DNA from: Rhizophlyctis rosea
Taxonomy: Eukaryota; Chytridiomycota; Chytridiomycetes; Rhizophlyctidales; Rhizophlyctidaceae
NCBI GenBank assembly: GCA_027596075.1
Contig: JADGJC010000033.1
Coordinates: 62,001 to 126,000, forward strand
Direction of reading: 5' to 3'
DNA length: 64,000 nt
In this document: positions 1 through 64,000 of the stretch, piece after piece
Position numbering within the stretch: position 1 is the stretch's first letter
Layout: each line of letters opens with the position of its first letter
Translations under genes and position numbers: made by a program
Notes under the pieces: model-generated
What the model was told of the DNA's origin: nothing
Database searches by the model: none
What the model saw: the letters and a program-made list of their open reading frames with translations, nothing else

Positions 1-643
1 ATGAGACCAAGACAAAAGTTCATACCGCACTATCATGATCAAACTCCTTCTTCCTCGGCTCAGCCTTCTTAATAATATCATAAATCTTATACAGCGGCGC
101 AATAACCAAACTCTCAATCTCATCCAAAAGCTTCTCCCCCTTCTCATGAATAACATTCTGCGAAGTCTGCATTACTTCGCACCCCTGTTTCACAGACGGA
201 CTCTCCCTCTGCGCCAAAGGTCCAAAGGCATCAACAAAGTCCGAGGTAGCCGCAAGCATTTTCCGCACGGTATCGAAGAGTGTTTCTGCTTGTTTCAGGA
301 TCTTTTTGACACATTGTTTTAGGTTTGATGTGCGTTTTTCTAAATCGGCGATGCGGGAGCGGAATTGGGGTCCGTCTTCGGGGAGGTCGTCTGGGTCGGC
401 GGGTGTGACGAAAGGGGTGCGGTCGATGTCTGAGGATTCGCGAGTGTGTCCGCCGCTATGCGTTAGGGGAGGGGTGCTGGAGATTGTTTCCGTATAGGTT
501 GAGTAGGGTTGGGACGGGGATATGTTTGTTCCAGAAGATATTGATGAGACAGAGGCGCGGCTTGTGAGTTTTGCGGGGTCTGGAATGTCCTGGTTGTAGT
601 CATGTATCCATGCGTCGTTGGCGGAAGCTGAACTTATCATCTT
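1..643 (-). CDS. BAR-domain protein, 5' part (partial)
   Basis: Minus-strand first coding exon (643 down to 26), followed by a GTATGA donor; the rest lies beyond the left edge. The N-terminal ~80 residues are Ser/Thr/Pro-rich and disordered. They are followed by a helical stretch (motifs FRSRIADLEKRT, IKKAEPRKKEFDHDS) laid out like the start of the BAR_3 domain of ACAP/AGAP/GRAF proteins, which bind and curve membranes. I chose the ATG at 643. An in-frame ATG at 751 would add 36 residues, but that stretch contains a strong GTAAGT donor (near 736) and a CTTAG acceptor, so it looks like a 5' UTR intron. Whether an ArfGAP, RhoGAP or PH domain follows cannot be seen. The BAR call is by layout and charge pattern, so moderately sure. 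Confidence 0.6.
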
Positions 644-760
644 TGACAGAGATAAGGGGGTCGCTAAGGATAGGAGTTCAATCAGAATGATGAACGAACT
701 GTCTCTTGCTGAGCACATTCCCTCAGCAACACTTACAGGAAGAGTAAACATGGAAGCCTG

Positions 761-1965
761 CTACCACATTATATATTTCCGAATTCGGTTGCAACTCCAC
801 AAACTAAAGGAACTCCTGATCAGATCATGATTTAGGGACGGATGGAATGAAGGCGGACAGCAGCCTCCAGGCTCGCATCTTACACTGCAGAGGTTTCCCC
901 AAGACTTTTCTGTCCATGATAGACCTGGAGGCCGGGCGTACTTCCATTTCCACTCATAGCAGCCATTATCCAGGTTGCACGTGTCTATTGTAAATGGGAC
1001 AGGTGTGACGTAGTCTGGGTATTGATCGTGCTAGGGAGACAATTTCAGAGAAAGGCACTACGTAACACCTTGAATGAGCTACCTTACATTTATGTAGTCT
1101 TTTGTTACTGTCTTCATCAAGTCGTGCATCTCATCTGCGTTTGAGATAATGCAATTTCCATGCGTGAGGTCCCAAGCCGAACCCCATCCAATCATTATTA
1201 CAATCACCCACTTGGATTAGACACATTCACAAACAAAATGGTCCCAAGCTTCTTCAGAAGCTCCACATCAAAACGCAACTCAGTATCAGCAGTACAAGCG
1301 AACGATAGTGCTGAAGGCCTCGGTATGAAATCCGCATCGTCCCCACGTTCCAAGGCTTCGCGGACTTCGTTCGTCCAATCGTGTATAAGTTTTGGTTCCT
1401 CTCCGTACGAAGCGGATCTATATGCAAAGACGTTTGATTTCAGTGATATTCGGACGCCGTTATGGAGGTAATAGATCGAGCCGTGATCCAGCACGAATGT
1501 GAAGGTGGCGCCGCGTTGCAGAAGATGAACTTTGTTGATCCTAACTGCCGTTTGGTATGCATGGTAAGCCTAGCCGAGATAGTAGCGTAAAATGAATTAT
1601 CTCCGTCTCAACTTACAAGGCGGGTCATTTACGTGGTTTGTAGAGAAGATATTACGGCCTGTTGAGGAGATATTTCCCATTGAAAAACGGTGAGAAGTAA
1701 AGGATAGACGAAGGTATTTTATGTGGCGACTTCGTAATGTGTAGAGACTTGGGAACGCAATATGCTGGGACCGGACTTGAAACTCATTTAAGAGGGAAAA
1801 AGAGTGGAACAGCTGGCCCAATCCAGGGCTGAACCCTGACGCGTCAGGCTTGACTTTATTTACGTAACGTGGCGCAGAGAGCGCGTTCTGAGGGTTCTCC
1901 ATTCCCTTCCCTATGCACACCGGAACCACCACAAAAATGATATGCACAGCAGGAACGGATTGCAT
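761..1965 (-). CDS. Unrecognised four-exon gene with Cys-rich C-terminus
   Basis: Exons 1965-1617, 1544-1212, 1134-1088 and 1030-761 give 332 residues. All three junctions keep frame: phases 1, 1 and 0, donors GTAAGT, GTGGGT and GTAAGG. The N-terminus has a short hydrophobic run (AVHIIFVVVPVCIG) that could be a signal or mitochondrial targeting segment. The middle (RGATFTFVLDHGSIYYLHNG) looks like a compact beta-rich domain. The C-terminus carries a Cys cluster, C-x5-C, then C-x3-C and C-x4-CC (NLDNGCYEW, CSVRCEPGGCC), which suggests an extracytosolic, disulfide-bonded tail. The stop lies ~120 bp upstream of the next gene on the same strand. I do not recognise the family, and the start codon is uncertain. 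Confidence 0.55.
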
Positions 1966-2972
1966 TCTTCAAACTTTGATTCAAAGGAGCAAACATATAT
2001 CCTTGGTTGACGCCGGGTGCATTTCCTCACTTCAGACTAGTATTTGAGTACTGCTTGCAGGGCACCAGCACATTGTAATCAAACACATCATGGGTGTCTG
2101 TGCTGGATGCCCGTTTATAGCTCATCTGAGTTTTACCTCTTCAGAATGTCAAGGTCTAGCATCTGAGCATCTGAAGAAACAAGTGGAGTGCTCAATCGCT
2201 GGTGTGTACCTGCATCGAAGTTGACATGTTTTTTGACTGGGTCGCCAAAAGGACTGTATTGCATGAGCAGCGGTGGGCTCACAGTAGAGGCGTATAAATT
2301 ATGCGGCTTTTGTCTTCTGCTGAAAGAACTGCTGTTCTTGTCGCTTTCGTTGGGTAAAGGAGGAGAAATATGTCAAGCCCCCCATGAGGTCGTAACTTCG
2401 GGAATTTCCATTCTGCGAGCATAAAAGCTTCGTGGTAGTGAGCAGAATGTAGCTGGTGCATTATCATCATTCATGTCCTCGATGTTGGAGTAACAAGCAA
2501 TCGGGGAGGTATCCATGATATCCGTCATCCCTGTGCACTTTCCCCGACAAATTTTGCCACTCAGAAACCAGTACATAGATGACGTAGGCATAATGACATG
2601 TATCCTGACTGGGATACCATCGCCAGTACCACAGTCAAAACAATGGACCCGTGGGCCGATGTGGCTGGGCTCAGTTGAGTGGCTCAGACATCGGATTCAT
2701 CTCGTGGGCCAAGCACACCGCCTTCGGCGCGGCCTGCTTGACTCGAGAAAAGATTTGAGGATGCAGGAATCACGATGCATGGACCTGAACTTTTTTCCAA
2801 GCTGCCAAGCAATACTGAACATAAGACACTTTTAGGGAAAAGCATAAAAGACAAAGGTGCTGAAAGAACCAGGAGACGAAAGCAATACTGAAACGCAGGC
2901 TCCGCTATTTTGCCAGGGTGTCATTGTTCACTGTTGCCATCTGCTTCTACCAGTTGTTTGCTTTATTTACTA
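1966..2972. other. Intergenic stretch with a doubtful minus-strand coding trace
   Basis: No gene is supported here. On the minus strand, about 2690 to 2160, one frame reads protein-like (GIPVRIHVIMPT, WFLSGKICRGKC, then a Ser/Pro-rich part) but is broken by a TGA next to a GGGGGGC run near 2378. It could be a decayed gene, an undetected intron or chance. Confidence 0.3.
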
Positions 2973-3941
2973 ATGTCGGCGGATATTCGACCAAGCTCAT
3001 ACGCGCCAGATCGGCATGCTGGCCAAGCGCGCAGATCCGCAGACGCGGCCAAGCTGAAGCCAGCAAAGGACAGGTGGGTAGAAAGTAAGATGTTCTCTAA
3101 CGTACTACTTAGGGTTAATACGAATTGTCACTTTAGATCTCCACTCCCAACACCCCCGAGTTCCATCCGGAGCGAATATTTGGCTTCGCCCGGTCTCCAA
3201 ACCCCCACAATCAGAATAAACGAACAAGATGAGGAAGAAGACACTCCACTCGCCGTCGTCGCAGCTCGGGGTCAACAACGAAACCGATCAAAGTCACCAG
3301 TCCCTCCACCGCTGCGAAACTCACGCTCCTTCGACGTATCCCGCTCCCCTTCGCCTCTCTCCCATAATGCGAAGGTCAATGCTAGAGCCAGTATGATACA
3401 TCTTCCCTCTCCCAGCCCTTCCCCTTCACCCGTCAACATGGATGTGCCCGCAATGTGGACACCCGGTGCCGACCATCCTCCGTCACACCCACATCAATAC
3501 CCACAACCACACTACCCTCAGCACATCCCCGTACCATACCCATACCCCGTCGCCGTGCCAATGCAAAACCCAGCCTACCCAATCTACCCACAACAACTCC
3601 CCGCCTCACCGCAACGTTTCCCCTCCATGCCACTAGTACAACTCAACCCCGGCGACGTCCCACGGACATCCATCGTAGAAGATCGGAACGCGAGGAAGAA
3701 GCGAAGCATGATGAATTTAACTCTAGAACAGCAGCATCAACTACAACAACAGCAGACATATCTTGCAATGCTGCACCAACAACAGCAACAACAGCAAAGT
3801 CAGAATCAGAGTAGAAACGACCGTAGAGACTCCACCCGTCCCACTTCTGCTGATGTTTCGGCTTGGGTGGCGGCGAATGGGTTGAGTGTTCCTAATAGTG
3901 CGATTTTAGATAGTAAGAGACGGAGTTGGGGTGGTGTTTGA
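2973..3941 (+). CDS. Pro/Ser/Gln-rich disordered protein
   Basis: The open frame starts at the ATG of MSADIRPSSYAPD. An upstream in-frame ATG at 2910 would only add a Cys/Leu-rich leader. An optional 63-base intron (3074-3136: GTGGGT donor, CTAAC branch, TTTAG acceptor) keeps frame whether spliced or not, so the exact product is ambiguous. The protein is low complexity almost throughout: SPSPSPSP repeats, a long His/Pro/Tyr stretch (residues ~150-230), Gln runs near residue 280, and a conserved-looking end (ANGLSVPNSAILD, RRSWGGV). No folded domain is visible. It may be a regulatory or scaffold protein, but no function can be assigned. It converges on the gene that ends at 4197. Confidence 0.6.
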   Translation: MSADIRPSSYAPDRHAGQARRSADAAKLKPAKDRWVESKMFSNVLLRVNTNCHFRSPLPTPPSSIRSEYLASPGLQTPTIRINEQDEEEDTPLAVVAARGQQRNRSKSPVPPPLRNSRSFDVSRSPSPLSHNAKVNARASMIHLPSPSPSPSPVNMDVPAMWTPGADHPPSHPHQYPQPHYPQHIPVPYPYPVAVPMQNPAYPIYPQQLPASPQRFPSMPLVQLNPGDVPRTSIVEDRNARKKRSMMNLTLEQQHQLQQQQTYLAMLHQQQQQQQSQNQSRNDRRDSTRPTSADVSAWVAANGLSVPNSAILDSKRRSWGGV

Positions 3942-4196
3942 CGTTTTGTATATGGATTTCAGCTAGCAACTCATTGTCATAGAAACATTTGTAAAGACTA
4001 GTTTGACATTTTTCTTTTGCGTTCGCGTGGACGCAAATGTTGTTGAATAGTGTATATACATCGTCGCCTGTGGGCTCATAACTATATATAAGGAACTGTG
4101 TGTGGACTGGTTGTTCGTTGAACGGATTCACATTGGATTTGGGTATATTATGTAGCAAGATCATGCTGAATGGACTTGCTTTTCAAAAAACGTTCG

Positions 4197-5183
4197 TCAC
4201 GTCAGCTGCTGCTGCTGGAATGCCTGAAAACCCATCATCCCGTTCATCGCGAATGGCATCTGCGAAGAACCGATTCCGGTTCCAAACAATCCGCCGCCGC
4301 CGACCCTGTCACCGTCGTCCAAACCGATCATCCACCCGAGCTGTCGTCTAAACTCTTCCCACGCCCTATCAAACCCATACCCGCCCTTCACAGCATTCAT
4401 ATGCAAATTCAGATTTCTAGCCCATTCTCCAACCACCGCCGCACCAAACATCTTTCCTTCCTCCTTCACTTTCCTCCCGACCTCAACCGCAGCCGCCCGC
4501 CATCCCTCGCCAAGCTTCTCGTACAACTCCCCTTTTGTTTCCACGTTGTGCCGCTCCGTCTGCCATGTCGGCAAGCGGTGGACGACGCTCGTGGCAAGGT
4601 GGAGATATCCGAAGGAGTTGGAGGCGTATTCGTGTGAGAGATGAGGAGGGTATGATTCGGGACGGACGAAGGTGTTGAAGTGGTGGATTAAGACGTCTTT
4701 CATGTCCACGAGGTTGGGGCGAACGCGGTTGAAGGCGTAATCTGATGAAGAGTCTGGACCGAGTTTGGAGTAGGGGTAGGCTTCGTTGAGGCGGGTTTCG
4801 AGGCGGGTGAGGAGGGCGGTTGTGGAGGCTAGGGTTGGACGTGGGAGGAGCTGAGTGACTTGTTGCTCAAGACTGGGGTGGTTGGATAGTAGGCCAGTGA
4901 GGATAGATACGAGTTGCTCTCGCTCTAGGGAAGGAAGGAGACGGCTTATGTCAAGTTGAGGGGCTCGGTCTGTAGCTGAAGGTTGTTGTTGTGGTCGAGG
5001 GGAGTAGCTCGTTGCACGGTCTGGGGAGGCGGGTTTGAACCGTTTGGATAGACCTCCAAAGTTATCTCCTTCCCCGGCGATGGTTTGATAGTCATCTTCC
5101 TCCTCGTTCCTGCGTTTTCGGCGCATGCGTGCTTGGGATGAGGGAGAGCTATCTATTGCGATACCGATAGTTTGAAGCGTCAT
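4197..5183 (-). CDS. STS1: Tethering factor for nuclear proteasome (STS1/Cut8)
   Basis: Single-exon gene of 328 residues. STS1/Cut8 proteins anchor 26S proteasomes at the nuclear envelope and are needed for degradation of nuclear substrates and for chromosome segregation. The N-terminus holds a basic nuclear-localisation patch (ARMRRKRRNEEED) followed by a disordered Ser/Pro/Gln region. The family core begins near residue 95 with LDISRLLPSLEREQLVSIL and continues with LVDMKDVLIHHFNTFVRP, PTWQTERHNVETKGELYEKL and a helical domain ending in ARNLNLHMNAVKGGYGFDRA. The Gly/Met/Gln-rich tail (residues ~300-328) is lineage-specific. The ATG at 5183 fits the family better than the in-frame ATG at 5252. 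It is divergent with msrA, start codons 302 bp apart. Confidence 0.88.
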   Translation of the reverse strand: MTLQTIGIAIDSSPSSQARMRRKRRNEEEDDYQTIAGEGDNFGGLSKRFKPASPDRATSYSPRPQQQPSATDRAPQLDISRLLPSLEREQLVSILTGLLSNHPSLEQQVTQLLPRPTLASTTALLTRLETRLNEAYPYSKLGPDSSSDYAFNRVRPNLVDMKDVLIHHFNTFVRPESYPPHLSHEYASNSFGYLHLATSVVHRLPTWQTERHNVETKGELYEKLGEGWRAAAVEVGRKVKEEGKMFGAAVVGEWARNLNLHMNAVKGGYGFDRAWEEFRRQLGWMIGLDDGDRVGGGGLFGTGIGSSQMPFAMNGMMGFQAFQQQQLT

Positions 5184-5484
5184 CCGAACTGTTTCTGTGT
5201 GAGTTATCAAAGAGGATGAAATGTGCGTGACCTTCGTGTCATCAAATTGCACCCCTGATGATTTTCACATCACCGAATAGCCCTGTAGCTAACTTGCTAT
5301 TACTGGGCTAAAACCTGGGTCCGATCACAGCCCGTTCGCGGAATCCGTCTCCTTGGGTTTGTAAACATCAGAAATGTTTCTCCGCCGCATATAAACCCCA
5401 TCTTCACAAACCATCTGTACTTCCACCATCACACATCCGTGTATGCACTTTACCATTTTACTGAGATTCACTGCTCGCAACACC
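5184..5484. promoter_or_regulatory. Shared 5' region of STS1 and msrA
   Basis: About 300 bp separate the two divergent start codons. A TATA-like ATATAAAC lies at 5389-5396, roughly 90 bp before the msrA ATG. Shared promoter use is inferred. Confidence 0.45.
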
Positions 5485-6306
5485 ATGACTGGTCAAACAG
5501 AAGTCGCGACCTTTGCTGCCGGTTGCTTTTGGGTATGTGGTGGTTTGTAGTGTAACGGTGCTCCTTCTTCCCACATGAACATCTTGCTAAGACGAAAGGG
5601 TACCCGCCAACTTTCAGGGAGTAGAAAAGTCCTTCAAGAAGAAGTTCGGCGAGAAGCTCAAACGTGCGCAAGTTGGGTATGCCGGCGGCGCAACTGAAAA
5701 CCCTTCCTACCGTCAAGTCTGCTCTGGTGCTACCGGTCACGCCGAGGCACTGCAACTCGAGTACAACCCCGCGGAAGTTGACTTCCCGACTTTGGTTGAC
5801 TTTTTGTAAGAACTGCACACAAGTTTCATTGCTTCTGAATCTTGTGCCGACCTCTAATGCATGGCAATTCGTCAATTCACAGCTACCGCTCTCACGATCC
5901 CACAACCAAAGACCGCCAAGGCAATGACCGAGGATCCCAATACCGTAGCGCTATCCTCTACCACAACGACGAGCAGAAGCAACAGGCAGAAGAGATCACT
6001 GAGAAAGTTCGGCCGCATTTCGGGAAGGCTGGCATCGCAACCAGTAAGAGTCGATCTCACTGTGAGCACTCCACCATTTCCGTGGTCGCTAATCCTATTT
6101 TAATGCAGCGATTGAACCCGTCAAGAAGTTTTGGCCTGCAGAAGATTACCACCAAGCGTACTTAGATAAGAATCCTCATGGGGTAAGCAATACACACGTG
6201 AAACTCTTACCCTATGGTGACCAACGATATATTCCATGCACAGTACGAATGCGCGACGCACTTTGAAAGGTCATGGGATCAGATTGGTTCGCGCTACAAC
6301 GCGTAA
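5485..6306 (+). CDS. MXR1: Peptide methionine sulfoxide reductase MsrA
   Basis: Five exons (5485-5532, 5618-5805, 5883-6043, 6109-6182, 6244-6306) encode 177 residues. MsrA reduces the S-epimer of methionine sulfoxide in proteins, using thioredoxin. The catalytic motif GCFWG is at residues 13-17 with Cys14 as nucleophile, and it is split by the first intron. Other family signatures are present in order: [53 protein letters not shown] and [15 protein letters not shown]. Length and order match the usual fungal single-domain enzyme, probably cytosolic because no presequence is seen. The stop TAA overlaps a GTAAGT string, so a further C-terminal exon is possible but not needed. Confidence 0.95.
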
Positions 6307-6725
6307 GTTTTTCATTTTCTTCGCGGTAAATATCATTTCTCAAATATTATATCGGTGGGCGAGAACGTTGGGTGCTACTTGCGAATGAATCAAACACAAA
6401 ACGCCCGTATCTCTTGGCTTACAGGGGAACTTTCCTGAATTATGTTGCTCGTGCTTTTAATCTGTAACCTCATCATAACGGTTCGGTCCCCCTGTGTGTA
6501 CTTATCCTTCTGTAAATATTGGCCTTACCGACGTCTGAATCTTGCTGTGCATGCACATGCGAATCTTTGCGCCCAGGTTGGCGAGTGTCTTTGTTGGCCC
6601 GGGTTTGGACACGTCCAATTTGGCAGTCGCAAAGACGATTGAAAGGTGATCATCGTCGTGAAGACTCATCAATCAGCAACCTCTCCATCACACACAAACA
6701 CACACCACACAGTAGGATTGAGGTC

Positions 6726-6962
6726 ATGTTTATTGGACTGTATTACACCAAGTATGGGTTGAATGTCCTTCAGCGGCAGTGGACCACGGTGGGGATCATT
6801 GGGTTGGGGTTGGTTGTTGCGGTCGTTTTTGTCAGCGTGGTGAGGGTCCCGGCCGGGGATGAAGAGATTGCAGTTGAGGTGGGGGGTGGGGAGAAGGAGA
6901 GTGTCCTGTCGTTCCCTTTGACTACTGATGATAGTGATAAGATACCTCCGACAGTGCAATGA
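6726..6962 (+). CDS. Small single-pass membrane protein, unknown
   Basis: A 78-residue open frame. The N-terminus (MFIGLYYTKYGLNVLQRQW) is followed by a clear transmembrane helix (residues ~22-42, VGIIGLGLVVAVVFVSVV) and an acidic C-terminal tail. The layout resembles small mitochondrial inner-membrane or ER proteins, but I recognise no family. It could also be the last exon of a longer gene whose earlier exons I cannot see in 6307-6725. Confidence rests on the clean TM segment and the good start. Confidence 0.45.
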   Translation: MFIGLYYTKYGLNVLQRQWTTVGIIGLGLVVAVVFVSVVRVPAGDEEIAVEVGGGEKESVLSFPLTTDDSDKIPPTVQ

Positions 6963-8135
6963 AATGGCCGAAATGTAACGGTTGCGGATCAATGATCACC
7001 ACCTATTGAAGTAACTAGCAATAAACATGAAGGCACCTATGTTTCGGGCGCTGTCAGATACACATGTGCAAAGACTTTTACCCGCCCGAAGAATATCAGA
7101 GAGTTACTGGTGAATCGAATTACCTCATCCAGTCCCTTGCTTGGTGGCACACAGGATGGAAAGCGCACGGTTGGCAATCAAATATGGATGACACACTCCA
7201 AGTGCCTCGGTATTGTCGTATGAGATTTTGGGTTGATTGAGAAGAGCTCGCACATCTATGCCAGCATTCGTGTTGATATTGGGCATAACGGTAACACTCC
7301 CTGCTGGACCCTCCTTGATCTATGATTCATTTGTTTACATTTCTTTGTTTACATTAGATGGGGGAAGAGTATCAGTGGGGTATGAACCTCGCGGACGACG
7401 GCTGCATCTGCGCCAGGAGATTGGCGGTCGGAGACGGGTTTTTAGCCACTGGGTAACTTAAGTTTTCGTTGTGGTGTATGTCGCGTCGGTTGGGGCAGCC
7501 TTCACCCAACTCAACCGCCTACTACCGAACACCCAATCCGACTCCAGCTCCCCCCTGAGCAATGTAAATCTCTACACCATTCGGTACTCACACTCCACCT
7601 CGACACCCACACCTGCAATAGCCAGTATAGCCATGGCGAACCTTACAACCGCCATGTCCTCCCTCACCTTCTCGCCGGAGCTGGAGAGCCTTGCGCTCGC
7701 ATTCACAGACTAAGAAGGATGCGTTGAGGCTCCATATGAGGAGTGGGCAGGTGTCCAAGAATTGGCCACTGGGGCAGACGCGGTTGGGTATGCGAGCGGG
7801 GGGACCTGCCTTTTCGCCTGGTGGCGGTAGGGGGTGGGAAATGATCAGGGGAGGCGATTCTGTACAGGTTGAATGCTCATGAAGGGTTTTGAGAAAGGTA
7901 AAGGCCTGGTCTAATCGATTTTCAAGAGGTCGAAGAACCTCACATCGTGGTCACAAGCTGATTGTTCCCGCTTCAGCAAAACAGCTTGATTTGCTCAGGA
8001 TCTCTCATACATGATATATCTGCAATGGTAAATGCGCTCTCAAAAAATAGCTACTCCTTTCCACGCTCTTCCCTTACGAGGGTGTACTGATACTCTCTAA
8101 ACGAGTTGAACCAGCCCAATATGACCGCTCTATCA
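6963..8135. other. Intergenic, no supported gene
   Basis: Only short, unconvincing open frames on both strands. No RNA gene, repeat or clear promoter element was seen. Confidence 0.4.
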
Positions 8136-9482
8136 TCACGGTTCCCAAGGTATAAGGCTGTCGGGATAGATCCGCGCGGTGACTGATGGGGACAAGCCCA
8201 ATTAATTGACACAAATTGAAACGACAAACAGCCAAAACACCCACCACTTCCTGGTTCAGACCGTATGCCCATGACAAAATTTTCGAACCATTGGCGCGTG
8301 AAGACTAACTCGGCAAAGTCAACATGTAGCCCTTGCATCCTAAACATGTCCAAGCTGAGGATAGAAGACTTTTGTCAGTTCCGGGTTGGTCACGGGGTAT
8401 AGATTTGATGGTTCCTCTCACCGCATCTCAGGTGGCATCGCCTCTACATCTCCATAGTTGGCGAATAGGGCGGCGATGGCTTGACTGAACATCTGAGCAA
8501 TTTTTGGGGTGGAGCTCCTAGTGTGGCTGCTGGAGCACTGACCCCATTTTGGAAACAGATGAAAAATATTGATACACATTGAGACCTGCTGTTGATAAGA
8601 TGAAAGATCTGGAAAACAACATACCTCACCCCCCAACGCCGCAATCATATCAGCTGACTCGTAATTAGAACATCTATACGTGATCCAATCAGGGATGGTA
8701 ACGATTTGGGTATTTTTGTTGCCAACTTTGGCATTGAAAGAGAGCTTGTTTGTCTGTGCCCTATTCAGGCCCCTTGAAAAGGATTATAGATTCAGTCTGC
8801 GTCCCTTCTTCACAAAGATGCATAATGACCAACCCAAGAGTGTACACATCACCAGACATCAAATCAGTGATGTTGATGAGACGAGCAGCAACTGGGTCCA
8901 CATAAAGCTCCTCTGATGGTTCTAGTCTTGGACCCTTCTGCCGAGCGTCAACATAGGCATATATATATCGATATGACAGTCTGATCAGGTCAATGCTTCT
9001 GTGGTCCGTCAATTGGTCTCGGAATTTAATGATGTTGGCCAGTGTCTGGTGGGATGGTTTGGGTTGGTCTATGTTGAATTCAGACTCGAGCCATGGCCTG
9101 CTTGCCGGGGCCCAATCTACAGGGCAGCGAAGGTTGAGGCATCAGTTTATTCTTGTAGGGAAATTTGAGAAAAACAGCTGAGACCTGACTCTGACGCTTC
9201 AGGGAAGGAGAGCGGTCGCTTTGACTTCTCCAGAATGGTTTTTAGACCCAACGACTCAGCGAAACTCAGCGACCAGGCGAATCCCTTATGATGTGTAAGT
9301 AGGAGGCTGGCGGGGAGGAGGTTGGGTTGTGGTGGCAGGCCAGTAACGGGAGGTGTTGTCTTGTTTGAGAGCTGATTTGGCTTTTGTGCATTGTTGGTTG
9401 CGAAGGACAAAATTTGGGTCTTGGGGCTTATGGCTAGAGCTTGAAGACACATGGGAGAGAGTTTGAGAGTCGGACGTGACAT
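8136..9482 (-). CDS. Unrecognised multi-exon protein
   Basis: Exons 9482-9185, 9116-8848, 8753-8422, 8354-8245 and 8182-8136 join in frame to 351 residues. The N-terminus (MSRPTLKLSPMCLQALAISP) could be a mitochondrial presequence. Later stretches look like a folded helical domain: KFRDQLTDHRSIDLIRLSYR, VTIPDWITYRCSNYESADM and QAIAALFANYGDVEAMPPEM. Two choices are uncertain. The donor at 8847 (GTGTAC) is weak; reading on instead gives MSGDVYTLGLVIMHLCEEG, which resembles kinase subdomain IX, but no other kinase motif is present. The last intron (8183-8244) could be retained, moving the stop to 8051. I cannot assign a function. Confidence 0.45.
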
Positions 9483-10172
9483 TGCGGATGCAACATAGGA
9501 GGTTTCTCACAAAGCGGAGAGTTTCAGTAAACAAGTACGCCTAGGTAACAAAGAGCCCAAAGAAGAAAATGGCAACAAAAAGTTAGTTGGTTGTGGTTTG
9601 GAAAGGTTCGGAAAGAGGAAAGCCAAATGTTGCAGGTTGGGGACTGCACTCATTTGGGTTGAAATTTCGCACTCGAACCGGTGACAGTGGCAACATGCGG
9701 GTCGAATGATTCGAATCTATGGACCATCCGAGAGGCGACGGCTGAAAACAGCGTCGGAGAATCTCGAATAATGGCAAACAGGATGAGATCAACGCGGGTG
9801 ATACTTCCACAATCAATGCAGAAAAGGATGGACATTGCAGCGAACCGGAAAGAGTTCCACGAGTTCGAACAGTGGAGTTGCGGTTGTAGGTATGAGTGTC
9901 CCAAGGGGCCCGAAGGGGGGCACAGCCGCCACAGCGGAACTTCCCGTAAGTGCGCCTCAGGCTTGAAATGGCTTGAGAAGGCTTGTTCACATACAAAGCC
10001 AATCAGTGCCATCAATGAGCCACGGAGGGCTGAGTTCCAATGTGTCAGCTGCCTTGAAAGAAAGACCCCTTCTGCACCCCTCCCCATCACCCACTCCTCA
10101 ATTTCGGTACGACCGTCGGCTTCCAACATAACTTCCCATTTTCTATCAAAACCTACCTCCAAATCCTTGCAA
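9483..10172. other. Divergent intergenic region
   Basis: Lies between two divergent unrecognised genes. Long open frames exist on both strands (for example 9650-10162 minus) but they overlap each other and show no family signature or signal. No gene is supported. Confidence 0.4.
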
Positions 10173-11158
10173 ATGACGGAAACCGAGCCTTCCAGATGGT
10201 CACTGCGCCTTGTTGAGGCAGAGTCTCGCGCGCTGGCCCTCCAAAACGCTTCGCAACAAATGCTGACTGATCCAGAGAATGAGGAGAAGCGGGAGCTGCT
10301 GAAGGTTTGGGAACGTTGTGCTTGCCATCTTCCGATGCATTGTTGCTGACTCTACCAAACAGAAAGCTCTCCGCCATATCACCTGGTCGGACTTGAATGC
10401 TTTGGGGCTGGAGTTGGACGCGGGTGTTTGGAATCCAACCTTCCCACGCATGCCTGTGCCAGCCGAACTTGTTGCTGCCCTGCGACGTACCTTGAAACGA
10501 GTTACCATGTCAAATGAAGACGCCCACGTCTTTTTCATCAACAACTGCTTACTTCACGCGCTAGAGCACCACTCCATTCCGACAAATGTGTCGCTCGGTC
10601 CACAACTTGCGGTGACTTATGTTGGAGAGGCGGGAGAGTACGAGCAAGTCCGCCTTACAGGCATCATGGACGCATCAATTGGTCATCGTGAGCAAATGGC
10701 TTGGCCCGATGTGAACACAAGCCCCTTGCTGCTTCACAATGTGTTGATTGTGGGCGAAAGTAAGGCCAAGTCAGTGCGAGTAGGCATGGCCCAGGGGCTT
10801 GGATATGCTTATGTGGTGCAGCAGGCGCGCCTTTCACAGGTATGAGTTCGCATATGTTCAATCTGCTTATTGGATCTGTCTTTTCTGACACCTGACTTGC
10901 CAGCCTCAACCAAAACACGGAGTAGTCTTTGTGTTCATATCGACAGGAGAAGACTGGATATTCTTTCGTCTCGGCGAGGATGGATCGGTCAGGAAGTCAT
11001 CAAAGAAGTCTATTGATTGGGCTGCCCTTATGGACGATGAAGCACAACACAGCGATGCTATTCAGGAGGTGTTTTCATGGCTTGTCTTCCTCATTCACTC
11101 GGCATGCCTGCAAAGCCCAACAACATCCGCTCAAACGCTTCCCCTCATGGTTCCTTGA
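10173..11158 (+). CDS. PD-(D/E)XK nuclease-like protein
   Basis: Exons 10173-10304, 10363-10839 and 10904-11158 give 287 residues. The C-terminal half has the layout of a restriction-endonuclease-like fold: Asp147 in LTGIMDAS, then the strand VLIVGESKAK supplying Glu176-x-Lys178, then a helix with Gln188 (GMAQGLGYAYVVQQ), and a further strand pair (GVVFVFISTGEDWIFFRL). That is a D...ExK...Q pattern in the right order and spacing. The N-terminal half is helical (VPAELVAALRRTLKR). Similar orphan nuclease domains are common in fungi and oomycetes, including in Crinkler-type effectors and transposon-derived proteins, but no LxLFLAK header is present. No signal peptide is visible. Activity and role are inferred; the fold call is moderate. 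Confidence 0.6.
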
Positions 11159-11603
11159 AACATTTTGAGAAATTTGAGTGCGCTTCTGACTGCAAGAGAA
11201 ATTACAGAATTTGTGTACATATTGGACTTGTGATGTAAATAAGAGTTTCTATGAAAGAGATCGGGCACTTAACCTTGCAACGTGATGCGCCTCCTCATTT
11301 TAATGACTATTTCGGTTTTGTGGGAACTGAATTTCATCAGAGGGAGGGGAAGTCACATGTGATTTTCACCGTAATTTATGTCCAGCACCATAAAGCGCCA
11401 ACAAACCGCCGCGGATGCACAAATAAGAAGCATCGGGCAATAAAAATACAAACTCCAACGCTATTTTCCTATTAAACAAAGAAGAAGAAAAAAATACCAC
11501 ACAAAAACCAACAACAAAAAAAAACATAAACAATTACTATGTACACTAAATATACCCCAGGACTCCCTGCCCTACCCCCCCAATGCTCTTCCCAAATGCC
11601 CAT

Positions 11604-14244
11604 TCAAATCCCCAACTCCAACTCATCCAACCGATTCTGCAACTTCCTTCTCTCCTCCTGCGTCAAATTGGTATTCATCAACCGCTCCCTCAACGCCGTG
11701 ATCTGCCGCTGCGTCTTCAACTCCTCCTCCTGCTCCCGCCGTAGCGCTAGGTACGTCCCCTCTGTTATCCGTCCTGATAGTAGGAGCATTTCTAGAGAGT
11801 CGACTTTTTCTGGTGCTACAGGTGAGAGAAGAAGTGGTGTGTCAGCAAATGCAATTGAAAATCTCAGACAAAACCCAAATCCCAAAAACCCCAATGGAGA
11901 CAACCAACACATACCAGCTTGAATCTCCGGCCCAGCCCCACTCTCCAACCGTGACGGCAACCCAATCTCCATCCCCACTGGCACCAAACACGCCAACGGA
12001 AACACCCCGCCCTTCTCACTCCCCTCAATTGTCCCATACGCATACCCATCATCATACGCTAACCGCAACACAACCTTATCCCCACTCTTCAGCTCCAACT
12101 CGTCCGCCATAACCGGCTTATACGGATGAATGACATTATACGTCTTCCCAATCGCATCATCGTTGAGTGATGACTGCCGACTCCGCCTATCCCACCCAAT
12201 CCCACTCCACCGATCCGTCCCGTCCCCAGAAACCGGATTGAACGGTTGGGAAACCTGTGCCATCTCCGGTGGTTGCTTTGTGGACGTGACGGCCGTGACG
12301 GCCGCCACTTCCGGGACAGTGTTGGTATTTGGTTGTCGCCGTCGCGCCGGTAATCGGTGTAACGATGGTTGTCGAACGGGCGTGCTTGCCACCATTTCCT
12401 CATGTGCCGTTCCCCCCTCCGCCCCATTTGCCCCCGCCCCTCCCGCCTTGGACACCTGATTTAGCTTGTGCCGTCGGTACCCGTAGACGAAACCCCCTAT
12501 CCCCAATGTGATGATGCCGAGTGGTACGAGAACTGAAAGCAGTATTGTTGTGACATGCGATCCTGCCCCACCCGAACCCGACGACAGAATGACATCCCCC
12601 ACTAGTGATGCTGCCGATCGGATCCCCTCTTCGGCTGATATGTTGCCCCTCAAGATATCGATGAACTTTGGCGCGATGACCTGGAGAACGTCGGCCCAAT
12701 GCGGAGCGACGGCCGACGCAGGAACATTCAGAGCTTGTAGATTGTTGTTAATGAATGTGCAGTTGATAACTCCGCAAATGGAATCATTCGACGTCGAATC
12801 TGGAAGCGAAACGGGTTAAGTACGTTGTTTTGCCCGATCGGACGAATTTTCATGCGTACCTCTGATGAGTTTGATCATTGTCGGTGGCAAACCATGCGCT
12901 TTCGCCCTGGCGCGCTGAACCGTCTCCGACGTGAGGAACAGCAGAGCCATGGCTACCTCCGTATCATTCACATATTGACCAGTCTTGGTCATCGCAAGAT
13001 GATATCCCTGCAATAAAGACGCCGGATTCCCCTTCTCGTCCGCCGGCAGTGGAGCGACCTCTAGTGTCGCATTCCCCAATGTGCTCATTTCGGCCTTCGT
13101 CTTCGGATATGACGAGAGTTTGCCCCGCCAAAACAGCGCTTCACCATGGGAGAAATATCTTGACGTCGTTGCGTAATCCCACTCAAAAACCTCCGGCTTG
13201 ATGATCCCAGCTTTTGTCCAATTCGCCATGTAATTGAACATGGCGATACCTTCTGGCGAATTGAAGGTGATTTTCTGCGGATAATCGAATAACTGCTGCC
13301 CCTGTTGCGTCATGAGCCATTCCATCACGTTGTTGACGACTTCGTAATCTGTACGGGATTGTGTCAATGAGAAGACGCAGCCGAAGTACCTAAAAGCTCA
13401 ACGCACCTTTGAATGCGCTGATATAGCATCGAAGCTTGGAATTCCCTCTTGCCGCTTCTCCAGGAAGAACTGTGGCACACGCCTTTGGTATGTCTTCCCA
13501 TACCTGCGGAACAGTTAAGTTGTATCGCGCCAGCAGATCAGGACGATAGAAGAGAACCCCATAATCGGAATGCATGGGAAGAGCAACTAATCCAGATTGA
13601 ACGTCGAGATAATTCAAACATCAATGATCAGTGAGTATGTTTCGTGAGAGAACGGATGCACAACCATAACACTCACTAAGATGTCCAACCGATGAACTGT
13701 CGTCATTTACGATATCTGCTATCTGCTCAGTGATACGGGCACTCAAATTTGCGTAAATAGCGGCATTGCTCCGGCCAAAGTCGAAAAGGTCGATGAAATT
13801 GTCCGGAAATTCCTGCAGCCAGGCTACATCCAAAGCAATTAAATCGTATGACCCGTTGTTTGACCGTATTTGAGGATTGACGACATCATAATAATCGGCA
13901 TAACTGGATGTGTGCTGGAACATAAAAAATGTAAATAAAGAAACCCCTTCATTAAGTGACTGACATTCATACCGGTTGTACATTCACGTAAATTTGAATG
14001 CCTGTTTCTCGGGTAAATTCTGCCACAAGCTGATTCAAAATGTTTTGCTCTTCCACCGCCGAATCGTCGAATATGGGCTTCAGCATCACATTTATGGGAG
14101 CTATGGCCGAACGAGTATTTAGTATCATCGGCAAACAATTAAACCCACACAAGTTAGCAGGTCACACCTACCTGATTGACCAAAGACCACGAGCAGCCAT
14201 CCTAACCACAGAAGCAGGAACGTTGGCACTCTGGCCGCCTGCAT
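11604..14244 (-). CDS. Secreted solute-binding protein fused to TM and SH3
   Basis: Seven exons (14244-14172, 14100-13973, 13914-13677, 13586-13407, 13348-12860, 12799-11915, 11815-11604) join in frame to 734 residues. A signal peptide is clear (MQAARVPTFLLLWLGWLLVV). Residues ~24-400 match the bacterial ABC-type solute-binding protein family 1 (maltose-binding-like): NQLVAEFTRETGIQIYVNVQ, the hallmark LIALPMHSDYGVLFYRPDLL, VFEWDYATTSRYFSHGEALF and VAMALLFLTSETVQ. A single TM helix follows (~452-475, VTTILLSVLVPLGIITLGIG), then a disordered basic linker, a cytoplasmic SH3 domain (~588-645, NVIHPYKPVMADELELKSGD) and a C-terminal charged coiled coil. No permease is linked. The architecture suggests a type I receptor sensing a sugar or other small solute and signalling through SH3 partners; that role is inference. 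Confidence 0.85.
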
Positions 14245-15117
14245 GTCGAACTTCTTCGCAAGCAACTGCTCTTTCAAAGGTTTGTATATCGCAAAGCAAC
14301 GGGGATTTCGTTCGCGTTTGTTGACAGAATTGTCAGTGTGTATTGGTGGGTATCGTTCGGTCGCTAAAAATTCCCCTCACAGATATGGACGCCAAAATAA
14401 TGAGAATGAAGAAGTTACTCAAGAAACCCCGCCAAGACCCGTCTTTCCCGCTAGTGCAAGTATGCGCGGCACACCACAAGTCAAAGGTTCCTGATATACA
14501 AATAAAGCAGCCAGTTTCGGCTTCTTCTTATGTCGATGTGATGTAAGTTTAAAGTTGTCAGTGGGGGTTTGATATCTTCTCACCACCCAAGACTCACAGT
14601 GTGCGGGTAATAACAGGGCCCACTTACTTGGCAATACTTGCACAGGAAGTCCTTCAAATCCGGTGCAACCCACCAATCCGGGATGCTGGATCTGAATGGC
14701 CCTTCCCGCCCCACTCTGGCTTGGCCAGTCAGCCAGTTGACCTTCTAGGCCCACTTGAATCATGGCACAGCAATGGATCATTCTTCCATTTTCGAACTAT
14801 TTAAGGTTTACACGTGATGGAATGGTGGGACGGAGGCGTAACCGGGTGACTCACTCCCAATCATTGCAATTGGTGGCTGGCATGCTAAAAGTGGCACATT
14901 ATGAGGCGCAAGGCTTCTTTCATCTGCCTCTCAAGCCGCAAGCCATCCACTCATTTTTCTTTTTGGCGGACCGTGGGAAAGATCGGCAGTGTGGCTGGTG
15001 GAAATTTGACCCATCAGAAATAACCTGCTCCCTGGTCGAGCTTCCTGCTTCTTCATCCCCCCCTTTACTTCCTACCCCTACCCGCATATCCCTTCCCTAC
15101 CAACCCGCTTGAACAAA
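14245..15117. promoter_or_regulatory. Divergent 5' region of SBP-SH3 gene and NSR1
   Basis: About 870 bp between divergent starts. A pyrimidine-rich tract (roughly 15040-15110, C/T runs) directly precedes the NSR1 ATG, a feature common at fungal ribosome-biogenesis promoters. No other element is evident. Confidence 0.4.
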
Positions 15118-17158
15118 ATGGCAAAGAAGACCGCAACCAAGGAGAAGGCTGTTGCCAAGCCCGCTGTGAAGGCTGACAAGAAGGAGAAGAAGCTCAAGAA
15201 AAACGAAGAGGTGTGTATTTCCTTTGATCAATGATTGTTGGGAAACTTGGTCACGACAGAAGGGAAGCGGCGCATCATTGTCGGCCTTGTGTTCAATCGC
15301 TCACCACTGCTTTCTGAATGTTATCTACTCTCGCAGCCCAAGAAGGTTGCTCCCCCCAAGCCCGAATCCTCGTCTGACGACAGCAGCAGCGACGATGACG
15401 AAGAGGCCGTCCCCGCACTTAACCTTGTGAACGCTCACGGCAAAGCCCCAAAAAACGCGAAGCCCGATCCCGCAAAGGTCCCCGTCCCCGAAGCCGACGA
15501 CAGCTCCGACGAGGACGAGGAGGAGGTCAAGAAGGTCATTGATGCTAAGGCGGCAAAGAACGGAAAGAACGGGAAGGTCAACGGCAAGGCCAACGGAAAG
15601 AAGGAGGAGAGCAGTGAGGAGGAAAGCAGTGAGGAGGAGTCTAGTGAGGAGGAGGAGGAGAAGCCTGCTGCCAAGAAGGCGGCGGCCAAGAAGGAGGAGT
15701 CCTCTTCGGAGGAGGAGCTCAGTGATGAGGAGGAGGAGGAAAAGAAGCCTGCTGCCAAGGCGGCTGCCAAGAAGGAGGAGTCGGAGTCCGAGGAGGACAG
15801 CGATGAAGAGGAGGAGGAGGAGGAGGAGGAGAAGCCCGCTGCTGAGAACAAGCGCAAGCGTGACGAGGAGTCCTCTGAGGAGGAGGAGGAAAGTGATGAG
15901 GAGGAGGAAGAGGCCAAGCCCGCTAAGAAGGCCAAGGCCGAGGAAGATGAAGAAGAGAGTGAGGAGGAGTCGTCTGAGGAGGAGGACGATGACGAGGAGG
16001 AGACTCAAACCAAGAAGCGCGGTGCTGACGCCGTTGAGGACAAGCCTGCCGCTAAGAAGGCCAAGACCGACTCCGGTGCCGTCACCACTCAAGAAGCCCA
16101 AGACGGCGAGACTGAGGCCACCACCGTTTTCGTCGGGAACCTTCCCTGGAGCGCCACTGAGGAGACTCTCGGTGCCTTCTTCGCCGAGGCTGGTGAGGTG
16201 TCCAGCGTCAGGATCATCACCGATGCTGCCACCGGCAAGGCCAAGGGGTAAGCTTCCGACAATTCTTCCACTTTGTTTCCCTGCAATCCCGCTGACAATT
16301 ATTCATCAGTTTCGGTTACGTCGAGTTCGCCACCAGCGAGGCCGCCAAGAAGGCTCTCGAATGGAACGAGGAAAACTTCGAAGGCCGCAACATCCGCGTC
16401 GACCTCGCCACCCAACGCAGCAACAAGTCCAACGGTGACCGCAAGGGCGGCCGCGTTGAGGCTCCCAAATCCGCTCCCACTGCCACCCTCTTCGTCGGTA
16501 ACCTCTCCTTCGACTCTGACGAGGACAGCGTCCGCGACTTCTTCAGCGCCCACGGCCAATTGGTGTCCGTACGGTTGCCCACTGACCGTGAGACCGGAAA
16601 CCCCAAGGGGTGAGTTACATCTGATGTTGTTGTATTCCTTTGGAGTCTGTACTCATTTGTGCACCTTTGCGAATCAGCTTCGGTTACGTCGAATACGGTG
16701 ATGTCGAGACCGCCAAGGCTGCTCTTGAGGCTTTGAACGGCACCGACCTTAACGGTCGCAACGTCCGTTTGGACTTTGCCGGCGAGAAGGGCTCCGGTGG
16801 CGGCGGCGGCGGCGGCTTCGGTGGTCGCGGTGGCCGTGGTGGTCGTGGTGGATTTGGTGGTGACCGTGGCGGTCGTGGTGGACGTGGTGGTCGGGGTGGT
16901 GGTATGTACCAAGTTCTTTGCATTTATTTCATATAATGGGCAAGGTACTCATCGTCCTGTCATCAGGCCGTGGTGGTTTCGGTGACCGTGGCGGTCGCGG
17001 CGGTCGTGGTGGCCGTGGTGGTGGTGGCTTCCGTGGTGGCCGTGGTGGTGGTTTCGGTGCCGGTAGGTTCTTTTGTCATATTTTATCTACAACCGCACGC
17101 ACTCCGTCTAACTTTAATGAATCTAGGCACCGGCAAGAAGACCACCTTCGACGACTAA
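15118..17158 (+). CDS. NSR1: Nucleolin/NSR1-like nucleolar RNA-binding protein
   Basis: Six exons (15118-15210, 15337-16247, 16310-16609, 16678-16901, 16967-17062, 17127-17158) give 551 residues. Nucleolin/NSR1 acts in pre-rRNA processing and 40S assembly in the nucleolus. The order is the family's: a Lys-rich N-terminus, a long region of alternating acidic/Ser blocks and KPAAKKA-type basic spacers (residues ~40-300, likely CK2 targets), RRM1 (TVFVGNLPWSATEETLGAFF with RNP1 KGFGYVEF), RRM2 (TLFVGNLSFDSDEDSVRDFF with RNP1 KGFGYVEY) and an RGG/FGG tail. Both introns in the RRMs interrupt the RNP1 motif at the same codon (KG|FGYVE), a sign that the RRMs arose by duplication. The C-terminus is TGKKTTFDD. 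Confidence 0.95.
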
Positions 17159-19034
17159 GCGCCCTGTTCCCTCCGTCTATCCCTTCCCTCTACTCCTTTT
17201 TTATTCTTCTGTACTACTCTCTTGCATATTTATCATTTACGGCGTTGTATTGGGGTGGGGAAAAGTGTGGCATAGGCACGAGATGATTGATGCGCGCTCT
17301 GTTAGATGGGGCGGGTCTGTTGTGTTGTTGTGTTTTTTTCTTAAGTTTATATTTTGCAGTTCTTTTTTTACAACATGTATTATGATTGGTAATACAACTT
17401 GTACAGTATGCTTTGTTAAATTTGGTGGGTTGTTTGTCGGACTTGGTGGTGCTTTCACGAATGGATTTGAACAGCTGGCCACTACCCGTGAAGGCAATAA
17501 AGGCTGATGTTTCTTTCCCTGGTGTTCTCCTGCTTCCTCATTGGCAACACTGAATGTGAAGGAATGAATTTTTAAACATAATGGGTTTGGTCTTTTCCAA
17601 GGCGAGAAGAGTCCAAATTGTTTTTCTCCACAAGTGACCGCTGGTATGAGCCTGGCATGCGCAAGAGTCAACCGCGTAAGCCCAGGATGCATCATCCGTC
17701 CTCAAGTATAAGCCTTATGACGTTTCGCGCCAAGTGCTGGCCACGCTTTCCTTCGGACTTTGGGCTCACAGCGCCCATGCTGTGAGTTTCAAAACATATT
17801 GGCTAAAATAGGAACCCCCAGACCCAACACAATACAAATCCCAGGTTTTCTTCTTTACATTCAGAAATATTCAAGCCAAACGGCGACGCACGAGGTTTGA
17901 GCACAACACACCCCCATCAGCACGAAGAGAGGCATCAAAAAGGTGGTAGCTCGAAAACGCATCATGCGTCGTTGGGCCCTTCAAAAATTGGTGTGTTCCC
18001 CACATACACCGCGGTGCATGTGAGGTAGCCACGCCGGTTGTCACGCCGACGGTGTTATTATCCTTACTCTTAGATTGCGGCATGGGAGGGGCAAGGGTGC
18101 AGGGTTGAAGGGGTTTATATAGGTGTTTGGGGGGGCTTGGGAGGAAGGCTTAACGGGGCTTGGGGAGTGGCGGAGTACATATGGGGGGATTTTCTCAATT
18201 GTTTGCTGCTTTCACCAGTGCCCAACTTTGGCTGACAAGATCAGTTGGGTTCAACATCTCGAGGTGAGTAGTTACCACTTATGCTATATCGTTGGGCGGC
18301 GGAAGGCTCGAGTGACGAACACATACCCATTATTGATTGGGAAAAACATGATCCCTTATTACAAATGAAAATCAAAATCTCTGACTGTTGCTTCTTGCTG
18401 GGCCATTGGGGACTTCACAATACTTCTTGTCATTGGAGTACTGACCTGTGGTTCTTTCATAGATCAAGCGTTCTTTTTTCGTATTATCCATATCCATATC
18501 ATTTATATCAATTGTCAATGTTATCCAATATAGTATCATTTTCAGTCAATCGTCAATTTCCAAATTGAGTTCATAGTGTGATTTTCATTACATTGTCATT
18601 TCTTCGAACTTGTCCATCTTTTGTCTTTTTGCCCTTCGTATCTAGCTTTTCCACTTCGTGACACCCCCACCAATGTGTCGAATGGACGTGCTGACGAGGG
18701 AAATGTCGATAAACACAACTCATCGAATACTGTCACAATATGTTCCGCAGATCGCCAATCATTTGTTTACTCCAAACCCGTTCAAATCACCCGAATCCAA
18801 CCCATTCACAATGACCACCAAATACCCTCTGATCTCTTGACCCGACTGATTGGGCAATCTGGGTATTATGGCGCTCATGTAATCCGATCACCGATTCAAG
18901 TATGCGCACGGGCAATTGAAAAAGAGCGAAACGCATTTCATTCAACGTATTTCCGGGTGACAACCTCGCCGCCTTTTTATTTTTAGGGATGCCCGTTTCC
19001 CCATATTCTTCGTAACGGGCTTCATTGACAAACC
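17159..19034. other. Intergenic, no supported gene
   Basis: Contains the AT-rich NSR1 3' flank and the 5' flank of the receptor gene. Several short open frames on both strands lack any domain or splice support. A tRNA-like string near 17640-17690 does not fold (see rejected list). Confidence 0.4.
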
Positions 19035-22000
19035 ATGCGACCAATCATTAGCATTTTCAAGTTGCTCGTCACATCTACTCTGCTACAGCTCCTCCCCCTA
19101 ATCAACGCGCAGTACTTCCCAATTGACCCCAAATATGGATGGGACAACTGGAGCTGGTCCTACACATCAGATATAGTCGACCCACCACCAGCGTTTGGTG
19201 GTCATGCGGCCCTGATCCCCACCGGTCTCCCAATCTGGAAAGTAACATTACAATCATGGGGCGCCCTATCTTTCCACCATTACCTGTCATATGGTACATA
19301 TTGGGACCAGAAGTATGAGTATTTTGTGATGTTTCTGGAGGTTAGTCGGGAGAGGTTGTGTCGGCAGTGTATTCTTCAGTATGAATGAGTCCATACCATT
19401 GACCAAACTTGAATCGTATAGGGCGATAACCCAACGCTTGCACTAGATTTCAGATCAGAGGTGGATGATTTCACCTCCACGCCGGATATACCGATGAGTC
19501 AATATCTTGGGAGTACGACGCTGGCGAGCAATACATGGACAAGAGTGCTCATCCCTTGGAAGGACTTTACTGGACATGCATGTGATCGCTTCTACTTGAA
19601 GAATATCGCAGCGGTATGTGGATGGGAACAAGGCGGCTGACATAAACGCATCATTCATCCGGGATAATATCTCCAGAGCGCAACCACGGTACATTTTGCT
19701 GGGTATTTCGGGCCAGTAAGTATTCCCTTGTGTGTGCTGGGTTGAAGAGTACGCTGATGCAGTTGTCACAGGCATCTGGACCTCCCACTCCAACACCTCC
19801 ACCAATTGACCCTCCAATGCCATCAATGCCAGCAGAATGGGAGTTCATCACATACAATCAGAGTAGCGGCGGAGATTCAGGACTGATGGCTCAGTTCTAT
19901 TGCGACATGTACGACCCACCTCGCATATGTATGAGAATGGCCCATTCTCGATTCTTCCCAGCTTGAACTTGTCATCGATTATTGATCTACTCATTATGAT
20001 GACCAGATTCAGATTTATGGGATGTCAGCATTCGCGCTTACAGAGAGTAAGCATGGACGACCAGTGGCGCATTTCAGTATGAGACTGACGTCAGATCCCT
20101 TCACTTTTAGTACCACAGTCGGGATACCAGTCCCGCTGAATACCAGCAATGCCATGTGGAGTGACGGATGGTGGAGGATTAGACAACTGTTTCGAGTAGG
20201 CTCTTACATATTTCCGTCAAACCCGCGCGAATGGAGATTAGTTACTTATTTCTGGTTGAAAAGGATCCCAGCGACACGCAACTTGTTAGCGCCTATCACT
20301 TCCCGCATCCTGCGCTCGCATGTGGTTAGTGAGTCATCGAGTCCCGCCATTGAAGCTGATCTAACCAACATAAACAACAGCTCTGTGGAATGCCGACTTC
20401 TTCGAAATTGGCAATCCCGACGAGGCGAACACGCAATTGGTTGTATGGGCGCCGGAAATTTCGAATGACCTGGTGGGTAGGGATGCCTCTCATCTATGGC
20501 GCTTTCCACCTCGTGCTCACATGCTTCTCTCATTGTTCAGAAACACGTAGTGGGCGCATACGCCACGTACGTAAAGGACAGTCGGGTAGATGGTCGCGAT
20601 ACAGTGGTCGTTCATATTCAGACGAGAGTTGCAAACATCGAAGGTCAGTAGTAGTTTCCCGCACACGACTTCCCAGGCGGATCTTAAAATGCTTTGCTGG
20701 CAGGATACCCATGGGTGAATTCCCTTACCCCTAACTGCACCGACGACGCGCCCGCATGGCAATGCCCTGATCATATATGGTTCACAGATACGCAGATGGG
20801 TGCGCTACATATTGCGCAGGATCGCTTGTTCCCTCTGTGTGAGTTGTGTGCTCTTGCATCTACATTGAATATGCTAATTCTCTTGATATAGCAACGATGG
20901 CTCGGCAAGGTAATGACATGATGATGATGGGTGGTATAAGGCTTCTACTGATACCGGTATCATGTTCGCTTTGATGTCTCTAGAATATCGAGAGACTGGG
21001 TAAATTAATCGTTTGGTCAACCTGTATATGGAATGCACACTGACAGATTCGAAACATGCAGATATGACATCAACATGGATGTAAGTATTTCGATGTGCTC
21101 GCCTACCGTGGATTGTGAACTCAGATGGCGGTCACCTGGAAGATCCATCCCGCCGTATTTTCACTGACGTCGTATGGTGGCGTAAACTACGCGATGCCGG
21201 TCAACATCCGACTGTACCCGTGGCAAGTGAATCAGACGACGATCCACGCCTTGCAGCTTCCTATGCCACCACCCGTTGGTACGGGTTGGGGTTCTGCGTG
21301 GTGGCAGTCCTGGTATGTACCCGCGAATTGGGATACGATGATGCGAGTACGCGATATTAATCGACTGTGCGTGCAGGAATTTCACAGTCTTCAACAAGTA
21401 TATGAAGGCGATGAGTGATAATGGTAAAGTGCGGAGGACATTTGAGCAGTGACGGCTGATATCCTGGGTGTGTCTCATGCAAATGGACTTGCAGGGTACA
21501 AGAACACATTTCCTCTCCCGGTAGTCTATAACGGGGACACCCTTCTCAGTCAATTCTTGGGTTATCCATTTGGTGGTATGTACCGTTTTGGAATCCATCA
21601 CGTACTGAAACGTTCTCATCAATCATCACCCAGCAAATCTACTCACGGAAGATGGCCGGTAAGGGAAATCTCAGGAGCCTCTGTGAAGGCTCTTCTGATA
21701 GTTTCTGCTGGATAGATGTGGACTTGATGAACGAATGGAAGAAGCCTTCAATAACACACTGTGAGTAGGTGCGGTGCCAATTTGCTGCCGTCAAAAGACA
21801 AAGTAGTACTCACACATCCTCCCCAGTATGACCTGGTTGCAATTACCCGGAGCAGTGCAACAGCGATACACACTATCTCAGGAAGCTTTCCAAGCTTGGT
21901 TGCACAATACAAGTTATATTGCTCCGTTGGATGAGCCGATTTTCCATTGGTTGGACGCTGCAATATCAGTTGGGTTGGATAGTCAACCAGGTGGGTCCTT

Positions 22001-24659
22001 TGAGCCTCAAGGGACAATGAGGAATGACTCATGGGTAATCATCTCATCACCTATTAGGCTTCCAATATGGTCGAGGGTTTACTTCAGATTTTGTAAGTAC
22101 CATGATCGATGTCCTGGCACTGATTTTCTTATATTCTCCATCAGGTGCTTATATACCCACCAACTGGAGCGGCTCGCGTCAGTATAACGTTAGCGGGAAT
22201 TCCAGTAACAGCCAGAGACCCTCTGCAAGCTTTCAAAGCACTTTTGGTCGCTGTTGCGCAGAATGATCGATTACATGTCAATACGCCCACACTGACATCA
22301 ACTGAGGGCGGGCTTTCTGGATACCTTTCGTCGCGGTACACGACGGAGTACCAAGTGAGTTTTTGGGGCGCTTGCAAATGGTCCTTTGAAATGACTGATG
22401 TTTGGATTTGTGGGTAGGCTTCTATTAATATGAAAACTTTTTGGAATGGTTTGCTGGGTAGGTGTCATGTTCAGCGGTTGTTATGAGGCTCACTTCGGCA
22501 CTAACGGCCGTCATATCATCAAGATCATGTAATCTTCAACGGGTACCCTGCGCAACAAAGCCCGTCCTTTGGATTGATTGCACCTCGAGATCCTATTGTG
22601 CGTATGCCTCTGCGGTATTCGGGCAAGTCGTTCAAAAAATCTGACCAGGTTTCTACTCTTCCTTCAGCAAGTGGCGATCAATAACATTGTGTACAAGGTA
22701 AATGACTCAAAGTTGGACTTCTTCCGGTGACAACATCTCTTACGCAGTTTTGCAGAACATGTCTGCCGCAGATGCTTTGGCCAAAGCTTGTGCTGTGCGT
22801 TGTTCTTCCAAGTCTTCTATGACGCCTCATAACGCTGATGAGCATACACCTAGATAATCGACTATGCCACAATGCCTCCATGTGGCCCGTCACACTGGGT
22901 GGCCACACTTGTTGATGATCCAACCAAGAACAAAGCGACGGTCGTATATTCATGGGCAGCAAACCAGGTGAGCATGTCGCCGGATCCAATATGAGCAATT
23001 TACAGTGCCGCTGACATCGCCTTCCCGTCAGTCAGAAGTATGCCGCTTAGATCTCGCCGGGTCATACAAATTGCCGGTGTCGATCAAAGACTTTGTTTCA
23101 ACGTCGTACATCTCCTCGAAGTCTCGAATTGGCAAGGTGATGATCAGTCTTGCGTCACTCGGGGTTGTTTTGGAATGTGTTTTGCTTTCCATGTTCTTCT
23201 GGCAACGCAATGCTGTTGTCATCAGAGCTGCGTCTAGGCCATTCAGTAATTTGATCCTTGTCGGTGAGTCTAGCCTCGTGTAGATAACTGGATCGTTGTT
23301 CAATAACTAACATGTTTCTCCAACTGCCAGGCGCTTGTTTGTGCCTTTTTTCTGTCATTTGCCGAACTTCTCCCAACGGAAGTCTAAATTGGTGGCAGTG
23401 TTATGGCACATGTGAGTGTAGCTTTGAGGTACAATCAAACTTCACGAGATTGATTTGTGAACATTTCCTGCAAGACTGGTGGTTTGGAATGGGATTCGCC
23501 TTGAATCTTGGAGCGCTAGCCATGAAAACGTATCGAGTGGACCGCATCTTCAATAGCGATGATCCAGCATACCAATTGCCAGATTGGAAATTGGGATTAC
23601 ATGTTTTTGTCATCGTTTTCTTTGAGGCGGTGTTCTTACTGGTATGTCGGGATCTAATGCGGTCAGCATCCAAATCTCTCTGACTGATGGGTGTCTTTCA
23701 GATTTTCCAAGTGTGGGTGGACGACCAAGATTACAGCAAAATTGTGAATGTTCCCCAGCTTCGGTATGAGTTGGCTCAAAGTGACTGTCCTGTTACTAAT
23801 CAGACAGCCGTGATTCTATTGTATGCCGTGAGTATTCTTGCGTTTAATGTTTTGCACAATGCAACGCTAACGGTTTTTTCAGTACAATGCTATCATTATG
23901 CTGATTGCTGCAATCTGCGCGTTCCGCACGCGCAATGTAGATTCAGGTATTTATGCTTGTTGGTCAAACATCAACAGAACAATTGATGTATCATCCTGTA
24001 ATGTGTCCGCAGCTTTCAATGAGAACATTTTTACTGTGTCGGCGATTGGTCTTATTTGCGTAGTGGCCGTGATCATTGTGCCAGTGCTTTCATTGATTAC
24101 AGAGCCAGAGGCAACGTAAGTTCAATGAACTGTTGCTTGCCTTTGAGAACTAACAAGATCCACAACTTACTCGCCCAATCATCGCAGTTTCATGCTCATC
24201 TCTCTGGGTGTCATTTTCGCAACTATCCTTTCGACTCTTATCTTTGCATTGCCAAAACTCCTTGTTGCAACTGGGGTAATGAAAAGTGACACGGCCGCAA
24301 CCTCGCAAACCCCATCAGGGACACAGCCATCGAAGCGGTCAGCCAGGACCGGATCAATGAGTCATTTTGTCAACTCTTACGGCGACAATGTCATGATGAC
24401 CAGCGACTTCAGTGATCGGAATGGAGATAGAGATCCGTTTGCAACACGGAGCGGTGACAGGGGAATTGGGGCAAATAGCTCAGGCAGTGCACCATTTATG
24501 GACCGAAACGCATCTAGAAATGCAATTCGGGGTAGTAGTACATCCAACATCGTTGGTACCGCGAGTGGTATTGAGAGCGTGATCCAGTCATCAAAGGCGA
24601 TGAAAGGTCGACGGTATTCAAGATCAAAAACCGGATCTGAAGGAGATACTGCAGTCTAG
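19035..24659 (+). CDS. Class C (GABA-B-like) GPCR with solute-binding ectodomain
   Basis: A large gene of more than 20 short exons. A signal peptide (MRPIISIFKLLVTSTLLQLL) starts the protein. Exons to ~19720 encode a beta-sandwich resembling carbohydrate-binding modules (LALDFRSEVDDF, NTWTRVLIPWKDFTGHACDR), followed by a Pro-rich linker and a second beta-rich region. From ~20700 to 22990 the ectodomain shows solute-binding-protein features (VFSLTSYGGVNYAMPVNIRL, YPAQQSPSFGLIAPRDP, VAINNIVYKNMSAADALAKA). The 7TM core (~23090-24290) is class C: SRPFSNLILVG, the diagnostic TM3 WWFGMGFALNLGALAMKTYR with VDRIFN, then TM4-TM7 ending TFMLISLGVIFATILSTLIF. A Ser-rich cytosolic tail follows. Some junctions in the ectodomain are tentative, so it may be two SBP-like lobes or one. 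Ligand and G-protein coupling are unknown. Confidence 0.8.
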
Positions 24660-25230
24660 TGGCGTGGAGTATCTGGATCAGATGGCAATGAAACGTAGAA
24701 TTTGTACAGCTTGTTGTGTTCAACCGGAAATTGTACATATGAGTGTTCCTTAGGTTGTGACTAATGTTTCTTCATCTGTGGAACCACTTTCTCTCCGCCT
24801 CTTACGGAATGACTATCACTATTATGCAATACTTCACTGCCTTCCAAATCTGTGCTGGCATTCCGTATCAGATGCATGCATAATATGTCAGCATGGTATC
24901 TGCATTTGTAATGAAAAATGTCATGCCATCCAGGTCGTTCTTGGACCCTTGCGTGTTTACACCGCCACCAGCCACCAGCACCACCGCCAACTGTTGGGTC
25001 GCATCAGGCGGACTTGATGGAGCCAATTATCCTGAGGCTTGCCAGATCAGTTCAGCCAGTCGGGCCACTCGCGCATTGTGCACAATCACCCCCTCCTTCT
25101 GGACTCCCTGCCGCCATTTCCCACAGCAATCGTAAGTAGATCTGCATTTCCTATATATATCATATTCGGTACTGATAGACAACTACCTCAAAGCTAGTCA
25201 CCACACCCAAACTCTCAAGCTATCATCACA
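24660..25230. promoter_or_regulatory. Intergenic with likely ERG10 promoter
   Basis: No gene is seen. A TATA-like TATATATAT sits near 25152-25160, ~75 bp upstream of the ERG10 ATG. Confidence 0.45.
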
Positions 25231-26777
<1,547 letters not shown>

Positions 26778-27957
26778 ATATATATATCATTGTACCATAG
26801 ATTTATGTAGTTATTTGTCAAATACATTCTGGAGTTCGGACAATTTACGATCGAAGCAATCATGACATTGTGTCATAGTGGTAGGAGGGTTTCCCGATTT
26901 CATTTCACACACGATCCAAACCCTATGAAATGTACGCAGAATGCCAAATATACATGTTACAGTTCGCTTCAGGACGCGGGCCCAGCTTGGCCTTGGCCCT
27001 CTATCAGTCGGCACATCCCCTCGAGATATTTTTCGTGATTTCCTCTCATCATTCTCTCAAACAAGGTAAGCCCAACCATCCCTGCGGACAATTCAGCGTG
27101 ACCAGCTCCCCACTATCTGGCGACTTCTTCAACGTCCACACTTCGCAAATCACAAACGCAAACAATGGTTGTTGTTTGAGCGCCTCCAAACCATCCGCTG
27201 TGTTGGTGAACGTCGCTTTGACATCAACACAACTTGTCCACAGCCCGAAGGGCAGATAGTCGACAGCCATCGTCGATCGTGCCGGAGTTTGGGTGTCAGG
27301 GGGAAGGATAGGAGCCAGGGACTACGTGAAGGGATTGCAATTGTACGAACCGACCGCATGTACGGGCCGACCACAGTGATAGAAACTTTTAAATAAGGAT
27401 TGAAAACGCAAAGTGGTATATATACCAAAGGGGTTAATGATATATGGTCGCAGTTTTGGTGCTAGGATCCTTCCCGGCTCGACAAACCCTTTTATTATTC
27501 CAGGCGTACGTGGCTTTAGGGAATTTGCTGCTTACTAAGCCGCAGCACAGCTTGGTTCGAACATATTCAGCAGAGCCGTCCGCATATTCCTACGTACAAT
27601 GCCCAATGCCCAGGAGTGCTGCTTTTTCTTGCAAAGAGATCGAGATTCAAATTTGTTCGGAGTTGGTAAAGTCGGGCCATCAAATAAAGAGGGGTGGAAT
27701 CCCGAGCCGGCTGGCAAGCCATGGTGTTCCAGCCGGCTTGTTCTACGTATGCCAGCCACCGAGCCGAGCCTGGGCGATGTGCCAACCTCCAAATTCCAAT
27801 CCCCACCTCCACCACAAACCTATGGGGTTGCGAATTTCGTCCACCGACCATCTTGCATTGCTATACCATCCTCCAGACGACTGCCATATAATAATACCAC
27901 CTGTGTAACTTCTGCTTCAAAAATTGGCCACGTTTGTTACTTTAGTGGTATTCCGAA
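26778..27957. other. Intergenic, no supported gene
   Basis: No convincing gene. A palindromic TATATATA string occurs near 27416-27425. Open frames at 27440-28105 share sequence with the AP-2 mu 5' region and are not supported. Confidence 0.4.
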
Positions 27958-29988
27958 ATGCTCAGCGGGTTCTTCATTTTCAATGTCAAAGGAGAAGTTC
28001 TCATATCGCGGATATATCGTCCAGATATCAAGTGAGTATTTCCAGTTGTTGTATATATGGCTGTCGAGGGCTATGCACGCCTGGTGTTCTGCATTGAACG
28101 TGTGACCAGCTGCGTGAAGTGGGATGTCGCGCAAGGGCACGCGTGTATCCACGGTGGATGAGCGACAATCTTCGCGAATCAAGGGAAAACACTTACTTAC
28201 ATATTGACTACGTTTAGACGATCAGTTGCCGACGTTTTCCGGATACACGTCATATCATCAACAGATGTCCGGTCACCTATCACAACACTCGGCAGCATGT
28301 CCTTCTTCCACGTCCGGCATGAGAATATCTTTCTCGTTGGCGTAACAAAAGTAAACGCCAACGCCGGGCTGGTTTTCGAGTTCTTATACAAAATTGTTAA
28401 TTTGGGAAGATCGTACTTTGGCCGCTTTGACGAGGAGGCCGTAAAGAACAACTTCACACTAATTTACGAGCTTTTGGATGGTACGGATTTGGGAGCCTCT
28501 CTTGTGAAAATGCTCATACTGATTGATCATTTATCGATTCCAGAAATTTGCGACTTTGGGTTCCCGCAAAATACGGAAACGGAAACACTCAAATTGTTTA
28601 TTACAACTGAAGGAGTCAAATCAGAAAAGATGGTATGCACAATCACCACGTTCAAACCGTGGGTCTTACCTTACCCAAACTACCTCGCAGAAAGATGAAG
28701 GGTCCAAGATTGCGATTCAAGCAACAGGAGCGGTGGCATGGCGAAGACCTGATATCAAATACCGCAAAAATGAGGCTTTCATAGATGTTATCGAGAGTGT
28801 CAATCTTTTGATGAGCGCCAAGGGTGAGTTCACGAGTTATGGCATGTGGGTGCGCGCACGTCTAACACCCGTTATTTTTAGGAACCGTTCTGCGGGCAGA
28901 CGTGTCAGGATCAATTCTCATGCGGGCATATCTATCCGGCATGCCAGAATGCAAGTTCGGACTGAATGATCGAGTATTGCTCGAGAAGGAGGGGAAGATT
29001 GGTGCCAGTCCAGCAGGACGGAAGGCGCCAGGTGCTGTTGAATTGGATGATTGCCAGTTCCATCAATGCGTGAAGTTGGCCAGCTTTGATTCCAATCGGA
29101 CGATCAACTTTATCCCTCCGGATGGCGAGTTTGAGCTAATGAAGTATGTTTGCGTGCGTGGATTGGAGGGTGATCGCGTATTGACGTATCTTCAAGGTAT
29201 CGGACAACGGAAAACATCAATTTGCCCTTCCGAGTACATGCCGTCGCCAACGAAGTTAGCAAAACATCCGTAGAATTCAAGGTGGCGGTTCGCTCACAGT
29301 TCGCCAGCAAAGTGTATGCACAGAATGTTGTGATCAAGATTCCGGTGCCCACCAACACATCGGGCGCCAAGATTGTGGTCACGGCGGGAAGGGCAAAATA
29401 CGTAGGGAGTGAGAACTGCTTGGTTTGGAAGTACGTGGAGAATTAGTCTATTTGGTGCTTGGCATGCTATGGGTCGTTGACCCGCGGTTCGTTGTTTAGG
29501 ATTCCGAAATTCCAGGGGCAGGCCGAATATTTGTTCAGCGCAGAAGCGGAATTGACGAGCACGACAGTGAAGAAGGCGTGGTCAAGACCACCAATATCTA
29601 TGGACTTCCAGGTGACGTGAAACCGCACTTTGAACCCTTGTTGGGTGGGGGGGGGGGGCGGGCGCGCGGGGCGGGCGCGGGGCACGGGGGGCGGCAGGCG
29701 NNNNNNNNNNCTTCCAGGTTTCGTGTAACCGCACTTTGTACCCTTTCCCCCCCCCCCCCCCCCCCCCAATATTTGTATTAAATTCCACCCTCCACAGGTG
29801 CTGATGTTTACAGCTTCTGGGTTGATGGTCCGATTTTTGAAAATCTTTGAGAAGAGCAATTACCCAAGTGTTAAATGGGTGCGGTATATGACGAAGGCAG
29901 GATCTTATCAGATACGGGTGAGTTTGATCTTTGGTTTGACATGACTTCGATTGAGAATCTTAACTCTGTTCGTGATGAATAGTTTTAA
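27958..29988 (+). CDS. APM4: AP-2 complex subunit mu (clathrin adaptor)
   Basis: Nine exons (27958-28031, 28218-28480, 28544-28632, 28691-28823, 28882-29143, 29197-29430, 29500-29611, 29798-29917, 29983-29988) give 430 residues. The mu subunit of AP-2 recognises Tyr-based sorting signals in cargo during clathrin-mediated endocytosis. The N-terminal longin domain reads FFIFNVKGEVLISRIYR, VRSPITTL and EFLYKIVNLGRSYFG. The mu homology domain reads AVAWRRPDIKYRKNEAFIDV, YLSGMPECKFGLNDR, FHQCVKLASFDSNRTINFIP and PDGEFELMKYRT. Closeness to animal AP2M1 favours AP-2 over AP-1. Intron 7 contains an assembly gap, but the exons flanking it are intact. The last coding exon is just 6 bases (Phe-stop); without that splice the tail would read VSLIFGLT. 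Confidence 0.93.
29612..29797 (+). other. Assembly gap with duplicated flanks inside AP-2 mu intron 7
   Basis: Ten N at 29701-29710. The left side (from ~29606) runs CTTCCAGGTGACGTG... then a G-rich run; the right side (29711 on) restarts with a near copy of the same ~36 bases (CTTCCAGGTTTCGTG...) and then a C homopolymer of over 20 bases. The repeat plus complementary G and C runs indicate an assembly artefact. The real intron is probably much shorter. Confidence 0.9.
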
Positions 29989-30302
29989 GATCTCGACGCG
30001 TACGAAAGCATACATATACCTCTACATGAACCACACTGTCGGCTGCATTATTTCACCGAACAATGTACTGGTACAAGCCGAAATAGATGTGGCCAGTAGC
30101 CTCAATGCCAAGAAGCGGACTGTGGAAGTTCAGTGGTTACCTTCTCCTTCAGACCCTTGCCATGGGTTTCCATCATTTCTCATGCACACGACTCGAAATA
30201 TCCTCTGACACCTTCCATCGCAGTCGAAGGTTTGTATTGAAGAATACAAGTGCGGGGTTTGGAACCCAGTTTCATTCCTCCCAAGGCTGAAATCGTCCAA
30301 TA

Positions 30303-31672
30303 TCACCGCTTTTTGAAAACGAATGTCATATATAAACCTACGCGGCCCACACAGTTCACTGTTCTGGAACAAAATGCATGCGATATCAAGATAGACTTAC
30401 CCGCCACTTCCCATTCGTCCGCGGACATTGTCCCTTCTGCGTTCACAACATTCATCCTGTACAGAAGTTGCCGATTTGCCTCCTCCTTAACCGCCTCCTG
30501 ATAGAATTCGTGAAACACCTTTTTCGTTACAAGTTCTAGTCCGTATTCGTTGGCCAGCCTGCGTGGAAGAGGTCAACGGAAATGAACAGATGACGTCGGC
30601 AAAAAAAGGGTTGAACTCACTCCACAAGCTTTGGAAAATAAAGTAAATATTCCGGACAATTATCTATCGCATCTTTCAGTTCGAAGAAATATTTATGTCC
30701 AAACATAGGATAATCCTTCTTCTGGTCGAATGTTATTGTGAGGATGGAATTCCCAAATGTCAAGCCATCGCCTTTGATATTCTGGAGCTGCTTGCTGCAT
30801 TCAATTGTCTTGTCAGTTACGAAACCCGCAACGCAAGGCGGACCAGAGCAGAGGATACTCACACCAACCAATATGCGTTGGGGACTGTGCCTACAAAGTG
30901 TCCGCCTGACTGTAAATTGGATGATATGTTCCGCAACGCTGTTCTCGCTTTTGCTTCCGATTCAAAACAGTAGTGTAATGCAAACTGACAGCTGACAAGG
31001 TCAAATGAATGTCCGGGAGGTATTATGTCACTTAGGGATTCCTAAGAGATAACTTTGAACTCCAGAGATCCTGCGAGGTACGAACAATGAAAAATGGCGC
31101 TTACAGCAAAGCAGTCCTTGGCAAAAAAACGAGCGTTGAACCGATGTCGCCCCTCCCTGAACCTTTGTCTTGCTTGCTCCACTGACACATCCGCGATATC
31201 TAACGTGGGAAAGCTCAGTGACACCGTTGAACCATGAAGCAATTTCTACCGCTTCCCCACCTACGCCGATCAGGTCTCCAACCTGCGCCTTACTCCACTT
31301 CAAAAGGTCGCCACCCTTCCCACAGCACAAGTCCAGCACCCGAAACCCGCGTCTGGCATGTCGACCGATGAGAATGGACTTGACCCAATTGTTGAAGTTT
31401 TTCAGGCGGAGAATAGGCGACTCTTGACGGCGTTCTCGGCCCACTTCTGGACGGGCGTTGTAGTGTTGAGCGACGGTCGATGCTGACTGGTTGTAAGGTG
31501 TGCTTTCTGAAGAGTCAGGGCGGACGGCTTTGCTGGACCGTTGGAGTTTGTTGGCATGCGTGTCTTCCTCACGCCGACGTTTTGCAGGAGAAGTCGAAGG
31601 GGTGCTTGCCGGGCGACTTGTAGCCGGCCCTTGCAAGCCTTCCGATGTGTCCTCTTCGCGTGCGCGTTTCAT
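30303..31672 (-). CDS. ABD1: mRNA cap guanine-N7 methyltransferase
   Basis: Six exons (31672-31261, 31199-31105, 31041-30863, 30794-30621, 30558-30401, 30337-30303) join in frame to 350 residues. ABD1/RNMT methylates the guanine cap of nascent mRNAs in the nucleus. Residues 1-75 are a Lys/Arg-rich disordered nuclear tail. The SAM-binding motif is VLDLCCGKGGDLLKW, preceded by LRLKNFNNWVKSILI, the usual cap-contact region. Later motifs are GVDIADVSVEQARQR, FDLVSCQFALHYCFESE, GGHFVGTVPNAYWLV, YPMFGHKYFFEL and the terminal WEVAGLYMTFVFKKR. Every junction restores a conserved block. It is divergent with RBM22 (275 bp between ATGs) and convergent with AP-2 mu. Confidence 0.94.
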
Positions 31673-31947
31673 ATCTTGTACGCTTCACTCGACGTGATGA
31701 AATTCAAAGGCAAAAAGGGTGGAGAGTGCGACTGGAGCGCGGGTTTTGATCTTCGTGCTCTTGGTGTGCTTCCTGAATTTGGCTTTACGTCATGATGACT
31801 CATCATGTGGGAGGTGCTGCGAAATCCGCTGCTTCAACTTGCAACTTCAACACATTTTTTGCAATTTCAAATCGCAACGCATAAAAAGCGTAAGGCCATA
31901 CCAACAACAATAACTTTCACTGGCAGCTACCCTATTCAAACTTCAAC
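31673..31947. promoter_or_regulatory. Shared 5' region of ABD1 and RBM22
   Basis: A 275 bp gap between divergent start codons of two mRNA-processing genes. No TATA box is evident. Bidirectional promoter use is inferred from spacing. Confidence 0.45.
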
Positions 31948-33437
31948 ATGGCAAAACAAGGGTATGTGGGGTGGTTGTTTTTTGAACTATTGTCTTTACT
32001 CATACCCCTTACCAACCAGCTGGGAAGATTCTGAGTTTCCGATTTTGGTGAGTGTTTTGCTCCAAAGCTCCCTCCTCAGTGCAGCGTTTTGATGAATTAC
32101 CCGGCAACAGTGTGAGACCTGCCTAGGCGACAATCCTTACGTTCGCATGACTCGCCAAGGGTTTGGGAAAGAGTGCAAAATTTGTGGGCGGCCGTTCACT
32201 ATTTTCAAATGGTGTCCTGGGGCGGGAATGCGGAACAAGAAGACGGAGATCTGTCAGACGTGTGCAAAGATCAAGAACACCTGTCAAACTTGTGTGTTGG
32301 ACTTGGAGTTTGGTACGTTGGTTCCGCTTGCGGTACATGTAGCTGATATTAATGGGGTTACATAACAGGGCTTCCGGTGCAAGTCAGAGATTCAGTCCTG
32401 AACGTTCAACAAGTGGTACCAAAATCAAATGTGAATCGAGAGTTTTTTGTTCAAAATGCGGAGAAGCAGGTAAGATAGGTCGTTCAGGAATGCCTCCCAC
32501 ATTTGCGAATTCGACATTCATATTTTGCATACAGTTGGGAGATCAAAGTTTGGTGGACTATGGGAAGGCGGATTCGGCGGCGAAGGAGGTGTTGAAGAAG
32601 ATGTCGCGAGTGGAACCGTACTATAAACGGAATAGGGCCCATATATGTTCATTTTTCGTCAAAGGTCAATGCAATCGTGGGGACGCATGCCCTTTCCGGT
32701 AAGCATTTGAGTTGGAGGCAAGCTCTTGGAATAAGTTATTTATGCATCCGATCAGACACGAGCTGCCTGTCGAAAATGATCTTTCAAATCAAAACATCAA
32801 AGACCGATACTATGGCCACAATGATCCAGTTGCACAACGGATGAGTGAGTTGTGCCCTGTGCGTAAAGTGAAAGGAATCATTTTCGCTAATACCATTCAA
32901 TTATCAGTGAACCGGACAGATAAGGCATCAAAACTCGGAATTCCAGAGGATAAATCCATCACATCATTGTTCATCACTGGAGTTGAGGCGGATATCACGG
33001 AGCAAGATCTACGGTTAGTAGGGGGGAGCGATGAGTCTGCACATTCTTTCAAGTTGTTGACTATTATGTGCAGCAACTTCTTCTACGCATTTGGAGAGTT
33101 GAAGTCCGTTGTGGTCGTTCACAAGTCAAGATGTGCCTTCATCAACTACGTCACACGCTCCGCAGCAGAACTGGCAGTCGAGCGGGCATACAATAATTGC
33201 AACATCAAAGATCATGTCCTACGCGTGCAATGGGGGAAGCCGAGACCGCAAGGGCCGAAGGATGATGTGCAAACGGAGGCAGGGTTATCATCAGGCGCCA
33301 GCGGATCTCAGCAAATTAGCTTGGACCAACTGTTGGAGATGCCCATGCTTCCACCACCGCCAGGAACGGTTCCTGCGGCATATGCATCACAAGATCCATC
33401 ATCCCTGGGGACGTCAACAAGAGACTACAGGGCATAA
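31948..33437 (+). CDS. ECM2: Pre-mRNA-splicing factor RBM22/Ecm2 (SLT11)
   Basis: Eight exons (31948-31961, 32020-32047, 32111-32312, 32369-32469, 32535-32698, 32756-32844, 32908-33013, 33074-33437) give 355 residues. RBM22/Cwf5/Ecm2 contacts U6 and the intron in the activated spliceosome. The zinc-binding N-terminus is intact: [40 protein letters not shown] and [19 protein letters not shown] zinc finger follows ([20 protein letters not shown]), then [14 protein letters not shown] and a C-terminal RRM ([23 protein letters not shown]1-like RCAFINYV). The Pro-rich tail is short ([10 protein letters not shown]). The first coding exon is 14 bases. The match to the animal protein is close throughout. 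Confidence 0.95.
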
Positions 33438-33613
33438 GTTGATTGTATTCTAATTGTACAGTGTGATATGTAAAATACAGTTCATCGCCATCATTGTTGC
33501 AGAAGCACACATTTTACGGATCCCAATTGCCGTTTCATTTCTTCTCTGTCCAGATCGTGGCCTACGAATGTGTCAATCTCTGTATACTGGCAAACATGAG
33601 CAGAGCGATGCGT

Positions 33614-34627
33614 TCACTCACTGTCCTCCACTTCTCCCCATCTTTCAATCTGATGCAAAACTTCCAATCGTGCAGCATATGCAGCTTGGTCAACCGTTAT
33701 CCGTCCGTGCGTCACTGCCATCCCAATCACAAAGGACTTGCTAGTCAAGACAGCTTTCTCGAATGCAGCCAATTGCAGAGGGTTCAAGCTTTCCACTATT
33801 GTCCGTAGTTTCGCCACAACTTCGTCAGATTGTTTGATACTCATCATGCCATCTGTGGTGGCTAGCTTTACACCAAACCGTTCTTCCATCCATGCAATGA
33901 GTGGCCGCCAGTTCTCATTTTGCATTTTGACAAAGGATTCTGGGTAGTCCTGGTAATAGCTGTTCGGATATTGGTGAATGTGGTCAATTCCCTCGATCGT
34001 GGCCACGAAAGACATACCATGTTGAATCTCCATTAAGATATTTGAGTAACGTTTCAATAACTCCTTTCCGGATCTCTTCGTCATGAAATGCGTCTATTGA
34101 CCGCACTATTATTGATGTCTGATGTCTGTAAGTTTGATGCATACGATTGGGTCGATGGACAATTTCTCACCAAAGGTAGCGAATAAGATTTCAACAGCTT
34201 CTCTTGACCCTCCCATTCTCCTGCAATGAGAAGGGCAAGGATTCGCTTATCGGCGGGGATTACGAGCGGTTGACCTTCTGGCGTTTTCATGTTGCGGCCG
34301 TCCAGTGTAATGTGATAGGCACCTGAAGACAGCAGTTATTACCGAGCGCACGGCATGAAGCACACAACGCATACTGTACCATCCACTTCCTTGATAGAGA
34401 CTTGCTTCCAAAACCGTCGAAGGCCAGGAGCTGCGTACGAACCACTTGCTGGGGCGGCGGTAGCATATCCCTGTTTTGGTCAATTTCAGTCTTGAATGAA
34501 AAGAAGAGTTCAAGTCCATCGCATTAAAACTGACCCTGCGCAAGGAAGGTCCCCATGATGCAACACGTACTGCAGTGCAGTTGTGCAGTAGTGGTTTTGC
34601 TGTGATAAGAAGACGTCTAACAGACAT
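33614..34627 (-). CDS. ATP12: ATP synthase F1 assembly factor ATP12 (ATPAF2)
   Basis: Five exons (34627-34535, 34470-34380, 34322-34171, 34118-34018, 33959-33614) encode 260 residues. ATP12 is the mitochondrial-matrix chaperone that binds F1 alpha before assembly into the F1 hexamer. A basic N-terminus (MSVRRLLITAKPLLHNCTAV) fits a presequence. Family blocks follow: RRFWKQVSIKEVDG, ITLDGRNMKTPEGQPLVIPA, LALLIAGEWEGQEKLLK, DAFHDEEIRKGVIETLLKYL, GDSTCYYQDYPESFVKMQ and HGRITVDQAAYAARLEV. The junction producing STCYYQDYPE matches the family's conserved CYRxDYPE. It is divergent with the EXS gene (231 bp). Confidence 0.92.
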
Positions 34628-34858
34628 ATTTTTCTTTTTAGATCACCAAATTGTGGGAATTTTGGAGCATAAGTACCAGCGTGCTAAAATCATCATCGTC
34701 ATCTCGGTCGAAATGTTTACGGATGTGGCTTGCGGCCATAAGTTGGCTCCATAAAAGGCTCGCGTCAATTTCGACGCGCTCCCAACATTCCGGAGTCTCC
34801 TTCTGGTCTCCTTCTTCCTCCTCGCCCCTCCAACAGATCACCTCCCAACCCAGTGGCC
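34628..34858. promoter_or_regulatory. Shared 5' region of ATP12 and the ERD1-like gene
   Basis: Only 231 bp between divergent ATGs, with a C/T-rich stretch at ~34790-34830 on the plus strand. Bidirectional use is inferred. Confidence 0.45.
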
Positions 34859-36527
34859 ATGTACCAAAACTCTTTCCCCATGCGTCAAAAGCTAATACGC
34901 GGTGCATCGCTATGCGGACTAGTTCTTCTTATTATTCTCTTCCAAAAACATGGAGCGACATTAGCTCTCGCCATAGCAGACCTTCCCCTCTACTTCCACG
35001 TCCTTCTCCTCGTAAACCTGGGAATATGGTGCTGGGCATCCAACGTTCATATATTGTTCCTAAGCGGCATAGACGCGTACACAATATTACAAGAAGACAC
35101 GAAGCACTCGTCACATGACGACGACCGACGCGAGGGCGCCATAGGAACATCTGGTCGTGGGGGTTGGAGCTACCAGAACGTGTATGGCCTAGCCTGCGGA
35201 TTTACATTATCGACCTTTGTCAGTCTTTACGTGTTCACGAATGCCATCGAAAAATACGGAGAGGAGGGTGCTGAGATTGTGCCTACCCTGACGTATGCTG
35301 GGTTTTTGATCTTGACCATACTGCCCTTCAAGTTGTTCTTCTGGAGTGAGAGGATGCGATTTTTGAGGTAGATGGTTTGCTTCAATGTTCCGCTATATAT
35401 AGGAAACTGATAACGCTGGCCATATAGCTCATTGGCTCGAATCGCTTTTGGTGGCCTTCGCTCGGAAGTGTCTTTCAGCGATGTGATCCTTGCTGACATC
35501 CTGACATCGTTCTCGCGGGTGTTAGGAGATTTACAGCCAATCTTCTACGATCTGGCATTAGACGATGGTAGTCAAACGGCTGATTTGGTACAAGGGGAGA
35601 CCGGTTGGGACCCGACAACTCATGTTACAATCGAGCACTCCTACGGAATAATATGGCAAACGATTTCCCCGCTTTTAATTTGGTAAGGAGAACGATCCTA
35701 CGAATCCACAGCGATACATATATTGAATTTTAAATGATGACGATTCGAATATCCTAGTCTGCCTTTTCTTTTCCGACTGCGTCAATGCCTTGCTGAATAT
35801 AACCTTACGGCCGAACCGAAAGCCCGCAAACGACATATGGCCAATGCGATCAAATATCTATCATCACTCCCAGTCATTATGAGCAGCTTCGCAATCAACT
35901 ACTTGCGCCTGCACGGCGAACGGTCAGGAGACGTAATGGACCGGGCCGAGTTTGAGCGCACACTCAACTCGGCTGTTGGCATCTGGTATGGATTCAACCA
36001 TCATTCATTGGATTCCACTTCTTAAACCTGACGGTATTACAACCATGTTTTGCAGGATCATATTGTCCATTGTAAACTCACTCTACAGTCTGTACTGGGA
36101 CGTCGCCGTCGACTGGGCATTGACACAACCACCAAAAACCTTTTCATCACGCACTCTGATACCACACTACCTCCGTCGACACCTGCACTTCCCCAGATGG
36201 GTATACCACGCGGCGGTGGTATTGGATACGTTGTTACGGTTGACCTGGACTTTCAAAGTAGCATTACTCTATACCCTAGTCCGAGCCACCGTTTATGACG
36301 ATCCAATGCCTAGCAGTGTGGGGTTAGATGTTGCGTTGAAGGTTGCGGAAGTTTTGAGGCGGTGGATGTGGGTTTTCTTGAGGGTGGAGCGGGAGTGGGT
36401 GGAAAGGAAGTGGGGTGGCGATGATGGGGAAGGGGAGGAGGTTGCTGGGTTGGTGGAGAAGGGGTCGTGGCGATCGAGAGAGCGGGAAGATGATGTGGCG
36501 TCACCCATGAAGTTGGGACGGGACTGA
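34859..36527 (+). CDS. ERD1: EXS-domain membrane protein, ERD1-like
   Basis: Four exons (34859-35367, 35428-35682, 35758-35985, 36056-36527) give 487 residues. ERD1 is a Golgi multispanning protein involved in retention of ER and Golgi proteins and phosphate recycling, with the EXS domain shared with XPR1/SYG1. Several TM helices are visible (GASLCGLVLLIILFQ, FHVLLLVNLGIWCWASNVHI, GFTLSTFVSLYVFTN, GFLILTILPFKLFFW). EXS-type motifs include SFSDVILADILTSFSRVLGD, LPFLFRLRQCLAEY, HMANAIKYLSSLPVI and SLYSLYWDVAVDWALTQ. There is no SPX domain, which separates it from SYG1 and favours ERD1. The Gly/Glu-rich tail is unique to this protein. Confidence 0.88.
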
Positions 36528-36609
36528 ATATGAACCCAAGAGGTTCGATCATCACCCGACGATTGAATACTGGTATATTGGAATAGCGTCCACGTACAAC
36601 CACCATCTA

Positions 36610-37866
36610 TCATGAAGATTGTTCAACGGTACCGTTATCAAAAGTCCGTCTAAAGATGTCTCGCAAATCCTCGACAGTGTCCCACTCCTCTACCACCGCC
36701 GTGATTTGTTCCCGATAAACTGGATCCTCTATGAGTCTAGCAAACGATTTGCCTGTTCTTGGCAGAACCAGGTCCCGGCTGTCAAACGAAAGTTGATTTG
36801 TGATTTCTATCATCCAGATGTGATATGTACCGTACCTTGACAGTTTTGTTGATGGACAGAAATCATTTCGACCATCGCCGGCGTATACTAACCGACCATA
36901 TCCGCTAGCTGATTGTGCCACATGGTCTAAAAGTTCTTTACCTGTACGAGAACAGTGATGAGTGAGCATATGAGATGGCCCAGCAGCGTGGCAGAAGTCC
37001 CACCTTTGCAAATGTTTACAGCACACTGATTTGGACATCCGTGCGGTTCCGTCATGAGACGTTTCACATGTAAACATTTGTCGGAGTCGATCCATCCGGG
37101 ATTGGTGATGATTCGTGATACTAAGTGTCTGATCTTGTGTTCCTGCGGGTAAATATGATTCATGATGTTGGGTTGCAGATGTGTCATTATGCGTAAGCCT
37201 CGCACCTCTAGGATTTCTTCTATGTAGATTGTGTTGGCATCAGAAATGATGATGATCTCTGCCCCGGCTTTTGCTGCGATGTTTAATGCTTCTATCATGG
37301 GCGGTCTCTGTAAACCACGGATGGCGTTTGTAGATGGATCTAGCGAAGAGTCCTTCGTCACATACAAGTGGGACTTTTCTAACAGTTTTGATGATATCAT
37401 CGCTACTGAACCCTAATATCGTGAAACGCTGTTGTTAAATAATAAATGGGATATTTGTCCCACTCAAGGTGCTAGTCTTTTACCCACCAAGTTCATGAAG
37501 ATCTCCATGGAGTAGATTCTGAATAGATCAATGTTGATTGTGTTGTCAAAATCTGAAAGGCTGTGAAAATGCGACGTTTGGATATACCATTAAATCTGTC
37601 CATTGAACGGTGCTATGTAGCTCCTTCAGCTGCGGGTATTACATCAGTCTCGATTGGTCAGATGGAGTCGCTGCGTGCCCATATACTTTTGTTGTGAGCT
37701 GTGGTGCTAAGGTCTCGATAACAAAGCGGTCGGAGTCCTCTTCAACTATTGTGCTGTGAATAGAAGCTTTGTCACAATTTCCCAAGCGTCAAAACCCTTC
37801 GGCAAAGACCATATGATGGCAAACGTACCAGTCAAAATCAAATGCTACAAGGAAGGGCCGAGTCAT
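36610..37866 (-). CDS. PHOSPHO1/2-type HAD phosphatase
   Basis: Seven exons (37866-37829, 37753-37687, 37629-37588, 37518-37488, 37405-37004, 36941-36836, 36778-36610) sum to 284 residues. The family (putative phosphatase, HAD superfamily) dephosphorylates phosphoethanolamine, phosphocholine or pyridoxal phosphate. HAD motif I is FLVAFDFDCTIVEEDSDRFV with both Asp (DFD), split by the first intron. Motif II is EIIIISDANTIYIEEIL, and the last acidic motif is RLVYAGDGRNDFCPSTKLS. The Cys-rich insertion CLHVKRLMTEPHGCPNQC before VNICKGKELLD matches the CPxNxC block of PHOSPHO2. Substrate is not predictable from sequence. Four of the seven exons are under 70 bases. It is divergent with the K+/H+ gene. 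Confidence 0.88.
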
Positions 37867-38161
37867 TTTGGGCGGTTGTCGTGTAAAGGTGGAACACGGA
37901 GGATGGACAATCTCGTTGAATAAGAAGATGTCAAATTTCGGAGAGCTTCAAACCTGTCGCGCTACGTCATTCCAATAATTGATCTCTGTGCGCCACGTGT
38001 TGAACACCAACTGGCCATGACTCGGAGGTTGAAGTGAAGAGCCAAAAAGTGCCAAAAAAACTCTCGTTGCCATTGAACTTTGTAAACAAATTCTAATCTC
38101 CAACACTTCAAACACCAACGACCTCATTATATTACGTCTATCCTGTCTTCACATACTCGAA
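37867..38161. promoter_or_regulatory. Shared 5' region of phosphatase and K+/H+ protein genes
   Basis: A 295 bp gap between divergent ATGs. No clear TATA box. Bidirectional promoter use is inferred. Confidence 0.4.
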
Positions 38162-39052
38162 ATGCGCTTTCTCGTCTTACCTGTCAGCCGCACGCGGCAA
38201 CTGTGGCATATAAGCGTGGACCCTGCCTCACCGTTTTTCGCTGCACCACAATCAGCCAACGCCGACACCTCCCGTTTCAAACGTTATGTAGATAGAGGCG
38301 TGGCATGGGGCACCTCCCAATGGGACTCATTGTCAAAGTCCAAGGAAGGCTCCATATCAAATAAGGTTTACATTTACGGAAACAAAGTTCTAGATAGAGT
38401 AAACGCGGACGAGGTTTTCTTGAAGAGCGTACCTTCAATTCCCAGTGCGTTGCGAGAAAACGGTCTAGATAGTATGGTGGTATGTTTATATGCTGAGCGC
38501 AATATCCTTTCTCTGGTTCATCACGTTTAAACTCCCTCCTAGGTCCCTGTCACAATACCCAGTCGCCTTGACGCCAATCAACTGGAAACAAATCTTCAAA
38601 CCCTTCTCGCACATCGCGTACCCTATCACCAACGGTATCTCCGCCTTTCCGCCCTCTGGATCCCCCTGACCCTCTGCTTTACCGTCGTTCCCGGTCCAAA
38701 TATACCTTTGTTCTGGAACCTTTTCCGATTGTACAGCCATTACAGAGCATCGGAGGGGGCCAAGACATTGCAGGAGCTTAAGACAAATAGGCGCTTCGTG
38801 TATCAACCCAGCTCGGAATTGGAACAGGAACTGAAGGATTGGGATTGGGACAAAACTGAATTTATCCCTTCGCATGTGGTAAAACAGCTGGTGGGGAAGG
38901 GTTTCGGTAGCCCTGCCTTGGAGCGAGAAGTAGAGCGCATTATCATACAGACGCAGAGTAAAGATAGTAAGACTAGTGATGGGAATAGATCGGAAACAGC
39001 GAAGAGGGAATTGCCATCAGAGGTACCGCACGCACCAGAAAATAAAGTGTGA
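38162..39052 (+). CDS. Mitochondrial K+-H+ exchange-related protein
   Basis: Two exons (38162-38479, 38543-39052) encode 275 residues. The family (Mit_KHE1, yeast YDL183C) is linked to mitochondrial K+/H+ exchange and volume control in the inner membrane. Family blocks are present: FLVLPVSRTRQLWHISV at the N-terminus, RGVAWGTSQWDSLSKSKEGS, a hydrophobic segment (LWIPLTLCFTVVPGPNIPLF) and WNLFRLYSHYRASEGAKTLQ. The C-terminal ~100 residues are charged (LEQELKDWDWDKTEF). No classical cleavable presequence is obvious, which is also so in relatives. The donor could alternatively be 3 bases upstream, removing one Val at the junction. Confidence 0.88.
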
Positions 39053-39795
39053 TGTGGCCTTGGTATGGGAGCTCCATCAATAGCTGACACATCTATGTAG
39101 TACGTAATTCACTGTATATAGTCATAATCGTCAGATGCAAGTAATCCGTCAGTAAACAGAGCAGCTGCATATCTTGCACATCTGGGCACATCACAGGCTA
39201 TGAGAGGGCTGGTGATTGGCTGGAATATTCTGTGCCACCATCCCACTATGCCTGCGCCTCCGGTCGGTGTGAGCATGATGGTGAGGCGCAGCACGGGCCT
39301 TCCCAAAATGGGAAATGAAGGGGGGAAAAGGGTGCAACATGCAATTTGAATTTCATGAAAGGACCCTGCTGGCTGCTGCAGCTGAATTCCCTCCCCTAAA
39401 ACCCCGCAGAGCCTGTGCGCAGTTCATATACTACCACTCCGTTCCGAATATTTACCTTCATGACCACTCGCTGGTGCTCTGAGCATCGTTGATCAAGGTT
39501 TTATCTTCACTGAGTTCATAAAGGCTTTTCTTCGTGAGGCAGATCAGTACTGCAGAACCTCGCCTTCTTGCCAGCACGAAATCGGCACCAGCCTTGCTGC
39601 AACGGAAACTTCTTGCCACTTGTCCCCGCTCCCAGTTGACTTCCCACACAACAACGTCGGTTACGGCGCTCAGGTACGGCGAACATTGAACTTCCCTGAT
39701 TCACAGCAAATATTGAGTTTTGCACAGCCTAGCCCTTTTTGCCTTGAAGCACAGACTATCGTGCTTCAGCGAGTCAACGACTTCCTCAGACCGCA
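39053..39795. other. Intergenic 5' flank of Argonaute gene
   Basis: No supported gene. The Argonaute 5' UTR, possibly with an upstream exon, should lie here; I could not identify it. Confidence 0.4.
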
Positions 39796-42700
39796 ATGTC
39801 GGAGACTGTCGTTTTCCCACGGCGTCCAGGCTTTGGCACAACGGGCCGAACAATCCAAGTGCGCACGAACTTCTTTCCCGTCCTATCGCTTCCTGGTCAA
39901 GATATCATTCAATATGAAGTCCACGTTGCCCCCGATGCCAATCCCCGTACCAATCGACGGTTGTATGCTTTGTGGGAAGACTTGAACTCAAACGGCATTC
40001 TGAAAAACACCAAGCCTGTTTACGATGGTCGGAAATACATATATGCACCGCGAGCATTGCCATTGAAAGACAACCAGGCTAATTTCACTTTGGAGTTGCC
40101 GGATGAAGAAGAAGACCTAACGAGGCCAAGACAGTGAGTCTATCCTGCCGCTGGAATCTCTGCGCATGACCTGTTAATCCGCATTCGACAGGTATCGTCG
40201 CGGACCTCGGAAATTCCGGGTCTCCATCCGCAAAATCGCTGAAATCAACATGCGTCGATTACATCTCTTCTTGGAAGGAAAATCTTTCGAGGCACCGCAT
40301 GACGCTATTGCTGCGCTGGATATCCTTCTACGGCATCGCCCATCCATGCTATACACAACCGTTGGACGTTGCTTCTACACGCCCGAAGGAGCTGCTCTCA
40401 TAGCCAATGGTGCGGAGTTGTGGCAAGGCTTTCACCAGTCCGTGCGACCATCCCCTCAGAAGATGTTGCTCAATTTGGACGTTTCCGCGACTGCATTCTT
40501 TGAGCCAGGTACGTTGCATGCCGTCTTTTTTAGGCTATATGGTACTAATACCATCTCCAGGGCCGCTGGTGGATATCGTCGCAAAAGTCTTGGGCAAGAA
40601 GCATGCGGATGAGATCAGGCAGCCTCTAACTGAACGTGATCGTCAAAAGGTGGAAAAGGTGTTGAAAAATATCAAAGTTATTACGACACATCGCGGCAAC
40701 AGCAGAAGAAGGTGGAAAATCGCCAAATTGACCACGTACTCCGCCAGTCGAACAATGTTCCCGATGAAGGAGGAAGGCGGACGGGAAGAGAGTGTGGCGA
40801 ATTACTTCCTACAGCGTTACGGGGCACCTCTTCATTACGAACACTTCCCATGCCTAGTGGTTGGGGATCCGTCTAAGCATATATACCTGCCGATGGAAGT
40901 GTGTCTGATCATTCCCGGCCAAAGGATTCTGCGGAAGCTCAATGAAAAGCAAACAGTATGTTGTACTGACTTCTCGACTCCGGCTGACCTATGCTCACCA
41001 TCTTACATCTATATTCAGGCGGACATGATTCGATTCACCTGCCAACCTCCGCATGTTCGGTCCAACAAAATCTCAAACGGGTTCAACCTGATGTTGACGG
41101 AGGACAACGAATACCTGCAGGATTTCAACGTTCGGCTGGGACGGGAGATGGCCACGGTCAACGCCAGAGTTCTTACAACACCGATGCTCTCTTATCATCC
41201 TTCCTCTCGAGAACCAGTCATCGCACCACGCGAGGGAGCTTGGAATTTGCGCGACAAGAAGGTGGCCCAGGGCGCCACATTGTTCTCATGGTCCGTGGTG
41301 GTGTTCGGTCACGAGAGGGATATACCAGTGCAAGCGGTGCAGAAGTTTTTGCGGGAACTCATCACGACATGTCGCGATACGGGGGTGGATGTGCGCAATA
41401 TGGCACCGCCCATTCGCCATGCGAATCCGCAGGGAAACATTGAGACCATTCTCAAAACGTCTTACATGGATGCAGGCAGTGCGGTCAGCCACAGGCCTCA
41501 GCTTGTGTTTTGTGTACTGCCAAACACTGGGGTCCCACTGTATGCCGAGATCAAGCGGGTGGCGGACACCGTCATTGGTATCGCGTCACAATGTGTGCAA
41601 GCTAAGCGTAAGTCTGGTAAATTCGACCGGTTGATCGCCACTCTCTAAATTGCATCGTTCAGATGTTTTCGCGGCCAAAAAGCAATACTGTGCGAATGTT
41701 TGCCTGAAGATCAATGTGAAGGTAACATTTTCAGGGTCCTTTTCCCATACTTGACAATCTTTGACAACCTTGTACAGCTTGGCGGGATGAATGCTTTCCT
41801 AGCAAATCAGCAGCTACCGTTTGTGTCAGAAAGACCTACAATCATCTTCGGTGCCGATGTAAGTCATGTGCTATATTGCCTGTGTTGACCTGTTGCACTG
41901 ACATCCATCTGCCAGGTCACACATCCTTCTCCGGGAGATCCATCCAAACCATCAATCGCCGCACTCGTGGGTGAGTAAAGTGTCAAATGGTTAGGACAGT
42001 AGTCAACGGCTAATCCTTGTGCAGGAACCATGGATGCACAATGTTCGAGATATGCGGCATCTATACGAATACAAAGAGGTCGGCAGGAGGTTATCAAAGA
42101 CCTTGACGGGATGGTTGTAGAATTGCTTCGCACATTCTACCAATACTGCGGATCGAAACCGATGCGGATTGTCTTCTACCGTGATGGTGTGTCCGAGGGG
42201 CAGTTCCTGGAAGTTGCTCGCGAGGAAGTTGCGTCTATCAGGAAGGCGTGCTTGACGCTAGAAGGTACGATGCAGGATTTTGCCTTGATTTGTACAGTGG
42301 ACTTATTTTGGGACGTTTCCAGCGGATTTCAAGCCAACCATCACATACCTCATCGTGCAAAAGCGGCACCATGCTCGATTCTTCCCACTGCGGAAGGAGG
42401 ATGCGGACAAGTCTGGGAATGTGCTGCCGGGTACCGTTGTGGAAAGCGGTGAGTGTTCTGGAATCGATGATCTAAGTCATTGGCGCTTCAGCCATCTAAT
42501 GCCACCTTCTTCCAATCAAACAGGGATCACACATCCGTCAGAGTTTGGTATGTGCCAGGAGTCAAAATGTGTCGATGCATGGTCAGTACTAACAAAACAT
42601 GACCTCGCAGACTTCTACCTGGCGTCACACCCCGGGCTGCAAGGAACATCAAAGCCAACGCACTATCATGTACTTCATGATGAGAATTCATTCACCGCGG

Positions 42701-43093
42701 ATGCAATGCAGGAGCTCACGTACCGTTTGTGCTACTTGTACTGTCGGGCCACCCGAGCCGTCTCTGTGTGTCCACCAGCGTAGTACGTGCCGTTTGCCAC
42801 TCCTTCCTATTTAAATTTGTACTGATCAGTCTCCTAACCCTCATTCAATCAGCTACGCTCACTTGGTCGCGGCTCGAGCGCGGTTCCACTTCATCGGCGA
42901 GCAATGGTCTCAAGACGAGAGCGAACGGCGTCTGAGCAGTGTCGCACCCGGCATTCTGGGCGCGGGGCCGGCCATTCCTGTTCCGCTGGTGAATGTTGGT
43001 GTTCAAGGCGAAGGGGCAGTGGAATTGATGGCTGGGAACTCAAATTATGGCCATGTCAAGCCGGAGTTGCAAAGAGTCATGTATTTCATGTGA
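39796..43093 (+). CDS. Argonaute protein (RNA interference)
   Basis: Twelve exons (39796-40133, 40192-40508, 40561-40955, 41019-41607, 41663-41721, 41778-41858, 41916-41970, 42025-42264, 42323-42448, 42524-42547, 42611-42782, 42853-43093) give 878 residues. Argonaute binds small RNAs and cuts or silences matching transcripts. Domain order is normal: N domain from [14 protein letters not shown], the L1/DUF1785 block [22 protein letters not shown] ([20 protein letters not shown]), MID and PIWI. The slicer tetrad looks intact: Asp593 of [12 protein letters not shown], the Glu-finger region [12 protein letters not shown], the Asp of [11 protein letters not shown], and the His in [14 protein letters not shown]. 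The end VMYFM matches the canonical C-terminus. One exon is only 24 bases. The N-terminal start is the least certain part. Confidence 0.94.
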
Positions 43094-44927
43094 AGGGGCA
43101 GCGGAGATGGTTCTGATCGGGCAGCGAATAGTTTGGGAAAGGCTTCGTTTTTAAGTTTATTGTGATTTGTTCTTTTTTTCTTTAGTGATTTGTTTTTCTG
43201 TTATTACTTGGTTGGGATGTGGCGGGGACATGCTGGATTGTGCTTGTTTTTCCGTTGTTGGCCCCGTTGATTTGTATGATACTTTTTCTTTATTGTCATT
43301 GACAGCCGGTTTGTGTGCTGTCATATGATGAATAGTGAATGCTGCTTTGATATTTACATTCTTGGGGACGAATTGCAGGATGTGTTATGACTGTAGTTCT
43401 GTCAGTGGGCTTTCAGGTTGATTCGAACTGTGAATGTCGTGGCGGCCAGATCGTAGAAAGCAGCGCGACAACTTGTCCGAAAAGTGGACATTCGCCATTG
43501 TGATTCAGCGTTGGCATGCTTTGCAGTGGCATGCTCCGAAATGCAACTTGAGTGAATTGACTTGCCTATCGTGATTGTTTTGCAAATAACTGCAAAATCA
43601 GTTGATGGATCCGACTGTTCCAAGGTGAGTCGTTGCTAAGAGACACCTGGAGAGAAATCGATCGGTCTCTGGTATAATCGACGGAGTCGAGAAGTTTGAA
43701 CCTTACGCTGATTCAGTTGACGCGACCACTCCCTCGAACAATCCATCATAAGGGCTCCAAATCTTCGCGACAGCTTATAACAAACTGTCTCTGAAGCTCT
43801 GAAGGCTTGAGAGTCATGCTCATCCCCTCAACGAGCCATTCGCTCAGTCGACCTTAGACATTCGCGGCTTTCCTTTTGCCATCATCTGTCCCATTCAAAG
43901 ACCAAAAAAATTTTCGGACATGGTGGGTCTTCTGGTCTTGTGCCAATGTTTCGTCACCAGCAACCCCTGCGGCACCAGGGTGATTAGCCTCGTCTGAACT
44001 CATGCAGGTTGACTCCACCGGTAACTCTTCACACACTTCCAACACTATAGGAACTCACAGGATTTACAGTAGGCGCGTTTCGGCATTGGAAGTTACGCAA
44101 AGTGGGACACCAGGCTGCGTTGACGCGTGTCGTATGTTGAGTGGACATAGCAATCTCCTCAGACATTTTGATGGAAGGCCGGAAGATGACCTCCACCAGC
44201 GATCAAATCGGAAGGTTCCAGCGTGGGACTGCACGAAAGCAGCACGCCTAAAACTCCTAAATGGGGCAGGAAACTTCGAATGGAATTCGGAATCAGAATT
44301 TATCCAGAAGTGGCGTTCGATTCGGACATCACGGCCGGAGTTGTGAAACTCCTGAAATTCCAACTCCTGGTGTACTGCCGGCTCCGCGGGTGACATGCAA
44401 TTCCTCCTCTCCGGCGGAACAGTGACTGCCGATGACGAAAAGAGCCCTTCACCGGCATGGCAATTTTCCGGCCGGGCTACAGATTCTCCCAGATCTTGAA
44501 TGTTGGAATCTGGGAGTTGGTCGGTGACCGTCGGATGGGCGGGCCACGTTCGAAGTCTCCTCTCGAGAATTATTGTTTTATCTTACAGCTGCCCAGCCGC
44601 TATCGGTATTACCGGAACTTGCTCAGCCGAAACTGACTTCACTCCGTGAACAGCGGGAGTTTGTCAGAGTGTATGTAAGTAGGCCGTCTTCATTTTCTAG
44701 GCAGTTGCCGCGCTTTCCCCGGAGCAAACGCGTCCTTTGCGCAGCGTGCGCAGTCAAACTTTTATAAAGGCCTCCCTCGTTCAAACGACCCCTAACTTTT
44801 CCACCCTCATACCCATATCATCCTCCAACGTGGTCCTTTCTCACCTCAATTCATATTCGGCACGCCAGCATCCCGTCTATCATCTCATCAAATCACACCA
44901 TCGACTCCTCCAATCGCAAAACTCAAC
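43094..44927. other. Intergenic, with TATA-like element before the ABC gene
   Basis: About 1.8 kb with a T-rich Argonaute 3' flank and no supported gene. A TATA-like TTTATAAAG lies at ~44760-44769, ~160 bp before the ABC transporter ATG, after a C/T-rich tract. Confidence 0.45.
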
Positions 44928-47900
44928 ATGTCCAACGAGGCCCCAGGGCACGACGTCGAACTGCACGACTTCCCGGAAAGCCAAGAGGAGGCGGGTGCCT
45001 ACGTTGACGCCGGAGACGACGATGCCCGCAACCTCAATGAAATCTCTGCACCCGTCGGTCTTCCCATCGGCATGAACCCAGCAGGCATCATCACCGACGG
45101 GGGCATCAAGGAATATTCAGCAGTACGGCAGTCATTTGAAGAGAAGGCGGAGTTGAACGAACTACAGCACAAAGCAGACAGGGCTCCAGCACCGGAGGAG
45201 AAGCATGCAGAGCTGTCGGATGTGACGGTTGAAAATGAACCAAAGGCTACTTTGATTAAGCCTGGGAAGGAGGAACAGAAGAAGATTTCATACATAACAT
45301 TGTTGACACGCTTCTCAACACCAACCGAGAAGTTGTTGATGGTCGTTGGATGCATTGCGGCAACTGGTAGGTCTCAGTCTCACTTCGACAACAATATGTG
45401 TTTGATTGGCACTAACATCTTATGAAGCTGCCGGTGTGATCTTGCCCCTAATGACAATTATCTTCGGTGACTTGACAAATTCTTTTGGTGCCAAAACGCT
45501 CGGTTTGCCCGTTGAGGACTTCCAAGGTTCAGTTAACAGGTGAGTTGTGGGCTTTTACATTTGCATTCATGAGTTCAGCTTGGCTGACACAATCTTGTCT
45601 ATCATTAAGGACCACATTGAAATTCATCTGGCTCGGTATCGGCATGTTCTTCGCTACATACATCTACATGTCAACCTGGCTCTACACCTCCGAAAACATC
45701 TCCCACCGTATTCGTGAAGCATACTTAGCTTCCGTCCTCCGTCAAAACATCGGTTACTTTGATGCTGCTGGGTCTGGTGGTGGTGCCGTATCCACACGTA
45801 TCATCACGGACACGCAGTTGGTTCAGGACGGAATTGGGGAGAAGTTCCCTATGTTCTTCATGAACTTCGCATGTTTCATCGCGGGTTTTGTTGTCGGTGA
45901 GTGAAGTCCACTTGAGCAATATGATTTGGACATGTTGATAACACTCATTGTTTTTCCAGCCTTCACTAACAGTTGGAAACTTACGCTTGTGCTGTTGTGT
46001 TGCGTGCCTTTGATTGGTGGTGCCGCCGCGGTCATTGGTAAATTCGCGGGCAAATACACCCGCGAAGGTTTGGCTCAATACGCTGTGGCTGGTGATGTCG
46101 CCGAAGAGGTGAGGTTTCCATTCTTTGTTATAACACATTTGAGTGGTTGTCATGCAGAATGTACTGAACTTATTTTGTTTCACTTTCAGGCATTCGCATC
46201 TATCCGTACCGTTGCTGCGTTCATGGCGTCTGAAAAGCTTGCGCAGAAATACTCAGCGTTCCTTGCCACTGCCGAAAGAGCTGGTATCAAGAAACAGGCC
46301 GTCATCGGAGCAGGGTGGGGAACGATTCAGTTGGTTATTTACTGCACATACGCGTAAGTACCTTCACTTATATTTATATTTGTCAAACGGAGTAGTGGAG
46401 CTAATCGCGGTGGTCCCCATTCCCAGGCTTGCCTTCTGGTATGGTGGGAAACTGATCGTATCAGGAGATCTCGAAGTGGGAGCCGTCATGACAGTCTTCT
46501 TCTCCGTTCTTATCGGCGCTTTCGCTCTTGCCGGAACTTCCAGTGAAGTTACCGCCTTCAGTTTCGCCGTTGGCGCTGGTACCGGATTGTTTGCTGCCAT
46601 TGACCGTGTTCCCCCAATCGACTCCAAATCAAAGGAAGGCTTCGTTCCGCAAAGCGTCTCCGGCCGCATTCAAGTTGAGCACGTCAAATTCCGTTACCCG
46701 TCCCGTCCCGAGGTTGTCATCCTTCATGACATGACTCTTACCATTGAGCCCGGAACAACATGCGCTTTAGTTGGATCCTCCGGAAGTGGAAAATCTACCA
46801 TCATCCAGCTCCTCGAACGTTTTTACGACCCGGAGAGTGGTACCATCCATGTCGACGGCCAAGACATAACGAAATTGAATGTCAAGTGGTTGCGTCAACA
46901 AATCGGATACGTCACCCAGGAGCCCATTCTTTTCAAGGGAACGTTGTGGGAAAATGTCGCGGACGGATTGATTGGCACCCCCGATGAGCACCTATCTAAG
47001 GAAGAGAAGTTGCCGAAGATTATTGAAGCTTGCAAGTTCGCCAACGCTCACAACTTCATTACGGCATTGCCTTTGGGGTACGATACCATGATTGGTGAAA
47101 GAGGTCTGCTCCTATCTGGTGGTCAGAAGCAGCGTATCGCCATTGCCCGTGCCATTGTCAAGGACCCGAAGGTTCTGTTGTTGGATGAGGCAACTTCTGC
47201 TCTGGACACCGAGTCGGAGAAGCTGGTATGTACTTCATTGAGCACATTCTGTATTTGAAGACTTTTTCTGACCGACCCTCTCCAATCATTCTTCTCCAGG
47301 TGCAAGAAGCATTGGATCGTGCCGCCCAAGGTCGTACCACCATCGTCATTGCCCACCGTTTGTCTACCATCCGCAACGCCGACCAAATCATCGTCATGGA
47401 CCAAGGAAAGATCATCGAAGTCGGCACGCACGACTCCCTGGTAGCGAAAGAAGGTGGTTTCTACGGCCGTCTCGTCGAAGCACAGCAAATTTCCGCAAAA
47501 CAACACGAAACGGACGAGAAGGAAGGCAAAGTCAAGCCCGAAACCCCCATTGACCCCGATGCGCCCATCGCTCTTGACGGCGCTGATGCCAAACCCGGTA
47601 CCCTCCAACGCCGGCCTTCCCGCTCCAAGTCCGTCCATTCCATCCGTAGTACCCGTTCACGCAAATCTCGGTTGAGCGTAAAGAGCGCGACCAGCGCTGC
47701 GCACAGCGGTTGGGTCTTCTGGCGAACAATGCAGATGAACAAGCCGGAGTTCCACCTCATCCTCTTGGGCCTGATCTTCGCATGCATTACTGGTGTTACT
47801 CAACCTGTTTTTGCCGTCTTATTCGGTAAAATCATCCTTGCGCTCTTTTTGGCCAAGGTTGATCCAAGTGGGCCGAACTTTTGGGCTGGAATGTTCCTTG

Positions 47901-49597
47901 TTATTGGTAGGTCACAATCTTGGAGTCTGTAGCGTACAAGCACATCTTAACTTCCTGTTCTTTGTGTAGGCGCTGTTAACTTCTTTAGTATGTTCGGAAA
48001 GTTCACACTCTTCGGTGTTTCTGGCGAAAAGCTCACTACTCGGTATGTATCATGTCCATTTGCAAGGATGTAATCAATGATCCTAACTTTTTTCTTTTTT
48101 TTGATAAATAGTCTTCGTGACCGTTCCTTCCGCTCCATCATGCGTCAGGAGATTGCATGGTTCGACCTGGAGAACCATTCCGTCGGTGCCCTTACTTCCA
48201 ATCTCAGCAACCGTGCACAAGAAGTTCAGAACATGTCCGGTCAAATCGTTGCCAACTTGCTCGAGCTCTTCGCCTCCATCTTCGGTGCCGCCATCGTCGC
48301 TCTCGTCACCGGATGGAAGTTGGGTTTGGTCGTCCTTGCTTGCCTCCCTCTCCTCGTTGCGGCCAACAAGATGAGAATGGACTTGATCCGGAAAGGTAAC
48401 TTGGCTACCAAGGCGTACTACGAGTTGTCCGCCCAAGTTGCTTGTGAAGCTGTTGCCGCTATGCGTACCGTTGCCGCCCTTACCAAGGAGGACCAAGTGG
48501 GCGTACGATACCACCACGACCTCGAGGAGCCCCTGAAGATTGGCCACCGTAACGCTTGGGGTAACACTGTCATCTACGCTGCCAGCCAAACCATTTCCTT
48601 CCTCATCAACGCCCTCACGTTCTGGTACGGTGGGAAACTCTTGGACAACGGCGAAATGGATGTCATGAAGTTCTTCACTGTCTTTATGGCCGTCACGTTC
48701 GCGTCCCAGGCGTCTGGACGTGTCTTCAGTATGATGCCCGATGTTGGTAAAGCCAAAGACTCCGCCTCCGACATCCTCGACCTCATCGCCCGTGTTCCTC
48801 CCATTGACTGCTGGTCTCCTGAAGGCAAGAAGTTGGACAAGGCTTCCATGAACGGTCTCGTCGAGTTTAAGGACGTCCACTTCGTCTACCCCAACCGCCC
48901 CACCATCAAAGTGCTCCAAGGACTCAACCTCACCGTCAAACCCGGCCAATTCGTCGCCCTCGTCGGACCATCCGGTTGCGGTAAATCCACCACCGTAGGC
49001 TTGATTGAACGTTTCTACGACGTCACCGGCGGCTCAGTCACAATTGACGGTGTCGACCTCCAAAGCTCGAACATCGCCGACCTCCGCTCCATCATCTCCC
49101 TCGTCGGTCAAGAACCAAATCTCTACGACATGACCATCAAAGACAACATCTGGTTCGGTCTCGCCACTGAGCCACCAGAAGCCGAAATCATCCAAGCCGC
49201 AAAAGACGCCAACATCCACGACTTCATCATGTCGCTACCAGACGGATACAACACCTCGTTGGGCGGGAAGGGAGCACAATTGTCTGGTGGGCAAAAACAG
49301 CGTGTTGCTATTGCACGTGCGTTGATCAGGAAGCCGAAGGTTTTGTTGTTGGATGAGGCTACTTCGGCGTTGGATGCGACTAGTGAGAAGGTTGTGCAGG
49401 CGGCGTTGGACCAGGCGGCGAAGGGACGGACGACGATTGCTATTGCGCATCGGTTGAGTACTATCAAGAACGCGGATGTTATTTACGTGTTCAAGGAGGG
49501 GAGGATTGCGGAGCAGGGAACGCATGAACATCTGATTAGCTTGAAGGGATTGTACTACCAGTTGGTAGTGCAACAGGATCTCAGCGGGGGGCATTAA
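44928..49597 (+). CDS. ABCB-type full transporter (P-glycoprotein-like)
   Basis: Nine exons (44928-45366, 45428-45539, 45610-45896, 45960-46108, 46190-46353, 46427-47225, 47300-47906, 47970-48042, 48112-49597) give 1371 residues in a TMD1-NBD1-TMD2-NBD2 layout. The N-terminal ~130 residues are acidic and cytosolic. NBD1 has Walker [10 protein letters not shown] (~500), signature LLSGGQKQR and Walker [16 protein letters not shown]2 has Walker [10 protein letters not shown] (~1160), signature QLSGGQKQR and the same Walker B. Both ATP sites look catalytically complete. The linker ([20 protein letters not shown]) is basic and Ser-rich, typical of phosphorylated linkers in Mdr proteins. It is probably a plasma-membrane multidrug or lipid exporter; substrate is unknown. 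There is no mitochondrial presequence. Confidence 0.95.
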
Positions 49598-50305
49598 GTG
49601 ATGGGGATTCATCAATTATCGGTGGGGACTCGTGGGATCAGATAGATTCGTGGCCTTTGGCTACTTGTAATATGTAAAGGGCATTGGGTGCTATCTATAA
49701 TTCTTGTATTGAATCTGATGGATTCGGCATCAATATATACCAACTTGTTTCATTAGACTTTCCATATATCTACCTCACTCTGTTACGTTCTCTTCAGATG
49801 TAAATGGTTCGCTACGGCCATCTGTAATGTGGCTGGTCGATTTGAGTGGCACGGTGACTGTTGACAGATCACAGCGCAGGTCCCCTGCCACCTCCACATG
49901 TTCCAAATGGGGAAAAGATGTTGATGGCACAGATACCACCATGACAGGAGTAGTCCCAATTTGGAAGCAACATCCACCAGGGAAAAGGTTGATACAGGGA
50001 AGGCGCGAATCAGGGCGTGGAGGCGGTGGGGGAGGTTGGTTGATGAGAGGTTGGCACTGATCTTGAATGCAGCTTGTTCCATGCGCCGTAGGCTCCGGGT
50101 AAACAAAAGTAGAGGGAGGGTTGAAAGTTCACATTTGTCTCTGGAGGATATTTTTGGTCTACCTATCTGAATCTCCTCACTCCTGTGGTTGAAGGTGTTC
50201 TCCTGCCCCGACCTTACTCACGTACTGGTCATAAGTCTGTAGGAGCGGTGAACGTCAACTCTGTGATAGTGTGAACGTCAAAAACAAGTGGAGTGAGAGC
50301 AAACG
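49598..50305. other. Intergenic, no supported gene
   Basis: 3' flank of the ABC gene and 5' flank of the SH3-septin gene. A minus-strand open frame at 49783-50106 has no signature and is not called. Confidence 0.4.
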
Positions 50306-52379
50306 ATGACGAACTTGCCTGCCAATGCCGATACGGCCGTTGTGGCCGAGAAGTACCGTGCAGTCGCGGACTATGAACCGCAGCACCACGACGAGATTAA
50401 GTTGACTCTTGGCAACCAAGTCATCATACTCCATGCTTATGATGATGGTATGTTCTGGCTTCCCAAAAATCGATTTTCTGATGTGTCTCACACCAGTTCT
50501 AATCTTATTTTCTTTGGCAGGATGGGTGCTGGGACAGAACGAGACCACAAATGCCATCGGGCTCCTGCCCAGGAATTTCCTCGCTCTCATGGGCTCGGAA
50601 GATGCATCCAAAAAGAAAGAAACGCCCTATGCCGTCAAACGTACTTCCTCCTTCATGCACACATCGGTTGGGAAAATGTCTCTAGCGCAACCCTCAGATG
50701 CGTCCAGCATCCATTCGTCCTCATCCCAGAACCACCAACAACAACAGCCGCAACAACAGCAGCAACAACAACGACAGGATCATGGTCAAACTAGTGAGCC
50801 TTCACAGCTCAATCGGACACCTACCTCAGCATCCCAGAAGGGCCGCAGTCGTGCTGGATCTCGCCCCGCTCCAATGACTGATGACAATCGGGCCACTTCA
50901 CCTTCACCATCCCGTGGTCCTCCATCTGGAATCAAAGCTCGTTCCCAATCCCTTTCCCGTCCTGCCCTTGAAAAGTCGCAGGGGTCCGCATTGCCTCACT
51001 CAGCCCTGGCGGCTCTCCGTGCTGCTATGGACACTCCCCGGTCGCCGGCAACGTCTCCTGAGGCAGAAGAGGAGAGGAGACAGGCTGCTACAAAGAAGTT
51101 GGCAACCGTCACTATGCGGAGATCAGTGAGGGCAAAGGTGCCGGCAAACATTGGAAGTTTGAGGGTGGCTGTTGTTGGTGATTCCGGAATCGGCAAGGTG
51201 AGGATTGAAGGGGATCAAATTAGATATATGCAGAATGAATAAACCCCAAAATTTCAATTCTGGCAGACATCCTTGATCCAAAACTTCCTCGGTGTCGCCG
51301 AAGTGCAATTTGCAGAAACTTTCACACCGTCAGAAACCATCCAGGAAGTTCGCGCCTCCACCATCCCTACAAATGAATTGCACACCGGCGAAGATCCCCT
51401 GAACGTAACATTCGTAGACACACCCGGTTTCGGTATCTCAATGGACGCAATGGAGACCATCCAACCCATCGTTGATTACCACCTAAAACAATTTCAACAA
51501 ACCGACGACATATTCGCCCGAGACGCCCCTATCCCAACTTTGGTGAACTTCCTCAACTCCGGCACTGGAGCTCATACCCATGTGGATGTGTGCATTTTCG
51601 GTATCCTTCATCGGTTAAAGCCTGTGGACATTGAGTTCATGCGTCGCCTCACGCCCTATGTCAACATCGTTCCTGTCATTGTCAAGTGCGACACTCTGAA
51701 GCCCACGGAGTTGTTCCAGTTGAAGGTCTCAGTATTGGAGGGACTGGGCAAAGCAGGGATCCCCATTTACGGATTCGGTCTTGATTTCCACGAGTTGATC
51801 GACCTGGCTCGTGCCGGAGTATCCGGTGCCCCACCATTCGCCATCTCCAACCCGGACGTTGCCTCCGCCGGCAGCACTCCAACCCCCGGTATCGTCAACG
51901 AATTCGAATCCCTAAAGAACAACATTCTTTACCACCACATCGATGACTTGCGCCAACTGACGGCCGAACGCTTTGCAGAGTGGAGGGAACGGAACAGGCG
52001 GGATATGGAAGCAGCGGCGGCAAAGGAACGGGAAATGAGGATGAAGTCTGAGAGGGAAGCGCGGGCAGCTTTCGATCATGGGAGTGTGGGGAGTGGGACG
52101 CATATGGGGTCTATTGGGAGCAATGGGAGCGGACAGACATCGGCGAACAAGAAGAAGGGGATCAATGCTTTATTTGGGAATGGGCCTGGTGCTACGGTTG
52201 TGGGAGGTAATGGGGGCCCAGTCTATACGTATAATAACAACCAGGGCGCTGGGGTGCGGCGGACGGATAGTGGGGCGGGGAATGGTGGGGCGCGGGGAAA
52301 GAGTATGGATGATCAAGAGGGAGGGTTGGCGGGATTGGCTAGTAGTTTGAAGCGTCAGGTGTGGACGAAGAAGGGTTGA
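50306..52379 (+). CDS. SH3-septin-type GTPase fusion
   Basis: Three exons (50306-50447, 50521-51197, 51267-52379) encode 643 residues. An N-terminal SH3 domain (~15-73; YRAVADYEPQHHDEIKLTLG, DDGWVLGQNETTNAIGLLPR) is followed by a long disordered region rich in Ser/Pro with a poly-Gln tract (~150-165), then a septin-like GTPase. The P-loop GDSGIGKTS is at 267-275, G3 DTPGFG at ~324, and the G4 position reads VIVKCDTL where canonical septins have AKAD. Septin-family blocks are clear: HRLKPVDIEFMRRLTPYVNI and YHHIDDLRQLTAERFAEWRE. A charged helix (~505-530) and a Gly/Asn-rich tail close the protein. It may act at septin or actin cortical sites through SH3 partners. Septins rarely carry SH3 domains. 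Confidence 0.85.
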
Positions 52380-52633
52380 CTCGCATCCTCACGGTGTTTC
52401 GGGCGATCGGATTAAAGGTTCTATGTCGCTAGCGGTATAGATTAACGAAATATTACGTGGTGATAATATTACTTTCTATGTGCATTTCCACAATTGAATG
52501 ATGGACACCGTCCCACATAGGATATGTTTACATCTATTTGTTTACCATAAGGAAGCAGACATAATTTACATCTAAATACAAGAATGCGCCCCGCGCAAGC
52601 GCCCATAAATAGACCACCGCCAATAAATCTTCC

Positions 52634-53097
52634 CTATTGAGATGATTCCTTCGCACCAACAGGACGAGGAGGGTTGAGAGAAAAATCTTGTGGTTGGGTG
52701 TGAAGTTTGCCGTCCTCGTCCTCGTAGCGCTGTGCAGGTCGCAGGATTTCAGCCAATTCGTACCATTTCCGCTTGCTTTTGCTTTCCGGGAGGAGATTGA
52801 TGTTGACGTAGTCGCCGATGACGGCCTTCTGTTCGGGATCGTGGACGAGATAATTTACGTGGGAGATTACGGGCTGTGGTGGAAATGTCGATATTGTTGA
52901 GGTGCGTGGGCTTGACAAAGCGCACAGGAAAGTTATGTTTCCTGACACGGTCGCTGGGAAGACGTTACCTTTTTAAGTATGCGGTGCATGGTGATGGACT
53001 CTGTCCGAACTTTGCAAGTTTTCCTGGAGTTGACGCCGATCACGAATCCGGTTAGCTTTTGCTGTAGGACTGCCGGTCTCAGAATCGGTGATGGCAT
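52634..53097 (-). CDS. Mitochondrial ribosomal protein uS17m
   Basis: Two exons (53097-52969, 52873-52634) encode 122 residues. uS17 binds 16S-type rRNA in the small mitoribosomal subunit. Family blocks read LTGFVIGVNSRKTCKVRTES, then HDPEQKAVIGDYVNINLLPE and SKSKRKWYELAEIL, matching the usual VGDxVxIxExRPxSKxKRW core. The C-terminal extension (DEDGKLHTQPQDFSLNPPRP) is typical of mitochondrial versions. No long presequence is visible, but the N-terminus is basic and lacks acidic residues for 25 positions. It is divergent with ATG12 (429 bp between ATGs). Confidence 0.88.
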
Positions 53098-53526
53098 GGT
53101 TTTGGAAAAAGGTCGGTGGTTTCAGCTTGGTTGAGAAGGGGTCAAGTTGTGAAGTAGGGGCTAGATTTGCGGCGACTTTAGCCTATAGTGCGCTCAATGG
53201 GATAAAGTAATTGCTGTCAGAGAGTTAAGAGCCTGCTAAGAGGTTGGGGGGGATGTGTCGTGGGAGGTGCTGTCATTGGATGTATTGGGGCTTGGGGCTT
53301 GACGCCGGCTGGCGCCGTGCCGCGGTCACTGTCAATGGCATCACTTCGGATTTGGTGGACAGGTGCACCTTCCCCTCACCTCGCTCACTTCTCCAACTCC
53401 TGGCTTTCTCATTTTCACAGCGCAATTTCAGCTATTTCAGCTGCTAAGCACCTCTCAAGTTCGAGCCAGAGCGTGAACACGACTTGTCCTTGACCACATA
53501 CGCGTGAACGTCGTCAAACCGCCAAG
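53098..53526. promoter_or_regulatory. Shared 5' region of uS17m and ATG12
   Basis: A 429 bp gap between divergent ATGs with C/T-rich tracts near 53370-53400. Shared use is inferred. Confidence 0.35.
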
Positions 53527-54057
53527 ATGAGCAGTGGGGCTGTCTCGTCACCACCAACGAGTCCAGGGCCCTCTCCTAAAACACCAGTCGCAGCCAACAA
53601 AGGTCTTGGAACACAGTATGGTTCAGCATCCCTTGATTGGACACTAACCTAGACGCATACCTCAGTCGTAGTACAATTTCGGGCCACAGGAAACGCACCC
53701 ATATTGAAGCAGAAATTCTATAAAATCACCGCATCCCAGAAATTCCAAACAGTTATCAACTTCCTCCGGAAAGAGCTCAATTACAAGCCGCAGGATCCAC
53801 TAGTAAGACTCCTCGGTGTTGGGGATTTGGATCTTTACATATTTTTGATAGTTTTCATATTATCTAGTTTCTATATATCAATAGCGCTTTTGCACCTGCA
53901 CCTGATGAGATTGTCGCCAATTTGTTCAAGGTTTGTATGAAGAATTTTGAAAACCAATCTGTTCTGCATGCCGACTGCTGATTTACTGCATTAATAGTGT
54001 TTCGGAACCGAGGGCAACCTCATCATCAATTACTCAACCACGGCAGCATGGGGTTAG
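53527..54057 (+). CDS. ATG12: Ubiquitin-like autophagy protein ATG12
   Basis: Four exons; the last three are 53666-53802, 53868-53930 and 53998-54057. ATG12 is conjugated to ATG5 and drives LC3/ATG8 lipidation in autophagosome formation. The ubiquitin-like fold reads VVVQFRATGNAPILKQKFYK, FQTVINFLRKEL, FLYINSAFAPAPDEIVANLF and LIINYSTTAAWG, ending in the Gly required for conjugation with no extra tail. The Ser/Pro-rich N-terminus is disordered. Exon 1's end is unsure: the frame requires a phase-1 donor, either GTTCAG after 53620 (117 residues) or GTCTTG after 53602 (111 residues). The stronger-looking GTATGG donor breaks the frame. Confidence 0.92.
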
Positions 54058-54493
54058 TAAACAGATGCTCCCAGTTCGAAGCATATAACATTTGTAAATG
54101 TGAGTAGGTATATATGTAAGATAGCTAATGTCTAGCCTGTAAATATGACATAAGAGGGCTTCACGGCAGTGGATGAGATTGTACAAACCTTCATGCATGA
54201 TTGATAACTCTCAGCGAGGAAGCCGATCTGAAATCGCATGGTAGCATTTTTGAAGATTTCCACCATTTCATGTGGCTGCGTGAATTCAATCGCCTCGGCA
54301 CCCTCCTGGAACCAGCTTTTGATGAAAAAAACGAAGAACTGGGAAACCTCAATCACCTCCCTTGAAACTGCTATTTTCTAGTACGTGATAACCTACATAT
54401 CTACAAAGTGTTCCTGATGAGATACAATCGACACCCGACATAAACAAACCTATCCAGCTAACTACAAGCTAAAATCAAAAGTGAAAAAGTTCT
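54058..54493. other. Convergent 3' intergenic region
   Basis: Between the ends of ATG12 and the CSC1-like gene. A minus-strand open frame at 54132-54356 (75 codons) has no signature and is not called. Confidence 0.4.
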
Positions 54494-57400
54494 CTACTCT
54501 TCAAAGTTCGCAATTCCATCAGCCGACACCGTCACCTTCCCATCAGCATCCATCGTCGCAAAATAGTCCTCCCACTCCAAATGTCCATCCGCCACCACGT
54601 CCGGCTTACAATCCTTGTCCCCTACATCATACACATCCGACGGTACCCAACACTTGAGCTTCGCGGATCGGATGGCTGGGTGAAGGAACCGTTGCTCGTA
54701 ATCAGGAGGACCTTCGTATTGGGGTTCAGGGTATTGGTATGGACGTGGTTCTGGGATAGTTGGTGCGGGCGAGGGTGTTTTCTGTTTGATACTGGGAGAT
54801 GGCGTGCCCCTGTTGGCGGGATTTGGTGATGGTACAGCGAGAGTCGGGGCAGGGAAAGGTGCATCATCTTCATCATCGATAATGACGGTGTGGTTGCTGG
54901 TGTTGGCAATCTTCTCCGTATTCTCGACAGAAGGGATCCCGGCAGTCCCCAAATCCTTCTTCTCATCGACCTTCTCCGGGGTAGTGAGTGCAGGCAACGG
55001 TGTTTTTGATTTATTGTTGGGAGATGGAGGTTTGAGTGCCGGCGCTTTCGGCGTGGGAGCAGGGAACGGTGAATCATTCTCATCATCGATGATGACAGTG
55101 TGATTGCTGGCATTCGGGCTTTTCTCCGCAGACTCAACCGTTGGGATCCCAAGCGGCCCTTCCTTAACATCCTTCTTCACATCAACCTTCTCCGCCCACT
55201 TCTCCTCCCCTTTCTCCTCTGCCGGCTTCTGCAGAATGGGCATCAAAGGGATCATCGGACTCACTGGACTGATCTCCACCAATTCCGGTGTTCCCTTTTG
55301 CGCGGCCTGCTCCGCTATCTCCTGCTCCTTCAGGGCAACCTCCATCGCCATATCCGCCGGAACCGTCTTCATCAAATCGTCATAAATGTTGGCGTGGTGG
55401 TGCGCCGCCAACGTGATGAGGAATGCTAGAATCATCAGGGCCGCATGTACCCAGGCTTTTTTAAGCAGGAAGAGGCACAACATAACGAATTCGTGGATGT
55501 ATAACGCAAGGAAGAGTTGTTGTGATGTACGGTGAAGGAAGAAGCCGCCGGTTTGGTGGACGTTGGCGTAAATATACCTGATTGAAAAAGGATGATGAAT
55601 AATGTCTCTTGAACGAACATATCTGTGATTTTACAGCACTCACTGCATATTGTGTGTATAGACTGTTGCCCAAATTCCAAAGTAAATGAGCGCAATGAGC
55701 GAAACCATTGGTGCAATGACTGCGTACACGATCCCCAGCTGGATGAATCCGTTACCAACTGGCGAATTACGCAAACGATATTGCAAAAACAATTTCCATC
55801 AACTTACAGTTGCAATGAACGAATGCTTCGCCAGTGCCACGCCTGATTGAAACTTTGGCGGCTTGCTCTGGGTCGCAATTTGCCGTGGTGTGGAAGTGAA
55901 AATCATCAAAATCAGCGGTTTAAGGATCAGCGGTACGATTTGAAGTAGTTCCATTGCTGGACCGAGACCTCCTTGCAAGATGACGTAGTTGACAAAGAAG
56001 TTCGAAACGGTGGGGATGGTGGTGGCGAGGATGGTGATGAGCTCGTTAGGGTTTGACCATACATCTTGAAGGACTTTGAAGATGGAACTGCTGACGGTGG
56101 AGACCAGCAGGACATTGAAGACCTGAAATTGGCGGTCACGAAGTCTGCTGTGTGAAAGAAAATATTTCAAGCATGATTTCATACCAAAAATCCATAGTAC
56201 TGCCCAACAACCGCATTTTCGATTTCTCCATATGTTACGATGCCCGACAACTTTGAGAAAACTGGTTGGCATCGATATAAGTGATTTACATTAGCGGCGG
56301 CAAAGTGAATGTGACGAGAATGCAACTTACATCGCAGCAAAATAGGCAGAATCGAATACAGTATGGACACAAGGATGGAGGGCAAAACACCTTGAAGGAA
56401 CCCCTTTGTCCTGGCCGGTAATTCATGGAAGAAGCTCAAAGCCGGGTATCTATTGGCCAATTCATCCAGATTCGCCAGACTTTGGATGGCAGTAGCTGGA
56501 AGGGCACCATTCATGAGCTTCATCGTAGGAAGTAAATTGCTTCTTTTTCCGTTGTCATACTCACTGATAAAACCCCAAGATACCACCAACCCAACCACCC
56601 CTCCATAAGCAACAACAGTCCGGACATTCCTCTCAAGATACTCCATCCCCAAATTCTCCCACACAATGCTCTCCGGTTCAACTCCAGCGTACTTGTCCCC
56701 CATATACCCAGGAATGTGCTGCAGGTTTGCCCCAGCCGCAACATGGGGAGAGAACAGATCCGAAAAGATAACGAAACAAGAACTATCGGCGTGCCGTTCC
56801 TGCGACAAAATTTCGTCGCGCTTCTCCTGGAGTTTCACCTCGTTCTTGTGCAACTCGTCACGGTAGAAGATGATCGAATCGACTTCCGGGCCCGTGAGGC
56901 CTAGGAATCCCGTCTTGTGCTTGGGCCTCAAAGATCCTAGATGGGGATCCCTTCCGTTCGTCTCGATATCCATATCCTCCTTGGCACCAGCTGTCTTCTT
57001 GTGCTTCGCGACAGCCTTTTGGAACTTCACAATTGCCTTTTCCAAGTTGCCACGTGCCTTCAGATGGTCCGAATGGAGTTCGTTCAAATGCTCAGTGTGC
57101 CGGTGCAAGATGACATCCACGACGCGTCCCGGTTGGACACGGTCGAATAGGGCATAGAGTTTGTCTCTGTCTTGCCAAGCCTCTGGGATGTCGCGCAATA
57201 GCAGTGTGTATCCTCCCAGTTGAGTCTTTTGCTTCTCGGCAAGGAGCCACTCGTGGTGGAGTTCCGAGGCCTTTGCGCACATTCGCAAGATGAAGAATAT
57301 AGTTGCAGCTGCATCTGACATTAGCAATCTCAACTGGCGTGCCCAAATCAATTCGAACACACCAATGTAGATATAGCTCAGAAGCAAATTCGACCAAAAT

Positions 57401-58052
57401 CGAGGCGCTTGATCGTCACCCACATTACCAAACGTCAAGATGTTGAGTCCCACCAACTTTGCGTCACCGGTCCCGTGGATTGGCCATAAGATTACCACGC
57501 CAGCAACAGAGATGATGGCAAACAGCAAGAATAGCTGACGACAGTAGTAGACGACGGCGTAGTTATCTTCACCGGCGCGAGCAACAAAGGTTTCCTCGTC
57601 GACGCGCCAGGGCTGCAGGATCCATGTGAACCAGCCCTTTGCAAGGGGTGGTGACCGTTCAGGTTCCGGAACAAGGAACGTTCTTGGTGCTAAGAGAGTT
57701 GTTTGGGGTAAGCAAGACGGTTGGTCTTGTTGTGGGAGCGACTCTAACACTTGCCAAAGATCAGAGGTACTCTCGACCGTATGAGCATAAAAACCACGGC
57801 AAACGCCAATAAGATACCGCCGTTCAGGGAGATCGCAGATATGAACGCGGGTATATTTTCATCAATGGCTGTCGAGAGCAGAAGGTCAAACCAACAAGGC
57901 GGTCAGGAGGTGCCAACCAACTTTCGCTTACCGGCTCTGACTTTGTCATTAGTGGTGGTGTTGCTACTTTGACGTCGATCCAGGTGATGATACAGCTGGT
58001 CCTGGTGGTCAGCCAGAGCTGCCACCACCGACCACGCAGCGTTGACCGCCAT
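54494..58052 (-). CDS. CSC1/TMEM63-type osmosensitive cation channel
   Basis: Seven exons (58052-57932, 57868-57755, 57689-56331, 56261-56185, 56122-55808, 55738-55644, 55577-54494) give 1054 residues. CSC1/OSCA/TMEM63 proteins are mechanically or osmotically gated cation channels. TM0/TM1 (AFISAISLNGGILLAFAVVF) is followed by the family motif IFAPRTFLVPE, a cytosolic RRM-like domain (YTLLLRDIPEAWQDRDKLYA; GPEVDSIIFYRDEL), SSCFVIFSDLFSPHVAAGAN, and the pore-helix block with WENLGMEYLERNVR, SGIVTYGEIENAVVGQYYGF and FVNYVILQGGLGPAMELLQI. A long Pro/Ser tail carries a tandem repeat. Intron 2 uses a GC-AG boundary. An in-frame ATG at 58190 would add 46 residues. Confidence 0.92.
54830..55165 (-). 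repeat. Two-copy repeat in the CSC1-like C-terminal tail
   Basis: Two tandem units of about 70 residues. Each contains a GIP(T/S)VE..EK segment, then SNHTVIIDDE and (S/A)PFPAPT, followed by a divergent Pro/Ser spacer. Unit starts are ~210 bases apart (near 55150 and 54940). It lies wholly in the disordered cytosolic tail. Confidence 0.8.
57690..57754 (-). other. GC-AG intron in the CSC1-like gene
   Basis: The 65-base intron begins GCAAGT and ends CTCTTAG. Only this boundary keeps frame and restores the conserved family junction LIF|APRT. GT alternatives nearby (GTGTTA) shift the frame. GC donors with the AAGT context are a known minor splice class. Confidence 0.85.
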
Positions 58053-58312
58053 TGGCAATCTAACTCGACGTTCACCCGTGCGAAATGTTTGGAGTGCGCT
58101 GATGCCTACTGCATTTAGACTATCATGAGAGGGAGTGATAACGTGGTGAACGGAGACCACCGCCGCGGCACAACCGTCATCGGAGGACAATTTGGAGCGC
58201 CAAACTTGTACAACATTATTTGTTTACACGCAAGCCACATCATCAGATGGGGGCAGAGATGGTATTAATAATATTCTGACATATTTACAAGCACATATGT
58301 ACAAACCGGGAC

Positions 58313-60279
58313 TCAGAAACCATGATAGAAGAAGGTTCGCCCGCTGGTATACTCCTCTACGCTGCTGTATGCTGCATGTGTTTCGTCAGTGTTATTCTCA
58401 CATGATAGTAACTCCTGAATAACTCACAGGAAGCGTCAACGATTCGTTCAAGATGTGGCAGAATTTCCCACAGAGGAAGAAAAAGCGTGAAGTCCAAAGC
58501 TGCGTAAACGCTAAACTCGTGCGCGTAGACTTCTTTCGGCTGAACTTCAAGATATCTCTCGGCAGTCTGGGTCGGCCCATTCAGCACCGGGACCATTCGT
58601 ACTTTTGGCGTCAAGTCTTACCTCCAGCAAGCGAGCGTAATTTAGCTCTTTGGGATCATTCACTTTACAAGCGAGTAGAAGACAAACGGCTGATCGAGAT
58701 CAGTTAGACATCAATAAAAGCGACTGTCAAAAGATATCGACATACCTGCTACTAATCGTCTGTTGACTTTGTTCACCATTTGCTGTGGTGCCAATCAATG
58801 ATGAGAAAAGCCAATGAAAAGCGTACGAATTTCGTATTACCTTCAGAACGAGCTTCTCGAAATAGACATATGCGGACGCAACACTTGAAAGTTCAAGATC
58901 CTGTTCACGGAGTTAGACAATTCGCCATTGGTAACATAACTGATACGACCATACCCGGATCAGCGCAATTTGCAGCAGCTTCTCCTTGATTCTCCTGATC
59001 TTCGTAAGAGTGATTGACGCATCTACTGTGGGGTGAGTCTCTCGGAAATGCTCATTGAGCTGTTTTCGGATATCCGAGGGTTTGCTGTATTGAATGATGG
59101 AGCCCTGTGTCGAGGTTGAGTGAAGTGTGCCAGCTACTTGCAGAAGGTACAACCCACCATGAAGCACGGAAGTGTCAATACGGTTTTGTGTTTTCCAATC
59201 TTCAGCTCGGGATCATCCAATAAGAAAGGGTGGTACGACGTGTTTTCAACTCCTTGTGAACTGCAAAGATGTGGAAGTTTCATATAGGCGTTCTGTGATG
59301 GGCATTGGGAGTTAACCCACCTTAAGGTATGAGCAGGAATCAACAGGTCCGCGTAGGAAGCTGCGATCTAAAGCTGCGATGAGTATATTTGCGAATGACC
59401 GCCACACGAGTGACGTTACCTTCTTTCGTTTGACTGCATCGATCGCCTGGATTGTGAACTTGTCCCTGTTCGAGCGCATTCAGACGCCAGTCGCCCCATC
59501 CATTTCAATGATATGACTCACAAGTATTGTGCCGCGAACACTCTGGATTTGGTTCGTTGTCTCTTTGGTTTTGCCTTCCCTCCTCTATATGGAATCACGG
59601 AAAACATGGACATCGGAACTCCCTGGCGGACGACTGAGTTTCGCTTTCATGATGCCATCATCGGATATATAGCCACATACATTTGGAGTGGTGATGGTCA
59701 CTGTATGGTCTACTAGCGCGTTGATACTCTTTCCTGTTTCGTTGGAAGGGCGCCTGGAGTCGCTTAACCGGTGCCGTTGCAAAACCTTCCCCGAGAATAT
59801 TTGGAAAGTTGGTGGTACATATGGGTTTTGTGGAGTGCCTGTAAGGGCGTTAAGATACTTCCTTGCCAAGACAGCACATTTTTGCATTGACCTGTGGTTT
59901 GATTTTCACCAATCCTGTTTGGAGATGTAGGGCCTGAGAGTTCTCCATCCTCCAACTCTGGAATGATGTTATTGCGAGAGGAGCCTCTTCGTTTATCACC
60001 GTCAAGCTTAATATTCAACAAAAAATCTATCGTCGCTCGCTCTTTTTCAGTATAGACTCTTTCTGGATTTGCCAACACTTTCTCTTCTTCGACGACCGGC
60101 GAGCTTTGCGGCTCCTCCGAACCACGCCAAGACGGTGGCAGGAGGCCGGCTTCCGTCAATTGCCTGGGAGGACATTCTGACCCTAAAAGTATACCGGATA
60201 GAAAGTGGATTGCCGCTGCTTGACGGACTGCTAGCTGCTGTCGCTCTGCTTCGTTTTCACTTGGCACTGCAACTTCCAT
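58313..60279 (-). CDS. CABLES-type cyclin-like protein
   Basis: Twelve exons (60279-59892, 59838-59681, 59622-59522, 59465-59420, 59367-59321, 59260-59158, 59104-58955, 58900-58841, 58782-58746, 58689-58622, 58557-58428, 58371-58313) sum to 448 residues. CABLES proteins link CDKs to kinases such as Abl and bear an atypical cyclin box. Family blocks appear in order: AAIHFLSGILL and ATIDFLLNIKLDGDKRR, MSMFSVIPYRGG, AASYADLLIPAHTL, FLLDDPELKIGKHKTVL, YSKPSDIRKQLNEHFRETHP, LTLTKIRRIKEKLL, SAYVYFEKLVLK and the final cyclin helix VYAHEFSVYAALDFTLFLPL. The last exon is less sure. It is divergent with BMS1. The cyclin-box call is strong; its CDK partner is unknown. Confidence 0.85.
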
Positions 60280-60513
60280 CTACTGCGATGCTACTTATAG
60301 AGTTTAGTTGTGAAACTTGGAGCATGCGAAAAGGATCCAACAACGTTGGGGCACCATCCAGATGGCGTGTGGCTGAAGAGCGCCACGGGTGTCAGCACAA
60401 GCCACAAACGGCGCAGCCGAAATATTTTTGGCCACAATCTCAACACAGGCTTGACCCAATTTCAACTTTCACTGACACACACCGCCATTTGCAGCCCATT
60501 AACTGGTGGGAAA
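60280..60513. promoter_or_regulatory. Shared 5' region of CABLES-like gene and BMS1
   Basis: A 234 bp gap between divergent ATGs. No clear TATA box is present. Confidence 0.4.
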
Positions 60514-63500
60514 ATGGACGAGCGAAAGACAAAGGCTCATAGGCCGCGGCAGGCGGGTCCAAAGGCGGAAAAGAAAGACAAGAACAGGAAAAATGCGGAG
60601 AAAAACAACCCTAAGGTACGGTACTTTTACTATACCATACCACAAATACTTGCTTACCCATAGCTTCGTGCAGGCTTTTGCTTCATACTCTGGCAAACGA
60701 GCAGACCGGACAATACGGAGAAACTTGGAAAAGGAGCAAAAGAAGCTACACGTCCCTTTAGTGGACCGAACGCCTTTAGAAGCACCACCCGTTGTTGTAG
60801 CAGTTGTTGGACCGCCTGGGGTATGTGCCGCCATTTGTTTGCAAACAAAGGACATCAACCCGACAATTGTCCTTTGCTGTGTATAGACGGGAAAGACGAC
60901 ACTGATTCGATCCTTGATCAAGCGGTATACCAAACATAATCTGTCGGAGATCAAAGGTCCCATCACAGTTGTCAGCGGGAAACACCGACGCCTCACTTTC
61001 ATTGAATGCAACAATGACGTGAACTCCATGATTGATGTGGCGAAGGTGGCAGATCTGGTGCTTCTTCTGATTGATGCGAGCTTTGGTTTTGAGATGGTAA
61101 CAAACGATGGTTGGGGAAGTTGATAGTTCCATACTTACCGCCTCTTACAGGAAACATTCGAGTTCCTCAACGTGCTGCAAACCCATGGTTTTCCCAAAAT
61201 CATGGGTGTCTTGACCCATCTCGATAAATTCAAAGACAACAAAAGGCTGCGGAAGACCAAAAAACGGCTGAAGCAACGTTTCTGGACGGAGATCTATCAG
61301 GGCGCTAAGCTGTTCTATCTGTCCGGTCTTATCAATGGTCGCTATCCTAAAAACGAAGTGTTGAACCTGTCACGATTCATATCTGTCATGAAGTTCAGAC
61401 CCCTGGTGTGGAGAAACACACACCCTTACGTGTTGGCGGATCGTGTGGAAGACTTGACGGATCCTGAGAAGATTCGGTTGCAACCCAAATGTGATCGGAC
61501 AGTTTCCTTGTACGGATATATGCGGGGCACGAATCTGAAGTCAAACATGAAGGTAAGCGAGCTGTCGTGTCTTGATTATGTTGCGATGTTGAAGTTTGAC
61601 ACCCTTGGCTAGGTACATATCCCCGGAGTTGGAGATCAGCGAATATCCGAAATCAGTATCTTGCCTGATCCATGCCCCATACCCGACAAAGTCCGAAAGA
61701 TGTTGAATGAGAAACATAAGTTGCTCTATGCCCCAATGTCGGATGTCGGTGGCATTTTATACGACAAGGATGCTGTGTACATCAATGTTCCAGGACAGTA
61801 CAGTAAGAATGAAGAGGATGGAGATGACGACGGTATGTTGTGCAACATGAATCACATCAGCGCTCACAAATTCAACGGCCTCTTTGCTCAATAGTTATGG
61901 CGGAGAAGGGCACAGGGGAGCGGATGGTCATGAATCTGCAGGACGCGGCGGATACTTTTGCGGACAAGATTGAGCAGAGTGAATTGCGGCTGTTCAAATC
62001 ATCTGCACCACTAAGAGCAGCTGATTTGGAAGTGGAAACCGAGGACGGTCGGGTTAGGCGGAGAGTGGGCGGTGCTGTTGGTGAGGATGACGATGAGGAG
62101 GACGATGACGATGATGACGACGAAGATGACGTTCTGGAAGGTGATGCGGGGGAAGATGATGAGGACGATGACGATGATGAAGGGGAGGAGGACGACGACG
62201 AAGAAGCCATGCAACGTTTGAATTATCGTGAGGGACGCAGATCTGCCTCTAGATTGTTGCGCGAGGAAGTGGAGGAAGGAAAGGATGAAGCTTTTGCTTT
62301 TGCGGACAGCGACAGTGATATGGGTCTTGATAGCGAGGAAGAGGCGGGACGGGTAAATGGTGGGGACGGGTTTGATGACTCCGAGGAGGAGGAAGAGGAT
62401 GATGATGATGATGAGGGACCAAGGTGGAAAGCGAAGTTGCTGGAAAGGGCAGAAACGGCTTTCAAAGCGCGGAAGCGAGTGAATCTCATGCAGCTAGTAT
62501 ATGGATCGGAGGAGAATGTTGGACTCGGAGGGGAGTTGGAATCGGAGAGCGAGGAAGATGCGGAGGAGGGCGGGCTGTTCACAGTGAAAAAGCGGAGGGT
62601 TCGAAAGACACGATCGCTTGCGCTTGTGGATACGTGTAAAGTGGAGGTACTGACGGAGGACTTGCAGGGTTGGGATGATGAAGATGTGAGTAATTGTCAG
62701 GTTCATCTGCGCTTGATTTCGCTGTAACTCATTTTGTACACTTTTCTAGACATTGGAATCTCTCCGCTACCGCTTCATCACCGCACAACCGCAAGCAGGG
62801 GCAGGCGGAGAGGGGAATGAGAACGGCGAGAACGGGGACGAAGAAGTCTACGGCGACTTTGAAGATCTGGAAACAGGGGAGGTAGTGAAAGCTGATGGGA
62901 CAGAAGACGAGACCAAGCCTGCTGAGGCGGATGACGAAGGAACAGCACTAGCAAAGAAAAAGGAAGAATTGAAACGCAAGTTCGATGCGGAGTACGACGG
63001 CAGTGACGAGGAAGATGGGAAGGGCAATCTGTATGAAACGATGAAGGAGGATCTGGCTCGGCAGGCGGCACTCAATCGTGCGGAATTTGAGGACGATGAT
63101 CCGGAGACGAGGGCGCAGGTGGAAGGGTACAGACCTGGATTGTACGTCCGGATAGTTTTGCAAGGGATGCCTTGTGAGTTTGTGGAGAACTTTGATCCGG
63201 TGTATCCGGTTATCATTGGAGGGTTGTTGCCTACGGAAGAGACGTTTGGTTTCATGCAGGTGAGTTGCGATGTTTGAGAGATGGTTTCGATCGCCCGTCA
63301 ATAACTTTGGGGTCAAGGTCCGCATAAAGCGCCACCGTTGGCATAAGAAAATTCTCAAAACGAATGATCCACTTATCTTTTCGTTGGGCTGGAGACGGTT
63401 CCAAAGTATACCCATTTACTCGCTGGACGACCGGATACGAAACCGGATGTTGAAGTACACGCCGGAACATATGCATTGTTTGGCTACCATTTACGGTATG

Positions 63501-64000
63501 TACCTTGGCCGGTGCAAGTTCAGAATGCATCTCATGTATCCTGACTTCACGTTCCATCAGGCCCTGTAACACCTCCTAACACCGGTTTCTGTTGCGTTCA
63601 ATCCGTCTCTGAAGTTTCGGTATGTCTTTGCATGGTCAATCGCCGTTCATTTTTCCCACATTGTATTTAAAGGTATTCATTCTCCGCAGACGGGTTTCCG
63701 CATCAGCGCCACTGGTGTCGTTCTCGACATCAATCAAAGCACGGAAGTCGTCAAGAAGCTCAAACTTACTGGAACGCCGTACAAGGTCTTCAAGAACACC
63801 GCGTTCATCAAGGATATGTTTACTACTGCTTTGGAAGTTGCCAAGTTTGAAGGGGCCAGCATTCGAACTGTCAGTGGTATTCGGGGGCAGGTCAAGAAGG
63901 CTCTGGCGGTATGTTGTCCGCCCTTTCATCATGGACTTCTTATCCGAACCGCATTAGTCACTTCCAAATATCTAATGCACAATTGGTTTCTCATAGAAAC
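60514..64000 (+). CDS. BMS1: Ribosome biogenesis GTPase BMS1 (3' end beyond window)
   Basis: Exons 60514-60615, 60674-60820, 60887-61096, 61151-61552, 61613-61832, 61895-62685, 62750-63259, 63318-63495, 63561-63619, 63690-63908 and 63997 to the edge. BMS1 is the nucleolar GTPase of the SSU processome; with Rcl1 it drives early 18S rRNA maturation. The P-loop is GPPGTGKTT (split by an intron), followed by [19 protein letters not shown] and GVLTHLDKF (G4). The mid region is very acidic (62080-62215, runs of Asp/Glu). The C-terminal AARP2CN/BMS1-type block begins with [34 protein letters not shown] and [14 protein letters not shown]. About 950 residues are visible; the rest runs off the right edge. 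Confidence 0.95.

Follow-up and report, generated by a model that had tools for sequence, protein, structure and literature searches.

A class C GPCR with a divergent, putatively type II solute-binding-protein-like ectodomain in the chytrid Rhizophlyctis rosea

Fungal class C G-protein-coupled receptors (GPCRs) with the ectodomain of a bacterial solute-binding protein (SBP) have been described before. Eight sequences with SBP_bac_1 ectodomains were reported in 2012 for Allomyces macrogynus, which has 78 class C genes (Krishnan et al. 2012, PMC3251606), and in 2016 type II SBP domains were found on almost half of the ~100 class C GPCRs of gut fungi, which live on plant polysaccharides (PMC5168858). 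In the portions of the reports used here, no ligand is given for any fungal class C GPCR (PMC3251606, PMC5168858, PMC12842992). The zoospores of another chytrid are chemotactic to GlcNAc, and the mechanism of aquatic chytrid chemotaxis is described as “poorly understood” (PMC12115818).

The window, a stretch of 64,000 nucleotides of R. rosea contig JADGJC010000033.1, contains a class C GPCR gene whose spliced model comprises 33 exons and encodes 1193 aa without an internal stop. All 32 introns are GT-AG, 52–81 bp each, and a single frame is kept throughout. The limits given earlier by a sequence-only reading of the locus coincide with the start codon and the end of the stop codon of this model, and the four sequence strings quoted there are all present. 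A separate spliced protein-to-genome alignment gave the same exons, except that exons 19 and 20 were fused and the stop codon was omitted, and residues ~598–610 are uncertain because of this fusion. Since the R. rosea protein P0001 guided both gene models, they are only partly independent. P0001, a full-length relative from isolate HK097 whose NCBI model covers the same extent, is 69% identical (812/1178 aligned residues), the ectodomain (448/597) being conserved equally to the seven-transmembrane (7TM) part (191/251). This identity, together with the 7TM match described below, puts the similarity beyond chance, and the gene is real. Its parts are as follows:

19035..24659, + strand: class C GPCR gene, 33 exons, 1193 aa (spliced model, repeat alignment, 69% identity to P0001)
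19035..19112, + strand: probable signal peptide, residues 1–26 (inference from a hydropathy peak at residues 4–22)
19113..19780, + strand: N-terminal module, residues 27–182, carbohydrate-binding-like as a hint only (sub-cut-off CBM30, model of P0002)
19781..19825, + strand: proline-rich linker, residues 183–197 (sequence)
19826..20436, + strand: linker-to-binding-domain segment, residues 198–312 (no match to SBP or type I profiles)
20437..22865, + strand: divergent, putative type II SBP-like domain, residues ~313–745 (hhalign 89–94%, 285–292 columns)
22866..23121, + strand: short stalk, residues 746–809, without a nine-cysteine domain (cysteines, P0007 model)
23122..24257, + strand: 7TM core, 7tm_3, residues 810–1060 (Pfam PF00003, PDB sequence search)
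24258..24659, + strand: cytoplasmic tail, residues 1061–1193, and stop codon (spliced model)

In a Pfam search of the full protein, the membrane core matches 7tm_3 (PF00003) with an E-value of 1.4e-38 (133.4 bits, curated cut-off 33.5), and GABA-B receptors are its best PDB sequence match (E 1.2e-16, with an earlier 1218-residue draft as the query), in agreement with the class C, GABA-B-like core that had been proposed from the letters alone. Hydropathy of the draft window protein reveals six of the seven helices, and the AlphaFold model of the paralogue P0007 contains seven long helices between residues 598 and 851 (block mean pLDDT 56–85). C880 and C968, located in TM3 and ECL2 and presumably forming the TM3–ECL2 cysteine pair of class C, are invariant among 33 close members (100% of the residues present), as are K901, R904 and E1006. 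The stalk contains only two cysteines, 751 and 783, with no nine-cysteine domain before TM1, and a β hairpin is found at this point in the P0007 model. G-alpha (PF00503) matches above cut-off occur at six places in the genome.

The window receptor belongs to a family of at least 24 related receptors in this genome, an expansion that points to a range of specificities. Its 23 close paralogues, nearly full length in spliced models, have ectodomain identities of 34–46%. A two-allele idea, raised by exon-wise identities of 72–99% to P0005, was dropped, a spliced model being identical to this protein (1231/1231). A single-pass SBP-TM-SH3 protein is encoded in the same genome.

At the N-terminus, the carbohydrate-binding-like module read from the sequence was not confirmed as such: a CBM30 match was obtained by Pfam in one of seven sequences, below cut-off (E 0.028, 14.8 bits vs 27), and is a hint only. 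Strands are present in this module in the low-confidence AlphaFold model of P0002, and PDB-sequence searches returned chance matches only. In a profile comparison the module showed no sign of being a repeat of the next segment (0.16%).

No solute-binding domain was detected in the ectodomain by Pfam, NCBIfam or PDB-sequence searches, whose HMMER filters discard most weak matches and which gave only isolated chance matches at E-values up to 10. SBP_bac_1 (PF01547) did not match six ectodomains at E-values up to 10, nor the full protein, and the PF01547/PF13416 matches anticipated by the sequence-only reading failed to appear, no Pfam model reaching its cut-off in the ectodomain. The SBP relation is detectable only by profile–profile comparison with many paralogues. 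An ectodomain family profile of 38 sequences, which depends on paralogue models spliced with our own aligner, was matched by hhalign to ten bacterial SBPs with a probability of 89% (E 2e-6, 292 columns), and of 94% when the SBP domain of the neighbour gene was added (E 2e-7, 285 columns). The match to the bacterial family-1 SBPs is collinear over ~290 positions, spanning receptor residues ~400–742 and about positions 100–407 of the 417 in the SBP profile. The best score in 100 block shuffles was 23.9 vs 64.9 observed, the probability stays at 57–92% on omission of any one of the ten bacterial sequences, and a permease profile used as a control gave 0.3%. Shallow profiles gave no match to the bacterial SBPs, whether built from six sequences (1.3–4.1%), from the window protein and nine NCBI models (1.4–1.9%) or from the window protein and five distant paralogues (1.2–3.6%); used by itself, the SBP domain of the neighbour gene likewise gave none (0.4%). 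Residues 305–410, the expected first part of the N lobe, are unaligned to SBPs (0.14–0.42%), and residues 440–550 taken alone do not align either (0.8–1.7%). AlphaFold models of P0002 and P0007 have mean pLDDT values of 54.9 and 60.0, and in Foldseek searches with them no binding protein was found among the 50 matches listed for each, which were class C receptors throughout. At the level of sequence profiles, the ectodomain is a remote homologue of family-1 (type II) SBPs over most of its binding part. The family-1 features noticed earlier are thereby upheld as remote homology, and a Pfam-only survey of this family would miss the nature of its ectodomain.

These features are best explained by a chemoreceptor in the plasma membrane of this soil-dwelling chytrid, in which a type II SBP-derived ectodomain, probably binding a sugar, is linked by a stalk lacking a cysteine-rich domain to a class C 7TM core with G-protein output; we assign this reading a probability of roughly 0.7. 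The protein would comprise a signal peptide, the N-terminal module, a two-lobed type II domain derived from family-1 bacterial SBPs, the stalk and the 7TM core. Most likely, the two lobes would close on a small soluble molecule, for which a mono- or oligosaccharide freed from plant or microbial polymers is the probable candidate. The stalk would relay this closure to the 7TM helices of a receptor that probably works as a dimer. The activated core would then switch on one of the cell's heterotrimeric G proteins, in a sensing role that may lie in zoospores or rhizoids.

Other explanations differ on the gene, on the fold or on the ligand. That the model fuses two separate genes or represents a decayed copy is highly improbable: stops do interrupt nine of the models built for the 23 close paralogues, where decay or aligner errors are possible, but the exon at 23032–23263 runs continuously from the stalk into TM1, and the GT-AG introns, the absence of stops and the equal extent of P0001 all argue against it; a pseudogene or chimaeric model was rejected on the spliced model and the repeat alignment. 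That the receptor simply carries the usual ectodomain of its class, a type I (ANF-type) Venus flytrap, is equally improbable. The listed Foldseek matches are class C receptors, though the 7TM part alone would bring them. The type I profile, similar in depth to the SBP profile, gives 0.13% against the ectodomain profile, yet it recovers the Allomyces ANF domain at 92% (the type I set was seeded by a LIV-type protein of a plasmid record weakly matched by an Allomyces ANF fragment). No ANF domain was matched by Pfam in the full protein or by the exon-wise search of the whole genome; an ANF ectodomain was therefore rejected, and the earlier view that the ectodomain does not resemble the usual type I flytrap holds. 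An unrelated, lineage-specific fold with convergent or chance similarity to SBPs is unlikely, though less so. The lack of any HMMER match, the unaligned start of the N lobe, the silent shallow profiles and the weak AlphaFold models would all fit it; against it stand the collinearity of the match, a score of 65 against at most 24 in shuffles, its survival of the jackknife and its specificity relative to the type I profile.

As to the ligand, a type II fold serving something other than sugar sensing has a little less than an even chance. The receptor could recognise an amino acid, a peptide or another kind of solute; alternatively, it could have lost its ligand function and act as a partner subunit like GABA-B2. 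Solutes of many kinds are ligands of type II SBPs, the homology is remote in a family too divergent for SBP_bac_1 detection, and the closest solved 7TM is that of GABA-B. On the other side, the matching profile contains ten bacterial SBPs, of which two have names as sugar SBPs and five more adjoin sugar or carbohydrate permease genes, annotations that describe the composition of the profile and not the ligand of the receptor. Of the sugar-sensing receptor envisaged by the sequence-only reading, the binding-protein relation stands and the sugar sensing is a hypothesis; in its wider interpretation the class of binding protein was right, and the carbohydrate-binding module and the novelty were overstated, the same architecture being in print for Allomyces (PMC3251606) and gut fungi (PMC5168858).

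If the receptors of the preferred reading, with a type II SBP-derived ectodomain, do bind sugars, they would be direct candidates for substrate sensing, and would also show a class C core bearing a binding domain from a second superfamily, type II, which then diversified in one lineage. More speculatively, and rather doubtfully, the family might be an odorant-receptor-like repertoire of about two dozen receptors, all of them pairing a lectin-like N-terminal module in tandem with a concealed type II domain for sugars above a GABA-B-type 7TM and reading the breakdown products of plant polymers, with the SBP-TM-SH3 protein as a second, non-GPCR branch of this sensing.

Compared with known systems, the receptor shares with GABA-B receptors, the closest 7TM by PDB sequence, a stalk without a cysteine-rich domain, and differs from them in the ectodomain, which in GABA-B is type I. 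With family-1 ABC SBPs (SBP_bac_1) it has the collinear profile match in common; unlike them, it lies below Pfam detection, leaves the first ~100 positions unaligned, is fused to a 7TM core and has ~300 residues in front. The Allomyces macrogynus receptors likewise combine 7tm_3 with a type II ectodomain, without a nine-cysteine domain, in a zoosporic fungus with a large expansion, but there SBP_bac_1 is seen by Pfam and ANF in most fungal members, whereas here no SBP domain is seen by Pfam and no ANF match by the genome search (PMC3251606). In Neocallimastigomycota the type II domains are similar to sugar uptake SBPs, and no receptor with ANF was reported, in agreement with the present genome; these receptors belong to a different phylum, their domains were found by InterPro, and the sections consulted describe no extra N-terminal module (Seppala et al. 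2016, PMC5168858). What is new here is a divergent, Pfam-invisible and expanded version of a known receptor type in a chytrid.

The receptor gene at 19035–24659 (+), read exon by exon, comprises 33 exons and 32 introns of 52–81 bp, with GT-AG borders in 32/32, and encodes a 1193-residue product in a reading frame without internal stops. A second model, obtained by spliced protein-to-genome alignment with P0001, a 69% identical R. rosea relative which also guided corrections of the first model, agrees in its exons except that it fuses exons 19 and 20 and omits the stop codon. Because of this fusion, residues ~598–610 are uncertain. No identical protein was found among the matches listed (lengths 0.55–1.75 of the query), though others seemingly of the same assembly were returned, and the public gene model for this interval may be missing or split.

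The core of the protein is a class C receptor. Pfam 7tm_3 covers residues 810–1060 (E 1.4e-38), and a PDB sequence search with a 1218-residue draft places GABA-B receptors at the top (E 1.2e-16), with mGluR and CaSR next (starting near 5e-11). Among 33 close family members, the cysteines of TM3 and ECL2, together with K901, R904 and E1006, are invariant wherever the residue is present. The stalk (746–809) contains two cysteines and lacks the nine-cysteine domain.

Homologue searches returned proteins of R. rosea, which belongs to Chytridiomycetes, and one Allomyces macrogynus protein, with 4/7990, 2/6691 and 9/7997 of the proteins scored at E ≤ 1e-3. The R. rosea protein P0005 (HDV00_001235) is identical at 1231/1231 residues to a spliced model on contig C27, and three other HDV00 proteins match spliced models on C225 and C613 at 99.0–99.8% identity. 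The window probably comes from R. rosea HDV00 or a near-identical source. P0001 and P0002 come from isolate HK097; best counterparts between the two isolates are only 69% (P0001 and the window gene) and 64% identical (P0002 and the genome stretch L054). More than one species may go under the name R. rosea.

P0001 or P0005 matches the genome at no fewer than 25 places beyond the window (38 candidates scored per query), 23 of which, leaving out C45 and C151, were taken as close paralogues; five 7tm_3 receptors on four genome stretches, for which the alignment was forced, formed a distant set. Spliced models of 1058–1247 residues were obtained for all 28, and 14 of the 23 close ones are free of stops. 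In the ectodomain the close paralogues are 34–46% and the distant receptors 19–25% identical to the window protein; in the 7TM the close paralogues reach 41–51%. The genome holds at least 24 receptors with this ectodomain, the window's counted, and its 65 exon matches to 7tm_3 fall in 46 clusters on 40 contigs.

Direct searches did not name the ectodomain. Outside the 7TM, the one Pfam match of the draft protein was to DEC-1_N, weak (E 0.11; 12 bits, cut-off 29.2) and lying in the proline-rich linker; the final protein gave none at E 0.01, and eight R. rosea relatives no ectodomain match with E 1 or better. At E up to 10, six ectodomains yielded one unrelated match in one member with Pfam (E 0.75), likewise with NCBIfam (E 0.042), and a single ribosomal match in a PDB profile search (E 1.5). 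AlphaFold models of two paralogues (11 sequences) had mean pLDDT of 54.9 (P0002) and 60.0 (P0007), and class C receptors fill 50/50 Foldseek matches listed for each; these models weigh neither for nor against a given ectodomain fold. Exon-wise genome searches, whose sensitivity is reduced where exons are short, found SBP_bac_1 at two places, neither a 7tm_3 locus, and ANF_receptor at none. The neighbour gene, itself with an SBP_bac_1 domain, is listed here with the other features:

11604–14244, − strand: neighbour gene, single-pass protein, seven exons, 734 residues
40404–41648, + strand: Argonaute piece (PAZ, ArgoL2, ArgoMid)
46143–49597, + strand: ABC transporter, probably a single gene seen as two pieces that both carry ABC_tran
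51243–52379, + strand: septin
56179–57858, − strand: RSN1/PHM7-type membrane protein, calcium-channel 7TM family
L027 4505–6464 (genome stretch, G000:C175): second SBP_bac_1 gene piece, E 4.2e-8

The neighbour protein contains, in order, SBP_bac_1 (E 5.5e-17), a transmembrane helix read by eye and an SH3 domain (SH3_9 at E 5.3e-6, which falls short of its cut-off). The SBP part shares 22–29% identity with 40 listed plasmid-borne bacterial proteins, many of them rhizobial. An SBP fused to an SH3 tail looks unusual, and no paper combining SH3 domain, solute-binding and chytrid was found among those searched. On reading, the C175 piece has an apparent C-terminal transmembrane helix and a short tail; 7tm_3 has no match on C175.

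Evidence on the ectodomain's relationships came from profile comparison. Ten bacterial SBPs, two of them named sugar SBPs and five others adjoining sugar or carbohydrate permease genes, were drawn with the neighbour's SBP domain as query from 40 matches listed among 326 plasmid records. They were compared with a 38-sequence receptor profile (window, nine NCBI models, 28 genome models), giving a probability of 89% (E 2e-6, 292 columns), or 94% (E 2e-7, 285 columns) with the neighbour's domain added. One hundred shuffles in 12-column blocks reached at most 23.9, compared with 64.9 observed, and dropping each bacterial sequence in turn left 57–92%. Subsets of the family gave 81–82% with the 23 genome paralogues, 70% with the 33 close members, 1.4–1.9% with the window protein plus NCBI models (10 sequences) and 1.2–3.6% with the window protein plus the five distant receptors. 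The neighbour's domain as a lone sequence gave 0.4%. Residues 600–750 alone reached 19–46%; 198–310, 305–410 and 440–550, taken singly, did not align to SBPs (at most 1.7%). A type I, ANF-like flytrap is the usual class C ectodomain; the nine-sequence type I profile, which recovers an Allomyces ANF domain at 92%, scores 0.13% against the receptor ectodomains; a single ANF sequence and a permease profile each give 0.3%, as do type I and type II profiles against each other. Residues ~400–742 are thus very probably remote homologues of type II SBPs, the first part of the domain being unproven. The profile alignment agrees with the sequence-only reading: it pairs SYGGVNYAMPVNIRL with the GKL-ALP segment of the SBPs and NIVYKNMSAADALAKAC with their end.

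The carbohydrate-binding module proposed for the N-terminus is kept as a lead only: CBM30 matches in one of seven sequences, the window's, at E 0.028 (14.8 bits, cut-off 27). A PDB profile search returned just four ribosomal chance matches, and the weak P0002 model shows strands.

By analogy with known class C receptors and SBPs, a putative ligand would shut the two lobes of the SBP-like domain, and closure would pass via the stalk to the 7TM, which would then activate a G protein. G-alpha matches above cut-off lie at six genome places (C212, C23, C428, C536, C115, C357). We give the whole reading, a type II binding domain serving as ligand sensor, a probability of roughly 0.7. That the ligand is a sugar is a tentative suggestion, at slightly less than even odds.

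No literature on Rhizophlyctis rosea GPCRs was found among open-licence papers. The kind of receptor is already known, since PMC3251606 and PMC5168858 report SBP ectodomains on fungal class C GPCRs; the divergent, expanded Rhizophlyctis version was not found described in open-licence literature. In PMC12842992, a survey of 1357 fungal species, the 918 glutamate-class sequences concentrate in Blastocladiomycota and Chytridiomycota and are nearly absent from Ascomycota and Basidiomycota. PMC12115818 describes R. globosum zoospores swimming towards GlcNAc. PMC3251606 credits A. macrogynus with 78 genes of class C, S. punctatus with 14, B. dendrobatidis with three and R. oryzae with one; SBP_bac_1 occurs in eight A. 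macrogynus sequences. In three gut fungi PMC5168858 counts 51, 24 and 32 receptors of this class, of which nearly half carry SBP type II and none ANF, and it also reports type II SBPs bearing transmembrane helices. The present genome, with 46 7tm_3 exon clusters and no ANF_receptor match, resembles the gut fungi of PMC5168858 in this respect.
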